Positions 1 through 64,000 of a stretch of 64,000 bases of DNA are shown piece by piece. The position numbers were made by a program, and so were the translations under genes. Where the stretch lies: the NCBI GenBank assembly GCA_009192285.1, contig CM018604.1, positions 1,984,001 through 2,048,000 of the forward strand, written 5' to 3'. This stretch comes from Morchella semilibera (lineage: Eukaryota; Ascomycota; Pezizomycetes; Pezizales; Morchellaceae). The notes beneath the pieces were generated by a model. It did no database searches and had not been told where the DNA came from. It saw only the letters and a program-made list of their open reading frames with translations. Each line of letters starts with the position of its first letter. Position 1 is the first letter of the stretch.

Positions 1-3000
1 CATGCATATATGACCAGCTGATTATTGTTTTTTCCGCGAATTATATCCTTTTTTTCGAACCCTTAACTACATGTACTCTAGATCTATAACCAATGATTTG
101 ATTTTGGCCTATAGCTATAAACCGATTCCCATATGTACCGAAGTATCAATTAATCAATCAATTTCCATATGTACCGATACAATAACCATCGGCTAGCCAC
201 ATGTACCCTATTAAAGCTTCGATCGCCGCGATAAGATACATGTATTTCTAACATGGAGCTAAAGTACATGTAGGATCCAAATGAAACCTGCATACCGATT
301 ACGTATACATGGGTGTAAAAGTGCCAGAAACGATACTTGAAAGCATGTAAAATTTAGGGTGTTGACCGATGGAATGCATAGCATGTGTACCCAGGTACCG
401 TAAATACATGTACATGTAACATAATATATGCTTGGCCTATTGAGTTTGCTTAGGTCTTGGCTCGATCGGGCCTAAAAACGATTCTTGATCGAGTAATCTT
501 AGAGATACGCCGTACGGCAGTACTGTATGCAGTAAATGATGTACAGAAAAACGTACTACTACATACATGTATGGTAACTGCTGCCTGTTTAGAACCAGAT
601 GATCATTTCCGCCCAGAAACCATCTCTGCCCGACACGACATCTATTAAAACTGGCATTACAAACTTCATAACCTTGTATCCCACATTATCCTCCCTCATA
701 GTTTCAAGTACTTTCGGATGCGGGGTTTAAGTTTCCCTGTACGCTTATCCCAAGCGAGAGATCATACTCTAGGTTCATGCAGTGTCCCCTAGTGGTACCA
801 CAACTTCTGTATCGCTTGCTGCGTATTTGTGAGCTTCGTGGAGTACAAACGCAACATCCGGGTACAGTATTGTGGGCTTGGGTTAGGTGGGTGGGATTGT
901 AACATCCCATCCCCGCAGAATTACGCAAGGTATGATCTTCCACTATATTCACCTATGATTGAGTTTAGGGCGACTCCCTCTTAGGAAGCATACAGTGGTG
1001 CTATGGTTTGATGTGGTTCATCCCCAGGGCTCCGGAAAAAGACCATTCATGCAGGTTTGAGGCTAGTATACAATTAATCGGGCTATTGTTTCTGTTAGTT
1101 TCCGACGACATCATCAGAATCAGGCCCTGCTTTCCACTTCATTTCGAATTCAGAGACTCCTATGTCCTTGATTTTCACTCCTGCCAAGTGGAGTAGGGCT
1201 CACCACAGTTTTTTTTCTTCGGCCTTTGATTCTCTAGGCGTTTGTTTCGTCCCCAAAGAAGCCTAGAAATACCGGCATGATACAGAAGGGATCGGATCCA
1301 CCGATGTGGTGGTACTCCGAAAGATAGTCGCATTTTGACCTTTGCCGTCTTTTATATTTGTGTCCCACACACCACAAAATCTAGTAGACGACGTTACGCC
1401 TGTGCTTTTCACCGAGAGTGCTAGGTACCCCAGATGATATAGTTCCGGTTCACTAATCGTTGGTGGACAGATCTAAAGCTAACTACCAATGACGAGAATA
1501 AAATTTTGCATGGGGTGGCGAGATTCGTACACCCACGCGTACAGTCAAAGTCCCATCGCGGTATAGTAGGAAAGATAACCTTATTTCGGGATTTCCCTTC
1601 GTACGAATCACACGAATCCTGGAAGCATATCCCAAAGAGGCTTTCTTTTTAAGGTACCATGTACGAAGGCATCTATCTATCTACCCCGCAGACCTTGAGT
1701 GCTCTGTTCTAGTTGCCCTGCTGATGACGCATTTGAACCGCATACCGCGCCTGCAATACGATAAGAGGATAAGACACAGTAATTGACAGCTTTGGGTCCT
1801 TGAAAATTAGTGCACACACCAATGCGGTGAAGGAGGGATTTCAACCTATCGGTAGATCTAACGATCGATGCAAGAGAAGGGCCTGCGGAAGGTTCCACCC
1901 TTTTCCTTCTAGCTCGGTCGATCTACTACATGTGGTAGATCGTGGCTTTTGGCGCCATAGTCGCGGAAAACCGGAACACAACCCAGGCGAACAGCCCCAA
2001 CCCCAAATTGGTGAACACAGCACCTAGGGTCACCTGGTTTTGGGCCTTTTAATCAGTGGTTTGCGATGAAAGCATTGTCTTGAGCTTCGGGCAGAAGAAG
2101 AGCGAGTGCTTTCTCATGACCCGGCAAATCTCTGCACTTCGGGATTGGCAGATGCTCGTACCTGCATAAAAAGAATTATGAGACACTCCTTAGAATAGGA
2201 GCTCATCAGATGAAAGCGATAAACCAATTCCTGGAGAGATATGGTATTGCCGGGTCATCTTGCAGTCGTGAGACATCTAAATTGCCAGTAAATAAGATCC
2301 GGCCATAGACAAATGCAGACTTCGGATGGACAAACCTTCAGCAGATCGCATACGAGAAAAATTTCCTATCCATTCATTTTTGCCCGAATATGCAGGAATA
2401 AGACTTCCTACCGGGCTCGTCAGTCCGCATAATGGCGTCCCGGTCTCGCGGGGTTCGAGCCGGCCCGTCTTGGTATTGTAGACAAGGTTGGGTTGGGTTC
2501 ACCTTATCGATTGTTGAATTGAATATTTGGCAGGGATTTTTTTCCCATTTGGACATAACCGCGAATTGTAACAAAAAGTGACAGTGTCTACAGCCCCTCG
2601 TAGGATTGCTATCACTCCGTTGATGTGAGGAAAGGGCGGAAAAGGATAGGGTTAGGGCACCAACCATCGGCAAGGGTGACCTTGTTCTTCCCCAACTCCT
2701 ACCTATTCCTACTACATGCCTCTGCATTTTCTCTGCATTCGGAAACTACTTACATGCACCTAATAATATTAAGGGTTCCTTGTCGATAGAGGCGGTTACC
2801 AGAGCTTTGACCCACGAGTCGTGGCAAGAAGACTGAATTGTCAAACATAGGGCGTCTGCAAGTATCTTTCCTGTATGTGCTCGCTAACCGACAAAAGAAG
2901 CCCTATGTGAATTGTCACAAAGCAAGACAAGACACTTTGGTTCCAACAATATGCGTACCATGTGCAGCCCGCTATCATCAGTGCAGTACGCAGGTGGGGC

Positions 3001-5614
3001 GGACGGATGAGGATGAGGATGAGAAGGAGCGCCCTGATCGTGAAGGAAGGGACTACATACCTAAATGCCTGGAGGCTCTGTATGGAACAGACCACATCCA
3101 TCTGCCCCCCCTCGACAATTGGCCGCCCTTCTGGTTTCGATAATACTCTAGGATAGATCGCCAATGCTTCCGGGGGACACTTTTTAACCGTGACAACCCA
3201 AACGGTGGCCAATCGCGATTTGGCTGAAGAAACCCCCCCCTTCAAGACCCCGCAATATTCTTGTCGGGGGTCGAAATAAGACGACGTCGCCCAATTTATA
3301 TTCATGTGACTAGCGTCATATCCTACTCTACACCGCATTTCTTACCTCCCGGCACCTTCTTTTCACGGCTCCTAAGCATGAGAGTGGAAGACGCATTGCA
3401 TAATATGCAAAGGGCGAAGAGAAAGGGAAGGAGAGGGGGGGGGTGACTCTTCAACAGGAATACCTATCAATTTCTTTGCTGCTACCAGTCCGTATTTTTA
3501 CGTACTGACAGAGTGTCGATGCCAAAGGAAGGCTGTTCCGAGACATTTTCGCATATGCTCCGCAAAAAAGGCACTTAGGAGTAGGTACATAAAGTACTAC
3601 TACTTCTTACATACTGTCAGTACCTCTGCTCTGGTGCAACGCCCCGTATCTGTACCACGGTTACAGCCAGACTCCGCCAAGATTGATTCGAACTTCATGC
3701 CTGAACAACCTTTGCTGTTAAGCTTCCCGTACTCCAACATCGGCATTTTACAATCACGCCTTGCAGATATTTATTCAACGGGATTGTCTGCTCATGAAAT
3801 CGATCGCACGCATTTGCGTTCCCAACCGCGGCAGGTTGCGTCGTAACTTTACCTTCGGCAAAACCGGTCCCGTTAGCTGGCTGTTTGGTTTTTTTGGACC
3901 AGGTCGTGATAAAGTGATGGGGAATATTGAGAAGATCTTCAAACTCCCCCCCTTTCCCTCTAGATGTGAGTATATGTATATTCTCATTGTTTATTGTCTA
4001 CTATTGTACATTTCTATCTGCTTGTTCTTATTTAATTATCATATGTTTTACGGCTGGCTTTGAGTACGTCCTCAATTGAAGTACCCCGCTCCAACTATCC
4101 TACCCTTTCTGCATCGAATACCCGGAATCATGCAATACATCTCAAATTTGCTTGCGTATCAGTTGTTTCCCCCAATGCCTCTCCCCTTTCCGTTTTCAGC
4201 TCCTTCCATGCTTATGGGTTATATTTTTATATTTTAATATCCCTGTTCTCATTGATTCGCGGGGCCGTAACTATTCCGATCTTGTTTTTGAGCTCATGCA
4301 TGATCCTTTGTTTTCCATGGAAGGCCTTTGGGAAAAAAGAAAAACGTACGTGGTTTATCATTCGCTTCGCAAGCCGCATCGGAGAGGATCACATATAGGG
4401 CAGCTCGGCTGATTGGATTTTTGCTGTCCCCGCTGTACGATGATCTACCTGGAAGCTTCACCCCATTCCTATCCAGGGCCTTGGGCACTTCTCCCCCAGG
4501 TTTTGCGGGGAGACATGTCCCAAGGCTTCTTTCTGGGCGTTCCGTTCGTTACTAGCAACGCATCTTTAAGCTTCTAAGCTTCTTCAGACCGGGTGTGTGC
4601 CGTTGGCCCAATTGGACAAGGGCATCACTTTCTGGACAAGGCTGTCACTGAATTCTATACCAACTCACGTGGAGATAGCTAGCTAGGCGGGTATTGAGAA
4701 ATCAAAGTTTCATACTCCGTTGGACCAGGTGTAACCGACGTTTTATCTATACTACATAAGTGGAACATAGTATTCTACTTGCGATGAAAGAATTGGTACC
4801 CTGGCCTGAGAAAGGAAAGGGAATTAGGCATGGGGGAAATGGCGTATATGTACTGCGCGGGGGGGGGGGGGTTGCTTGCGATGCCTGTGGTGTTGGAGGA
4901 GCGATCCGTCTGACACGCATGGCAGAATTCCCAACCCCAGTCAATCAATACACAGGCGAGCGACTCGGGGCGGTAACAATCCACTGGCGGACGTTCGTGA
5001 AGAAGAGAGGCGGGCAACGGTGGGGTGTGAGCCCAACACATCCCAGGTGTGATCGGTTAGCATTGCCTATCTTATCGTTAGCCTACCCCCCGACACCCCA
5101 GGATCTGCCAGAAGTTGAAATGCACTGCACAACAGTGCCAACGTCTGTTCTATGGATACTATCTGTTGCATGGACCTTCCGCTTTGTTGCGGCATCATTT
5201 GTAAAGCGTGTGCTGCTGGCTGGCCAGATTGAGCATTGGATCAGTGACGATTAACAGTACTGTAGACTCCGCATCTCATTGAATTAATTCTCTCTCTCGC
5301 TTCTGCCCTTGTCAGGCCTCACGTTCATCACATCAATACAATACTGTCCCACTCCCCTCTTACCTTCTTATTCCTCCCTTCCTCCCCCCCCCCCCCCCTT
5401 GAGCCCTTGCCCCTCGCTCATCTTTCCTACGAAACACGATCTACTACTATACCAAGCTCAAGCCCAACAAGCTCACATATCCATTCACACAACCCACACC
5501 AATTCCTTATTGTAAAAAACAAAAAGCGTCAAAACAAGAGCCAAAACAACAATTGAGGTTTCGGTATTAGTAAAGAATTAACAGCAATTGTTTTTATCAC
5601 TGCCGGGTTCAGCA
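1..5614. other. Gene-poor left region with TACATGTA palindromes
   Basis: I see no convincing gene here. The open frames are short, overlap on both strands, lack recognisable motifs and cannot be joined by plausible introns. The first 550 bases carry six exact copies of the palindrome TACATGTA, including two overlapping copies near 405-420. Homopolymer tracts occur near 4859-4870 (G) and 5387-5398 (C). The last 300 bases before the amine oxidase start are pyrimidine-rich and then CA-rich, as is common in fungal promoters and 5' leaders. Confidence 0.5.
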
Positions 5615-8037
5615 ATGCGCCCCGATCAGAGAATGTCCATTACACAGTCGAAGGTCTCAGAAAAGCTTAACTCCATATCAACCCAGCCTCATCCTTTGGA
5701 CCAATTGACTATTGAAGAGATCGGAAAAGCTCGTAATATCATTCTTGGGCTACACCCTGCTCCTTCGATTGGATTTAGAACAATTACACTAGAGGAACCC
5801 TCAAAGAAGGCTTTGACCAAGTTCCTATCAATCGAACACAAGGGCGAGTTGACTGCTAAAACAAAGAGGCCTCCAAGATGTGCCAGGATCCTTTTCGAAG
5901 CTGTTTCAAAAGACGGGTCAGTGGAATTGTGCGAGTCGGTAGTTGATATCGTAACTGGCAAGGAGAAGAGCTATGAGGTGTTGGACAAGAAATGTCACGC
6001 TCCTCTTAATGCGTATGTTATTTCTTTCTACCAATACATAGAACCTGACTAAATTATAGCTAAATTACAACAGTGAAGAAGTTGCGATGTTCCCAGAAGT
6101 TACAATGGCGTCACCGCTTTTTCAAAAAGCTCTTGCAGAGTTCTCGCTGCCACCGGGCACTGTCATTGTGATCGATCCCTGGATGTATGGCGGATGGGAA
6201 AATCCAAATGAAGCTAGTCCTCGATACATGCAGGGATTGATCTACGCCCGTGACCCGAAGACAAGCAACCCGGACTCTAACCACTATGCCTTCCCGTTGC
6301 CTATCATTCCAGTAATGGATGTTGTAAAGCGGGAAATCGTCAGGATCGACCAACTGCCTACCGGCGGTACAGAAGATGGCTTGGAAGTCGGAACAGGTTC
6401 TAAGGAGCCCTTAGCCCATTGCAGAGCATGTGAATACGTCCCAGAGCTTATTCCTGGCGGCTTGAGGCAGGACCTCAAACCTTTGAATGTCGTGCAGCCT
6501 TACGGACCGTCGTTCACTGTCACCGGAAACTCACTAGTTGAGTGGCAGAAATGGAGATTCAGGGTCGGATTTAATCCTAGGGAAGGGGCAACAATCCACG
6601 ATGTTTGGTACGATGGGAGAAGCATCCTGTATCGTTTAAGTTTCAGCGAGATGTCAGTACCGTATGGAGACCCTCGAGCACCTTTTCACAGGAAACAGGC
6701 TTTCGATTTTGGTGATGGAGGGGCTGGTAGATCGGCAAACAATCTTCAACTTGGCTGCGATTGCTTGGGTCTCATCAAGGTATTCGGGATCCAATTGTAA
6801 GACTTGATATGGTGCTAATCATCTAAATAGTACTTTGATGGCATCATGAACGACGTTACCGGGAAAGCGGTGGTCTCGAAAAATGTTATCTGTATGCACG
6901 AACAAGACGACGGCATCCTATGGAAACACACCAACTACCGTACTGGCCGTGCAGTCGTTACCCGCAATCGCCGGTTGATCATCCAGTTCATCATAACCCT
7001 TGCCAACTACGAATACATCTTTGCCTATCAATTTGATCAGGCTGGTGGTATTTCTCTTGAGACCAGAGCTACAGGTATTGTGAGCACAGTGCCAATCGAC
7101 TTTGGAAAGGCCAGTCCATGGGGAAATATTGTCAGCCCGGGTGTTCTAGCACAGAACCATCAACACCTTTTTTGCGTTCGCATCGATCCGGCAATTGACG
7201 GTTACGAGAATACAGTAGTTCAGGAAGAGTCACATCCTTTGCCCTTTAGCCCAGAAACAAACCCCTATGGTAATGGATACGAGGTGAAGAGGACTGTTAT
7301 GAAAACCTCTGGCTTCGCGGATGCAGCCCCACAGCACGGAAGGCTTTTCAAAATCGTGAACGAAAAGAAACTCAACCCCATTAGTGGAAGACCTGTGGGA
7401 TACAAATTGGTTCCCTCGCCAACACAGCTCACATTGGCGCATCCTGATAGTATTATGGCCAAGCGTATGGCATATGCTAGTCACCACTTATGGTTTACCA
7501 AGCATCGTGATGGCGAGTTCTGGGCGGCCGGGCCGTTTACCAACCAGAGTTCAGTTGAGGTTTGTAGCCACAGGATCACATCTTAGAAATTTTACTAACC
7601 GGTCTCCAGCGTGGTGGTGTCAAGGATATGGCTGACCGCAAGGAGAATATCGAGAATGACGATGTCGTTATTTGGCACTCTTTTGGGTTGACTCACAACC
7701 CCAGAGTTGAAGGTTTGTTACTCAAATCACCATTTTATTTTAAGTACTTTGCTAATTTGGTATAGACTTTCCGGTTATGCCTGTCGAAACCCATCAAATT
7801 CACCTTAAGCCAGCCGATTTCTTTACCAAAAACCCGGCGATTGATGTTCCGTCGGCCAAGAACCAAACATCTATCCTCTACAAAAAGAGCGTCCTTTTCA
7901 CTGGCCTCATCACTGAAGTTCCGCAGAACCATGATAACGACCGCAGAAAGCCAATATTGATTGTTGACGATAACTCTGCCGACTCGATTTCGGTTCAAAA
8001 GCCCCAACAGCAGGGGATAAAGGCGTGTTGCATGTAA
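5615..8037 (+). CDS. Copper amine oxidase (primary-amine oxidase), 5 exons
   Basis: Copper/topaquinone amine oxidase, which oxidatively deaminates primary amines to aldehydes with release of ammonia and hydrogen peroxide. Exons: 5615-6012, 6074-6779, 6831-7559, 7610-7712, 7766-8037 (735 aa, usual for the family). All four introns are 50-61 bp GT-AG. The motif N-Y-E-Y places the topaquinone precursor at Tyr428. An NHQH motif supplies copper ligands His478 and His480, and the third His lies in THNPRVEDFPVMP in exons 4-5. Asp344 in AFDFGDGG sits about 84 residues before the Tyr, as expected for the catalytic base. The start is the first ATG in the frame; a second Met follows six codons later. 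The C-terminus ends in CCM rather than a canonical SKL-type peroxisomal signal, so location is uncertain. Confidence 0.95.
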
Positions 8038-9779
8038 TCAATTTGGGGGGTTTAATAACGGAGTTTGTCTATTTCTAATTTTTCTATAATTTCTGATCTT
8101 TTTATAGCAAGAGAGCTTTTTTTGGCTATCCATTTTTTATATATTCCTTGTTTCTTTTCTTCATGGGGTTTGATTTTTTCTAAAGCGCATTTTCATGGGT
8201 GGGGTATCTTTCAAATACTTTTAAAGGTTGGGGCAATGTTTTTCATGATTTTTTTTTTTCCTTCATCCTTTTTTGCTTTTATGGTTTACATGATTGGTAC
8301 GAACGATGACACGACAATTTCACGATTGGCATTAGAGCAGGGGAATTTGGGAAGCGACCTCTATTTTTTTTTTCTTTTTTTTTTTTTTACTTCTTCTGAG
8401 ATCTGGTTTGTGGGGAATTCAAAAGGCGCCTCCCCGCACCAGAATCTTGCTATTCCCTAGGTTAGCTGCTTCGCCCAGCTTAGGGTTGTACAAAGCAAAA
8501 TTTACAGTATAGTGTATGTATGATATGTTCATATCTCCTAATCCATATATTCGCATATAAATCATCATTCTGAATGTGCGTTGGTGGGGTAGGTGCATAA
8601 TGTAGTGGGGTAGAAGGTGGGGCAGTTTTGTCACTGGCCAGTGGACAGCTTCCACCACGTGGAATCGGGCAGAATATGGAACTAACGCCAAGATTTCAAA
8701 TCCGGGGAATCGATCATCCAGCAGCACGGGGCTCCCTTGATAAGCCCGCGTACATAGCCTGCCTGCCCCGTAGACCTGGTTGGCCAGAGTCAAGTCACAG
8801 ACTATCACTCGGCATACTGGGTGTCCGAAAGAAAAAGCTCGGCGCGGGCCGAACCGGCGAAAGACCACACACAACGGATACACTTGCCTCCCCAGACTGG
8901 AGGACCAGATTCTCTCCACACAATTCCAATCAAAACCCGCAAGTGAGTTTAAAACAACGACATCGTGGCCTCGGAGGCACATATGGGGAGAAAGAATAAT
9001 GTACATGTAGTGAAACTAAGGTGATCGGTTTTGGTCTGACCGCATGTTGGTTGGTTCTAATGAGATGCATGTAGTGTGACTGGCCTGACACTGTCACAGA
9101 ATATATCTGGCTAGGTATACCTGTCCTATTCAAGGAAGGGCTCAGTCTTCCCTTTTCCACTTCTCAGAAAAGCTCACGTATGTAGGGTGTGCCGTGCTCT
9201 CCAGGCTCTGCTTGAGGTTGAGTTAGTCTTTCCGACCTGTCATCGGAACAAAAGCTGCAGCCTGTCACAGCTACCCCGGTAGTGGTGGGTGGTTTAAGCA
9301 TTTCGACCAACCAGGGGCTGCAATGCAGCTGGTAGGCAGATAAGGTGTCATATCGCTGGCAATCACCGATCTTATCTCCACAATCTCTGAGATGGTATGC
9401 AGGGTAAAAAGGAAGGTGTGGAGATGTTTTTAGCCATTGAGGGTAGGCTGAAGCTGCATAGCTATCAGATCCAGCAAAAGAGAGGAAGAAAAAGAAAAAA
9501 AAAGACGGGACGAAAAAGACAACTACAGACTACTGATAGCTAGCTCTCTCTCTCCCTCTCCCCCCACCTCGTAACACCCCCCCATACACCAGATCAAAAT
9601 GCGGGTGAATTAGAGATCGATAGCTAACGGTTTGTTCTCTATTTTTAACAAAAATTCAAAACGCCATAAAACTTAGTACTAAGGCCCTCCACTACACACC
9701 GATACGGGAGAAGAAAAGGAAAAACGGAACCAGCCACCCCTTATGAGAGAAATAAACACAAAACAGAAGCAATTATCCC
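8038..9779. other. Intergenic between convergent genes
   Basis: This stretch separates the amine oxidase from the convergent sulfhydrylase gene. It begins with a T-rich 3' flank (about 8040-8400). One TACATGTA lies near 9002, and CT-rich runs occur near 9541-9590. I recognise no coding or RNA gene. Confidence 0.5.
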
Positions 9780-11520
<1,741 letters not shown>

Positions 11521-13216
11521 TGTTATTGTAAAATGGTACTAATTGGTCTTAAAAGTCGGAGCGAAAAGAAAGGGCGATGAGATGCGGTGGAGGCGTATCG
11601 ATGAAGCAAGATGAGAGAACAAAGGAAACAAACACAAACTTATATGGCGAGCTAAGAACCCACTAGTGCGGGGTAGTAAAATCTGGCTCTAAGAATTTGT
11701 ATTAAAACTTTTTTTTCTCGCGGGCACGCCATCGGGGGTTGGGGTTGGGGTTGGGTTGGGTTGGAAATGACTATTATGAAATAATAACTCTTCTACTTCT
11801 ACCCCGGGAATAGTTACTATGGTGTGATATCGCCCCCTTCACCGGCCGGGGAGATGGCGTTATCGCTGAAGGCAATTGTAACTTCACTTTCTGTCTCACT
11901 TCTCACCTGGAGGGAAGATTTCTTTCTCTTCCCTCCACCCATCCTTCCCCCTCTCGTAGATCAGATGAGCTGGCCGGCCGGCAGGGGAAGGTCCAGATTG
12001 CGGTGGACCCCTTATGCTTTTCTTATTCCTGAACTCAATTCCCGGGCTTTGGGCCGCTCGACAAGCTCAGTTGCTTGCTTGCTGGTTGTGTGTGTGGTAC
12101 TACAAAATACATGTACGCGGCAAAGAAAAAAATTGTCTTACCTGCATCAATATTATTATATATGTACCGCCAATATTATTTATATATACCGCCAAATGTT
12201 ATTATTTATGGGGTTAGGGAGGGGGGGGGGGGCCCAAGGAGGCACGTCCCCACGGTAGATCCTAAAGATTTTTGGCTCCGTGAGAGAGAGAGAACCAAGC
12301 ATGGGTGATCACTCGCTTAGGCGGTGTGGATGTCACCACTCTAACGCTAGGTATCTTACCCGGTGGGGAGTACGAGTGTGCACGGGCATTGTTGGATATC
12401 AAACAGTTCAGAAGCAATGTTCCTCCAACACCGATGTTTCAAAGGACGGACCATCCCGTACGTTTGGTGTAATATAATACCTAGAGTACATAGAGCTAGA
12501 GTACCGTATTAATTGAGAAAAATTCGTTGTGCCAGGGGTATAAGCCAACCAGAGGCCGTGGATACATGTATGCAGGTTTTGGTGTAGAGTTTCCCTATTG
12601 CAGTACCAACGGATTTTCATTTCTGAGCCCTCACGGATTGCATGTATGTATGTATGTAGTATGTAACTAAATCCAATGCTACCATACATGTACCTACCCA
12701 AAGGAGGGGCCAGTGTATTCATACTTTACTCAACCACCAGAGGGCTTACATGCTGCCCTGTGACCGGGAACTAGGAGAAGGGAGAAAAAGAGTCTGTATT
12801 GTCAATTTTTCTCTGTGACCCTCATATTTTACTGGCACCCATTTTTACTACCCTAAAGCGACTTCTCTATACATCCAGACATCTCTACATGTAGTTACTA
12901 GAGGGGAATACATGTATACTCGAGACTCCCACCCAGTATTTGGGGTGTATTTAGGCGTTGTCGGGTCACTTTTTTAATAGGCGTTTCGCTTTTTTTGTTT
13001 TTATTTTTTTTTATTTTTTAAAATTACTACATGTATCTAGAGTTTAGGGGGGGGAAAAAACCAATGCATACATGATTTTATGTAGCTACTAACATAGCTA
13101 GCCCACGAGCGGGGGAAAAAAAGAGAAAAAGAAAAAACACCCAGAAATAAAAAAAAGAAAAAAAAAAGAAAAGAGAAAAGAAATACATGTGCCCACTCCT
13201 CTCCTCTAGGGGGAGG
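11521..13216. other. Intergenic with G-rich and TACATGTA repeats
   Basis: This is the promoter side of the sulfhydrylase and the 3' side of the Ssr4 gene. It contains a telomere-like G-rich run of GGGGTT/GGGTT units at about 11738-11764, a poly-G run near 12222, six TACATGTA palindromes between 12.1 and 13.04 kb, and a purine-rich A/G tract just before 13190. No gene was recognised. Confidence 0.5.
11738..11764 (+). repeat. Short telomere-like GGGGTT/GGGTT run
   Basis: Three GGGGTT-like units are followed by two GGGTT units. The motif resembles G-rich telomeric DNA, but it is short, interstitial and not the TTAGGG unit common in filamentous fungi, so a simple-sequence origin is most likely. 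Confidence 0.5.
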
Positions 13217-15623
13217 CTAAAGATCAGTATCATCCCCGCCGCCGCCGCCGCCCAACATCTCCATGTTCGTCATCCCGCCACTAATGCCGTCCTTATCGTC
13301 CGCGGCATCGAACGTGAAGCCATCGTCCGGGTTTCCGTCCAAGCTCACGCTCGCCTCCTTCTTGTTGCTGATGCTGTTGCTGTCGCCCGCGGGCGTGCCC
13401 GGCTTCGAGTCGACATTCATAAAGTCGTCCATCATGGTATCCACGCCCAGGGCCTCTCCGCCATCTCCCTGGAACACTGTTTCCCCGCCCACCACGTCAA
13501 CAGAAACACCCACATCCTCCAAGTCCAGCCCGGCAAACTCGTCGCCGTCCGCGCCGGAACCGGGCACGTCAGCGTCCTTGTTCTGCTGCTGTTGCTGCTG
13601 CTGCTGTTCCTCGTCGTCCCCGCTGCCGTCCATGATGGTGTCGAGGCCAGAGCTGCCTTCGGCCACCACGCCCCCCATCTTGGTGATCTCCTCGACGGGG
13701 AGCTCCCACCTGACGAGCATCTGTTTCTCGATGACCGACTTTCCGACCGCGGCCTCGACCTCTGCCACGATCGCCTCGACCTCGCTGTTATCCCTGGCCG
13801 CGTCCGCGCTCTGGATCTGCGCTAGCACCGGGTCGACGCCGGTGCCGCCGTCCTCATCTGGCGTCGGTGCCACCACCCCCGTGCTAACGGCCATTCCATT
13901 ACCGCGCAGCTTCACCTCCGCGTCCTTTGCCACGCCGCTCTTTGCAATCTTTGCTAAGCGCGCGGCGTGTAGTACCTCCATGCGCGCAATCTCGGCCTCG
14001 ATCTCGGCGATCTTGTCCTCGACGCGGGGACGGAATAGGGCCAGGACCTCCTTCTGGTCGCGGGGTTCTTTAGCGGCCGGGGCGGCGCCGGGGGCGGTAG
14101 TGGTGGCGATCGGATGAACGGGCGGGTCGAGGAGGCCCAGCGTGACGGATTCGAGTTCGCCGCGGAGGCCAAGGCCTAGGTCGACGGGCTTGATGCGGGA
14201 GATGCTGTAGGCGCTGCCGAGCACCTCTTCCATCCACTCGTGGTGCTGCGTGTACCGTGTGATTGCGATCTCGCGCGGGGAGAGGTGGTCGAGCATGTCG
14301 CCGCGCGAGGTGTCTTCCTCCTCGTCAATGGTCATTCCGGGGTCTACGGTGACGGCGGGGTGCGTAGGTGGTGTAGGCTTGAGACGCTTTGCGGATGGAG
14401 GGGCGGGTTTGGGGGGTGCGGGGCGAGTTGGGGTTGGTGTGTAGTAGGCGTTTGGCTGCTGGGGGGGAGGCGCGCCGGGCATGGGGATTGGAGTACCACG
14501 AGGGGCCATGGGGCGCGCAGTTTGCGGGGTTTGCGGGGGGAGAGGCTGCTGTGGGGGTGGCTGCTGGTTTGGGAGCGTGATCATGGGCCAGGTGGAGGGG
14601 TCGGAGAGGTAGAACTCCTTGCGGGGGAGTTGACCGGCGGCGAAGAGCTGGGCGATGTATGAGCGGGCGGAGAAGGACTGGCGCGCGTTCTGGGTGTTGG
14701 GGATGGTATTTATGGGGACCTGGTTCTGACGCTCCGCGTTGAGGTAGTGTAGCAGCCAGAAATTGTGGGTTTCGGGAGGGGTGGTCGGGGAGGAGGGTTT
14801 GAGGCGGTAGCAGCGGCGGGAGAAGAGCGCGTGGGTCTGAACGGTGGGGAGGTTGGGGTTCGGGTTGAAGCCGGCCTTGTGGTAGTATATTTCGACTTGC
14901 TAGGTAGGGTGTCAGTAAGGTAATGATCAAAAAGTATGGATATGTAGGTATGTAGGTATATAAAGATGTAGTGATATGTCATGGTGAGGGTGGGGGGAAG
15001 AAATGAGTCGGGGACAGGTCGTATTCTGGAATTGGACCAGAATTGCCATGTCCGGCACCGCCAATGGCACTTTCCTGCGCGCAATTGAGCCAGACAGTCC
15101 CCTCCCCCAGTAGTCTTGAACGCGCGAAAAGCACGCGAAAGTCCACCCCACCGACCATCGGGGAAGCAGTCCAGTCCGTAATGCAAACGTAGATACTCCT
15201 ATCGTCTGCCCAATATCCCACAATCCCTCCCTCTCTCCCCCACTCCCTCAAACATCATGACAAAGGGGGACACTGCCGGGGGGGGGGGATCAAATGAAAA
15301 AAAAAATGAAAAAGGAAGGGAAAACAAACATAGCCCTTGACCTCCACCGTATGTACGTTCTCCGGATCCGCCCAAACATACCCGTCCGACGCACAGCTAG
15401 TGCCCATCTGCGGCGGATGCCACGACAGCATGAGGGTGCCTGCTGGCGGGGGCTCAATCATTGTCCAGGTGAAGGGGTACTGCTGCACGACGGTGGGCGC
15501 CTTGAGGAGCAGGTCGATGAGGTGCTCGGGCTGGATGTTTTGGTAGTTTGGGTACTTCATGACGCAGACCGCGTGCAGGTGGTGCAGCAGCTGCGGCGAG
15601 ACGGAGAGGGAGGGGTCGCCCAT
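13217..15623 (-). CDS. ssr4: SWI/SNF and RSC chromatin-remodelling subunit Ssr4, 2 exons
   Basis: Fungal Ssr4-type subunit of the SWI/SNF and RSC ATP-dependent nucleosome remodellers in the nucleus. Exon 1 is 15623-15330 and exon 2 is 14899-13217 (658 aa, phase-0 junction). The N-terminal 200 residues carry the family signature: YPNYQNIQPEHLIDLLLKAP, W-x(n)-SWHPPQ, SDGYVWADPE and, across the junction, VEVKGY-QVEIYYHKAGF. A proline/glutamine-rich linker follows, then an acidic helical region with short heptad-like stretches, a glutamine run encoded by CAG/CAA near 13582-13607, and an acidic/Gly-rich tail. The 430-bp intron is far longer than others in this window. A 284-aa open frame on the other strand (13263-14117) is a shadow. 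The call rests on remembered similarity to the DUF1750/Ssr4 family. Confidence 0.85.
14900..15329 (-). other. Long intron of ssr4
   Basis: The intron is 430 bp, with GT at 15329-15328 and AG at 14901-14900. It contains TATG-type simple repeats near 14930-14975 and a poly-G run near 15281-15289. No open frame inside it looks coding. Confidence 0.6.
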
Positions 15624-17504
15624 TGTTTGTATGTGTATGTATGTGTGCGCGCTCGCGCGGAACGAGTGACGGCGGTGGGGAAGGAGGGGGTTTGTTGTTT
15701 GGTAGGAGGGGGTGTTATGGAGTAAGAGAGAGAGTGAGAGAGTGAATTAGGTGGTGGTGGTGGTGGTGGTGGTTGTTGTTGATTGATTGATGGATTGATG
15801 GATTGGTGGAAAGAGAGAAGAGAGCTCAATCTTAATGATAATGCGAAAATGGTAATGGGCGTTGATGACTAAGCTAGCCGTGTGGATGTATCAGTGTGTG
15901 CAGGGATAAATGGGAATGAAAATGGGATTAATTAATTAATTAATGATGGAATTAAAGGTGATTAACTCACGGTGTTGATGTCCAAGAGACAGACCGTATC
16001 AGGAATGCCCAATTACAAGTCCATATACGCAGATATTTGTAGTGACATTCAACAGTCTTTTCGATTGCCGTCTCGCAATTGCTGTAAACGCTCACACAGT
16101 ACATGTACTCTATCACAGGTACTAATGCAGTCTGTGGATTCATGTGCATATGTTTATCAGTTGAACTGCAATATTATGCATATGGCACAGTGCTGCATAA
16201 CAATATAATATCAGATCCCGAGTCGCAGTCGTGCCTATTCCAAACCCCACATGTAGATATATACATGTATGTATGTATGACGAGTAACAAAGATTAGACA
16301 TCCAAGAAAATATTGAATATATCTGCAGGCCATAGGAGTAGTCGACTGGCCCAGTTTTACCAGCAACAGGATGCAGTAATGTGTATAATGCCTTCCTTCC
16401 TTCTGGTATACCGCCTGGCCACACCCGTCTGCATCGCTGATCTAGCCAAAGTCACTATGAATCAGCCAATCACATCTCCAGTCTGATCATACATACGCCC
16501 TCTACTCACAAGCCCATCTCTCCAATGGCGATGCATATACGCCCCGGGACGAAATACGCAATTACACCACAGGCGGTGATATGTCAAACCGAGTGATCAC
16601 CCATGAACATGCATCACGTCACCCCATACCGTACTATAATCGATCCCCGTAACACCACAGCACCGGACATCTCTCCTCCTGCCTGCTACATTGAAGGATG
16701 GGTTGGCCCGGGCCGCAGATGTTCGCGCGGACGACCAGGCAGCAGACGTCTTGGAACAATAGTATGGGCCGGGATGGCGAACGGGTATAAAGAATCCCAC
16801 CGCCCCAGAAAAATGACCACCTCTGGCGCATATATATAGCTTTCACCTTGGGGTGTTTGTCTACTAGATGATACTATTTTCATGCATATGGTCGGGCGGG
16901 GCGCGTTCGTTCGTCTGGTGGTGGTGGTGGTGGGTTGGCCAGAGATGGGCCCCACTACATATGATGGGCGGGGGGAAGAAAAATCTGTTAGAGGTATTCA
17001 CTTCTAGATACAATGTTGTATTGTATGTGTGTGTCAAATGTACAATGACATGACGCCCATGTGATATTGCTAAAATCCGAATATCTCTTGAGTGCACATG
17101 CCATATATATACTTTATGGATGGAGACCTGTACCAATCGATAGCATGCATATATGGTCTCCGTTCGTAGGTTAACTGGTGATGTTTATCCTCATATGCAT
17201 TACAGCTCTCAATATATGTGGGCAACTATTAGCTTAAAGGCTATAGATATTCCTAGCTGTCGAAGCCAACACTCCGGGTGTATTTGGAAGAAAGAGAGAA
17301 AGAAAATAAAACCAAAACCAAAACCAAAAACCTCGATGAAGGCAAACAATTCCCACCAGCAGATCCCAGCACCCTCCAAAAACACCATGCGTCACAAACG
17401 AAAAGTAAAAAAAAAAAAAAAAAAAGGCCTTTTAATCAGGAACCAGGAACCAAGAAAAAACCCATTACTCATATCTCATTAACCGTTTTCAACACCACCC
17501 TACC
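15624..17504. other. Intergenic, ssr4 promoter side
   Basis: About 1.9 kb lies between two minus-strand genes. It holds the GGT microsatellite, an ATTA run near 15925-15945, two TACATGTA palindromes (near 16100 and 16262), an AACCAAAACC run near 17308-17330 and a poly-A run near 17407-17425. No gene was recognised. Confidence 0.5.
15751..15800 (+). repeat. GGT/GTT microsatellite upstream of ssr4
   Basis: About eight GGT units are followed by GTT and then GATT units, within the presumed 5' leader or promoter of ssr4. Confidence 0.8.
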
Positions 17505-17807
17505 CTACTTCCCCCTGGCCTGATGCCCGCCCTGTCCCGCCCTGCTCTCATCCCCCAGCCTACACCTCCCCTCGCAGCGCCCAACCCTCCTCCTCCACGA
17601 CCCGCACCTCCCGCACTTTTCATACTTGTTCTTGTACAGAACCCAGGCGATCTGCTCCTGCCTGTTCTCTCCCCGTCCCGTTAGCCCCTAGCCTCCACAA
17701 TGAACACGAGAGAGATGAAGGAGAACTCACGCTAGCCCGCCCGCCATTGGCCCAGCCTCGAAGCGTGCGCGGTTCGTGTGATACGTGTTGACGGTATAGA
17801 TGGCCAT
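17505..17807 (-). CDS. Small cysteine-rich protein of unknown function, 2 exons
   Basis: I do not recognise this gene. Exon 1 is 17807-17731 and exon 2 is 17661-17505. The phases agree (77 + 157 nt), giving 77 aa. The 69-bp intron has a good GTGAGT donor, a CTAAC branch site and an ACAG acceptor, which is the main reason to believe the model. The protein begins MAIYTVNTYHTNRARFEAG, has QEQIAWVLYKNKYEKC across the junction, and ends with four close cysteines (CGRCG, then GRCEGRC) in a basic context, suggesting a small metal-binding knuckle. The start is the only ATG in the frame and sits in a good context (CTAATGGCC). The frame stays open upstream without an ATG, so an upstream exon is possible. 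No signal peptide or membrane segment is visible. Confidence 0.6.
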
Positions 17808-18937
17808 TAGTTGTTTGCGCGGAGTGGGCGCGTGCTCGAGGGCGCTGGCCGGGCGCGCCTTATGTATGGTTGTCGTGAGGCGCGAGGTAAGGGACGGGTT
17901 GGTGCGTTCCGGAGGGACGCGGGGGGGCTGTGAGGGGGCATCGGTATTTATTTTGGGGATTTTATTTGGGGGAGGCAAAGAGTGTGGTGAGTTTGGGGGG
18001 GTGGGGGGTGGATGGGTTGGTTTGGACTTGATGTGGTGAGTCGAGTGATGGATCGTGATGGAGTACTTAAATATAGCAGCCTGGGAGTGGTAACTGATTG
18101 TTATATATGGGGGGGGCAAGGATATGCAGTATATAGACTGTAGAGAATTTTATCTACTGAGCGGCCTTAATTATGGGAGACCCGAACTCGACTATGGCTA
18201 AGAGAATTAAAGCTACGGCCCAGATACATACGTAAAGGCCTAGCTGTCCAGCAGGAAATGATATTTATTCCACCAATCTCTTCCAACAGCCCCCGGTGAA
18301 CCAAACCCACGGTGAACCACACACACATGACTCTCACTCACTCTCACTCACTCACACCGCCCCGCCCCGCCGCGACCGGCCCGGCGGGGCGCGGGTGTGT
18401 GGTGGAGGTGGCACCCATGCATATTATTTATTGTCCCAATCAATCTGTCACAGCCAATCACTCGCCCGGCCCGCGAGATTCGTTTCTAAATGATATATAT
18501 ACAATGTATTGTACAGGCACAGTTAGTAATCTTCCCCACATGTACTTTATATATAGTGACCCTTCCGTACCGGCGCTGATGGACTACATTCAGTGCTCTT
18601 GCTTACCGCGCTCACTCTAAACCGACATTCAAGCATTTCAATCTCTCGAGCGATCCCAAAAGGTAAGTAACGCCACTTCGCACTCACGTGATCACCCCTG
18701 CAGCTAAACAGTTCGGGCTGTGTGTCCGACATCGCATCACATACAGCTTTTTTTTTACTTTGCTTGACGTACTCTAACTACCTTCTACATCTCCTCCATC
18801 CATCCGTCCAACCTTTAAAACCACACCGTCTATTAGTATATACATACATACATACATACAGACATACGGGCATACAGAGCCTCCCTCTCTCCTTCTCCAT
18901 ACCACACCTCCCATTCCAGCCCGAAACCAGGAGAACC
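17808..18937. other. Divergent intergenic region (small Cys protein / BET1)
   Basis: This 1.1-kb region separates two divergently transcribed genes. It contains a GC-rich block at about 18357-18400, an interrupted CATA microsatellite near 18841-18870 and CT-rich sequence before BET1. I see no gene in it. Confidence 0.5.
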
Positions 18938-19555
18938 ATGTCCTCCAGGTAAGCCAACAACACCTTATTGCGCCAGCCAGGCAAAACGAAATACTCACCC
19001 CTCAGCAACAGATACGGCGGTGGCCACCTCCACCAGCGAGACGCGCGCTCCCAGCTCTTCGACAATAACAACAACAACGGCGGCTCCGGCTACGGCTACG
19101 GCTACGGCTACCCCGGCGGCAGCAGCAGCGAAGGACGGTCTCCCCGCGTCGCAAACGCATACCGTCCCGCAACGCCAAACGCCCGTGGCCAGTACAGCGC
19201 AAGCGTTCTCGAGGAGCTCGAGAGCCAGAACGATGCGCAGGTCGAGGGCCTGAGCGCAAAGGTCAAGATGTTGAAGGATGTGAGTTTTTAAACGTTAATT
19301 TCTATCATTGGTTGGGTGTGGTGGTGGTGGCTGACGTGGTGGTGGCAGATCACAGAGGCGATCGGGGAGGAGGTGCGGTCCTCGTCGACGCTGGTGGCTT
19401 CGATGAATGATTCGTTTGACAACACGCGCGCAAAGCTGCAGGGCACAATGAGCAACATGATGCGCATGGCGAGGCGGACGGGCGTGGGCTGGAAAGCGTG
19501 GCTGCTGTTCATCTGTGCGGTCGTGTTTATGTTTTGGTATGTTTGGCTGTTTTAA
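18938..19555 (+). CDS. BET1: SNARE protein Bet1 (Qc-SNARE, ER-Golgi transport), 3 exons
   Basis: Bet1 is the Qc-SNARE of ER-to-Golgi vesicle fusion; its usual partners include Sec22 (a sec22 gene lies at 32.8 kb). Exons: 18938-18948, 19012-19279, 19349-19555 (161 aa). The N-terminus after splicing, MSSRYGGGHLHQRD, matches the yeast Bet1 style. A Gly/Tyr/Asn-rich linker follows, then a SNARE coiled coil from about residue 80 to 140 starting at LEELESQNDAQ and ending NMMRMARRTG, and a single C-terminal transmembrane anchor WKAWLLFICAVVFMFWYVW. The acceptor at 19011 was preferred to one 6 nt upstream (19005) because it gives the conserved MSSRY start; both are in frame. The first exon is only 11 nt. 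Confidence 0.93.
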
Positions 19556-20300
19556 TGGGACTTTTTTTTTTTTCTTCTTTCCTTCCTGGCTGTAATAAAT
19601 CCTTTCACTTCTTATTCCGTTTTTACGATTATCTTTATTTTTATTTTTTTTATAAATGATTCATGGCCGGTAGTGCGGAAATGCCATACATACAAAGAAT
19701 GAATGCCACCACACACATGTACACAGGAACACGCCCTTAGCATTATTACTATCACAATGATCAGAGAGGACCATGTAATCAAACCACATGATGTGTGGGC
19801 ATTGAAGAGAACGATTACACATGTTTCATTACTTTCCAAACTTCGACATTACTAGCCAGGATAGGACATGGGCATAAATAATGGAACACAAAGGACAGGC
19901 AGGAAAAGTAAAAAGGAAGATTAGGCACTTGAGAAACCAAACAGATCTGGGTCGACAAAAATAAAGGGGAGGAAATAATAAGTAGTAGAATGAGAAAATA
20001 AAGAGAAAAAAAGAAAAGAAAAGAAAAAGCAAGACGACCGGTACCCAGAGTATAGGAGCAACATTCCATCAGATACATCATATCCATCATGACCATGCTG
20101 ACCCAGCTTGCTCAGTCTATGCCAATTTCTCTTTTGACCACTCTCCAAACTGGGCGTTTGTAGTGTACGTACAGAGGACTTTAGGGAGAAGCGAAAAGAA
20201 AGAAGGAATAGAAACGGAGCCAAGTCAAACACGCCAACTACTAACATATATCTTGGTCTTGCTATTCATACCTAAACATAAAATCATTTCAAATTCAGAT
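19556..20300. other. Intergenic between convergent genes
   Basis: About 745 bp between BET1 and the convergent Rab11 gene, A/T-rich with a T run after BET1 and a GAAAA-rich tract near 19990-20030. No gene was recognised. Confidence 0.5.
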
Positions 20301-21352
<1,052 letters not shown>

Positions 21353-22281
21353 TTTTGTTTATTTAGGGAGGGGTGATGAGGTCTTCGTAGATAAAAAGTG
21401 GGGGTAGGGGGGGTTGTCGTTGGAGCGCGAGGGTGAAGAAGAGACACGAGGTGAGATTGTGGTAACTGGACTGGAGTGGATCTGTGAGCAAAGAGCTGAT
21501 AGGGATGGAACTGAGTGAAAAGGGTTAAAGGATCTTGCTGTGGGATAGAATAGAAGGGGGGACAGAACGGAAAAAAAAAAACAGAAACGGACAGGTTTAC
21601 TTTGTTAGGAGTCTAATGTAGAGTAGATAAAAATACGCAGGTGAAACGATGGAGGTGCTTTTTGTTTCTTTCGTAGGGTGGTAGCAAGCAGTTGTTGCAC
21701 TTGGGAACGGTAAGCGGTTGTCTGAGCACGCTGCCTGTGTCGTCTGCCTTGTTTGGTTGGTTCAGCAGCTGTGCCAGCAACAGCAGGAGTAGCCGCCCCC
21801 CCCCCCCCCGGATTCCACACCGACGGCCACGGCCACGGCCTCAAGCCCCTAAAAGAGGAAAAGATCCAGCCTCCCTCCCCCCTCCCTCCGGATCAGTCAG
21901 CGGCCGCCTAATGATGATAGGGCTACAACCCTGTAACGCCACGTTGAGGCACATGTCCAAAACGCCTCAACTGGACTCACATTTAATACTCGCTGCGTCA
22001 TCCTGAGCCTACGTACAGGAGAAAATCTCCCTCAATCCCTTCTTCTATTTCCCAACACACAAGCAAAACATCTCCCCTGCTACCAACCCCCAACCTTCTT
22101 AAAGAGACTCATCTCTCTCGTTCTGCAGCGCAAATTCGCCCTGCTGGAAACCGGTAGGGCTGTTAGGATTATCTTTCCCCTACAAGAGTTCAAACAAACA
22201 ATTTACAAAAATTCCACTAGGTGTGAGATATACACATACAAAATTAAAGCGCGTCATTGTTTGCTCGCTATTTTCAACAGG
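21353..22281. other. Divergent intergenic region (Rab11 / chromodomain gene)
   Basis: About 930 bp form a shared upstream region for two divergent genes. It contains purine-rich sequence on the Rab11 side, a poly-C run at 21796-21810, a GGCCACGGCCACGG-like repeat near 21823-21840 and CT/CA-rich leader sequence before 22282. No gene was recognised. Confidence 0.5.
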
Positions 22282-25200
22282 ATGTTTTCCAGCAGTATCT
22301 TTCGCACTCAACACGATGATATTGTTTCCGGTGACGACACAGATGACAGCATCTCCCTCACGTCCACCTTGGGCAGCCAGGAAGACCCAGATAATACCTA
22401 TATTGTCGAAAATATCCTCGCTGAGAGGTATTTCTCAGACGAGGATAGAATGAGATATCTCGTTAAATGGGAAGGATATCCTATTGAGCGTGCCTCCTGG
22501 GAACCAATCGATATGTTCGATGATAAAAACACAATCAACGAATGGAAAGCAATGAAGCAGCGTAAAGAAAACTACGGCTCATCCTCGCCATTCGATTGGG
22601 AACAATGGGAAGAAGACAGGTACAGAGAAAGAGAGGATAAAGAGGCGCGTAAGGCTCGTAGACAACGAAAGAGACAGAAGTTCGCGAGAGCTATGGGCAG
22701 TGTGGGCTCTCGTGCGTCATCCTCTAAGCCTAAGACTATTTTCGACGATGAGATTGTAGCCTCCCCTGAAGAAGAATCTGATATTGAAGTGAAGAGAACT
22801 CGACGACGAACGAGTAAGAAGGTTCGGGAATCGGACGAAGATGGAGAATCCAGTGAAAGTACTGATTCACTCATGGAAGATCTTGCTAAAAATGAGCAAA
22901 GGAAGAGAATTAGGGCAAGGTCACATAGGAACACTAGTGCTCCAGAACCTAAGAAGCAGAAATTGAATGGCCGAAGACCACGGTCAGTAGATGATGGTGA
23001 GGATGGAGATACAGAAGATGATTATCTTTATGGAACCATACCATTCAGCAAAAAGGTAGAGACTCATCCTTTCCATAGAGGAATGGTAGTTCTAACTCAT
23101 AGCCACCCAAAGCCTCAGTCTACCCAAGATGGGAGACCATCCAAGCCTGAACGGAGGGCCCAATCCAATAAGGGCAACGATATGGATAAGAGTATCGCTG
23201 CAACCGCGTCGAAACTATCCCAGATGGGTGTCCAACAGCGAAAAACATCAGCTGCATCAATCAGCTCTGTTGGACCCTCAAGGGCTGTCAATAACCCAGC
23301 CAATAGTGGGCCAAGAAGGAATCGACATAATCTTCCACCAAAGCCACCTGTTCTTGCTTCAGGTTCCATGCCTGGGGTCCCAAAGATAGGTGGATTCATC
23401 TCTTTATCACAACAAAACAAAGTGCAAAAGAGGGGTCGTAATGAACCTGCTCCAGACATAAATGCCTTAGAATTATTTCATGCTGGTGATCCACGCCCAA
23501 GGAAAACTTCCATTGGAAGTGGGTTGAAACCAACCTTTGGAGAAACTCCACAAATTAAGGAGGTTTCAGGGACTATTGAGAGAGAGACCCTGCAGAAAAA
23601 CGAAGAGGATTCCAGATTACAAAAACGAAGGAAAGTAGACGATGGTTTGAAGATACATACATTATCCTTAGAGGGGTATACAAAACGTAATCAGGCTGCA
23701 CAAGGACCTGAAACTGGACGTGAGGCCAACCAACCACCCCATGGCTCAATAGGTGACTATGAGCCTGGTGTGGTCGTTGATAATAATAGAACACCCGTAT
23801 CTGCAGGGCCTTCGGCCGCGGGCGAAGTAAAAGACCCATTAACATTGAGAAATCTTAGGGGTCCGGCGGGCTTAGCTGGGTGGCAGGCTACTGCCAATCA
23901 TATGGACATTAGCCCAATCATAGAGCCTCCAGTCAAACCCACGTTCGAGTGCGTGCTTGAGGTTGGGTCATCAAGCGACGTTGAATCAATTCACGTCACG
24001 TTTACTGGGTTCAGTAGTGCCTTTACAAGCTTTGTAGATGGACTGAGTGAGAATCGATTTTGGGTATCGCGATTTTTGGAAGATGCCTATATAACCAATT
24101 TCCTTGTTCCTGTAAGTCAGTGTAATACATTTATGCTCGCCTCGCTTGCTAATAAGATGGGTTCATCCGAGACTGTAGGAGATGGGTGTTCCATTTGAGT
24201 ATGCAGACATGGAGATGGACCGTGATAGATCGCAATCTTTCCTGAATTCTATCGCCGTCTCACATGGCGCTGGCGTGGTACTTCACGAAGGGTTTTCACT
24301 TCTCATTTTCCAACCGAGCAATGATAAGCTCCGCAGTGCCTTTAAAACGCCGATGCAACAGACGCGGACACCACTTCGAGCTGTTGCGTATCCTCCATTC
24401 GATGTACCGATACCAATAAAACCCATCCGAGATCCAATTGCGGAGTCTCTAGAGCAGATACAAAGGGCATTACGTCCAGCCTCTATGAATGGGTTTTACA
24501 TTCACACTCTTCTTGAACGGCTTTTAGGCGTGAGATGCTCAGAAATATTACAGAACTCGAGGGGAGGCGATTATTTTATTATTTATTGCCCGCAGATAGC
24601 ACATGCGGAAGCTGAAGAAATGGAAAACGGCCTTGAAGTATCTTGGGAGGAATAGCTATACCGTTGATGAAATTCCGACTTTATACGCGAACAAGCATAG
24701 GGAGAGAGTTTGCGTATTGGTGTGCACTTGACTCTTTCCTCAAAACATACCGTTATGCTGATGATCCTCAAGGTTCACTTTTCGCTCAGGCGTCAATTAC
24801 ATTTATTACCACATATACGGCACTTAAAGAGCCGCGAGCAGCAATTCTATTTCTTTGGAGCTAGACTTGATAGAACATCGTCCTTAGGAGGAATAGAAAC
24901 ACATCCAATTCGGTTTTGGAATTTCGGTACGTTGATTATGTTGACGCCAAAGTTTATCTTGGAAAATCAATCCGCCATGTCCCAAGTTTTGAGTTACCAG
25001 GTTTGTTTTATAATTGCGTATTATTAGAATGAGGATAAATTTAACTAAAGAGCATTTATATTAGCGGGTCAAGGCTGCAAGTACAACCCTTTGTTTTTCA
25101 GGGGCAACGCTTGCTCAGGCAGAGGCTAGGTTTTTAGACAAGGAATCACCTGTGACTGAAGAGTGTGTTTACTATAATTTATGGTTGGGTATAATTCTAA

Positions 25201-25643
25201 CTTAGTTCTAGGGTCCTAAAAAATGTGTGGGTATTGGTAGATAAGAAAAGTCGGGGGGAGGCCTTCGAGCTACCGATACAAGATGCCGATGGGGTAAGAA
25301 ATGAGTATATTTATGTGATACCATATAGCTACATGTATTGACTTATGTTGTTAAACAGTACGACGAATTTGAAGTCATCGCCGACGCCTTTGCCCTGTAC
25401 CAGCTGGAGCATTGTTCCAAATATAGGAGGTTCATGGTCGGTCACTCGGTGAATGAAGATGTATCTATTGTAAAGGCAGGAGTTTACAACTGTGTAAGAG
25501 AAACCCCCCCCTGCTTCAATATGACAAGCCCTAACTTTCGATCTTGGTAGATTGAGTTTCATAATCCGGATTCGTTGATCAATGAACTCCAGTCCAAGAA
25601 TCATCCCAAGCAAGGAAACCTTCCGCCCAGACCCCCGCAGTAA
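22282..25643 (+). CDS. Chromodomain protein (heterochromatin-type reader), 7 exons
   Basis: Exons: 22282-24111, 24179-24637, 24701-25000, 25065-25162, 25206-25293, 25359-25493, 25551-25643 (1000 aa, phases consistent). Residues 40-92 form a chromodomain: TYIVENIL, YLVKWEGYP and ASWEP supply an apparent aromatic cage (Tyr40, Trp63, Tyr66) for methyl-lysine, most likely H3K9me. Residues about 100-560 are charged, low-complexity and nuclear-localisation-like (KKVRESDEDGESSES). The C-terminal 430 residues look folded, with segments such as FFGARLDRTSSLGG and IRFWNFGTLIMLTP; I cannot name that domain. Chp1-like or other heterochromatin proteins are possible. The start is the first ATG; the frame is open seven codons upstream and includes an AG, so an upstream exon is not excluded. 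The exon 2/3 junction is the least certain. Confidence 0.82.
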
Positions 25644-26809
25644 TTATGTCAACGCCAAATGAGTCCTCACCCAAATCTTGTAAAATTTTGCCTTTGAAAG
25701 GTCAAATCTTGTAATTTTACTCCGTTTTTCAGCGGGGATTGTATTTCACTTCTCTTCCACAATATTTTTTTTTCTTTCTTCTTCTCCAAACTTTATTCCC
25801 CAGAGACGCGGGTCTCTATATAGATAGCAGTACTACATTTCATTCTTAGCGAGGTACAGATCATATACGATGATTTGCATCGGATTAAGATAAGAAGTTA
25901 AGGAGTTCATTATTTGGCGAACTTTTTTCAGGCCTACCTGTATCAACTTGAACAGTTGAGTTTTAAAATCGTATAATTACGGGACAAACATGCATTATCA
26001 TTCTGGGGCATGGCCAACACTACATGTATGAAGTACTAGTGGGTTTCCTTGCAATATGCTTACACCATGTATACCTTTGGAAGCGGGGCCCCAACAACCG
26101 GATGGATCAGTCTAGGGTATCATCTACTGGTACGCCAACTTCCCATACACTTATTGGCATCGTACTTAGCTCATCCATACATGTGTACTTGTATATAGTA
26201 CATATTATATATCAAAAACAAATGGGATGCGATTATTAGTGCTACGAAATTCGGTGAAGGGTACCTTACCAAACCGACGAAGCCTAACTCATGTGGTTAA
26301 GTGATTAGCTCTTCAACAGGCTTTCTGAGCGCTGAGATTTTTTAATTCTTCAAATCCAAAAATATTAGCGTGGTAATCGTTCTCGTGTATATATAAATCC
26401 CATCAAACACGCCATGCTCATTGTAGATACATGTAGATTGATCTCCCCCACTCTCCTCCCCACCCCCCCCCCCCCCCCAACCCAAAAAGAAAAAAAAAAG
26501 GAAAAAGAAAACAGCTGTTTATGCGCGCCCTTCAAAAAAAAAAGGGGGGGTATATTTATACATATCGCTTCATAACATTAGAGAATAGATGTACGGTACC
26601 AGTGGATGAACGGGCTCGGCGGAAAGGTGGGTGCTACTAAATATAAGTGTATGGGTCAGGTGTAAAATATACTTCAGACTCCAGGTGTCGTACTTCTACG
26701 AGCTAAAATTCTAACTTATTCCTGTATTTTCACTTACTCCGCCATTCCGTATCCCCGCTGGACCCGGCCTAAAAGTCCCCGGAAATGCAAGGCGATACGG
26801 CGATCAAAG
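25644..26809. other. Intergenic between convergent genes
   Basis: About 1.2 kb, AT-rich, with two TACATGTA palindromes (near 26022 and 26430), a poly-C run at about 26464-26478 and adjacent A-rich runs. A weakly tRNA-like segment near 26281-26360 was considered and rejected. No gene was recognised. Confidence 0.5.
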
Positions 26810-28864
26810 TTAAATGCCACCAGAGGCTCTCTTCTTCTCAACAACAACATCCTCAAAAGGCGTTGTTCTTGACCGCCTCCCGGTACGTTGCTGCTTAACG
26901 GCCCACTCCTCCTCCTCTGCTGCAATCACGGAATGGAACTTATGCTGTTGACCGCGGGCAAAGTATAGCGGTGGCTGCTTTCGCTGTGCTACAGATTCTG
27001 TTACTAGGACGTGCTTGATGCTTGAGCCTGCACAGAAATTAGTTAGAAGCCACTTCCTAAAATCTCAAGATTAGGAGAACATACCAGGTGACTCGAACAT
27101 AGCATCCGATAACAATCGCTCCATTACAGTTCGCAGACCTCTCGCACCAGTACCCATGGCAAGGGCAGCCTTAGCTACCTCCCGCAGCGCTGGCGAAGTG
27201 AATCGTAGTTCGACACCACTGAGCTGAAATAATTGTTCGTATTGCTTTATAAGGGCGTTTCGTGGCTCTACCAAAACTCTCACAAGCATCTCCTCATCTA
27301 AGGATTCTACAGCGGCGATAACCGGGATACGTCCGACGATTTCCGGTATAAGTCCAAAACTAATCAGATCCCCTGGCTCCGTCATCTGTAACGGGTTGAA
27401 TTTCTTTTTCTTTTTCACCACTTCGCCACCTAAATCCAACCAGTCATCCTCTTCTGGGGTTGGAAAGAACGGAGTAAGCTTCTGCATCAACTCTTTATCT
27501 TCAGCAAGATCATCAGCTGATGCCCCCCTCACCGGGGCATTAAACCCGATAGACCCTTTTGAGACTCGGTCAATTATAACTTTATCCATGCCTATAAATG
27601 CACCTGTGAAAATAAACAGAATGTTTGACGTGTCCACTGTAAAAGTTTCCCCTTTCCCTGAATTACTAGAACCACCGCCACCCACCCCAGAACTTGCCGA
27701 ATTGAAAGGGGAGTTTCCATTAATAGGGTTTTGGGGTAGGCCCTGCGGAGGGCGACGCTCGGGCTTCGTATTTATTTGAAGCGTAGTGCCTTCTATGATC
27801 TTTAAGAGAGCTTGCTGAACCCCCTCACCAGAGATGTCTTTAGCTCCATGGGAGCTTTTTGGCTTAGCGATTTTATCGAACTCATCAAGACAGACGATTC
27901 CAGTTTCTGCAAGGCCCAATAAGTCAATTATGCCATAGACGGGTTGGGCTATGCATACGCACCGGCCCGTCGTACGTCCCAATTCGCCGCAACTAATAAC
28001 CGATGAATACAGATGTCTGCATCCTCGCCGACATAACCGGCTTGTGTAAAGGGTGTACAATCGGACCTCCGTCTGTCAGGGTCGGAAAATGTAGATAGCT
28101 TTTGGAAAAACAAACTCACATTGAGAAGGGAACCTCTAGTACTCTCGCGAGGGTACGGAGCATTAGGGTTTTGCCCACTCCCGTTGGGCCGAGACAGAGC
28201 ACTGAAGATATGGAATTGCGTCAGACATTGTATACTAGCGCCTAGGGAGCTTATGAGTAGACTTTAATTACCATTACTCTTCTCGATGGTTAGAGGTGTG
28301 TAATCGTGAATGGGTAAGTAATCCCCTTTTGGAGGAATATGCATAGCCCTCTGCTGTCCTGGATACTCGTCTACATATCTCCTATCAGTCACTCCTAGCT
28401 AGCTCCACGTAACCACCACCGCCAAACTAACCTTCAACTGGATGGGTACCCATTGTCTGATTTGACCGCAATAGATCATCTTGTTCTTCCTGTCGCTGGC
28501 GTATCTGGGTTACTCGCTTGTAGTGATGGTAGATAGCTGTGGATAATATCCTTTTCGACCTGGACTGGCCTACGACGAACCGATCTAGATGCTGCTTCAG
28601 AGCTCTGATTAAGAAATTAGTTAATCACTAGTCACCCAAGAGCAAATCGTGAACAACCAAGAGTGTTTACCTTGGTGTCAGCTTCACACTCGCGGCATCA
28701 GCCAGGGGCCCCTGAGTCGGGCTATTGGTATCGACCGTCGAGCTATATCCGGCACCACCGAAGCTAAAGTTGGAAGGGTTATATGATAGCCATCTCCTGG
28801 TGCTAATAATTAACGAAGATTCCACCGTAATCTTTTTCAATGATCTTGTTCGTCCGAGAAGCAT
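26810..28864 (-). CDS. Mitochondrial ClpX AAA+ unfoldase, 7 exons
   Basis: ATP-dependent Clp protease ATPase subunit ClpX of the mitochondrial matrix. Exons: 28864-28671, 28604-28432, 28370-28272, 28201-28120, 28066-27963, 27906-27085, 27027-26810 (563 aa). The N-terminus [11 protein letters not shown]...STRRWLSY is basic and Ser/Arg-rich, as in a mitochondrial presequence. The AAA+ module follows: [14 protein letters not shown], Walker A GPTGVGKT, pore loop AGYVGED, Walker [24 protein letters not shown], sensor region [11 protein letters not shown] and GARGLRTV. There is no N-terminal Cys4 zinc-binding domain. The tripeptide IGF, which docks ClpX on ClpP, is present in KGSIGFNAP, unlike what is known for yeast Mcx1. 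A Gly/Ser/Asn insert lies after the Walker B region. Acceptor 28067 was chosen because it restores FSMSDCT. Confidence 0.93.
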
Positions 28865-30314
28865 GTTTTTCACGAACGGAGATTGGAGTACTGGAACGAG
28901 TGAGTGGAGTTCACATAGGAGTTGATTATGCCGAGTCTCGACTTAAGAGCCTCTAGTTCGTGTGCTGTGTGTGGGGTTGCGCCAGTGGTGTTAAGCGCGG
29001 TGTCCGCCTTCCGATAGCATCCCTGCTGGCACTTTAAAGCAGCAGCGACAACAATGATCCATGAACGAGTGAGAACTGGTGAACACCATACACTTATCAG
29101 TATATACGAGATTTCTTATTAGCCGCAGAGATAGAAGCCCCTAATCCCGGTTAGATATTTGACGTACACCTAGCCCGAGGCCTCCTGCCGTGCTAGTATA
29201 CCACTGACGACCCGAAAACTTGATAATTTACAGCTCCTATCGCCGTATGGAGACATTTAATGATGATATATGAGCCATGTGCACCCCACCCTTCGTTTAT
29301 TTGAACTGTATAGATACTATTATGGTTCAAAGGTACGGCACGACAGAGGCGGGCGGAGCCATATGGCACCCACCCTAACCCCACAGCAATACTGTCGAAT
29401 ACAAAAATATTATTGTTTTTCCATATACGACTTCAATCTAATCTTTATTGTTTATCCCTTGGGACTACTATAGCTTTGTCCTCATTTCCATACTGTACTG
29501 TGGCGGTATGGTCACCGAAATAAGTAATAATATTCTCATAAAAGAAAATTTAGTTTGAGGGCATTCTGTCGGATATAGCCACGATGTTGCCAATGTCTTC
29601 TAGGTACCTAATACAATGGGGATTTGAAACAGAGTGAATCAAGTCCGGGCTTACACAAACCTATGCAAATAAGGTCAAACGAATATTGTCCACCCATATT
29701 CTAAGAACTTAAAAGTGAGATATTTCAATTGAAAAGGTGACAGTAATACGACATGTATGTATATCATCATAGATCAGACTTATGCGAACTACGGGTTCAT
29801 TTACAATCCGTTCAAGAACTATAGTACGAAAAATACTTCGACTAGGATCTAGTAACCCTTTGATCTGGACCCTTATGGGTGTTGCATGATCTCGATTCTA
29901 GTCTGGTCGACCGCACATACGCAACAATAATATTAGCACCACTGCTTGAACCAATCGATCATCAACGGCCCCTCGAATTATCTCATCATATAGAAGAGCC
30001 CAGCTGTGTGTCTGTGTCTGCGGCAAGAGTTACTAGTGCAAATTGTTACGGAGTCAATGGTTTTATGTTGCGCAATTGCTGCATGACATTAATATCATGA
30101 CGTGCGAGCGCCGGTGTCAGCATGACCGTTCCGAGGACAAAGCGATTGTATTGCGTGTATTTCCGGAAGGCCGTGCCAAGACTTTACCGGGCGCAAAGTC
30201 TGAGACCAACCACCAGCCTGTTGGCGCTTCATCTCCCCGTTTCGTTTTCTCCCCCTCCGCCCGCCATCGTCACTCCCCTCATTCCTTCTATCACATACCC
30301 CTCCTCCGTCCATC
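28865..30314. other. Divergent intergenic region (CLPX / ATP2)
   Basis: About 1.45 kb separate two divergent nuclear genes for mitochondrial proteins, so shared regulation is possible but not shown. The ATP2 side ends in pyrimidine-rich sequence (about 30230-30312) before the ATG. I see no gene in it. Confidence 0.5.
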
Positions 30315-32384
<2,070 letters not shown>

Positions 32385-32803
32385 AGTGTTATGTGAAAAA
32401 TTGGGGCGCTTGAGTTTCGATACTGTGTTTAGAAGAGCCCAGGTTAGTTAGCATTGCAATCAAGGCTTTTTTTGTACAATTTACTGCATCTATTTTTTGT
32501 TGTGTGAGGTTTCTTCGATTTAAGGAGGGAAAAAAAAATTCCATGTTCAATTTTCCGATCGTGTGACGTCTGTGTAGCCTCTCTAAATAACTAAGCCTTT
32601 GAGGTTGGTGCGATGATTTTATTAAGCAACCACCTTTATATATGCCAAGACAAAAATAACCCCCCTTGTATCGGGATATTCCTTACAGTTAATCTAGTTG
32701 CCGGGTAACAAATTTCAATGCAACACCTGTTTAACAAGGACACCTTTTAAAACAAGCTCACTCTTCTCCCAAAATTCTTCGAAACGCATTCAGAGCTTTT
32801 AAG
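32385..32803. other. Intergenic ATP2-SEC22
   Basis: A 419-bp spacer between two same-strand genes holds the ATP2 3' flank (T-rich) and the SEC22 leader. No other feature is seen. Confidence 0.5.
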
Positions 32804-33664
32804 ATGGTGAAATCAACTCAAATTGCACGATTAGACGGTACACATACACTCCTACTTCTACTCATCTTTAGCTCCCTCCAACACTGCTAATTTCTATCTA
32901 GGCGTCCCGCTGGCTGCTTCTGTTGATGACGACCAAGATGAAGCCATTCTCGCCGAGGTCAAGAAGCAAGTAAAGCTTATTTTCAAAAGATTGAGCCAAA
33001 ACTCTGAACCACGGGCTAGTATTGAGGCAGGTCCTTTCACAATACAGTAGGCTCTTATTCCCTCGCTTCTAAAATTTTCGGATGCCATTCAAGCTCCCGA
33101 CCGCGCTTATTAACCCGTATAATAGCTACCTAATCCAGGGAAACGTCTGCTATCTATGCATTTGCGAGCGCTCCTACCCTCGTAAACTAGCCTTCACATA
33201 TCTTCAAGATACAGCGACCGAGTTCTTCTCCAATTACGGAAATCAGATTCAAGACCCCTCGCTACGGCCGTATGCCTTTGTTGCATTTGATACCTTCATG
33301 CAGCGCACAAAGAGAACGTACCAGGACACCAGGGCTACTGCCAACCTGGATAAGCTCAACGATGACCTCAAGGATGTTACAAAAGTTATGACAAAAAACA
33401 TCGAGGATTTACTCTACCGCGGAGATTCCCTTGAGAGGATGGGGGACATGAGTAGCAGGTTGAGAGACGAGAGCAAGAAATATAGGCAAGCCGCTGTGAG
33501 GATAAACTGGGAGGCCATGTTGAAGCAGGTCTGTCATTGGATTCCCTTCTTAGGTAATAGTTAAATTTAGGACCGCGGATTAGCTAATATACTCGATTTA
33601 GTATGGTCCTATTGGTGTGGTCGGCTTGGTCATGCTATTCTTTATTTGGTGGAGATTCTTTTGA
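32804..33664 (+). CDS. SEC22: R-SNARE Sec22 (ER-Golgi vesicle transport), 4 exons
   Basis: Sec22 is the longin-type R-SNARE of ER-Golgi transport and a functional partner of Bet1. Exons: 32804-32837, 32902-33046, 33126-33528, 33602-33664 (214 aa, the usual length). The N-terminal longin domain (about 1-120) contains TQIARLDG, AKK/VKLIFKRL and, across exons 2-3, GPFTIHYLIQGNVCYLCIC. The SNARE helix includes KIMTKN-like VMTKNIEDLLYRGDSLERM with the central Arg. A C-terminal membrane anchor GVVGLVMLFFIWWRFF ends the protein. The exon 2 donor at 33047 was chosen over an earlier GT because it restores the conserved HYLI segment and correct phase. Confidence 0.95.
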
Positions 33665-36246
33665 GCTGCGACCTTGATCGGGTTTCGACATTTCACAGGA
33701 GTGTGTGGGTTTCCCTGGTAATGATTTGGAAGGGAGTATTAAGACTTTTCGAGCGTTTCGGTTCTTAACTCTACGTTCATCTTTATCTAGCTGTACAGTT
33801 TTTACGAACAGTTATTATCATAATCGATACTAAAAAGTACGAGCGGATTGTAGTACGATAAGGTAGTTAAGAATGGTAGATTTAATAAAGCATTTGCCGC
33901 TTCATAGTCGGCCATAGATGTAGTTTCTGTACGGGGTGGTTTTATGAGGCTAGAGGTAGCTAAGGATTTCCGAGTGATATTACATGAAGGCTAGTACACT
34001 GGTAAATCTCCACTACAGTAAATATGTTCCAACATATAGCTATGGCTCAGCCCTGGTCTTTTCTTTGTTCCAATTGGTCCTAAGAGGCTAAGGGCCAGTA
34101 CAAGGGGCATGGCGGCATCATCCTATGTAGTGAGCCCGATGGGGTGGCATTCTCTACACTTATCAAACAATATTCGTACCACCGGATTACCATGCATCTC
34201 CAATCTCACAATCTCGAAAGAGATAAACTAGCAGTACCAGTGCATTCACCGACTACGAATATACTTCACAAAATCTAGCCTTTGTCTCAAACCCATATTG
34301 TATAATTACAACAGTTCTCCGAATACTAGGCTCAGTGGATATATCTCACAGGTAGTGATTGTCGTCGAAACTGTAAATATATAGCCTCATTAGGCTATCA
34401 AAATGCCACTAAGCTTCTCAGGCTACCGGATTTGCCCAATTGAGTAATTCATTTTCTTTTCTACTAGGTATGTATGTATCGTAACATCCTCGTGAGTCTG
34501 AATTATGAGTTGCTGTAATGGGTTAGCAACGACCCACATTATATAAAAACCGAGTGATCGTTCATGAAGATTGTCTATGTAGACGAACACGCTGTGACTC
34601 AACCTGGCAGCGGTCCGTTCTGGAGCCCCCAAAACTCCCTTCTGACAGAAATTCGGTCCTGAGAAATTCAGTTGTGCTTGGCAGCCCATTTTGGATTTGC
34701 TTTTTCCCACATTGTCAACAAGTCTCCCAACCGACCCGCTCTTGGCATAAATCTCTAGTTTCCAGATTCATCAACCCTCTTTGCCGTCACCATTGGCCTA
34801 CAGTCCCACGCCCCTTAACAGAATGATACAAACGACAGCTATGCGAGCTGATCAATGAGCATTCGGTACTATGACCGTTCCTGCGTGGAGAAAATGTACG
34901 TATATTGTTTGTGATCCACCCACAGGTGCACCTGCACAAACTCCTTACCTAAACCCTCCATAAGTACCCTACATAAACTTCATAGGACGGCGAATTCGAA
35001 CACTGTTTGTAACCCTGCCTGCTGGGAGAGACATAAGTGTCCACGTACCACCTCAGTCACTTGAGCAGATCTATCACAGCGGCCTATTTGCTCCTATCGG
35101 TCTTAACTATAGATAGACTAACGGGAATGGGCGTATATGGCCGTCAACGCCAGTGAGTTTTGTGCACTGTAGTTGTCAGCGGAGATGCAAACCGGAGGTG
35201 TCGAATTGTGTCAGTGTTGCTTCCTGTAAACTGGGTGTTAAACAGGTATATTCCCCTCCCCACCTACTAAAGAGCCTACTTCTAGGCAGCATATAAAAGG
35301 AACAACAAAAAAACATCCTAGCAGCTCCTTAATCAAAAGTCAATCATGGAAGGCACCACCGTCTCAAACCAAAAATGTCTCTTTTCAGGACCTCCAGCCA
35401 CTATTTACAAACACCCCCCCCCTACTTACTATAGAAACAGCAAGCGAGGAGTTTTATCTTGCACCCCGACATCAAAAAGTGCGAATAAACTGACTTTGGT
35501 CTTCTTCACAGGATATCACTCGACATTATGCACAAATTCGAGATTGTTTTTAAATCACTAACCCCCACGTCCAGGTTTGGGAAACCTACGCACAAAATGG
35601 GTAAATCACGCAGAAAATCTCTGTATGCGACCTAAACGGGGCTGGAGGGCTAGGACGTTCTGCCACCACGAGTTCCACCCCCCCCCCCCGGGGCGCACAC
35701 TCCCACCCCTAGCCTACCGTCGCCCAAATACACCGCACTCAATCCCCCACAAGCTCGTACATAGCTACAAAAATCCGCGGCGCTGTCCTCCGCAGTCTCT
35801 GTATAAAATATACGGTGGTGGACCTCCGAGCTCCTCGAGCGGAATGATCTTGAAAAAAAAAACAAGAGGGGGTGTCAACAGAATTATCGACCTATTTTAT
35901 ATCTGTTAGATCCCCTAAAATCACAGGTGGATCTAATACAGTTGATGCTTTTTTTTTGGCTGAACTAATCTTGTTGTCTGTGATACAAAACCGCTATATA
36001 TATATGCCTACATCACAGCGGGGTTGGAAATACGGTAGGTTATCCGGCAAAATGCCAGTCCTTTCTATGGGGCTTGAGTTTATAAGACAGGAGTATCGTA
36101 AGGTTAGTGTCACCCATATCACAAGAATGGAGGAGAAAAATGGAAAAAAGAAAACTCAATAACTGCGACTTTGAGGGTAAACACGGAGAAGATCTTTGAT
36201 GAGCTGCCTTCTCCAGTGAATGAAGAAGGAGCATTACTTTTTATAA
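33665..36246. other. Long intergenic region
   Basis: About 2.6 kb without a recognisable gene. Open frames are short and unrelated on both strands. A poly-C run lies near 35680-35689. A CA-rich leader-like stretch near 35290-35350 precedes a 71-codon ORF (35346-35561) that shows no motif. Confidence 0.5.
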
Positions 36247-36319
36247 AGCCCCACGCGGGGGTCGAACCCGCAACCTTGAGATTAAGAGTCTCACGCTCTA
36301 CCGATTGAGCTAGCGAGGC
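36247..36319 (-). tRNA. tRNA-Lys (anticodon CTT)
   Basis: A 73-nt cloverleaf with no intron. Acceptor stem GCCTCGC pairs with GTGGGGC (two G-T wobbles). The D-arm is GCTC-AATCGGTA-GAGC. The anticodon stem is TGAGA/TCTCA with loop CTCTTAA, giving anticodon CTT. The T-arm is GCGGG-TTCGACC-CCCGC. The discriminator base reads T. A-box and B-box promoter elements are intact within the gene. The CTT anticodon decodes AAG, the preferred lysine codon in the neighbouring genes. Confidence 0.95.
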
Positions 36320-37793
36320 TGTATATTTTGTTAAAGCTAAAGCTCTTGAACCAGTGGCAGCCCAACCTCACCCCGTGGACAATAGGTTCAGGATACTACG
36401 TAGGTTTTCCTAAATTCTTATTGTAAGCAGTGTGGTGCATGGAATCATGTCAATCTTTGAGCACAAGTGGCTCTCTGAGTAGCAGATTAAGACAAAACGA
36501 CATACCATAAAGATGCGTAGTAGTTCCGTCAAGGAAGCTAACACTATCGTAAAATCACTACGGAACTTAGTGTCAAGTACCGAATTAAATCACCACTATA
36601 CCAACCACATACCTTTACCGTATTACTAGTGAATCTGCAGCTTTTTATGGCGCGGTATGATTCCCCTTGCAAGTACAGTACTGTATGTATGGTGGGTTTC
36701 CACAAGTAAGCGAACATTCACCTTGCAACAAAATTTGTATGGGAATGCAACTTCAAAGACGTATTTCTCCACAAGCGCAAGGAGATGGAGCAAAAGAACC
36801 TTAGATATAGATTCTCCAGCTGTGATAGTACCTACAACCAAAATGTCAGCTCGAGAGTGCGACTTTGAAATTTTGATGTTGTTAGGTGGCTTGTATGGTT
36901 ACTACCCTCATGTTCAACTACTTGTGGCACCGTGCAATACCTACAAGAGATATGTGTTGAGTGCTTCTCATCAAGCATAGGGTCTATGCTATTTGATTGA
37001 GATGTCCACACACTGGAAATGACTGCCTGAGCTTACATATATTGATTAGGCAGTTTAGAGTGTGGGCCATCTTAAATGTTTGGATAGTACTACTACATGC
37101 AGTTTAGTCAGCCTCTAGAATCATTGATTGAGAATAAAATTTGGGTTAGCTTCCTTCTAGATTTTACTCCCCAAAAGAAAGTAATATGAAGCCTTGTGCA
37201 ATATATCTCTACATAAGTGACCATTCTATAGGTAAGCTTAAGAAGGCGTGAGCTGTAGAAGGTCTTATTATCATTATGGGAACAAAAAGATAATTGCCAA
37301 GACCACATAGATTTAATAAAATCCAATAGGGAACCCTAACCCTCCGCGGAATTATCCAGGTTTTGCCGTAGGGGAGTTGGGCCAGATACTTCCCCCATTA
37401 TTGTCAATATTTTGTTGCGGGTAAATATCGTGTTCTTGCAAATCCCAAGGGCTCTTAACTGAGGCTACCCAAAGTATTGGCTCGGCAAGTTGTGAGAAGC
37501 AGGACTCTTGGTTATTAACACTGTCTCCAAGATTACATGTACTTGGGCACGAATGACGGAACTGGCCGCAAATATACATGCATATAAGCAGTCAATGATT
37601 GATTTAATTGCCGCTTATACTCATATGTACTGATCACATTGAAAGAATCGCAGCACTGCAGAATAAATGGAAAGGTGCATTTTCTCTTTGGCACGCCTGT
37701 TTTATGTACCAATAAAAAAAGATAACCCAGACAAAACAGTACTACCCAAACAAGAAAAAAAAAAGCAGGAGATCGCATTATAGCTACATGTAA
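36320..37793. other. Intergenic region
   Basis: About 1.5 kb between the tRNA and the isomerase gene. A 107-codon ORF (36657-36980, plus) and an overlapping minus-strand frame are open, but neither shows a family motif or clear codon bias. TACATGTA occurs near 37535 and 37783. Nothing else was recognised. Confidence 0.45.
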
Positions 37794-38995
37794 CTACACA
37801 TGCAACGTCCTCGTCTCCACTTTCCCATCTTCCATCCCAAAGTATGCCATCACGGGCTTCTTGTCCCCCGACCAGAATACACCATGCTCCACTACGCCCA
37901 CTATATTCTTCAGAATTCTAGCGAGTTCCTCAACCTTTTCATTCCCACCCACACCCATTCCCACCGCTGCTCCAGGGTGACCTCCCTCCTTGCCCAGGAT
38001 GTCAAGACCTCCAACACGTTCGCCGCCCATCTGGACAGCGCCGGCATCCAAGCCGATTGAAGAACTTGTAGGTGATATGCTCCGCTGGTGTGACAAACGT
38101 GAGGAAAGCGGTGGGATGAAACCGTCGGGAAAAGGCGCATCAATAATGAAGTTCCCATTGTCAGTGATACAGGGACCGGCTTTTGAGGTGCCACCCATAC
38201 GGATAGATGGGTTTACAGCACCGAGAGATGCTAGGCGCGAGAGCACATGCGTTGCGGCAGTAGGGACAACCTCGATAGGAATACCGGGAGCATAGTGAGT
38301 TGAGAGTGAGGGGGAAAGCTTACGGTAGTCTAACTCTCTCAGTACCTTATAAGGAAGGAATAACGCATTCAGAACATACCAGCGACAACAACGAACTTTT
38401 TTGCAGAGATAGCGACGAGCTTCTCCTGAAACAAACACGCTCCGCCGCCCTTAATGCAGTTGAGATACGGGTCCACCTCATCTGCGCCGTCGAATGCGAC
38501 CTCAAGGTCGGTATGCATTTCGATGCTTCCCAGTTTCAAACCAGCGCGCAAGATAAGCTCGCGCGACTGGTAGCCCGTGGGGACAAAGATAATCCCGTCT
38601 GTGATTTCGCGTGACAGCTGCGCGATTCGTTCAACCACGTAGACAACAGTGGATCCAGAGCCGATGCCGACATGGCGGGCATGGGCGGGGAAGTGCTCGT
38701 CTACTGCGCGGTGAGCTGCAAGGCGTTTTGCAGACTCTACGTTTAGTATTGGCGCCGCCATGGTGATGGTCCGTTTGTGAGGTGGCTTTTGGTAGGGTGG
38801 GGTGGGGTATGGGCTAGTGCGGGGTGCGGTGAGCCTCTTGTTTGCTCCTGAAGAGGGGCTCTTGGCAGCTGGTACGATGATATCATTGACAGCGCTTTTC
38901 TGAATGATATGAAATTGTCGACAGAAAACCACCGAGGAAGATCTTCTGGAACAGGCAAGAGGAAGTAATACTCCGGCAAAGTATTTAACCATCAT
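37794..38995 (-). CDS. RKI1: Ribose-5-phosphate isomerase A, 2 exons
   Basis: Interconverts ribose-5-phosphate and ribulose-5-phosphate in the non-oxidative pentose phosphate pathway. Exons are 38995-38380 and 38329-37794 (383 aa from the first ATG). Signature motifs are [16 protein letters not shown] (phosphate loop), [26 protein letters not shown] and, across the junction, [13 protein letters not shown]. The conserved enzyme starts near Met79 (38761), whose context (CACCATGGCG) is strong and is preceded by CA-rich, leader-like sequence; the shorter form would be 305 aa. The upstream 78 codons are open and Arg/Ser-rich, so they could be a targeting extension or simply leader. A Ser/Gly-rich insert (about residues 280-330) is longer than in yeast. 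The gene lies 233 bp downstream of RPN8 on the same strand. Confidence 0.92.
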
Positions 38996-39228
38996 GAAGT
39001 TGAGGTGTAAAAGGAAGAGAAAGGCCTTGCTGGAATCTCTAGTTAGCAGTGGTATTTAAACTATGTAACCCTTATCACTCATAGCATGCAACAAAAGCAC
39101 ACAAAAAACGCCATCCCCTGGAAACCCAAGAACTCTGTATTATAGAAGTTATTCTACAAGAAAGATGGCTTTCTACACCAACCATGTTTTGCCTTCCTGA
39201 TCCACCCCAATAATCATATATCGCCCCT

Positions 39229-40443
39229 CTAGTCCCTTTCACTCTTCTTTTTTTCCTTCGAGGGTTCTTCTTTCCCCCCCTTCTCTGTGAACCCCTCCTT
39301 TTCGGGTGACGAGGTCCCATTAGACTTTTTATCTTTCTCTTCCCGCTCTTTCTGCTCCTTTTCTTTTTCCTCTGCCTGATCCTGGCGGTTCTTGATCTTA
39401 TTATCGATGAGATCATGAAACGCGATAATAGCCCTAATTAACGAAGAGATATAAATCGACATGAGCTGGTCGTTTGTCTTGATACTCATAGCTCTTGCCA
39501 ACTCGTTGCTGTCATCACCATCTGCTGGAGGTGTAGAAAGGTTGGGAAGGAGGTTAAAAACGTCCTGGAGATTCCCAAGGATAGCATGGTTGACGGGCAA
39601 CTCGCCTTTGAGGACTTTGTCAAGGTAGGCAGCTATGTCGCGAAGGCGGAGGTGGAGACCTTGAAGGGACTGAAGCTGGTTATTGATACGAGTTGTGAGG
39701 GAGCCGACAGCAACATCACGAATATCTCGAAGGAGGTGCTCAACACCAATCTCCTCGGCTTCCTCGGCTTCAATGATTGATGGTGTGTGGACGAATGTCT
39801 TAGTGGTCGTTGTGCCATCCTATATTCGTGATCGTATTATCAGCTACAGCTCCCCTACATAATTGACGAAACCAGTCCAGCCCATCATCATCAAATTCCG
39901 CCTGAAGAGTCGATAAACATACATCTTTAATCTCCTCCACGGCAAAATAAGCATCTGTTGGCACCCCCAGCTCCTTCGGCTCAACATCAATAATGACTAG
40001 CAATGGATTGGGTGTGTATCTTTTGAAAAGCTCGTTGATCTCCAAATCCGATGCTCTAAGCTTCGGACCAGAGTGATACCATCCGATGAGCTTCTCGCGG
40101 GCGTTGACCTTCTTAAACATGTCGTTCATTGACTCGACATAATTGTGATCAAGAAACCATACCGCAGGATCCTTCTCATCTTCTTCGAAAGGGACTGTAT
40201 GTTTCCCGTAGCCCTTAATCAGTACTTATCCATATATCTAATCTAGAGGAAGCTTTATCTCCTACCAGCAAAGCTGTTTGTAACTCTTACGTTCCCCCCA
40301 GTGTTCTGTCCTAACAGTACTCCAACAACCCGCTTTCTGGTTCCCTTGGCAGAACGTCCGTAGTGATCGCATGCAGAGAGAAGGATGAGAGGGGCGATAG
40401 AAACGGTGGTGCTGGGGACAGCATCCCCAAGAGTAGTAGGCAT
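39229..40443 (-). CDS. RPN8: 26S proteasome regulatory subunit Rpn8 (PSMD7), 3 exons
   Basis: Non-catalytic MPN-domain subunit of the proteasome lid, which pairs with the deubiquitinase Rpn11. Exons: 40443-40266, 40194-39923, 39819-39229 (346 aa). The MPN domain starts at [17 protein letters not shown] and includes [19 protein letters not shown] across the junction and [19 protein letters not shown]. The HxH of active JAMM enzymes is absent (YHSGP), as in other Rpn8 proteins. The second half has [15 protein letters not shown] and helical segments, ending in a long Lys/Glu-rich tail (about residues 285-346). It could only be confused with eIF3f/h or CSN6, but the exon 2-3 sequence is of Rpn8 type. 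Confidence 0.95.
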
Positions 40444-42540
40444 TATTGTATATTTGTTCTAGAGGTGTATAGTGGATCTGGCGGATGGGGGTGATGAAAT
40501 TATTGAAGGTAGGTTTTGATGCTGCACAACGTTTGAGTTGACAAGTTGAGGCGTTCGCGAACTACATTTGGTGAGGCTTGGCGTTGGACCCCTCCACAGC
40601 TTAATCACCCAGAGTTCACAACCGTAAAAGTGAATCATAGCTCCATGTACCCAAACACAGAGCTCTAAAGATATTGAGCTTTCTAAACGCACTAGTGTGA
40701 TTAATAGCCAAGAGCACTTACATGTAACTACATGTAATTTACTCCCCTCATGTCTAACGTTCTATTCTACCTAGAGGGTAGGTTAACAGTCTAGATGTGC
40801 AGTGTAACTACTACATGTATGCACATCTACATATATGTACCCGAAACCCTCGGAGAGGTGCCACCAGCAGTCCTCTCTTCCGTTCCACCGACACCTTCGA
40901 GCCGGCACCTCGGCCACTACTCGGCAAGAAAACCCACGAACCAATCCATCCCTCTGAACTCCGAAGCCTCCTTCGGCACCTCTGTGTGCTATTTTGAGTA
41001 ATCAAGCTGTGGTTATGTAACAGCCTCGGCTCTAATACGGAGATAATCCAGGTGGCTAGGCATGTCAATGCCACTTGGTCTGTCTTCTATCACTACTATT
41101 CGCCTTGCTCCGTTTGTTCCAGAAGCATTGGTTGGGCGAATCTATGAGTAATGGCATGCATCTAGTACATACATGTACCGGGTGTTGAGGGTAAGTGATC
41201 AGAACTGCTCCTGGTTGGTCTGGTTGGCCTGGAGTGCCAAGTTGGCCCCACCCTGGGCTTATATCAACCGTGTGCCCCAGGAAACTTCAGAGCCCAGAAC
41301 TTGGTCCTCAATTTTACTGCTGCCTCCTGAAAGTTTTCTCTACACAGCCAAATTTGTATCCAAATAGCATATAGAGAAGGTACTGATAGATACAATATTT
41401 TAAATATATTTTTGGATTTTTTTTGGATTTTTTGATGAGGATCTTGGAAAAGTTCTGATGACTTTTTTCCCCCATTCAAGATAAGAATTCTTGGCAGGTC
41501 TTATTGGCCCCAGCCTGTCGCACCCACATATTCTCAACCAATTGTCGTAGAGTTCTGATCACTTTGGTTCACACCCGAGTACATAGGCGAGCCGTTGTCT
41601 TGAGAACTTTTTTCCATGTGATCACATTCTATCACTCGATGTGTGGGGAACATAAACTAGCGCACTAGTAACCCAGGCTTCCCCCGAGTTGTTCAGAAAG
41701 CGGCATAAATAGACCACAAACTCAGGTTCCTGTAGACACCCACCTTCTTACTTCAGTTTTGGGGCCCGCTTCATGAAATATCACTGACCAATATTCACCG
41801 ACCGACATTTCCGGGGTTTCCTTGTAGGGGTACCGGAATTGAGACCGGCATTTGTATCAGTGTTCGGAATTACAGTTGAATCCCCATCGAGCTGCCTGGA
41901 GTAGCCGGCTTCAGCTCGGCCTAGATGCAGATAAACTGTTGTGTTGGTTCGAAATGTACTTACCTACTCTACCTGTGTAGGTAGGTACATACGCATTTTA
42001 AGCCGCTTCGGCCCAATGGTAGCGATGTTCCTTATTGTATGTAGAGTAGACCCCACTTTGGGTGCAGTGCATGGAGTCATCTCCTTCCATCGTAGAACCA
42101 CGTACATTAATTTGATGAAGAGTCTTGTTGGGTTGTGATGTCTATCTGTCCAGTTCTGTAACCTACATATACATAAGTAGTTATTATTGTATGTACTTAT
42201 ATTAAAAAAAAAATTGTAATATAGTAGAGGAGACATGATGTGCTTTAGTACCACATGCCCCAATAGTACGCGCCACAAAGCTGGCCCGTGAGACCGAAGT
42301 AAACCCCAACGAACGGATTCAAGCCTAAACCGCTTTTCGAAGCCTTGGACATCCAAAGTTGTGCCTGCCCCCGACAAGCCAGATTCCACTTCTTTCTTTC
42401 CCGGCCGCCTCTTCCTCCCTCCTTCCTTCTCATCTATTTCTTCTCCATCAATTGATCAAAACAACCATTTCTCGCTTTTAGCCAACTTTCAGTTCTTCGT
42501 CTCCACTCAACCAAAATCTCCGCTCACCCAATAATCGAAA
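40444..42540. other. Divergent intergenic region (RPN8 / adenylate kinase)
   Basis: About 2.1 kb separate divergent genes. It contains four TACATGTA palindromes (two near 40720-40736, one near 40812, one near 41170). The last 130 bases before the kinase ATG are CT-rich. No coding frame was recognised. Confidence 0.5.
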
Positions 42541-43607
<1,067 letters not shown>

Positions 43608-44605
43608 ACGAATGCAATACCTAACTTTCCTTAATTGCGTATTGACTTTAAACCTTTATGCTTGATTCTAAAATTTCCCCCCTTCTTTTTCAATTGCTTG
43701 TGGAGGCTTCACTTATAGTATCGACTATGTGCTTAGCTTCTTTATTCCTGTCTTGATTTGTTAGTTTGCGTTTTTTTCTGTAGGTTGTATCAGTAGAGAA
43801 GTTGGTCGGTGTTAGGTTTTTGGTTTAAAGAAGGAGAGTTCAAGTATGGTATGATGAACAAGCACCTACAAGCAGGCTGGTATGGGAATGTCACTGTACA
43901 TGAAAATTAGGGTTCGGGAATCAAAAAAATTGGTCTAGAATGTAAAACTGGAGCTGCAGTTTCGAGTTATCCGTGCCTCATGTCCGTGCTCCCCCGCATC
44001 AACAAAGGAACCGGAAAAACAAAAATCCGAACCCAACACTATTTCAATATTAGCCCTTTCAAGAAGCAGATTTCTTGGGTTTGGGTGGGATTTGTGTTTC
44101 CTGAAGCGATTGAGGTGAAGAGGGTTTGCTTAGATTATTGGCCCTGCATGGTGGGGCTGCTTGTTTCCTCTTTCGCTTGCATGCCCTCATCTCTGATTCT
44201 GAACAGGGTATCCAAACAATTTTCTGCGTGTGGTTGCTTACATGTAGTTATGACGCGAAGAGGTTTACTGCAAGCTTAACCCCAATCGCGAGATCGAATT
44301 ACCTTTTGATCTTTGCATGTTTCCTACCTAAATTTTTTTGGCCTACCGCACAACGGGTCCATAGTGGGGTTCATCCAGACCCCTGCCCGTAGTTTTGTCT
44401 TGGCATTATCGGTATCACCAATTTTTTTTTTCTCCTTCCCTTTCTGACTGCGGTGAAGGCTTTTTTTCATTGCGCTCTCTCTGTTCCTCTGTTCTCTTAT
44501 CAGTCATTCTATACCCCACCGCGTCCTTTGTGAATTTAGTCTACTTCACGTCCTCTTCGTCGTCAACCTTCTTTAGAATTTAATATATAGATATATTATA
44601 TAAAA
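43608..44605. other. Intergenic ADK1-GGC1
   Basis: About 1 kb between two same-strand genes. It holds the ADK1 3' flank, one TACATGTA near 44240, a CT-rich promoter-like stretch near 44420-44520 and an AT-rich leader directly before the carrier ATG. No gene was recognised. Confidence 0.5.
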
Positions 44606-45901
44606 ATGTCGCCAATTGCGTCCTCATCCAAGGGTGGCAGAAAGGAGTCTGGTGTTGCGAGGTTGTTGGGCTCTGGTATGTCTTTCTCTTATACTAAGAC
44701 TCTTTAGAAGGGATGTTCTAATAAAAATGTTCCTATATTTCAGGGTCCGCCGGTATTGCGGAATTGGCTGTTTTCCATCCTGTTTGTTACCCACTGGTCT
44801 AGGTTCTTGTTACAAGTCTGACAAGGGCTATATGAGTAGGTTGATACTATCGCAAAGCGATTGATGTCAAATACTGGCAAGATTGGCAGCGTCAGCCAAT
44901 TGAACACCGTCATCTTCAAGGAGCACGCTGGCGCGACTCTTCCTCGCAAGTTCTTCTCATTGTTCCCAGGATTGGGATACGCCGCGGGGTACAAAGTTCT
45001 CCAGAGAATCTACAAGTATGGAGGCCAGCCGTTCGTCAGGGATTACTTGAGCCAGCACCACAACGAGAAGTTTGAGGCTGCTTTTGGAAAGGGTTCTGGA
45101 AAGGCTATTATGCATGCCACTGCTGGAAGGTTTGTTGTTTAAGCTTTACTGCCAAGGGACTTATAGTAATTTTTGTGTTTGGATTGCAGTCTTATCGGTA
45201 TCGGAGAGATTGTATTGCTCCCTCTCGATGTTCTCAAGATCAAGCGCCAGACCAACCCTGAGGCTTTCCGTGGGCGTGGATTGTTCAAGATCGTCGCCGA
45301 TGAGGGTTTCGGACTGTACAGAGGATGGCAGTGGACCGCTGCCCGTAACGCCCCAGGATCATTCGCGGTTAGTACTAAACAGCTCCTTTTCTTTTTCTTT
45401 TTCTTTTTTCTTTTTTTTTAAAAGAAAAAAATCTTTGTGTGAACCCGAGTTATTGACAATTTGTAGCTTTTCGGAGGTTCTGCATTCGCAAAGGAAGCCC
45501 TCGGTCTTGCCGATTACAACGCTGCCACCTGGACCCAGAACTTCATCGCTTCCATTGCCGGAGCTTCTGCCTCCTTGATCGTCTCGGCCCCGTTGGATGT
45601 TATCAAAACTCGTATCCAGAACAAGTAAGTAGCTCCATCAAACCTGCAACATATATTGACTAACAACCACGAAGGAACTTCGAGAACCCCGAGAGCGGTT
45701 TCAGGATCATTTCTAACATGATGAAGAACGAAGGAATAACGTCGTTCTTCAAGGGTCTTACTCCGAAGCTCTTGATGACCGGTCCTAAATTGGTGTTCTC
45801 GTTCTGGCTTGGTATGTTTTCCTAATGGAGAAACTGGTGTCCGAGCTAACAATAGAACAGCGCAAACTTTGATCCCCATATTCGACAAGAAGTTGATGTA
45901 A
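44606..45901 (+). CDS. GGC1: Mitochondrial GTP/GDP carrier, 7 exons
   Basis: SLC25-family inner-membrane carrier of the Ggc1 (Yhm1/Shm1) type, which exchanges GTP and GDP across the mitochondrial inner membrane. Exons: 44606-44675, 44744-44781, 44840-45129, 45190-45367, 45467-45624, 45675-45811, 45861-45901 (303 aa). Three carrier repeats each begin with the P-x-D-x-x-K/R signature: HPVDTIAKR (junction of exons 2-3), LPLDVLKIKRQ and APLDVIKTRIQ. The stretch KFFSLFPGLGYAAGYKVLQRIYKYGGQP is characteristic of the Ggc1 subgroup. The assignment to GTP/GDP rather than another substrate comes from remembered family similarity. Confidence 0.93.
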
Positions 45902-48900
45902 ACTTTTCATGGGTCGCTGTTAAATTAGGACATCGCATCATGTTCTCGCCTGGAAAAATTCTAACTTGGGGTGATAAATTTTTACCACAAAGTTGGGTTG
46001 ATCAAAAACGGGGTTTTCGATACAACTATGCTTCTTGGGGGTAAATCTATTTTTTGTCTTTGTGCGGGGGTCGGTCTGTTGTTAGGATAGACATTGGAAA
46101 CGTTCTGCATTAAAAAGCTGGTGATTACTTGTCGGGTATTTGTTTTGCTCTTCGTGTTTTTTTTCTTTCCCTTTAAGGTTTCTAGTTCATCTCCGCTCTT
46201 CCTGCATACATGTAGTTCTATCTGGGCGCAGGCTTGCTGTACTATATATATAAGCTTTCAACTATCTGGCTAAATTGACTTCTCATAAAATCAGCACTTC
46301 CTTATTTGAAATATTACTCACGGCCAATGGTTAGTTGCCAAGACATTCGATTAAACACGCGTCTTGATACGACGGCTCCAAGGTATTAATAACAAGTACC
46401 ATCAGAACAGCCTGTCATGCAGCTTCAGACAGTATTTCTACCCTGGATATCTGCTAATTCTCTTCCTAATGCTCATTGCTCATCCTTACTCAATCTATCA
46501 ACAAATTGGGATATATTGGGCCCCTTTCAAATTGGAACGCGGGGTATGTTATTAAAGTGCATTAATATTGAAACTATTTTTCTCTCGCGCGCCACCCTTT
46601 TGGCTTTTGGTTTGGGGTAAATAAGGTCTTCATCTTGCCCACTCTCGCTATAGGATGGGTCCGAAACATGATCTGCTCGCGTACATATACAATTCCTATC
46701 TCATTAGGGTAGTAGAGGTAGGGGTATGTGGTTCACTGTGAAAAGAAGAGAAAAAAAGTCTAATACGCCGGTGGTTTTGGCACAGAAATATCTCCGGTGG
46801 CTGGGTTAGGTTGGTTCATGCCTCCGAATCCTCTCAGAGACCTCGAGACCGTGGATGGGCGCACGCACTTGCGTTCCTGGTCGCGAATTGTAGGTTCTTT
46901 GATAGAGAATCTTCACGCACAGCGCACTCACTCTCAGTCGATCAGCATTACTTCGACACTCCTCTTACCACCTTCTCCCTGCCCATGATCATAATCATAA
47001 TAAATCACTACCACAAGTATCACCCCCTTTACTCACTTCTTCGTCCATTTCTTATCCCCATACCCTGGTAACCCTCTTCTCTCGCCTCCCTCCTCTTTCT
47101 CTCTCTCTCTTCGAAATAGCCAGTAGTCAACTCCAACCCAAAGCGGTCCTCCCATCAATTTCATCCGCTTTCCGTCACCGCTCTTGACCCCATCCTGACC
47201 CTAGGTCCAGGCAATGGGCATGTATGTACCCGGCCGCGTGGGGTTGGACTTGACACCATCGGCCTTAGCACCAGAAACTACCAAAGGCCCTGTGAACCCT
47301 AACCCACCAGCGTGACGGAAGCGGATGAAATTGATGGAGTTGACCGCTTTGGTTGGAGTTGACTACGTGCTATTTCGAGGAGAGAGGGAGAAAGAAGGAG
47401 GGAGGGAGAGAAGAGGGGGATAGAAAGGCAGAAGGAAGGAGAGGGTGGTGACTGGGTGATTTATTATGATTATGATTCATGGGGCAGGGAAGGTGGGTAG
47501 AGAGTGTTCGCCAGTAATGGCGATCGAACGAGAGTGAGTGCTGCGGCGGAGAGTTTCTTCTATCAAGAACCTACCAATTCGACCAGGAAAACGCAGTGAG
47601 TGCGCCCCATCCACGGTCTCAGGTTCGAGAAGGATTCAGAGCATGAACGCAACCTAACCCAGCACCGGAGATTATTTTTCTTGTGGCCATAACACCGGCC
47701 GTTTTAGACTTTTTTTTTCTCTTCTTTTCAACAGTTGTGAACTTACATACCGCTACCTCACTACCCTATGAGTAGGGAATGTATGTAGCTGAGCACTGAT
47801 CATGTTTGTGATTCCCTCTATAAGCGAAGGGTGTGGTGCAAATGAAGACCTTATTTACCCCAACCAAAGCCAAAGGGAGTGTGGCGCATGCGCGTGTAGA
47901 TGCAAACGAAAGATCTACTATTAGCTGTCCTAATTGGGAGTGGGGAAATGTGGAAAAGTGCGAAGAGGACTGGTGCCAAATCAAACAAATTTTTTATTAT
48001 TATTATTTTCATTTGATTTCGGCCATTGCTTTGCTTTTATCACTGGCAGCGTGTCAGTCACTCAACAGGAAAAGAGAGAAACATAGAAGCTCATGAGACC
48101 GGACGAGACTAGAGCATCACTTACATGTAACGCTAACTACTTGTACCTACATGTATCTACACCTACATGTACTATAATAAGTTACATGTACGTAGCAGAC
48201 AAACAGATACGCATGTAGGTAAAGCAAGGTCAAGCAACCACAAATAAAGGTCAAGGTACTTACTCTAGTGGTGATAATTTTTAAGTGCCAGTATCAATAG
48301 GACGTAGTTGGTTTGGTTGGAAGCCGCAAAGGCCATCCTAACACACGGGGGACTCGACTGCTTTCGAATTCCTGACGCCTGCTCCCGCGTCATGCTCGGT
48401 CTTTGGTTGGCTGGGGGTATGTGAGTGAGCAAGTGCGAGTGGCGCCTTAACGGATGATGGGGTGTGGTTGGCGCTAAACGATCTTTGGGGCCTGCTGGTG
48501 GATGCATCAGGTTTGGCAAGCGGACCAGGGTGTCAGCTAGGAGAGCGGACGTTAATTGTGAGATTCACTTCAACCAGTGGATGACGGAACGCTGGACCAG
48601 TGAGAAGGCATCCCCCAGCTAGACCCCCGTCGAACACCGAAATAGCTAGAGCCAGGGTCCTGGTGAGCTTCACATCCAACTCAAAAACCACTATCCAACA
48701 CTCTGCGTGATCTATTTCCACACACACTACTAGAAGGCCAGCGCATCAGCGGCCAGGCAGCAGGTAATGTGGGTAGGAAGGGAAGCAAGTTAGGGGGGGG
48801 TATGGGGAGGAAAGGAGAGGTATGAGGATGTAATGCTGTGTAGAAACAGGCTGGCTTTCCCCGCGCTGCTGTTGAACGCGGTGGTTGATTCCATTTTTTT

Positions 48901-50107
48901 TTTTTTTTTTTTTCCTTATTGATCCCCTTGGATCTTTTTCTCGTTCCTTTTTTTTTGGGGGGGGGGATCCCCTTCCCGTTGAAGTGAACGCTCCTTTACC
49001 CGTCTGTGAAAATCTGGCGTACCTCACTCACCTAGGTACGTAGCTGGTACTCTGACCCACGCACTTTCCGACACCACCACTACCTCGATTTTTCTGCCTT
49101 GCTCTCCCTCCCCCATTACCCCCTCGTTCTTTTGCAACAAGCTGTGGTTGTTGGTACAGTGAGTTCTAGCCTACATACGTGCCATATAGGTAGGTGTATC
49201 ATTGCTTGTCAGAGAGGCATTGTTTCCTTTTTCCTGGACTCCTCCTCAACCCAGTCTGGTTCGTTCTGGTCCTGACTGTGACTTTTTCCCTCGTTTCGAC
49301 TTTTGTTCGTGGGACCTACATACAAGAATTTTTGCTCTGCTTGCTGCAGAGCGATCAGTACCTGTGACCTACCGCCTGGCCTGCCTGCTGTGCAAGCAAG
49401 CAAAGCAAGACTTACCACACACCCTACCACCCCACCCCTCCTCCATCCTCAACAACCCTAGTCTCCGATCCGATCCTCGAACCTGGCGAAACAAGTGCAC
49501 ACAGCAGACCAGACATAACCACTGTGTTGCCCCCCCCCCCCCCCTAGCCACCCCCCCTCCCTACCCTACCGTCTGTTATTATAACTACGACGGGGCACCT
49601 AGGGTGACATTTTTGCCCTACAGTTACAACTGCAACCACCGCACTGCAACCACAACCACCGCAACCCCATCAACTACCAACTGTTTTCGCGGTAACGGGT
49701 TGGGAAAAGAAGGAAAGGAAAGAAGGCAACAGAGGAAGAAAAGGATCTTGAACCACGATCGACTGCTTATGTTCGTTTGCGTCCGTCAAAATTGTTGCCT
49801 GAGAGAGAAGAGAGAAAGACGGGGTGTCCCGGGGCTAACGTGCTGCTGGAGGAATACTGCTCCTACAGGAACGATCATTTACAAAACACTACTACCACTA
49901 CCGGTACACAGCCGCTACTGCCATTATTATCACTGGCACCACCAGCAAACAGACTTCCTTAGACCATTAAATTTTGTTTATTCACAGCTATTTGTTTATT
50001 ATTTACTAGACTGCTGTTTTTTTTACGCGCGAGATAGTTCGTAACAACCAAATCACCAGCAATAAGCTGAGTGGCACCACCAGCAGCAACCAGGCAGCAC
50101 GCGACAG
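45902..50107. other. Long intergenic region carrying a large inverted repeat
   Basis: About 4.2 kb without a convincing gene. Its main feature is the inverted repeat at 46585-47895. Four TACATGTA copies cluster at 48122-48190. Homopolymers occur near 48895-48913 (T), 48957-48966 (G) and 49530-49545 (C). A 280-codon frame at 49202-50044 is low-complexity and probably the leader or promoter of the next gene. Confidence 0.5.
46585..47895. repeat. Large imperfect inverted repeat (fold-back element)
   Basis: The left arm (about 46585-47187) reappears as an imperfect reverse complement in the right arm (about 47306-47895), around a loop of about 120 bp. Matching blocks in order include GCGCGCCAC...GGGTAAATAAGGTCTTCAT, GAAACATGATC, GGGTAGT-AGGTA, GAAAAGAAGAG, GGTGG/GGTGCTGGGTTAGGTT, GACCGTGGATGGG, GTAGGTTCTT-GATAGA, CACTCACTCTC, ATCATAATCATAATAAATCAC, CTCGAAATAGC, GTAGTCAACTCCAACC and ATCAATTTCATCCGCTT. 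The arms differ by many 1-5 base indels. No transposase frame lies inside. It could be a fold-back transposon, a MITE-like derivative, or two head-to-head copies of one sequence. Confidence 0.85.
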
Positions 50108-50691
50108 ATGAACGGCCAAGGAGGTGTCGGGTTCGGCATTGGAGGAATGGGTGGGGGAGTATCTGGTGGCGGCGGGGGAGGCATGCCGGGAGGGCAGGAG
50201 AATAGCAGACTCTCACAGATCGTTTTACACGAACTCAAGTCGAAATGGAACCCTCAGGGCTGGCAGCAGGAGATGACGCCCACGGAGCGCGCGAATACTA
50301 TTCTTCAAATGTACTGGGCTCTTTTTTCTTTCTATTATGTTCCCGTTGCTTCGTTCTGCCTGATTCTATTCTATTTGAATTTGGATGTTCCCCCCCTCCC
50401 TTTTTTCCCCGGGGGCGACTCCGCTCTTCGGGGGGCGGGAGGCGTATATGCTGTTTTTCTTTCTTTTCCTTTCCCTTTCCTTCCCATCCTCTCTCTTTTC
50501 TCGCTATCTTTCCGCCTTTCCCCTTCTTCGACTGGGCCCATTTTCTGAAAAGTGAATAGCGAGAGCTAAATGTTTATGACCCGGATAGCGCTTCGTCATT
50601 ACGGCTAGTACGGACAGAAGTTGAACAGGCGCACGCCATAAAAATTGCGACTACATTTGAACAGGCAACATATGATAACGCCGCTGATAAG
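50108..50691 (+). CDS. Mediator subunit Med15/Gal11-like, 5' fragment only
   Basis: Only the first two exons are present: 50108-50310 and 50589-50691 (102 codons). A Gly/Met-rich start is followed by a KIX-like helical segment: GWQQEMTPTERANTILQ, then ASSLRLVRTEVEQAHAIKIA and FEQATYDNAADK. This resembles the N-terminal KIX domain of fungal Med15/Gal11, the activator-binding tail subunit of Mediator. The exon 2 acceptor at 50588 follows a CTAAAT branch site and is the only one that keeps phase. Intron 2 starts at 50692 with GTACGC, but 11 bases later comes the ambiguous base at 50703 and unrelated repeat-associated sequence. The remaining several hundred codons expected of Med15 are missing, most likely through an assembly join rather than biology. 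Confidence 0.6.
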
Positions 50692-50702
50692 GTACGCTTC
50701 CA

Positions 50703-50703
50703 N
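50703..50703. other. Ambiguous base N at a probable assembly junction
   Basis: This is the only non-ACGT base of the window. The plus-strand Med15-like gene is cut within its second intron on the left, and the minus-strand zinc-cluster-like ORF is cut inside its coding frame on the right. Sequence character changes here from single-copy to repeat-rich. Confidence 0.7.
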
Positions 50704-51048
50704 ATCCTCTTCATCGGAGAGGAGACTAATGACTGATCGCTTAAGGGCTCGGGGGTTTAAAGAGCATTTGCGACCATTACGTAAACAGTTGTTACAGGAG
50801 GAGATGACTCGGTTGGTAGGATCAAGTTTCTGCACACAGAACTCGCGACCACGATCTTGTAGAGCAGAAATACATGTTGTACACATAGGAGTATTGATTT
50901 GTATAGAGTTATGGAGGCTGGGTAAACGAAAGGCACGATCAAGCCAATCAGCTCGATGTTTATTGATAAATTTGTCCCAAACTGGCACTCCATTACGGAC
51001 AGGCCAGGAGGGGGTAGAGGAGGTAAAGGAGGTAGAGGAGGTAGACAT
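50704..51048 (-). CDS. Cys6 zinc-cluster-like hypothetical protein, C-terminus missing
   Basis: The frame starts at 51048 (MSTSSTSFTSS, context ACAATGT; an in-frame ATG also lies at 51084) and remains open to the N at 50703, so about 115 residues are visible and the rest is lost. After a Ser/Thr-rich start comes VPVWDKFINKHRADWLDRAF, then six cysteines spaced C-x2-C-x11-C-x13-C-x2-C-x6-C. The second half (CNNCLRNGRKC) has the spacing of a Zn2Cys6 half-site, while the first loop is longer than in Gal4-type clusters. An acidic LLSDEED follows. I do not know the family; it lies beside the satellite array and is likely a repeat-associated gene. Confidence 0.5.
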
Positions 51049-51102
51049 TGTTGTTGCTGTCAAAAGGAGGAAATATGAAGGCATAAGCCATATTATATAG
51101 CG

Positions 51103-51420
51103 CCGGGTTTTTACTCTTTCCTGTACACGCGCTATGTACAGGCGTCACACTCAATCGTTGACACAGTGGAAGAATGAAAGCACTGACTTTTTAGCTTCAT
51201 TCTGAGCATAAATGCGCCAGTAGCGCAAAAACTGACGGAGATATGAACCTTTTGACTAATGCAGAGTCCATTGCAAATTAGTCAAGGGTTTCATATCTCC
51301 GTCAGTTTTTGCGCTAACCTGGCGATTTATGGCTCAGAATGAAGCTAAAAAGTAGTGCTTTCATTTCCATGTGTCAACGATTGAGTGTGACGCCTGTACA
51401 TAGCACTGTACAGGAAAGAG
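51103..51420. repeat. Head-to-head inverted satellite units
   Basis: One satellite unit in reverse orientation (about 51103-51258) faces the first forward unit (about 51279-51433). The centre is TTGACTAAT-(about 17 nt)-ATTAGTCAA. Both arms carry CTGACGGAGATATGA / TCATATCTCCGTCAG, TTTTTAGCTTCATTCTGAGC and its complement, and the ACACTCAATCGTTGACAC segment. Confidence 0.85.
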
Positions 51421-53070
51421 TAAAAACCCGCCACTATAGTCAAGGGTTCATAGCTCAGTCAGTTTTTGTGCTAACCTGGCGATTCCTGGCTCAGAATGAA
51501 GCTAAAAAGCAGTACTTTTATTTCCAGGTATCAACGATTGGGTGTGGTGCCTGTACATGGCGCTATCAAGGAAAGAGTAAAAAACCCGCCACTATAATCA
51601 AGGGTTCATAACCCAGTCAGTTTTTGTGCTAACCTGGCGATTCTGGCTCAAAATGAAGCTAAAAAGCAGTACTTTTATTTCCAGGTGTCAACGATTGGGT
51701 GTGGTGCCTGTACATGGCGCTATTAAGGAAAGAGTAAAAAACCCGCCACTATAATCAAGGGTTCATAACCCAGTCAGTTTTTGTGCTAACCTGGCGATTC
51801 TTGGCTCAAAATGAAGCTAAAAAGCAGTACTTTTATTTCCAGGTGTCAACGATTGGGTGTGGTGCCTGTACATAGCGCTATTAAGGAAAGAGTAAAAACA
51901 TGGCGCTATTAAGAGAAGAGTAAAAACCCGCCAGCTAGATAATCAAGGGTTCATAACCCAGATCAGTTTTGCGAGTACGACTATACAAAAATGGACGATT
52001 CTTGGATCAAAATGAAGCTAAAAAGCAGTACTTTTATTTAGCCAGGTGTCAACGATTGGGTGTGGGTGCGCTGTACAATTGGCGCTAATTTAAGGAAGAG
52101 AAAAAACACCGCCACTATATTCAAGGGTCATAACCGCAGTCAGTTTTTGTGCTAACCTGGCGATTCTTTGGCTCAATAATGAAGCTAAAAGCAGTACTTT
52201 TAATTTTCCATGGTGTCAACGATTGGGTGTGGTGCCTGTACAATGGCGCTATTAGGAAAGAGTAAAAAACGCCGCCACTATAATCAAGGGTTCATAACCC
52301 AGTCAGTTTTGTGCTAACCTGGCCGCATTCCTTGCTAAAATGAAGCTAAAAAGCAGTACTTTTATTTCCAGGTGTCAACGATTGGGTGTGGTGCCTGTAC
52401 ATAGCGCTATTAAGGAAAGAGTAAAAAACCCGCCACTATAATCAAGGGTTCAGTTTTTGTGCTAACCTGATCATTTTTGGCTCAAAATGAAGCTAAAAAG
52501 CAGTACTTTTATTTCCAGGTGTCAACGACTAGGTGTGACGCCTGTACATGGCGTTATTCAAGAAAGAATAAAATCCGCTACTATATTTGAGGCTGCATAG
52601 CTCAGTCAGTTTTTATGCTAACCTGGTAATTTTTGGCTCAAAATGAAGCTAAAAAGCAGTACCTTTATTTCCATATGTCAACGATTGGGTGTGATGCCTG
52701 TGCATGACGCTAGTAAGGAATTGGTAAGAAACCCGGCACTATAGGAATCTATTAGTCAAAGCTTAATAACTCAGTCAGTTTTTGTGCTAACATGGGGATT
52801 TTTGATGCAGAATAAAGCTAAGAAGTACTGCTTCACCCCCATACCATAACGGTTGCGTGGGACGCTTGTGAATGTAACCATTCAGGAAATAGTAAAATCC
52901 CGCCACTATAGTAAAAGCCTCATAGCTCAGTCAGTTTTTGTGCTAATCTGGCAATTTTAAGCTCAAAATGAAACCAAAAGATAATACTTCACCCCCACAC
53001 TACAACGATTATGTGTGACGCCTGTACATGACGCTATTCAGGAAATGGTAAAAATCCAGTACTATAAAAC
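51279..53070 (+). repeat. Satellite array, about 157-bp unit, about 11 copies
   Basis: Direct tandem repeats begin at TCAAGGGTTCATA-like boundaries near 51279, 51440, 51598, 51755, 51943 and onward. Each unit contains CAGTCAGTTTTTGTGCTAAC, AATGAAGCTAAAAAGCAGTA, CAACGATTGGGTGTG and CTGTACATGGCGCTAT segments. Spacing is 157-158 bp in the best copies. Copies from about 51880 to 52340 carry many isolated one-base insertions and deletions. Copies after about 52580 diverge by substitution. No coding capacity is apparent. Confidence 0.9.
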
Positions 53071-53334
53071 TCCATGCCGCTGAGCCTTACTATTTCCTGA
53101 TTAGCACAATGCATAAGTATCAATTCATATTGTTGAAATTGGTAAATAGAAGTACGCATTTGTAGCTTTGTCCTGAACTACTAATCGTTACGTTAGCATA
53201 AAAACTGACTAAGATATAAGCCACTACGAATAGGCATCTGATATTATAATAGGACTTAACAAATCAATCATATCAATTTTCTATATATAGCAGTAACATT
53301 CCCCAATATTCATACCATATCTTAAATATTCTGT

Positions 53335-54966
53335 ATGGATTATCGCAAATCTCGCAACACACTCGGTCGCCTCGATGATGCTAGTAAGCCGTGTCGCTGA
53401 AACTGGCGGAGGAGAATCTATCGGCTTCGGTCGCCTCGATGATGGCTAGTAAGCGTGTCGCTCGAACGCAGAGAGGATTCACATCGCCTTCGTCGCCTCG
53501 ATGATGCTAGTAAGCGTGTCGCTGAACGCGGAGAGAACTCTATCGCTCTCGGTCGCCTCGATGATGCTAGTAAGCGTGTCGCTGAACGCGGAGAGAACTC
53601 TATCGCCTTCGGTCGCCTCGATGATGCTAGTAAGCGTGTCGCTGAACGCGGAGAGAACTCTATCGCCTTCGGTCGCCTCGATGATGCTAGTAAGCGTGTC
53701 GCTGAACGCGGAGAGCATCACATCGCTCTCGGTCGCCTCGATGATGCTAGTAAGCGTGTCGCTGAACGCGGAGAGGATCATATCGCATCGAATCGTCACT
53801 TTGCAATACGTCGAAATCAAAACAAACAACTACTTGGATCGCAATACCCAACGTCAAAATCGTAAACTCGCAAAACGCAACAAACGCAAATCTAATCGCA
53901 AGCTAGAGATCGATATCGAACGGAACTCAGCTCTGGATTTCATTGATAAGAAACCAGAAGGTAATTAGATTCTATATTGATATTATCAACTCTACTAATA
54001 CCCCTCTTCTTAGATGTTGAATCGGAATCGGTATTTCTCATGCATCGTAAACGGGACGAAAAGATCGCTACGGAAATGTTTGGGAAGGAATGGACATATA
54101 ATGATACTATCTGGAATGATCGCAAATTTAAACGAATTATCGGAGACCAATCGAAGACGGTATACATTATCGATTCGGCTTCCCAGAGAAGTTCGAATAA
54201 TCTACAAAATTAACTCTCTTTTAAAGATCTCGCACCGGAACGCTTATCGGAACTACAATTTAACTTCAATTATGTTCAAAAAGATCAAAAATTTCACTCA
54301 GAAATTAAATGCAATCATGCCCAGACTGGGTGGTGTCATGAAATCTAAGGATATCGCGCCGGAACGGAATCGGGTTGGGATTTCGGTACATACGCAATGA
54401 ATAAAAACATATGTCCAGATACACTATCTGAACATTTCTCGCAAGCGCTACGATTTCATCGCAATCTCGGTAGAAGCTTTCTCGATATGGCACCGGCATT
54501 CTTTCGGCAAAGGCAACAGCAAGTCCGGGAACTAAAGCTACCACTCCTCGGCATCGATTACGGAACGGAGTCGGCTATATTCTTAAAGAATGAGACTCTT
54601 TTCACACCACAAGTTGCTTATACCTATGGTGGATTTCGGAATAAATCGCACCGAGACAACGATGTCTCTAAATATACATCTGGAATATGGGCACCTATTC
54701 GGACATCGGACGGTTCGATCGTTCGCTTCTCTGATGGCTACAATTCCTATGGACACTTCTTCTACTGTACTATCTATAAAACGCTAATTGATTTCGCAAC
54801 GATCGATGGAATTACGGAGATCGTTTGGTGTGGTCCGGAGGATGATCACGGTACCGCAACGGGCGGTTTCGGATCGGGATTTACAAGATATGCAACTACA
54901 TGTCAAGTGAATAAACAGCTAAATATAAGAGTACAAATGCTATTCAATAGGGGTAGCAAATGTTAA
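53335..54966 (+). pseudogene. Tet-like 2OG-Fe(II) oxygenase with N-terminal 20-aa repeats, disrupted
   Basis: Reading starts at MDYRKSRNTLG (53335), enters seven 60-bp units coding RLDDASKRVAERGENSIAFG-like repeats, then a basic linker (QRQNRKLAKRNKRKSNRK). An intron of about 50 bp (53961-54013) follows, then VESESVFLMHRKRDEKIA and the C-terminal domain to 54966. The domain resembles fungal Tet-like 2OG-Fe(II) oxygenases: AYTYGGFRNKSHRDND (HxD), GIWAPI, GSIVRFSDGY, IVWCGPEDDHG (second His) and FTRYATTCQV (Arg). Such enzymes are related to TET/JBP hydroxylases of methylated or modified DNA bases and are often transposon-associated. Lesions: extra bases in the first two repeat units, one frame change between about 53790 and 53815, and TAA codons at 54211 and about 54349 in the otherwise open frame. 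The first TAA could be removed by a 36-bp intron. Family assignment is from memory. Confidence 0.5.
53366..53790 (+). repeat. 60-bp tandem repeat, 7 copies
   Basis: Units begin at GTCGCCTCGATGATG near 53366, 53429, 53489, 53551, 53611, 53671 and 53731. The last four are exactly 60 bp apart and nearly identical. The first two carry single-base insertions. The period is a multiple of three, so the coding frame is kept. Two forward frames are open through the array; the one giving a charged RLDDASKRVAER repeat matches the codon style of the following exon. Confidence 0.92.
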
Positions 54967-55740
54967 GATAATGTAGTTAGATTGAAGGAGTTGTTAGAAG
55001 GATTACCGGAACTTCGTAACGGAAATATCGATCTGCTTTGTAGTTCAGCATGTATTTTAAATGGAAAGATTGTATAAGATAGGATTTAAATTAAATTATC
55101 GCATCGATCGGATTCCCGATCTAGGCTAGATTCGAAGATTCATAATCGCAAATCTATTGAGTAGACATATATATATATTGATTAATCCAAGAAAAAAAAT
55201 AACATAATTTAAATACAACCTATAGCAAAAATATTTCTTTTTCAAAAACAAATATAGGAATGAAAAGTTACCGTCACAATTCTTCTGATCGCTCTAAAAG
55301 TAATAGAGATATTAGCTTCTGATATTCATGATCGTAATATTGATATGATCAATACAGATATTTCAATACGTACATTTTAAGGTGTACCTTGACCCGATGG
55401 ATATGGGGGTGGGGTAATACTGGGTTCATTTAGGTTCTGGTGATCTCATCTGTATCGAGAATCTGCTTACTCTTTCCTTCGGCAGATTTACTCTCTTTCT
55501 AATCATCGTCATCATTAGATGCGGCTTCAACTCTTTGTCAAATTATTAATTTCGCATTTGTTATATTATTTGCTTGTTGAATTGTCTTCTTCTTCGGATC
55601 TTGCGAGTCTCATCTATATATAGAGAATTCCATAGTAGTAGAAAAAATAAGTTATAAAGAATTCTTATCCATATATATGTTCGTAATTCATCTTTTGAAT
55701 AAGTCTCATAGATGCTCCTGAACGTGATGGCTTCGATCAC
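54967..55740. other. AT-rich spacer in the repeat region
   Basis: About 770 bp between two convergent repeat-associated genes. It is AT-rich, with a short TATA run near 55170. No gene was recognised. Confidence 0.4.
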
Positions 55741-56844
55741 TCAAGTATTTTTAGTCGTGTATACGTAGCTAAGAAATATTTCTATTTTAGTACTTGAAAA
55801 ACTAATTCGATACCAAGCCTTACCCTAAAACATCTTTGTTTTTGTACCCAAAATGCCCCAATTGTTTTGCTTTCGTTGGATTTCCTAATGATATTCGACG
55901 TAAATTATACCATATGGCAGTCGAAACTAAACAAATAAATTTATGATTTATTTGTTCAAGAAATATATCATCTTTTCGAACTCGTCCGGTGGTATCATGG
56001 TAATATATATGGTATATTAATTCAATCAATTCGGGAGCTAAAAAATAGAATTTAATATCCTATATGAGATAATTATTAGTTTTTTTGCTAATTTTTATAA
56101 AGAGATCTGATTACCTCGTAATGCTTTGGTTGACATAGGAATCTATCTTTATACAAAAGATATACTGCACGTTCAGTTTTTTTCTCTGTGGTTGATAGTT
56201 CACTGAATCCGTATAGTGATCTTTCCAGTTTTGACTTCATTCGATTGAGTAATCTAGATTTCGCATAAACATGAAAGTCTTTCATCTTGTAAAATTAATA
56301 ACCATTTATTCAAGTAATGGAATTTATAACCTACAATCTTGAGGTAGGTGTTACTTAGGATCGGGGGATCCATTTTGGCTTTGGTTGCAGATTCCTGCCA
56401 TATTTTTTGTAATGCAAGATTCAACGGATCTGGAAGACTAAATGGTTCCATAAGGAATGTATATGCATCAACTCCATCATTTGCGATCTTCAAGATTGTT
56501 TGGATTTCTGGTGCTTGATCTTTTAAGCGGTACGAAGGTCTTTCAAGTTGGCTCATGGTAGTTATTTCGCTACTGCCTGTAACAGATTCTGGAAATACGG
56601 GTGCAGAAATAGATGAAGAAGAGTTCGTAGCATCTGCTTGTGCTTGTAGGAGCCATGCATTAATATCATCGGAAGTACGACGTGGATGTGCTTGCTGGCA
56701 TCATACCGTCCTGTCTCAAGGAGTCATTGCGTGACGAGTTTCTGGTTCTAATTGGCATGTGATGAAATGTAGTTCAGAATTATTGTTATATTGGTATACC
56801 TCAGACGCTGATGTAAGTGATTTGGGTAAATGCTTCTTCGACAT
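55741..56844 (-). CDS. DUF6532-like hypothetical protein, 5 exons
   Basis: Exons: 56844-56800, 56694-56335, 56285-56115, 56059-55824, 55768-55741 (279 aa, all phases consistent). The introns have GTATAC, GTAGGT, GTAATC and GTAAGG donors, and CTAAT/CTAAA-like branch sites. The middle exon has INAWLLQAQADATNSSSS, then a helical region (PEIQTILKIANDGVDAYTFL). The C-terminal third, CQPKHYEDIKFYFLAPELIE and INHKFICLVSTAIWYNLR, resembles the DUF6532 domain expanded in fungi, often near transposons. Function unknown. The start is uncertain: another frame upstream (EYDEEDSARIYSRNILGG, about 56850-56920) also looks coding, so a longer N-terminus or a frame error is possible. Codon use is AT-richer than in the left-hand genes. 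Confidence 0.5.
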
Positions 56845-59800
56845 CGTGATCTCCACCTAGTATGTTTCGGGAATAGATCCTAGCTGAATCTTCTTCGTCG
56901 TATTCAATATGATCCAACACTCCATTGGCTCAGCACTGAAAACTGAAAGAATTGTAGTTGAGGATGCGGCTGAGGTTCACGGGGGATTGTGAGTATCTTC
57001 GGATTGTGCATCGTCATCTAAGAAATAGTAGGGTGGAATGATTTGGCGTATATTCTTGGCTTTTGATTATCCGGTAAGTAAGAGTTTCAGCAACTCTTGA
57101 TTGCATTGAACAATTGTTTGAGCTATATGGGTAAGATAAGGGGATCTAGATCAACGTAAGTATGGGTTTTGGGGAAACATCTCAAAGTATCCTATTTATT
57201 GTACGATTGAGATTTGACTTTAGTCTACCTTGGGTCCGTGTTGATTTTTTATGAGAAACGATTTGCTCGGGCATTGATTGATGTCCTGTAGAAAGATAAG
57301 TCGCTTAAATTAATGAAAGGAATGATTGGGTACAACCGATGCCTTTGGAGTTGTTATATGATACGCTTTTAACTTTAGTTCGAAAATGATTTGAGGTATG
57401 AAGGACGAACAGATAGCGATGTGCAAAGAATCTTATATTAAATATATACATATCATCAAGAATATTATAAAATTCAAGTAAAATATCAGATGATATAACT
57501 AAATCCGGTTGATGTTTAGGTGCTAGTCTATGTGGAAATGTATAATAATTGTTAAATGCCTGAGACTTTGCTGCAACTTATTACGCAACTAATCTATACT
57601 TATTTTTACTTCTTCTAATTTATTCGCACTTTATTACTGTGTATCCTTGCTTATTTACTCCCACTTTTATTTCATGATGGGGGCGCTGATCTAATTCTGC
57701 GATTTTGTGGGCTAGCATGCAGGGGAATATCAGTACGTTAGTTACGCCTATTAGCTGTTAATCCGTACTTATCTGTATATTTATCCGGCACTTTTTGATT
57801 ACAATATTGCCGTGGCTTATTTTGCTTATCCTTATCTTGTTGAATAGTTTTTTCGTAAATATTGATGCCAGTCATGAGTTAACAGACTTGTAACTACTCA
57901 AATGGGTAGCTGTTAAGCAATTTCCGATTATTTGATAGTAGCCATGTTTGTAATTGACCTGCTTATCTAGTACTTATTCCTACTTTCCATAACTGTCTTG
58001 CGGCATATAGCTTTTCTTTTACTTGATTTTATTTGTCTATTACTTATTTTCTAGTTGGTTGCCACGTATTCATACTTGCTGGCACTTGCTGCCTGCTTAT
58101 CCTTGCTTATTTTACTTGATTTTCCATGTTAGGCTTTTTTTATTTTTTGCTTCTTCTCTTTAAGTGGATATGTTATATTTATCTAAGTGGCTTATATGTA
58201 TGTTCTACCCTAACGGTAATACAAGACATTGTCCCGTACTATTATTTTTAATTCTCTTCGCTATTTCCATTTATCTGGAGTGTGATTCCCACTATTGCCT
58301 ACTTGCTGATACTTTACTGCGTATTTATTTTTACTTATCCCATTATTTCCAGTATATTGATGGCATAATTTTTTCACTTAGCGGGGTTTTCTGGATATAT
58401 TTATAGTGCATGTACTTTATGAAGACATTATTTCGTAGCCTGTCACGCGTTATCATGCTTCTTTTACTTGCCCGGCAGCTGTACGAGGACTTTTTTTCCG
58501 CCCTTTTTCCCCGACTTTTATAGTATGAGGCATTTTTTTCTCCCCGTTAGTGCGTACAGTTCGATTATTATGTACATTGTAATATGTAAGCTCTTGAAAA
58601 ATCTTATCCCGTGTTTCTATTTATAGTTATTGGTATATAGTTATTCTTGCTTTTCATTACTTGTCCGTATTTGTCCCTGGTTATCCTCATTTATTCCTAC
58701 TTACTGGTATTTATTGCTACTTCTTCCTACTTACCGGTTATTTTTTTCATATATTCTGGCACTTTCTTACCTGACATGTGTTATAATATGTGTTGCTACC
58801 GAAAACTAACCTGTGTTTCTATTTATAGTTATTATTATATAATTATTCTTATTTATTTCACTTCTTTGTATCTATTTCTATTTACTCCTTCTTATTCTTA
58901 CTTGCTGGTACTTGCTTCCACTTATTCCCGTATATTGCTGCTTATTGCCAAATACTGAGTTACTTTCCTACTTAATATAATATATTATTCATTATATAGG
59001 TGATAAATATGCATATACTATCCTAACGGAGTAATATATTTGTCTATATTTTTCAGTTTGTTGATGACTATTCTCATCTACCAGTACTTATATATACTTA
59101 ATGGTACTTTCTGGTATTTATCCGTATTTATTCTTACTTGCTAGCACTTATCCGTACTTATTCTACTTGATAGCACTTATTCGCTATTTATTTCTACTTA
59201 TCTCTTTTTTATTTAAATAAGAATAATTATATATGATAAAAGTAACTGATATACCCTTAGTATCTAACGGCAAACGCAAGATAAACTATTTTCATGAGTA
59301 TGTATCCCTATTAGCTACTCACAACTAACGCATATTTTGTTAGGTTAGTTTTCAGCGTATCTATTATTTATTCCTTACTGTCAAGGTTCTTTTATCTTTA
59401 ATTGTAAATTTTTATATTTATTGAAGCATTTACTAACTACATCAATGTTATATTCTACGATACGATATACTATTATGCGCATTATTGTATTCTCGTTTAC
59501 CGGTATAGTAAGACTAATGCTTACCCGTATACACTGAAGCCAGGAGAATAGGCGGAGTATCATATGTATGCATATCAGTAGTAATTTTTGTACCATTACT
59601 GGAATTTACCTGTATCTATTGAAGTTATAAGAACACATACAGTATTATATGTACACCCGTCATTCTTAATTATTCTAGCAATACCAATACCTATCAATAT
59701 TCACTGAAGTTATTAGAACAGGCAAGGTAGATTATTTATGCCTATTGGTATTAATTGTATAGTTTTAAAAAAACTTAAATCAAAGTTACCGAGCGCTTCA

Positions 59801-59900
59801 TACAATTATTATACAAATATATATAACAATAATATACTAACAATGTTTGTTCAAATAGCAATCATTTCCATCGTTGATACTCTCGTACCGCCTCCTGATC
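56845..59900. other. AT-rich, degenerate low-complexity region
   Basis: About 3 kb without a clear gene. From about 57590 to 59210 the plus strand is dominated by degenerate units of 10-12 bases such as TACTTATTCC, TACTTGCTGG, TATTTATTCC and CACTTATTCC, giving spurious Tyr/Leu/Ile/Ser-rich frames. The flanks (56.9-57.5 kb and 59.3-59.9 kb) are AT-rich with scattered short frames. Confidence 0.55.
57590..59210 (+). repeat. Degenerate TACTTATTCC-like repeat tract
   Basis: Many diverged copies of TACTTATTC(C/T), TACTTGCTGG and TATTTATTCC occur without fixed spacing, often as adjacent pairs (for example near 58680-58740, 58860-58960 and 59080-59200). I see no strict period, so an old expanded simple repeat or minisatellite is the simplest reading. 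Confidence 0.6.
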
Positions 59901-60395
59901 AACTTTAACTGCAGCAACATGAAAAGCACTTATCTCTACATCGCATAGCTTTTTTGGCACGACTCAGAGCTGTATATGCTTGCCCAACAGAAAACATGGA
60001 ATCATCAAAACTTATACATATTTTATTCAACGATAAGCCCTGTGTTTTATGAACTGTTAAGGCAAATGCGTTTTGAATAGGAAGTTGTGTACGGGAATAA
60101 CGGATTCCGTGACTTCGAAAATGTATTGTATCCTTTGAAACTTCAACAATCTGTATTTGTTAGGATTATATATAATTATCGGATGGATAAGCTTACTCTA
60201 ATACCCTCATATGTTGGGAAAATGCAACATTTGGTAGACCACCTTCCCGTAAAGATACAATAATACCACATGTCCCATTAGATATACCGAGCGATATTAA
60301 ACCATTTGTTAGAAACATGACTTTAGCTCCTGGAACACAAACAACCTCATATGGAAAGTTTGTGCCGGTTTTTGAAGGTACGAGAATATTCCATA

Positions 60396-61399
60396 CTAGA
60401 AATGATTTCTCCTTCTTCCCGATCGGATAGAGATATGTGTATATGAAGCCTCAATCGGTAATGTTTCGAGGAGAAGGTGATTTATTTGTGATGCCGTCCT
60501 CCGATAGGATACAAGAAATGTTGTAAGATAACTGGTATTACGAATATGAAATTGTTGAACTTTATCTTGTAATATAGCTTGACTTTGAGGAGTGATTCGT
60601 CTAAACCGTAAGTCGTTGAGTAGTTGAAAGAACTCTGGATCATCTCGTTGACGCATGGATTGTTTTAAAAGATTGGTTTAAAGAATTGCCACAATGTTGA
60701 ACGGAAGACCTTCTGACCCGATACCGGCGGAAGTTGCATTAAATCTCCCATACAAATGATATGTAGATTTCCGAAAGGTTTCAAGTTATTATGTATCCTT
60801 GCAAACAATCCAGACATAAAATCTAATAACTCTGCGTTCACCATCGATATCTCATCTATTACCAATATTTTTATACGCCGTATTTCTTCAAGCCTATCGG
60901 GAAGTTGTAAGAGATTTGACTTTAATATTCCTCCATCTGCACCTATGTTCAATGCTGAATGAATGGTTTGACCTGATATATTATTCGCCGCAATACCAGT
61001 TGGTGCAAGCTTGAGGTATTTGAAGTGATTGACGTCAAAACCAACGTTCTAATGCCTTTAAGAGATATGATTTCCCTGTACCTGCAGATCCGGTAATGAA
61101 GAATTTAAGGCTAATACCGCCGGTAGGAAAGTTGAAAGTGATTGAGTGATTTTCGTATATGCATAATATTGATCGCCCTGTAGGTTGAATACCGCCTCGT
61201 TGTTTTGAATCGGAGTGGGTAGTTGTTGCATTTCAAGAAGTTGTTTTCGGACAATCTCTTGGACAGATTCTTCAGACATTGATAATACAGCTTCTATCAA
61301 TTCTTGATAAACGCTGGAGATATGTAGTGTAGTCCGTTGTGTTCCTTGTTGGTATATACGTTGAACTTGTTCGTACATATCAGGAAATCGCTGTAGCAA
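60396..61399 (-). pseudogene. Helitron PIF1-type helicase segments in broken frames
   Basis: Three partial frames carry the helicase: 61399-61058, 60952-60665 (LVIDEISMVNAELLDFMSG and MGDLMQLPPVSGQKVF) and 60656-60396 (MRQRDDPEFFQLLNDLR). The Walker A peptide FFITGSAGTGKSYLLKAL is in a different frame from the block directly before it (frame change near 61110-61140). A TGA at about 61036 interrupts the path to the following NIGADGGILKSNLLQLP block. The terminal PIF1 motif lies further left, near 59950. Intron splicing could repair some junctions, but I find no good GT-AG pair for the Walker A one. Confidence 0.65.
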
Positions 61400-61781
61400 A
61401 TGCTCTCGGTAATTGAGATAACCCCATGTATCTCATCATCAGATCGCCAATGCTGAATCTCCAATAGTTTATTAAAGAAGAATCCCTCTCCATCCGCCAA
61501 TCGTCTATAACATGTTCGGATCATAAGTGGCTACCACAAATTAGCTTTACACTTGATAGAGATAGAAATGTAATTGGTAATATACTTTTTTCCGTTGATA
61601 AATAAAATTACCCAACTTATCCATCCATACTTCAGTCTGTGACCGCCGACGGGTGCGTTCGATTTTGTAAAGTGAATGTATTTGAAGTACGTAAGATGTT
61701 CAAAGATGATATTTTCTGGTCGATTGAAATACTTTTCAATTGCATCGGGGTAGAAAATATCTTCAGATGTGGGATCAACTT

Positions 61782-63389
61782 CTAGCAACCAGCGGGTTTG
61801 ACTACGCTGGAACGATCTGACGGCATTGATGTAGGTAGATAAACACATGAACTTGACATTTGAAAGATTGGAAAGCTTAAGAGTAGGACCATAGATTCCA
61901 TAGATCCCATTCTTCGAGCAAGCAGGTGGTCATTAGTATGACTTAAGCTATTGACGCTGACGATAGATTTTGGCTCTGCCTTGGTAACATATTTTGTTAT
62001 GTATTTAGCTAAACCACCAGAGGTACAATATTGTACGTTGCAATGTGCTCCCCATAATAGCAATAGCCTAGGACTGTATGGAACGATATACCGGTCCTCC
62101 TCTTTAATTCTCCTATATGTATACCTAATTTCTCCTTCCTTTTGGTATGTGAGATTTGAAAGTTCCGCAGGAAACCCTTTCCTACACGTTCCAGCCTCAT
62201 CCCTACTCCCACCACATAGCCTAGGTTCACATGAATGAACTTGATGTTGAATTACTAAAGCATATAGTTCTGGTTCTGTATCGGAGTTTGGTAGGTCGGC
62301 TCGAATAAAATTTTGCTCGATGAGTTGATTCTGTGTTAACTCGGACCACAGAAGTGAGTGTGTATGTATTGCCCCCCTCAGTTGAAATTCATGCCGTTCA
62401 ACTAACTCATTTAAACGTCCAAAACCTGATACTGAAGGGATCCGGAAAAAAGATTTTTTAATCCAATGCCAACGTTCGTAATAGTACTGCACAGCATCCC
62501 ATGGTCGATTTGAAGGCAATATATCATGATTCCCCGTTCGTTGTAGAATGTTTCGGTAATCACTCCATTGTTCAGAAAATGTAGTAGTAACGAATAAAGT
62601 AGGTATTCCATGTGTCTGTAACATACATCGAACATTACTTTCTGCGTTCAGAAAAAATGTATTACCTGTCCGTATGAATCGTGGAATGGTTGTGGTTAGA
62701 TGTTCATTAACGATAGACCATGGACCGTATTGACTCTGTTGTAATAGTTCAGCAGCAGTATGTCGTGAATGTGCACCTCTTTCTTGATATCCTTTAACAA
62801 TACGGCAGTTATTTTGCAGTATTCTAATCGCCTCAATTTCCATATATATCCATGGTCCCCAGTAATGATCATCACGGAAAACAGATATAATTGAGCTGAG
62901 TTTGATTTTAGCATCGGTAGCCATGGTATTTTTAGAGCAGATCGTATTTGGTTGCCGAATTGAACGTATATACTGTCCTCTACCCCATGGATATAAGACT
63001 GGAAAAAGCAAGGCTTCCAAAGCGGGATCTGATCGTTGTATTCCAATACGTTCACCTGAATTGGTAGAGGGAAGAGATGCAACTGGCAATCGAAAATATC
63101 GATGATCTTCATTTGCAACCTGTGAAGGATAATTGAAAGGGTTTAAAACTATATCGGGGCGGTTCCAAGGTCGTGTTTCATCCGTATTTGAATCAGTACT
63201 TGAAATTAAAGAAACTGTAGGTAAAGGACTAAGTTGCAGCTCTCTTCGTATATCATATCTCTGAAAAAGTATATTTTTAATAACAACTGCGACCACAATT
63301 CCCAAAGCTTCTTTCCCGGTATCATGAAGATTGAATCGAATTGATTTGTTGGAACCCCAAGATAACCTCCAAAAATTCCGGGTATACAC
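61782..63389 (-). CDS. Helitron Rep endonuclease domain, ORF segment
   Basis: The longest open segment (535 codons) of the Helitron gene. It encodes the replication-initiator (Rep) domain that nicks and joins single strands during rolling-circle transposition. The catalytic HUH metal-binding pair (His-Thr-His) and both tyrosines (Tyr-Ile-Thr-Lys-Tyr) are intact. The upstream part, PALEALLFPVLYPWGRGQY and the RDDHYWGPWIYMEIEA-type block, matches the Helitron-like N-terminal domain. The last about 40 codons (after LLARRMGS) continue in this frame, but the next conserved block (YFNRPENI) is in another frame, so the true product changes frame near 61800-61850 by splicing or by mutation. Confidence 0.85.
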   Translation of the reverse strand: MYTRNFWRLSWGSNKSIRFNLHDTGKEALGIVVAVVIKNILFQRYDIRRELQLSPLPTVSLISSTDSNTDETRPWNRPDIVLNPFNYPSQVANEDHRYFRLPVASLPSTNSGERIGIQRSDPALEALLFPVLYPWGRGQYIRSIRQPNTICSKNTMATDAKIKLSSIISVFRDDHYWGPWIYMEIEAIRILQNNCRIVKGYQERGAHSRHTAAELLQQSQYGPWSIVNEHLTTTIPRFIRTGNTFFLNAESNVRCMLQTHGIPTLFVTTTFSEQWSDYRNILQRTGNHDILPSNRPWDAVQYYYERWHWIKKSFFRIPSVSGFGRLNELVERHEFQLRGAIHTHSLLWSELTQNQLIEQNFIRADLPNSDTEPELYALVIQHQVHSCEPRLCGGSRDEAGTCRKGFPAELSNLTYQKEGEIRYTYRRIKEEDRYIVPYSPRLLLLWGAHCNVQYCTSGGLAKYITKYVTKAEPKSIVSVNSLSHTNDHLLARRMGSMESMVLLLSFPIFQMSSSCVYLPTSMPSDRSSVVKPAGC

Positions 63390-64000
63390 GCATAGCTCTA
63401 GATTTCTGGTAATATCTCTACGGTTACGTTAACGATATGTTGAATATGGATTGTGATTATTACTATAACTTTGGTACGACCTAAATTGGTTTGCAATGAT
63501 ATTGGTGATAGAAATATCCGGAGGAGCGTTGAGGAAGAGGAAAAGTAGCCGGCGGCATGGTCTGCAAGTTGTGGCAACCGTGTGGATTGATTGCATGAAC
63601 TACAGTATTGCTATAAAGTTCAATATCGTTTTGAGTTTGGTAGTAGGAAGGAAATCAAGTATAGTAGATAATGTATATACTGCATCTTGTTGTTTTGGTA
63701 CCCATTTAATATGTCTTTCTAACATCAATGTACCACAAAATGCACATGGTGTATCAGGAAAAGATTTGTTGTAGTTGGTTTTGAATCGTTGAATGAGGTT
63801 TTGAAAGAGACGATCAGGAGTAAAGATAATTGGCTCTCGTATTTCTAGAGGAACTGAAGTATACGATGACTGAATAGATTGCCGTTCTGATTGATGTTGC
63901 GCAGATTGAATACGAATACTCTGATTATGTTGTTGAATAAATCGGTATGTAGAAAATAAACTTCCATCATGATCAATCAAGTCGTCAGAGTTGACAAATA

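Follow-up and report, generated by a model that had tools for sequence, protein, structure and literature searches.

Does a Helitron in the genome of an edible morel encode an enzyme that could erase the methylation placed on it by its host? The question is raised by a 64,000-nucleotide stretch of Morchella semilibera DNA (hereafter, the window), in which an initial annotation had described a charged-repeat protein with a TET-like dioxygenase domain in a transposon island. The observation is confirmed by our analysis and the interpretation supported, with amendments given below. Among the copies compared, W denotes the window copy, C2b the copy at C2:3583836, C2c that at C2:1431563, C21 that at C21:2451582 and C21h the element at C21:535765.

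Gene structure and oxygenase domain

Comparison with sister copies led us to read the TET-like gene as two exons on the forward strand, spanning 53335–55019 (Table 1). The initial annotation had placed it at 53335–54966, of which the start was retained: 53335 is the ATG of exon 1, where the C11 and C21 copies read MDYRKSRNTLGRLDDA, and the same start site is present in C2b and C6 and differs in C4, C1 and C19. The remainder required correction, with 54014–54400 having been read partly in the wrong frame and 54966 being merely the end of a frameshifted frame in the window copy, whose coding stop falls at 55017–55019 when aligned to C11. Between the exons we infer a 53-nt intron, whose region in the window copy is identical to C11 and whose GT and AG are conserved in all eight copies aligned fully across it (C11, C4, C21, C21h, C2b, C6, W and C1; C7 and C19 were aligned over part only).

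Exon 1 runs from MDYRKSRNTLG through 20-residue repeats (for example, GRLDDASKRVAERGEDHIAL) into a basic linker, with isoelectric points of 5.5 for the repeat unit and 11.5 for the linker. The repetitive N-terminus claimed previously corresponds to a 60-bp tandem array, and its copy number varies from locus to locus. Allowing at most 5 mismatches in 30, we counted repeat cores over the first 6,000 bases per stretch, where short indels hide some of them, and obtained 11 in C2b, 5 in the window and C19, 3 in C4, C21, C21h and C6, 2 in C11, 1 in C1 and 0 in C7 and C2c, with 3 in the left stretch of C7. The repeat ORF also matched YadA_head (25.6 bits, cut-off 25), which we attributed by judgement to the repeats themselves. 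The diverged gene copy C2c (L023), 73% identical over 105 aa, carries a related N-terminal repeat that by eye has a 22-residue rather than a 20-residue period.

Table 1 Features of the Helitron block and TET-like gene in the window
Feature	Position	Strand	Basis or remark
Single N, left limit of Helitron block	50703..50703		Assembly letters
Helitron block, portion within window	50704..64000		Continues to an N beyond the window; CTAG end missing
156-bp tandem array, upstream of oxygenase gene	51282..53053		TRF: 51282-51898, 51998-52743, 52753-53053
Exon 1 of TET-like gene	53335..53960	+	Open as one frame in C11, C4 and C21; disturbed in window copy
60-bp tandem repeat encoding 20-aa units	53362..53775	+	6.8 copies, 90% matches
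Predicted intron, 53 nt, GT...AG, internal CTAAT	53961..54013	+	Inferred from sister-copy alignment
Exon 2, Tet-like 2OG-Fe(II) oxygenase domain (PF20515)	54014..55019	+	Profile match and C11 alignment
Element ORF without Pfam match	56254..56700	-	Also in C11 (L015:6508-6996)
Helitron Rep/helicase gene	60396..64000, on past window end	-	Frameshifted in window
PIF1 helicase	within 60665-61048	-	Pfam profile
Helitron_like_N	within 61785-63428	-	Pfam profile

Exon 2 encodes 335 aa and carries the oxygenase domain. A search with the Tet-like profile PF20515, as the initial annotation had proposed, yielded 97.2 bits (E = 1.7e-27, curated cut-off 27) for the 189-aa window frame at 54397–54963 and 125.8 bits for the 98% identical protein of C11, covering profile positions 2–209 of 211. 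Genome-wide, the profile, which we take to be centred on rust proteins, produced 12 matches at 10 loci, every one above the cut-off, and it matched none of 14 control genomes, all of them prokaryotes. The three motifs noted previously (SHRDND, EDDHG and FTRYATT) were all found in the window, and in C11 numbering the residues are H212-R-D214 (the HxD), a distal H278 and R291, in TET/JBP order, with the arginine of this HxD...H...R motif being the residue expected to bind 2-oxoglutarate. Excluding C19 and C2c, which lack that stretch, the H and D of the first motif are conserved in 8/8 copies (the middle codon is a stop in C7), as is the motif arginine, while the distal histidine is conserved in 7/8, the exception being C6, which is full of short indels.

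Searches of other collections returned no significant PDB chain by sequence (best E = 0.29), no NCBIfam match at E values up to 1 and no PHROGs match better than E = 0.059; three stretches of viral contigs fitted a pattern and none encodes a relative. A further genomic hit at C5:1129069 (28%, E = 0.08) was set aside as a chance match. It is very improbable that the protein is not a TET/JBP enzyme at all, its resemblance being fortuitous or that of a distant 2OG oxygenase in repetitive DNA: exon 1 is of low complexity, but the score and extent of the C11 match, the conservation of metal- and 2OG-binding residues across copies and the lack of matches in the prokaryotic controls all argue against such a reading.

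A gene inside a Helitron

The proposed association with a Helitron holds, although the gene lies inside the element rather than next to it, its sister copies sitting between shared ends. The suggested paralogue search recovered copies with an open exon 2 in C11 and C4 flanked by shared Helitron repeats, and the gene loci have flanking homology in common (alignments >120 bp, among the matches listed). Assignment to the Helitron superfamily follows from a Rep HUH domain together with a PIF1-type helicase, both of which were detected (PF14214, 50.3 and 48.1 bits; PIF1, 64.3 and 107.5 bits), and within the same gene we take AIHTHSLLW to be the HUH motif and YITKYVTK the two-tyrosine motif. The Rep/helicase gene is open in C11 as frames of 845 and 450 aa, and it is antisense to the oxygenase gene at all seven paired loci (W, C11, C6, C1, C7, C2b and C2c); at the C4 copy, the nearest Rep match is 29 kb away on the same strand and was taken as a separate element. 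Additional element ORFs without a Pfam match over the cut-off were seen at L015:6508–7404 and L025:4498–5109, both on the minus strand.

At one end of the element, all five termini inspected read ...CCCTAG followed by TT, with the motif occurring at nine exact places in the genome and its reversed control at none. The opposite end starts with TTAAACATAC in the three copies read, a motif found at 12 places with at most one mismatch (control, 0). Seven elements (C1, C2b, C6, C7, C11, C21h and C22) have the two ends correctly oriented on a single contig, 14.7–27.9 kb apart, with the C11 element occupying 307177–321923. The PF20515 domain was matched within five of these seven and the 156-bp array in all of them; in C21h a clean gap deletes the catalytic domain and leaves exon 1, and the C22 element has no PF20515 match. 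Correspondence between paired contigs (C21/C22 near 536–557 kb and C12/C13 near 0.93 and 1.01 Mb) suggests uncollapsed assembly duplicates. One element carries the 5' end motif twice, at C7:101142 and C7:101256, 114 bases apart. An extra CTAG end lies at C19:3008773, where 473 bases of the terminus align, with no gene match in the adjoining 7 kb and no array match.

Canonical Helitron1 elements begin with 5' TC and end in CTRR followed by T, with a hairpin just before the 3' end. The CTAG followed by TT agrees with this 3' end, but the three copies read at the other end have TTAAACATAC in place of 5' TC, and we therefore classify the element at the level of the Helitron superfamily, its 5' end being non-canonical. 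No hairpin was found at the CTAG end of the one copy folded, C11, where 194 of 200 shuffles of the 101 nt folded at least as well (z = +1.68). The base preceding TTAAAC was A, A and T in the three copies read, canonical Helitron1 insertion being described as occurring between A and T (PMC5148889).

Upstream of the gene lies the 156-bp array, which appears to be peculiar to this element: a 315-bp array query had at least 52 matches in the genome, and all 52 listed fell inside 10 loci of this Helitron (the window, C2b, C6, C11, C19, C1, C21, C7, C21h and C22). Exon 1 or its remnant sits beside the array in 9/10 of these, C22 being outside this comparison, and at C7 the array adjoins exon-1 remnants about 11 kb from the oxygenase match. 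No array match was obtained at two of the 10 gene loci, C4 and C2c. Array matches in C1, C7, C19 and C21 are 68–75% identical to the query and exon 2 there is 85–96% identical, figures that provide no clean rate comparison given that C11 array units differ among themselves (74–96%). Units occur in both orientations at L015:2560–3711, and in C1 and C19 the array runs the opposite way with respect to the gene.

Condition of the copies, selection and cytosine decay

The window copy is frameshifted, which probably reflects unpolished long-read error rather than decay. Aligned to C11, the window block shows 368 indels of 1–2 nt against 91 substitutions over 12,023 bases, a ratio of about 4:1 that makes gene breaks inside it untrustworthy, with extra-base stretches (233) exceeding missing-base stretches (145). 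The same comparison gave short indels and substitutions of 4:181 for C4 (3,862 aligned bases), 4:112 for C21, 4:197 for C1 and 52:444 for C7, while C2b (112:72) and C6 (47:19) are window-like, so that their gene breaks are likewise unsafe. Given the few indels in C4, C21 and C1, decay was not accepted as the first explanation for the indel-heavy block, and the window oxygenase copy is probably not dead. The assembly was made with PacBio RSII reads, DBG2OLC, FALCON and SSPACE, according to its published description (PMC7014384).

Chromosomal placement of the Helitron block rests on scaffolding, its right limit being a single N at L026:1653, 1653 bases past the window end. On the left, a host gene at 50108–50702 ends abruptly at the N, with no right-hand continuation seen by eye; it contains the conserved-looking stretches ENSRLSQIVLHELKSKWNPQGWQQEMTPTERANTILQMY and RTEVEQAHAIKIATTFEQATYDNAADK, gave no Pfam match on its short first piece and is presumably MED15-like.

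Elsewhere, exon 2 contains neither indel nor stop in C11 and C4, one stop in C21, five in C1, four in C7 and one inserted base in C2b. Amino-acid changes are in deficit across the element copies, with pairwise dN/dS in exon 2 between 0.15 and 0.39 in 32/36 pairs, which are not independent of one another. Pairs involving C11 illustrate this: C4 (0.23, Fisher P = 4.9e-4), C2b (0.17, P = 2.3e-3), C21 (0.30, P = 6.8e-4), C19 (0.23, P = 7e-11) and C1 (0.37, P = 3.7e-5). The four outliers were C11–C6 (1.28, from 2 synonymous versus 9 other changes), C7–C19 (0.60), C6–W (0.57) and C11–W (0.47).

These values bear on whether the oxygenase is passive cargo, a captured gene of no use to the Helitron whose copies survive through youth. 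Helitrons are able to capture and copy genes, the catalytic domain has been lost from C21h and is unmatched in C22, and in-register stops interrupt C21, C1 and C7. We nonetheless consider such a history unlikely, since dN/dS is 0.17–0.37 between C11 and 6/8 other copies, including the 85%-identical C19, and among the seven two-ended elements the catalytic domain is matched in five and the array in all.

We also counted C>T changes by context, leaving out C19 and C2c and using those positions where four or more copies were present and no more than one disagreed. A clear CpG excess was confined to the old, stop-bearing copies C1 (CpG 20/121 versus CpA 15/288) and C7 (CpG 32/255 versus CpA 39/457), the direction of change in C7 being poorly known (119 C>T versus 115 T>C); C21 showed little excess (CpG 12/282 versus CpA 11/357) and C4 none (CpG 6/304 versus CpA 14/416). 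Highest C>T at CpG in C1 and C7 is as the decay of 5-methylcytosine (5mC) would give. Repeat-induced point mutation (RIP) was rejected, with no concentration of C>T at CpA in any counted copy, the nearest being C4 (CpA 3.4%, CpT 2.9% and CpG 2.0%). For the C11 element, observed/expected CpG was 1.0 overall, 1.49 in exon 2 and 0.66 in the array; elsewhere it was 0.86–1.3 in parts of four other copies and 0.80 in window positions 1–50000.

Probable anti-silencing role and comparison with known systems

The host is an ascomycete, as had been surmised: its RPL3 most closely matches 7r81, 8oo0 and 7olc, which we take to be Neurospora and Chaetomium-type ribosomes. Six PF00145 matches in the genome were read as three cytosine-methyltransferase genes. 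One, a near-duplicate on C12/C13 (best PDB match 9bap, 1.3e-62), is presumably DIM-2-like, that at C19:2291173 (best PDB match 7r76, 3.1e-166) is presumably DNMT5-like and the third, at C19:4046008, we liken to RID/Masc1.

Against this background, the Helitron probably uses its TET/JBP-class dioxygenase for anti-silencing. The element carries the gene near its CTAG end, antisense to Rep/helicase; the protein would oxidize 5mC on element DNA with Fe(II) and 2-oxoglutarate, host methylation would thereby fail to keep the Helitron silent, and the repeat-plus-basic N-terminus may hold the protein on DNA. Escape from methylation has also been argued for TET-bearing transposons by Kojima (PMC12730594), who describes the function of transposon-borne fungal TET genes as 'not experimentally validated'. 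Several observations count against the anti-silencing reading: the C21h element and its near-duplicate C22 persist without the catalytic domain, four dN/dS pairs depart from the others, C4 and C21 lack a clear CpG excess and no solved chain in the PDB was matched closely.

That last result would also suit a TET-fold oxygenase that instead modifies 6mA, thymine, RNA or protein, or that adds another group (cf. CMD1), and so is not a 5mC eraser. Alternative activities are left open in Kojima's account (PMC12730594), and the residues Gly (or Ser) 331 and Asp337 of CcTET and the AG-type enzymes correspond to Val and Gly in the morel protein by plain offset from HxD, with no structural alignment. 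We regard this alternative as quite unlikely, as the profile places the protein in the TET/JBP class and the excess of C>T at CpG in the two oldest long copies makes it likely that 5mC is available as a substrate. For the favoured anti-silencing by 5mC oxidation, one edible morel offers young open, old decayed and enzyme-deleted copies alongside host methyltransferases, making the idea directly testable.

TET-carrying Helitrons of Pezizales have already been published (Kojima, December 2025; PMC12730594), and the morel element is a further, well-preserved case. That account, which describes TET-bearing Helitron1 families in five species from four Pezizales families including Morchellaceae, overtakes the statement in the initial annotation that such genes expanded mainly in basidiomycetes. 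Among the matches listed in open-licence literature, judged by title and the opening of the abstract, no further paper dealt with morel TET-carrying Helitrons, and none was found under the Pfam name of PF20515. There are two misfits with the published account as available to us: HxD instead of HxE, and a variable 156-bp array beside exon 1 found only in this element, the words 'tandem repeat' being absent from Kojima's main text (PMC12730594).

The closest published relatives are the PE-type Helitron1 elements (PMC12730594), which share the order, name Morchellaceae among their hosts, carry a TET/JBP gene and occur in Pezizomycetes or Agaricomycetes, a range that the morel fits. Their hallmark in the paper's description is HxE, whereas the morel protein has HxD in every copy holding that stretch and is set apart accordingly; an HSE does occur at residues 94–96, 184 residues ahead of the distal histidine. 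The PU-type TET/JBP genes of rusts, carried by Helitron1 and other DNA transposons and including five TET-bearing Helitron1 families in Puccinia graminis, share HxD with the morel protein, but Kojima limits them to Pucciniomycetes and the morel host is an ascomycete (PMC12730594). Like the morel gene, AG-type TET genes and CcTET of Coprinopsis, the latter reported to oxidize 5mC and 6mA, are fungal, transposon-linked and have HxD (PMC12730594, PMC13297926), but they differ at the two positions noted above. If HxD is upheld against Kojima's alignment, either the hallmark of the PE type has been drawn too narrowly or ascomycetes have acquired a different TET lineage.

Two further systems resemble the element in other respects. 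FoHeli of Fusarium oxysporum are likewise fungal Helitrons with non-canonical ends, but are described as Helitron2-like and end in ATTTT or CTCCTGT, whereas the morel element ends in CTAG (PMC5148889). VANC of Arabidopsis is an element-encoded anti-silencing factor whose targets are often tandem repeats varying between related elements, which recalls the 156-bp array, but its abstract mentions no oxygenase, unlike the morel protein (PMC5735166). By analogy, we offer as a guess that the oxygenase is carried to the Helitron's own 156-bp array by its N-terminus, whose 20-aa repeats and basic linker would bind that DNA; though unlikely as it stands, such a self-addressed eraser would represent VANC-like, sequence-specific anti-silencing built on an enzyme, in an HxD TET lineage that Kojima's survey, as described, does not give for ascomycetes.
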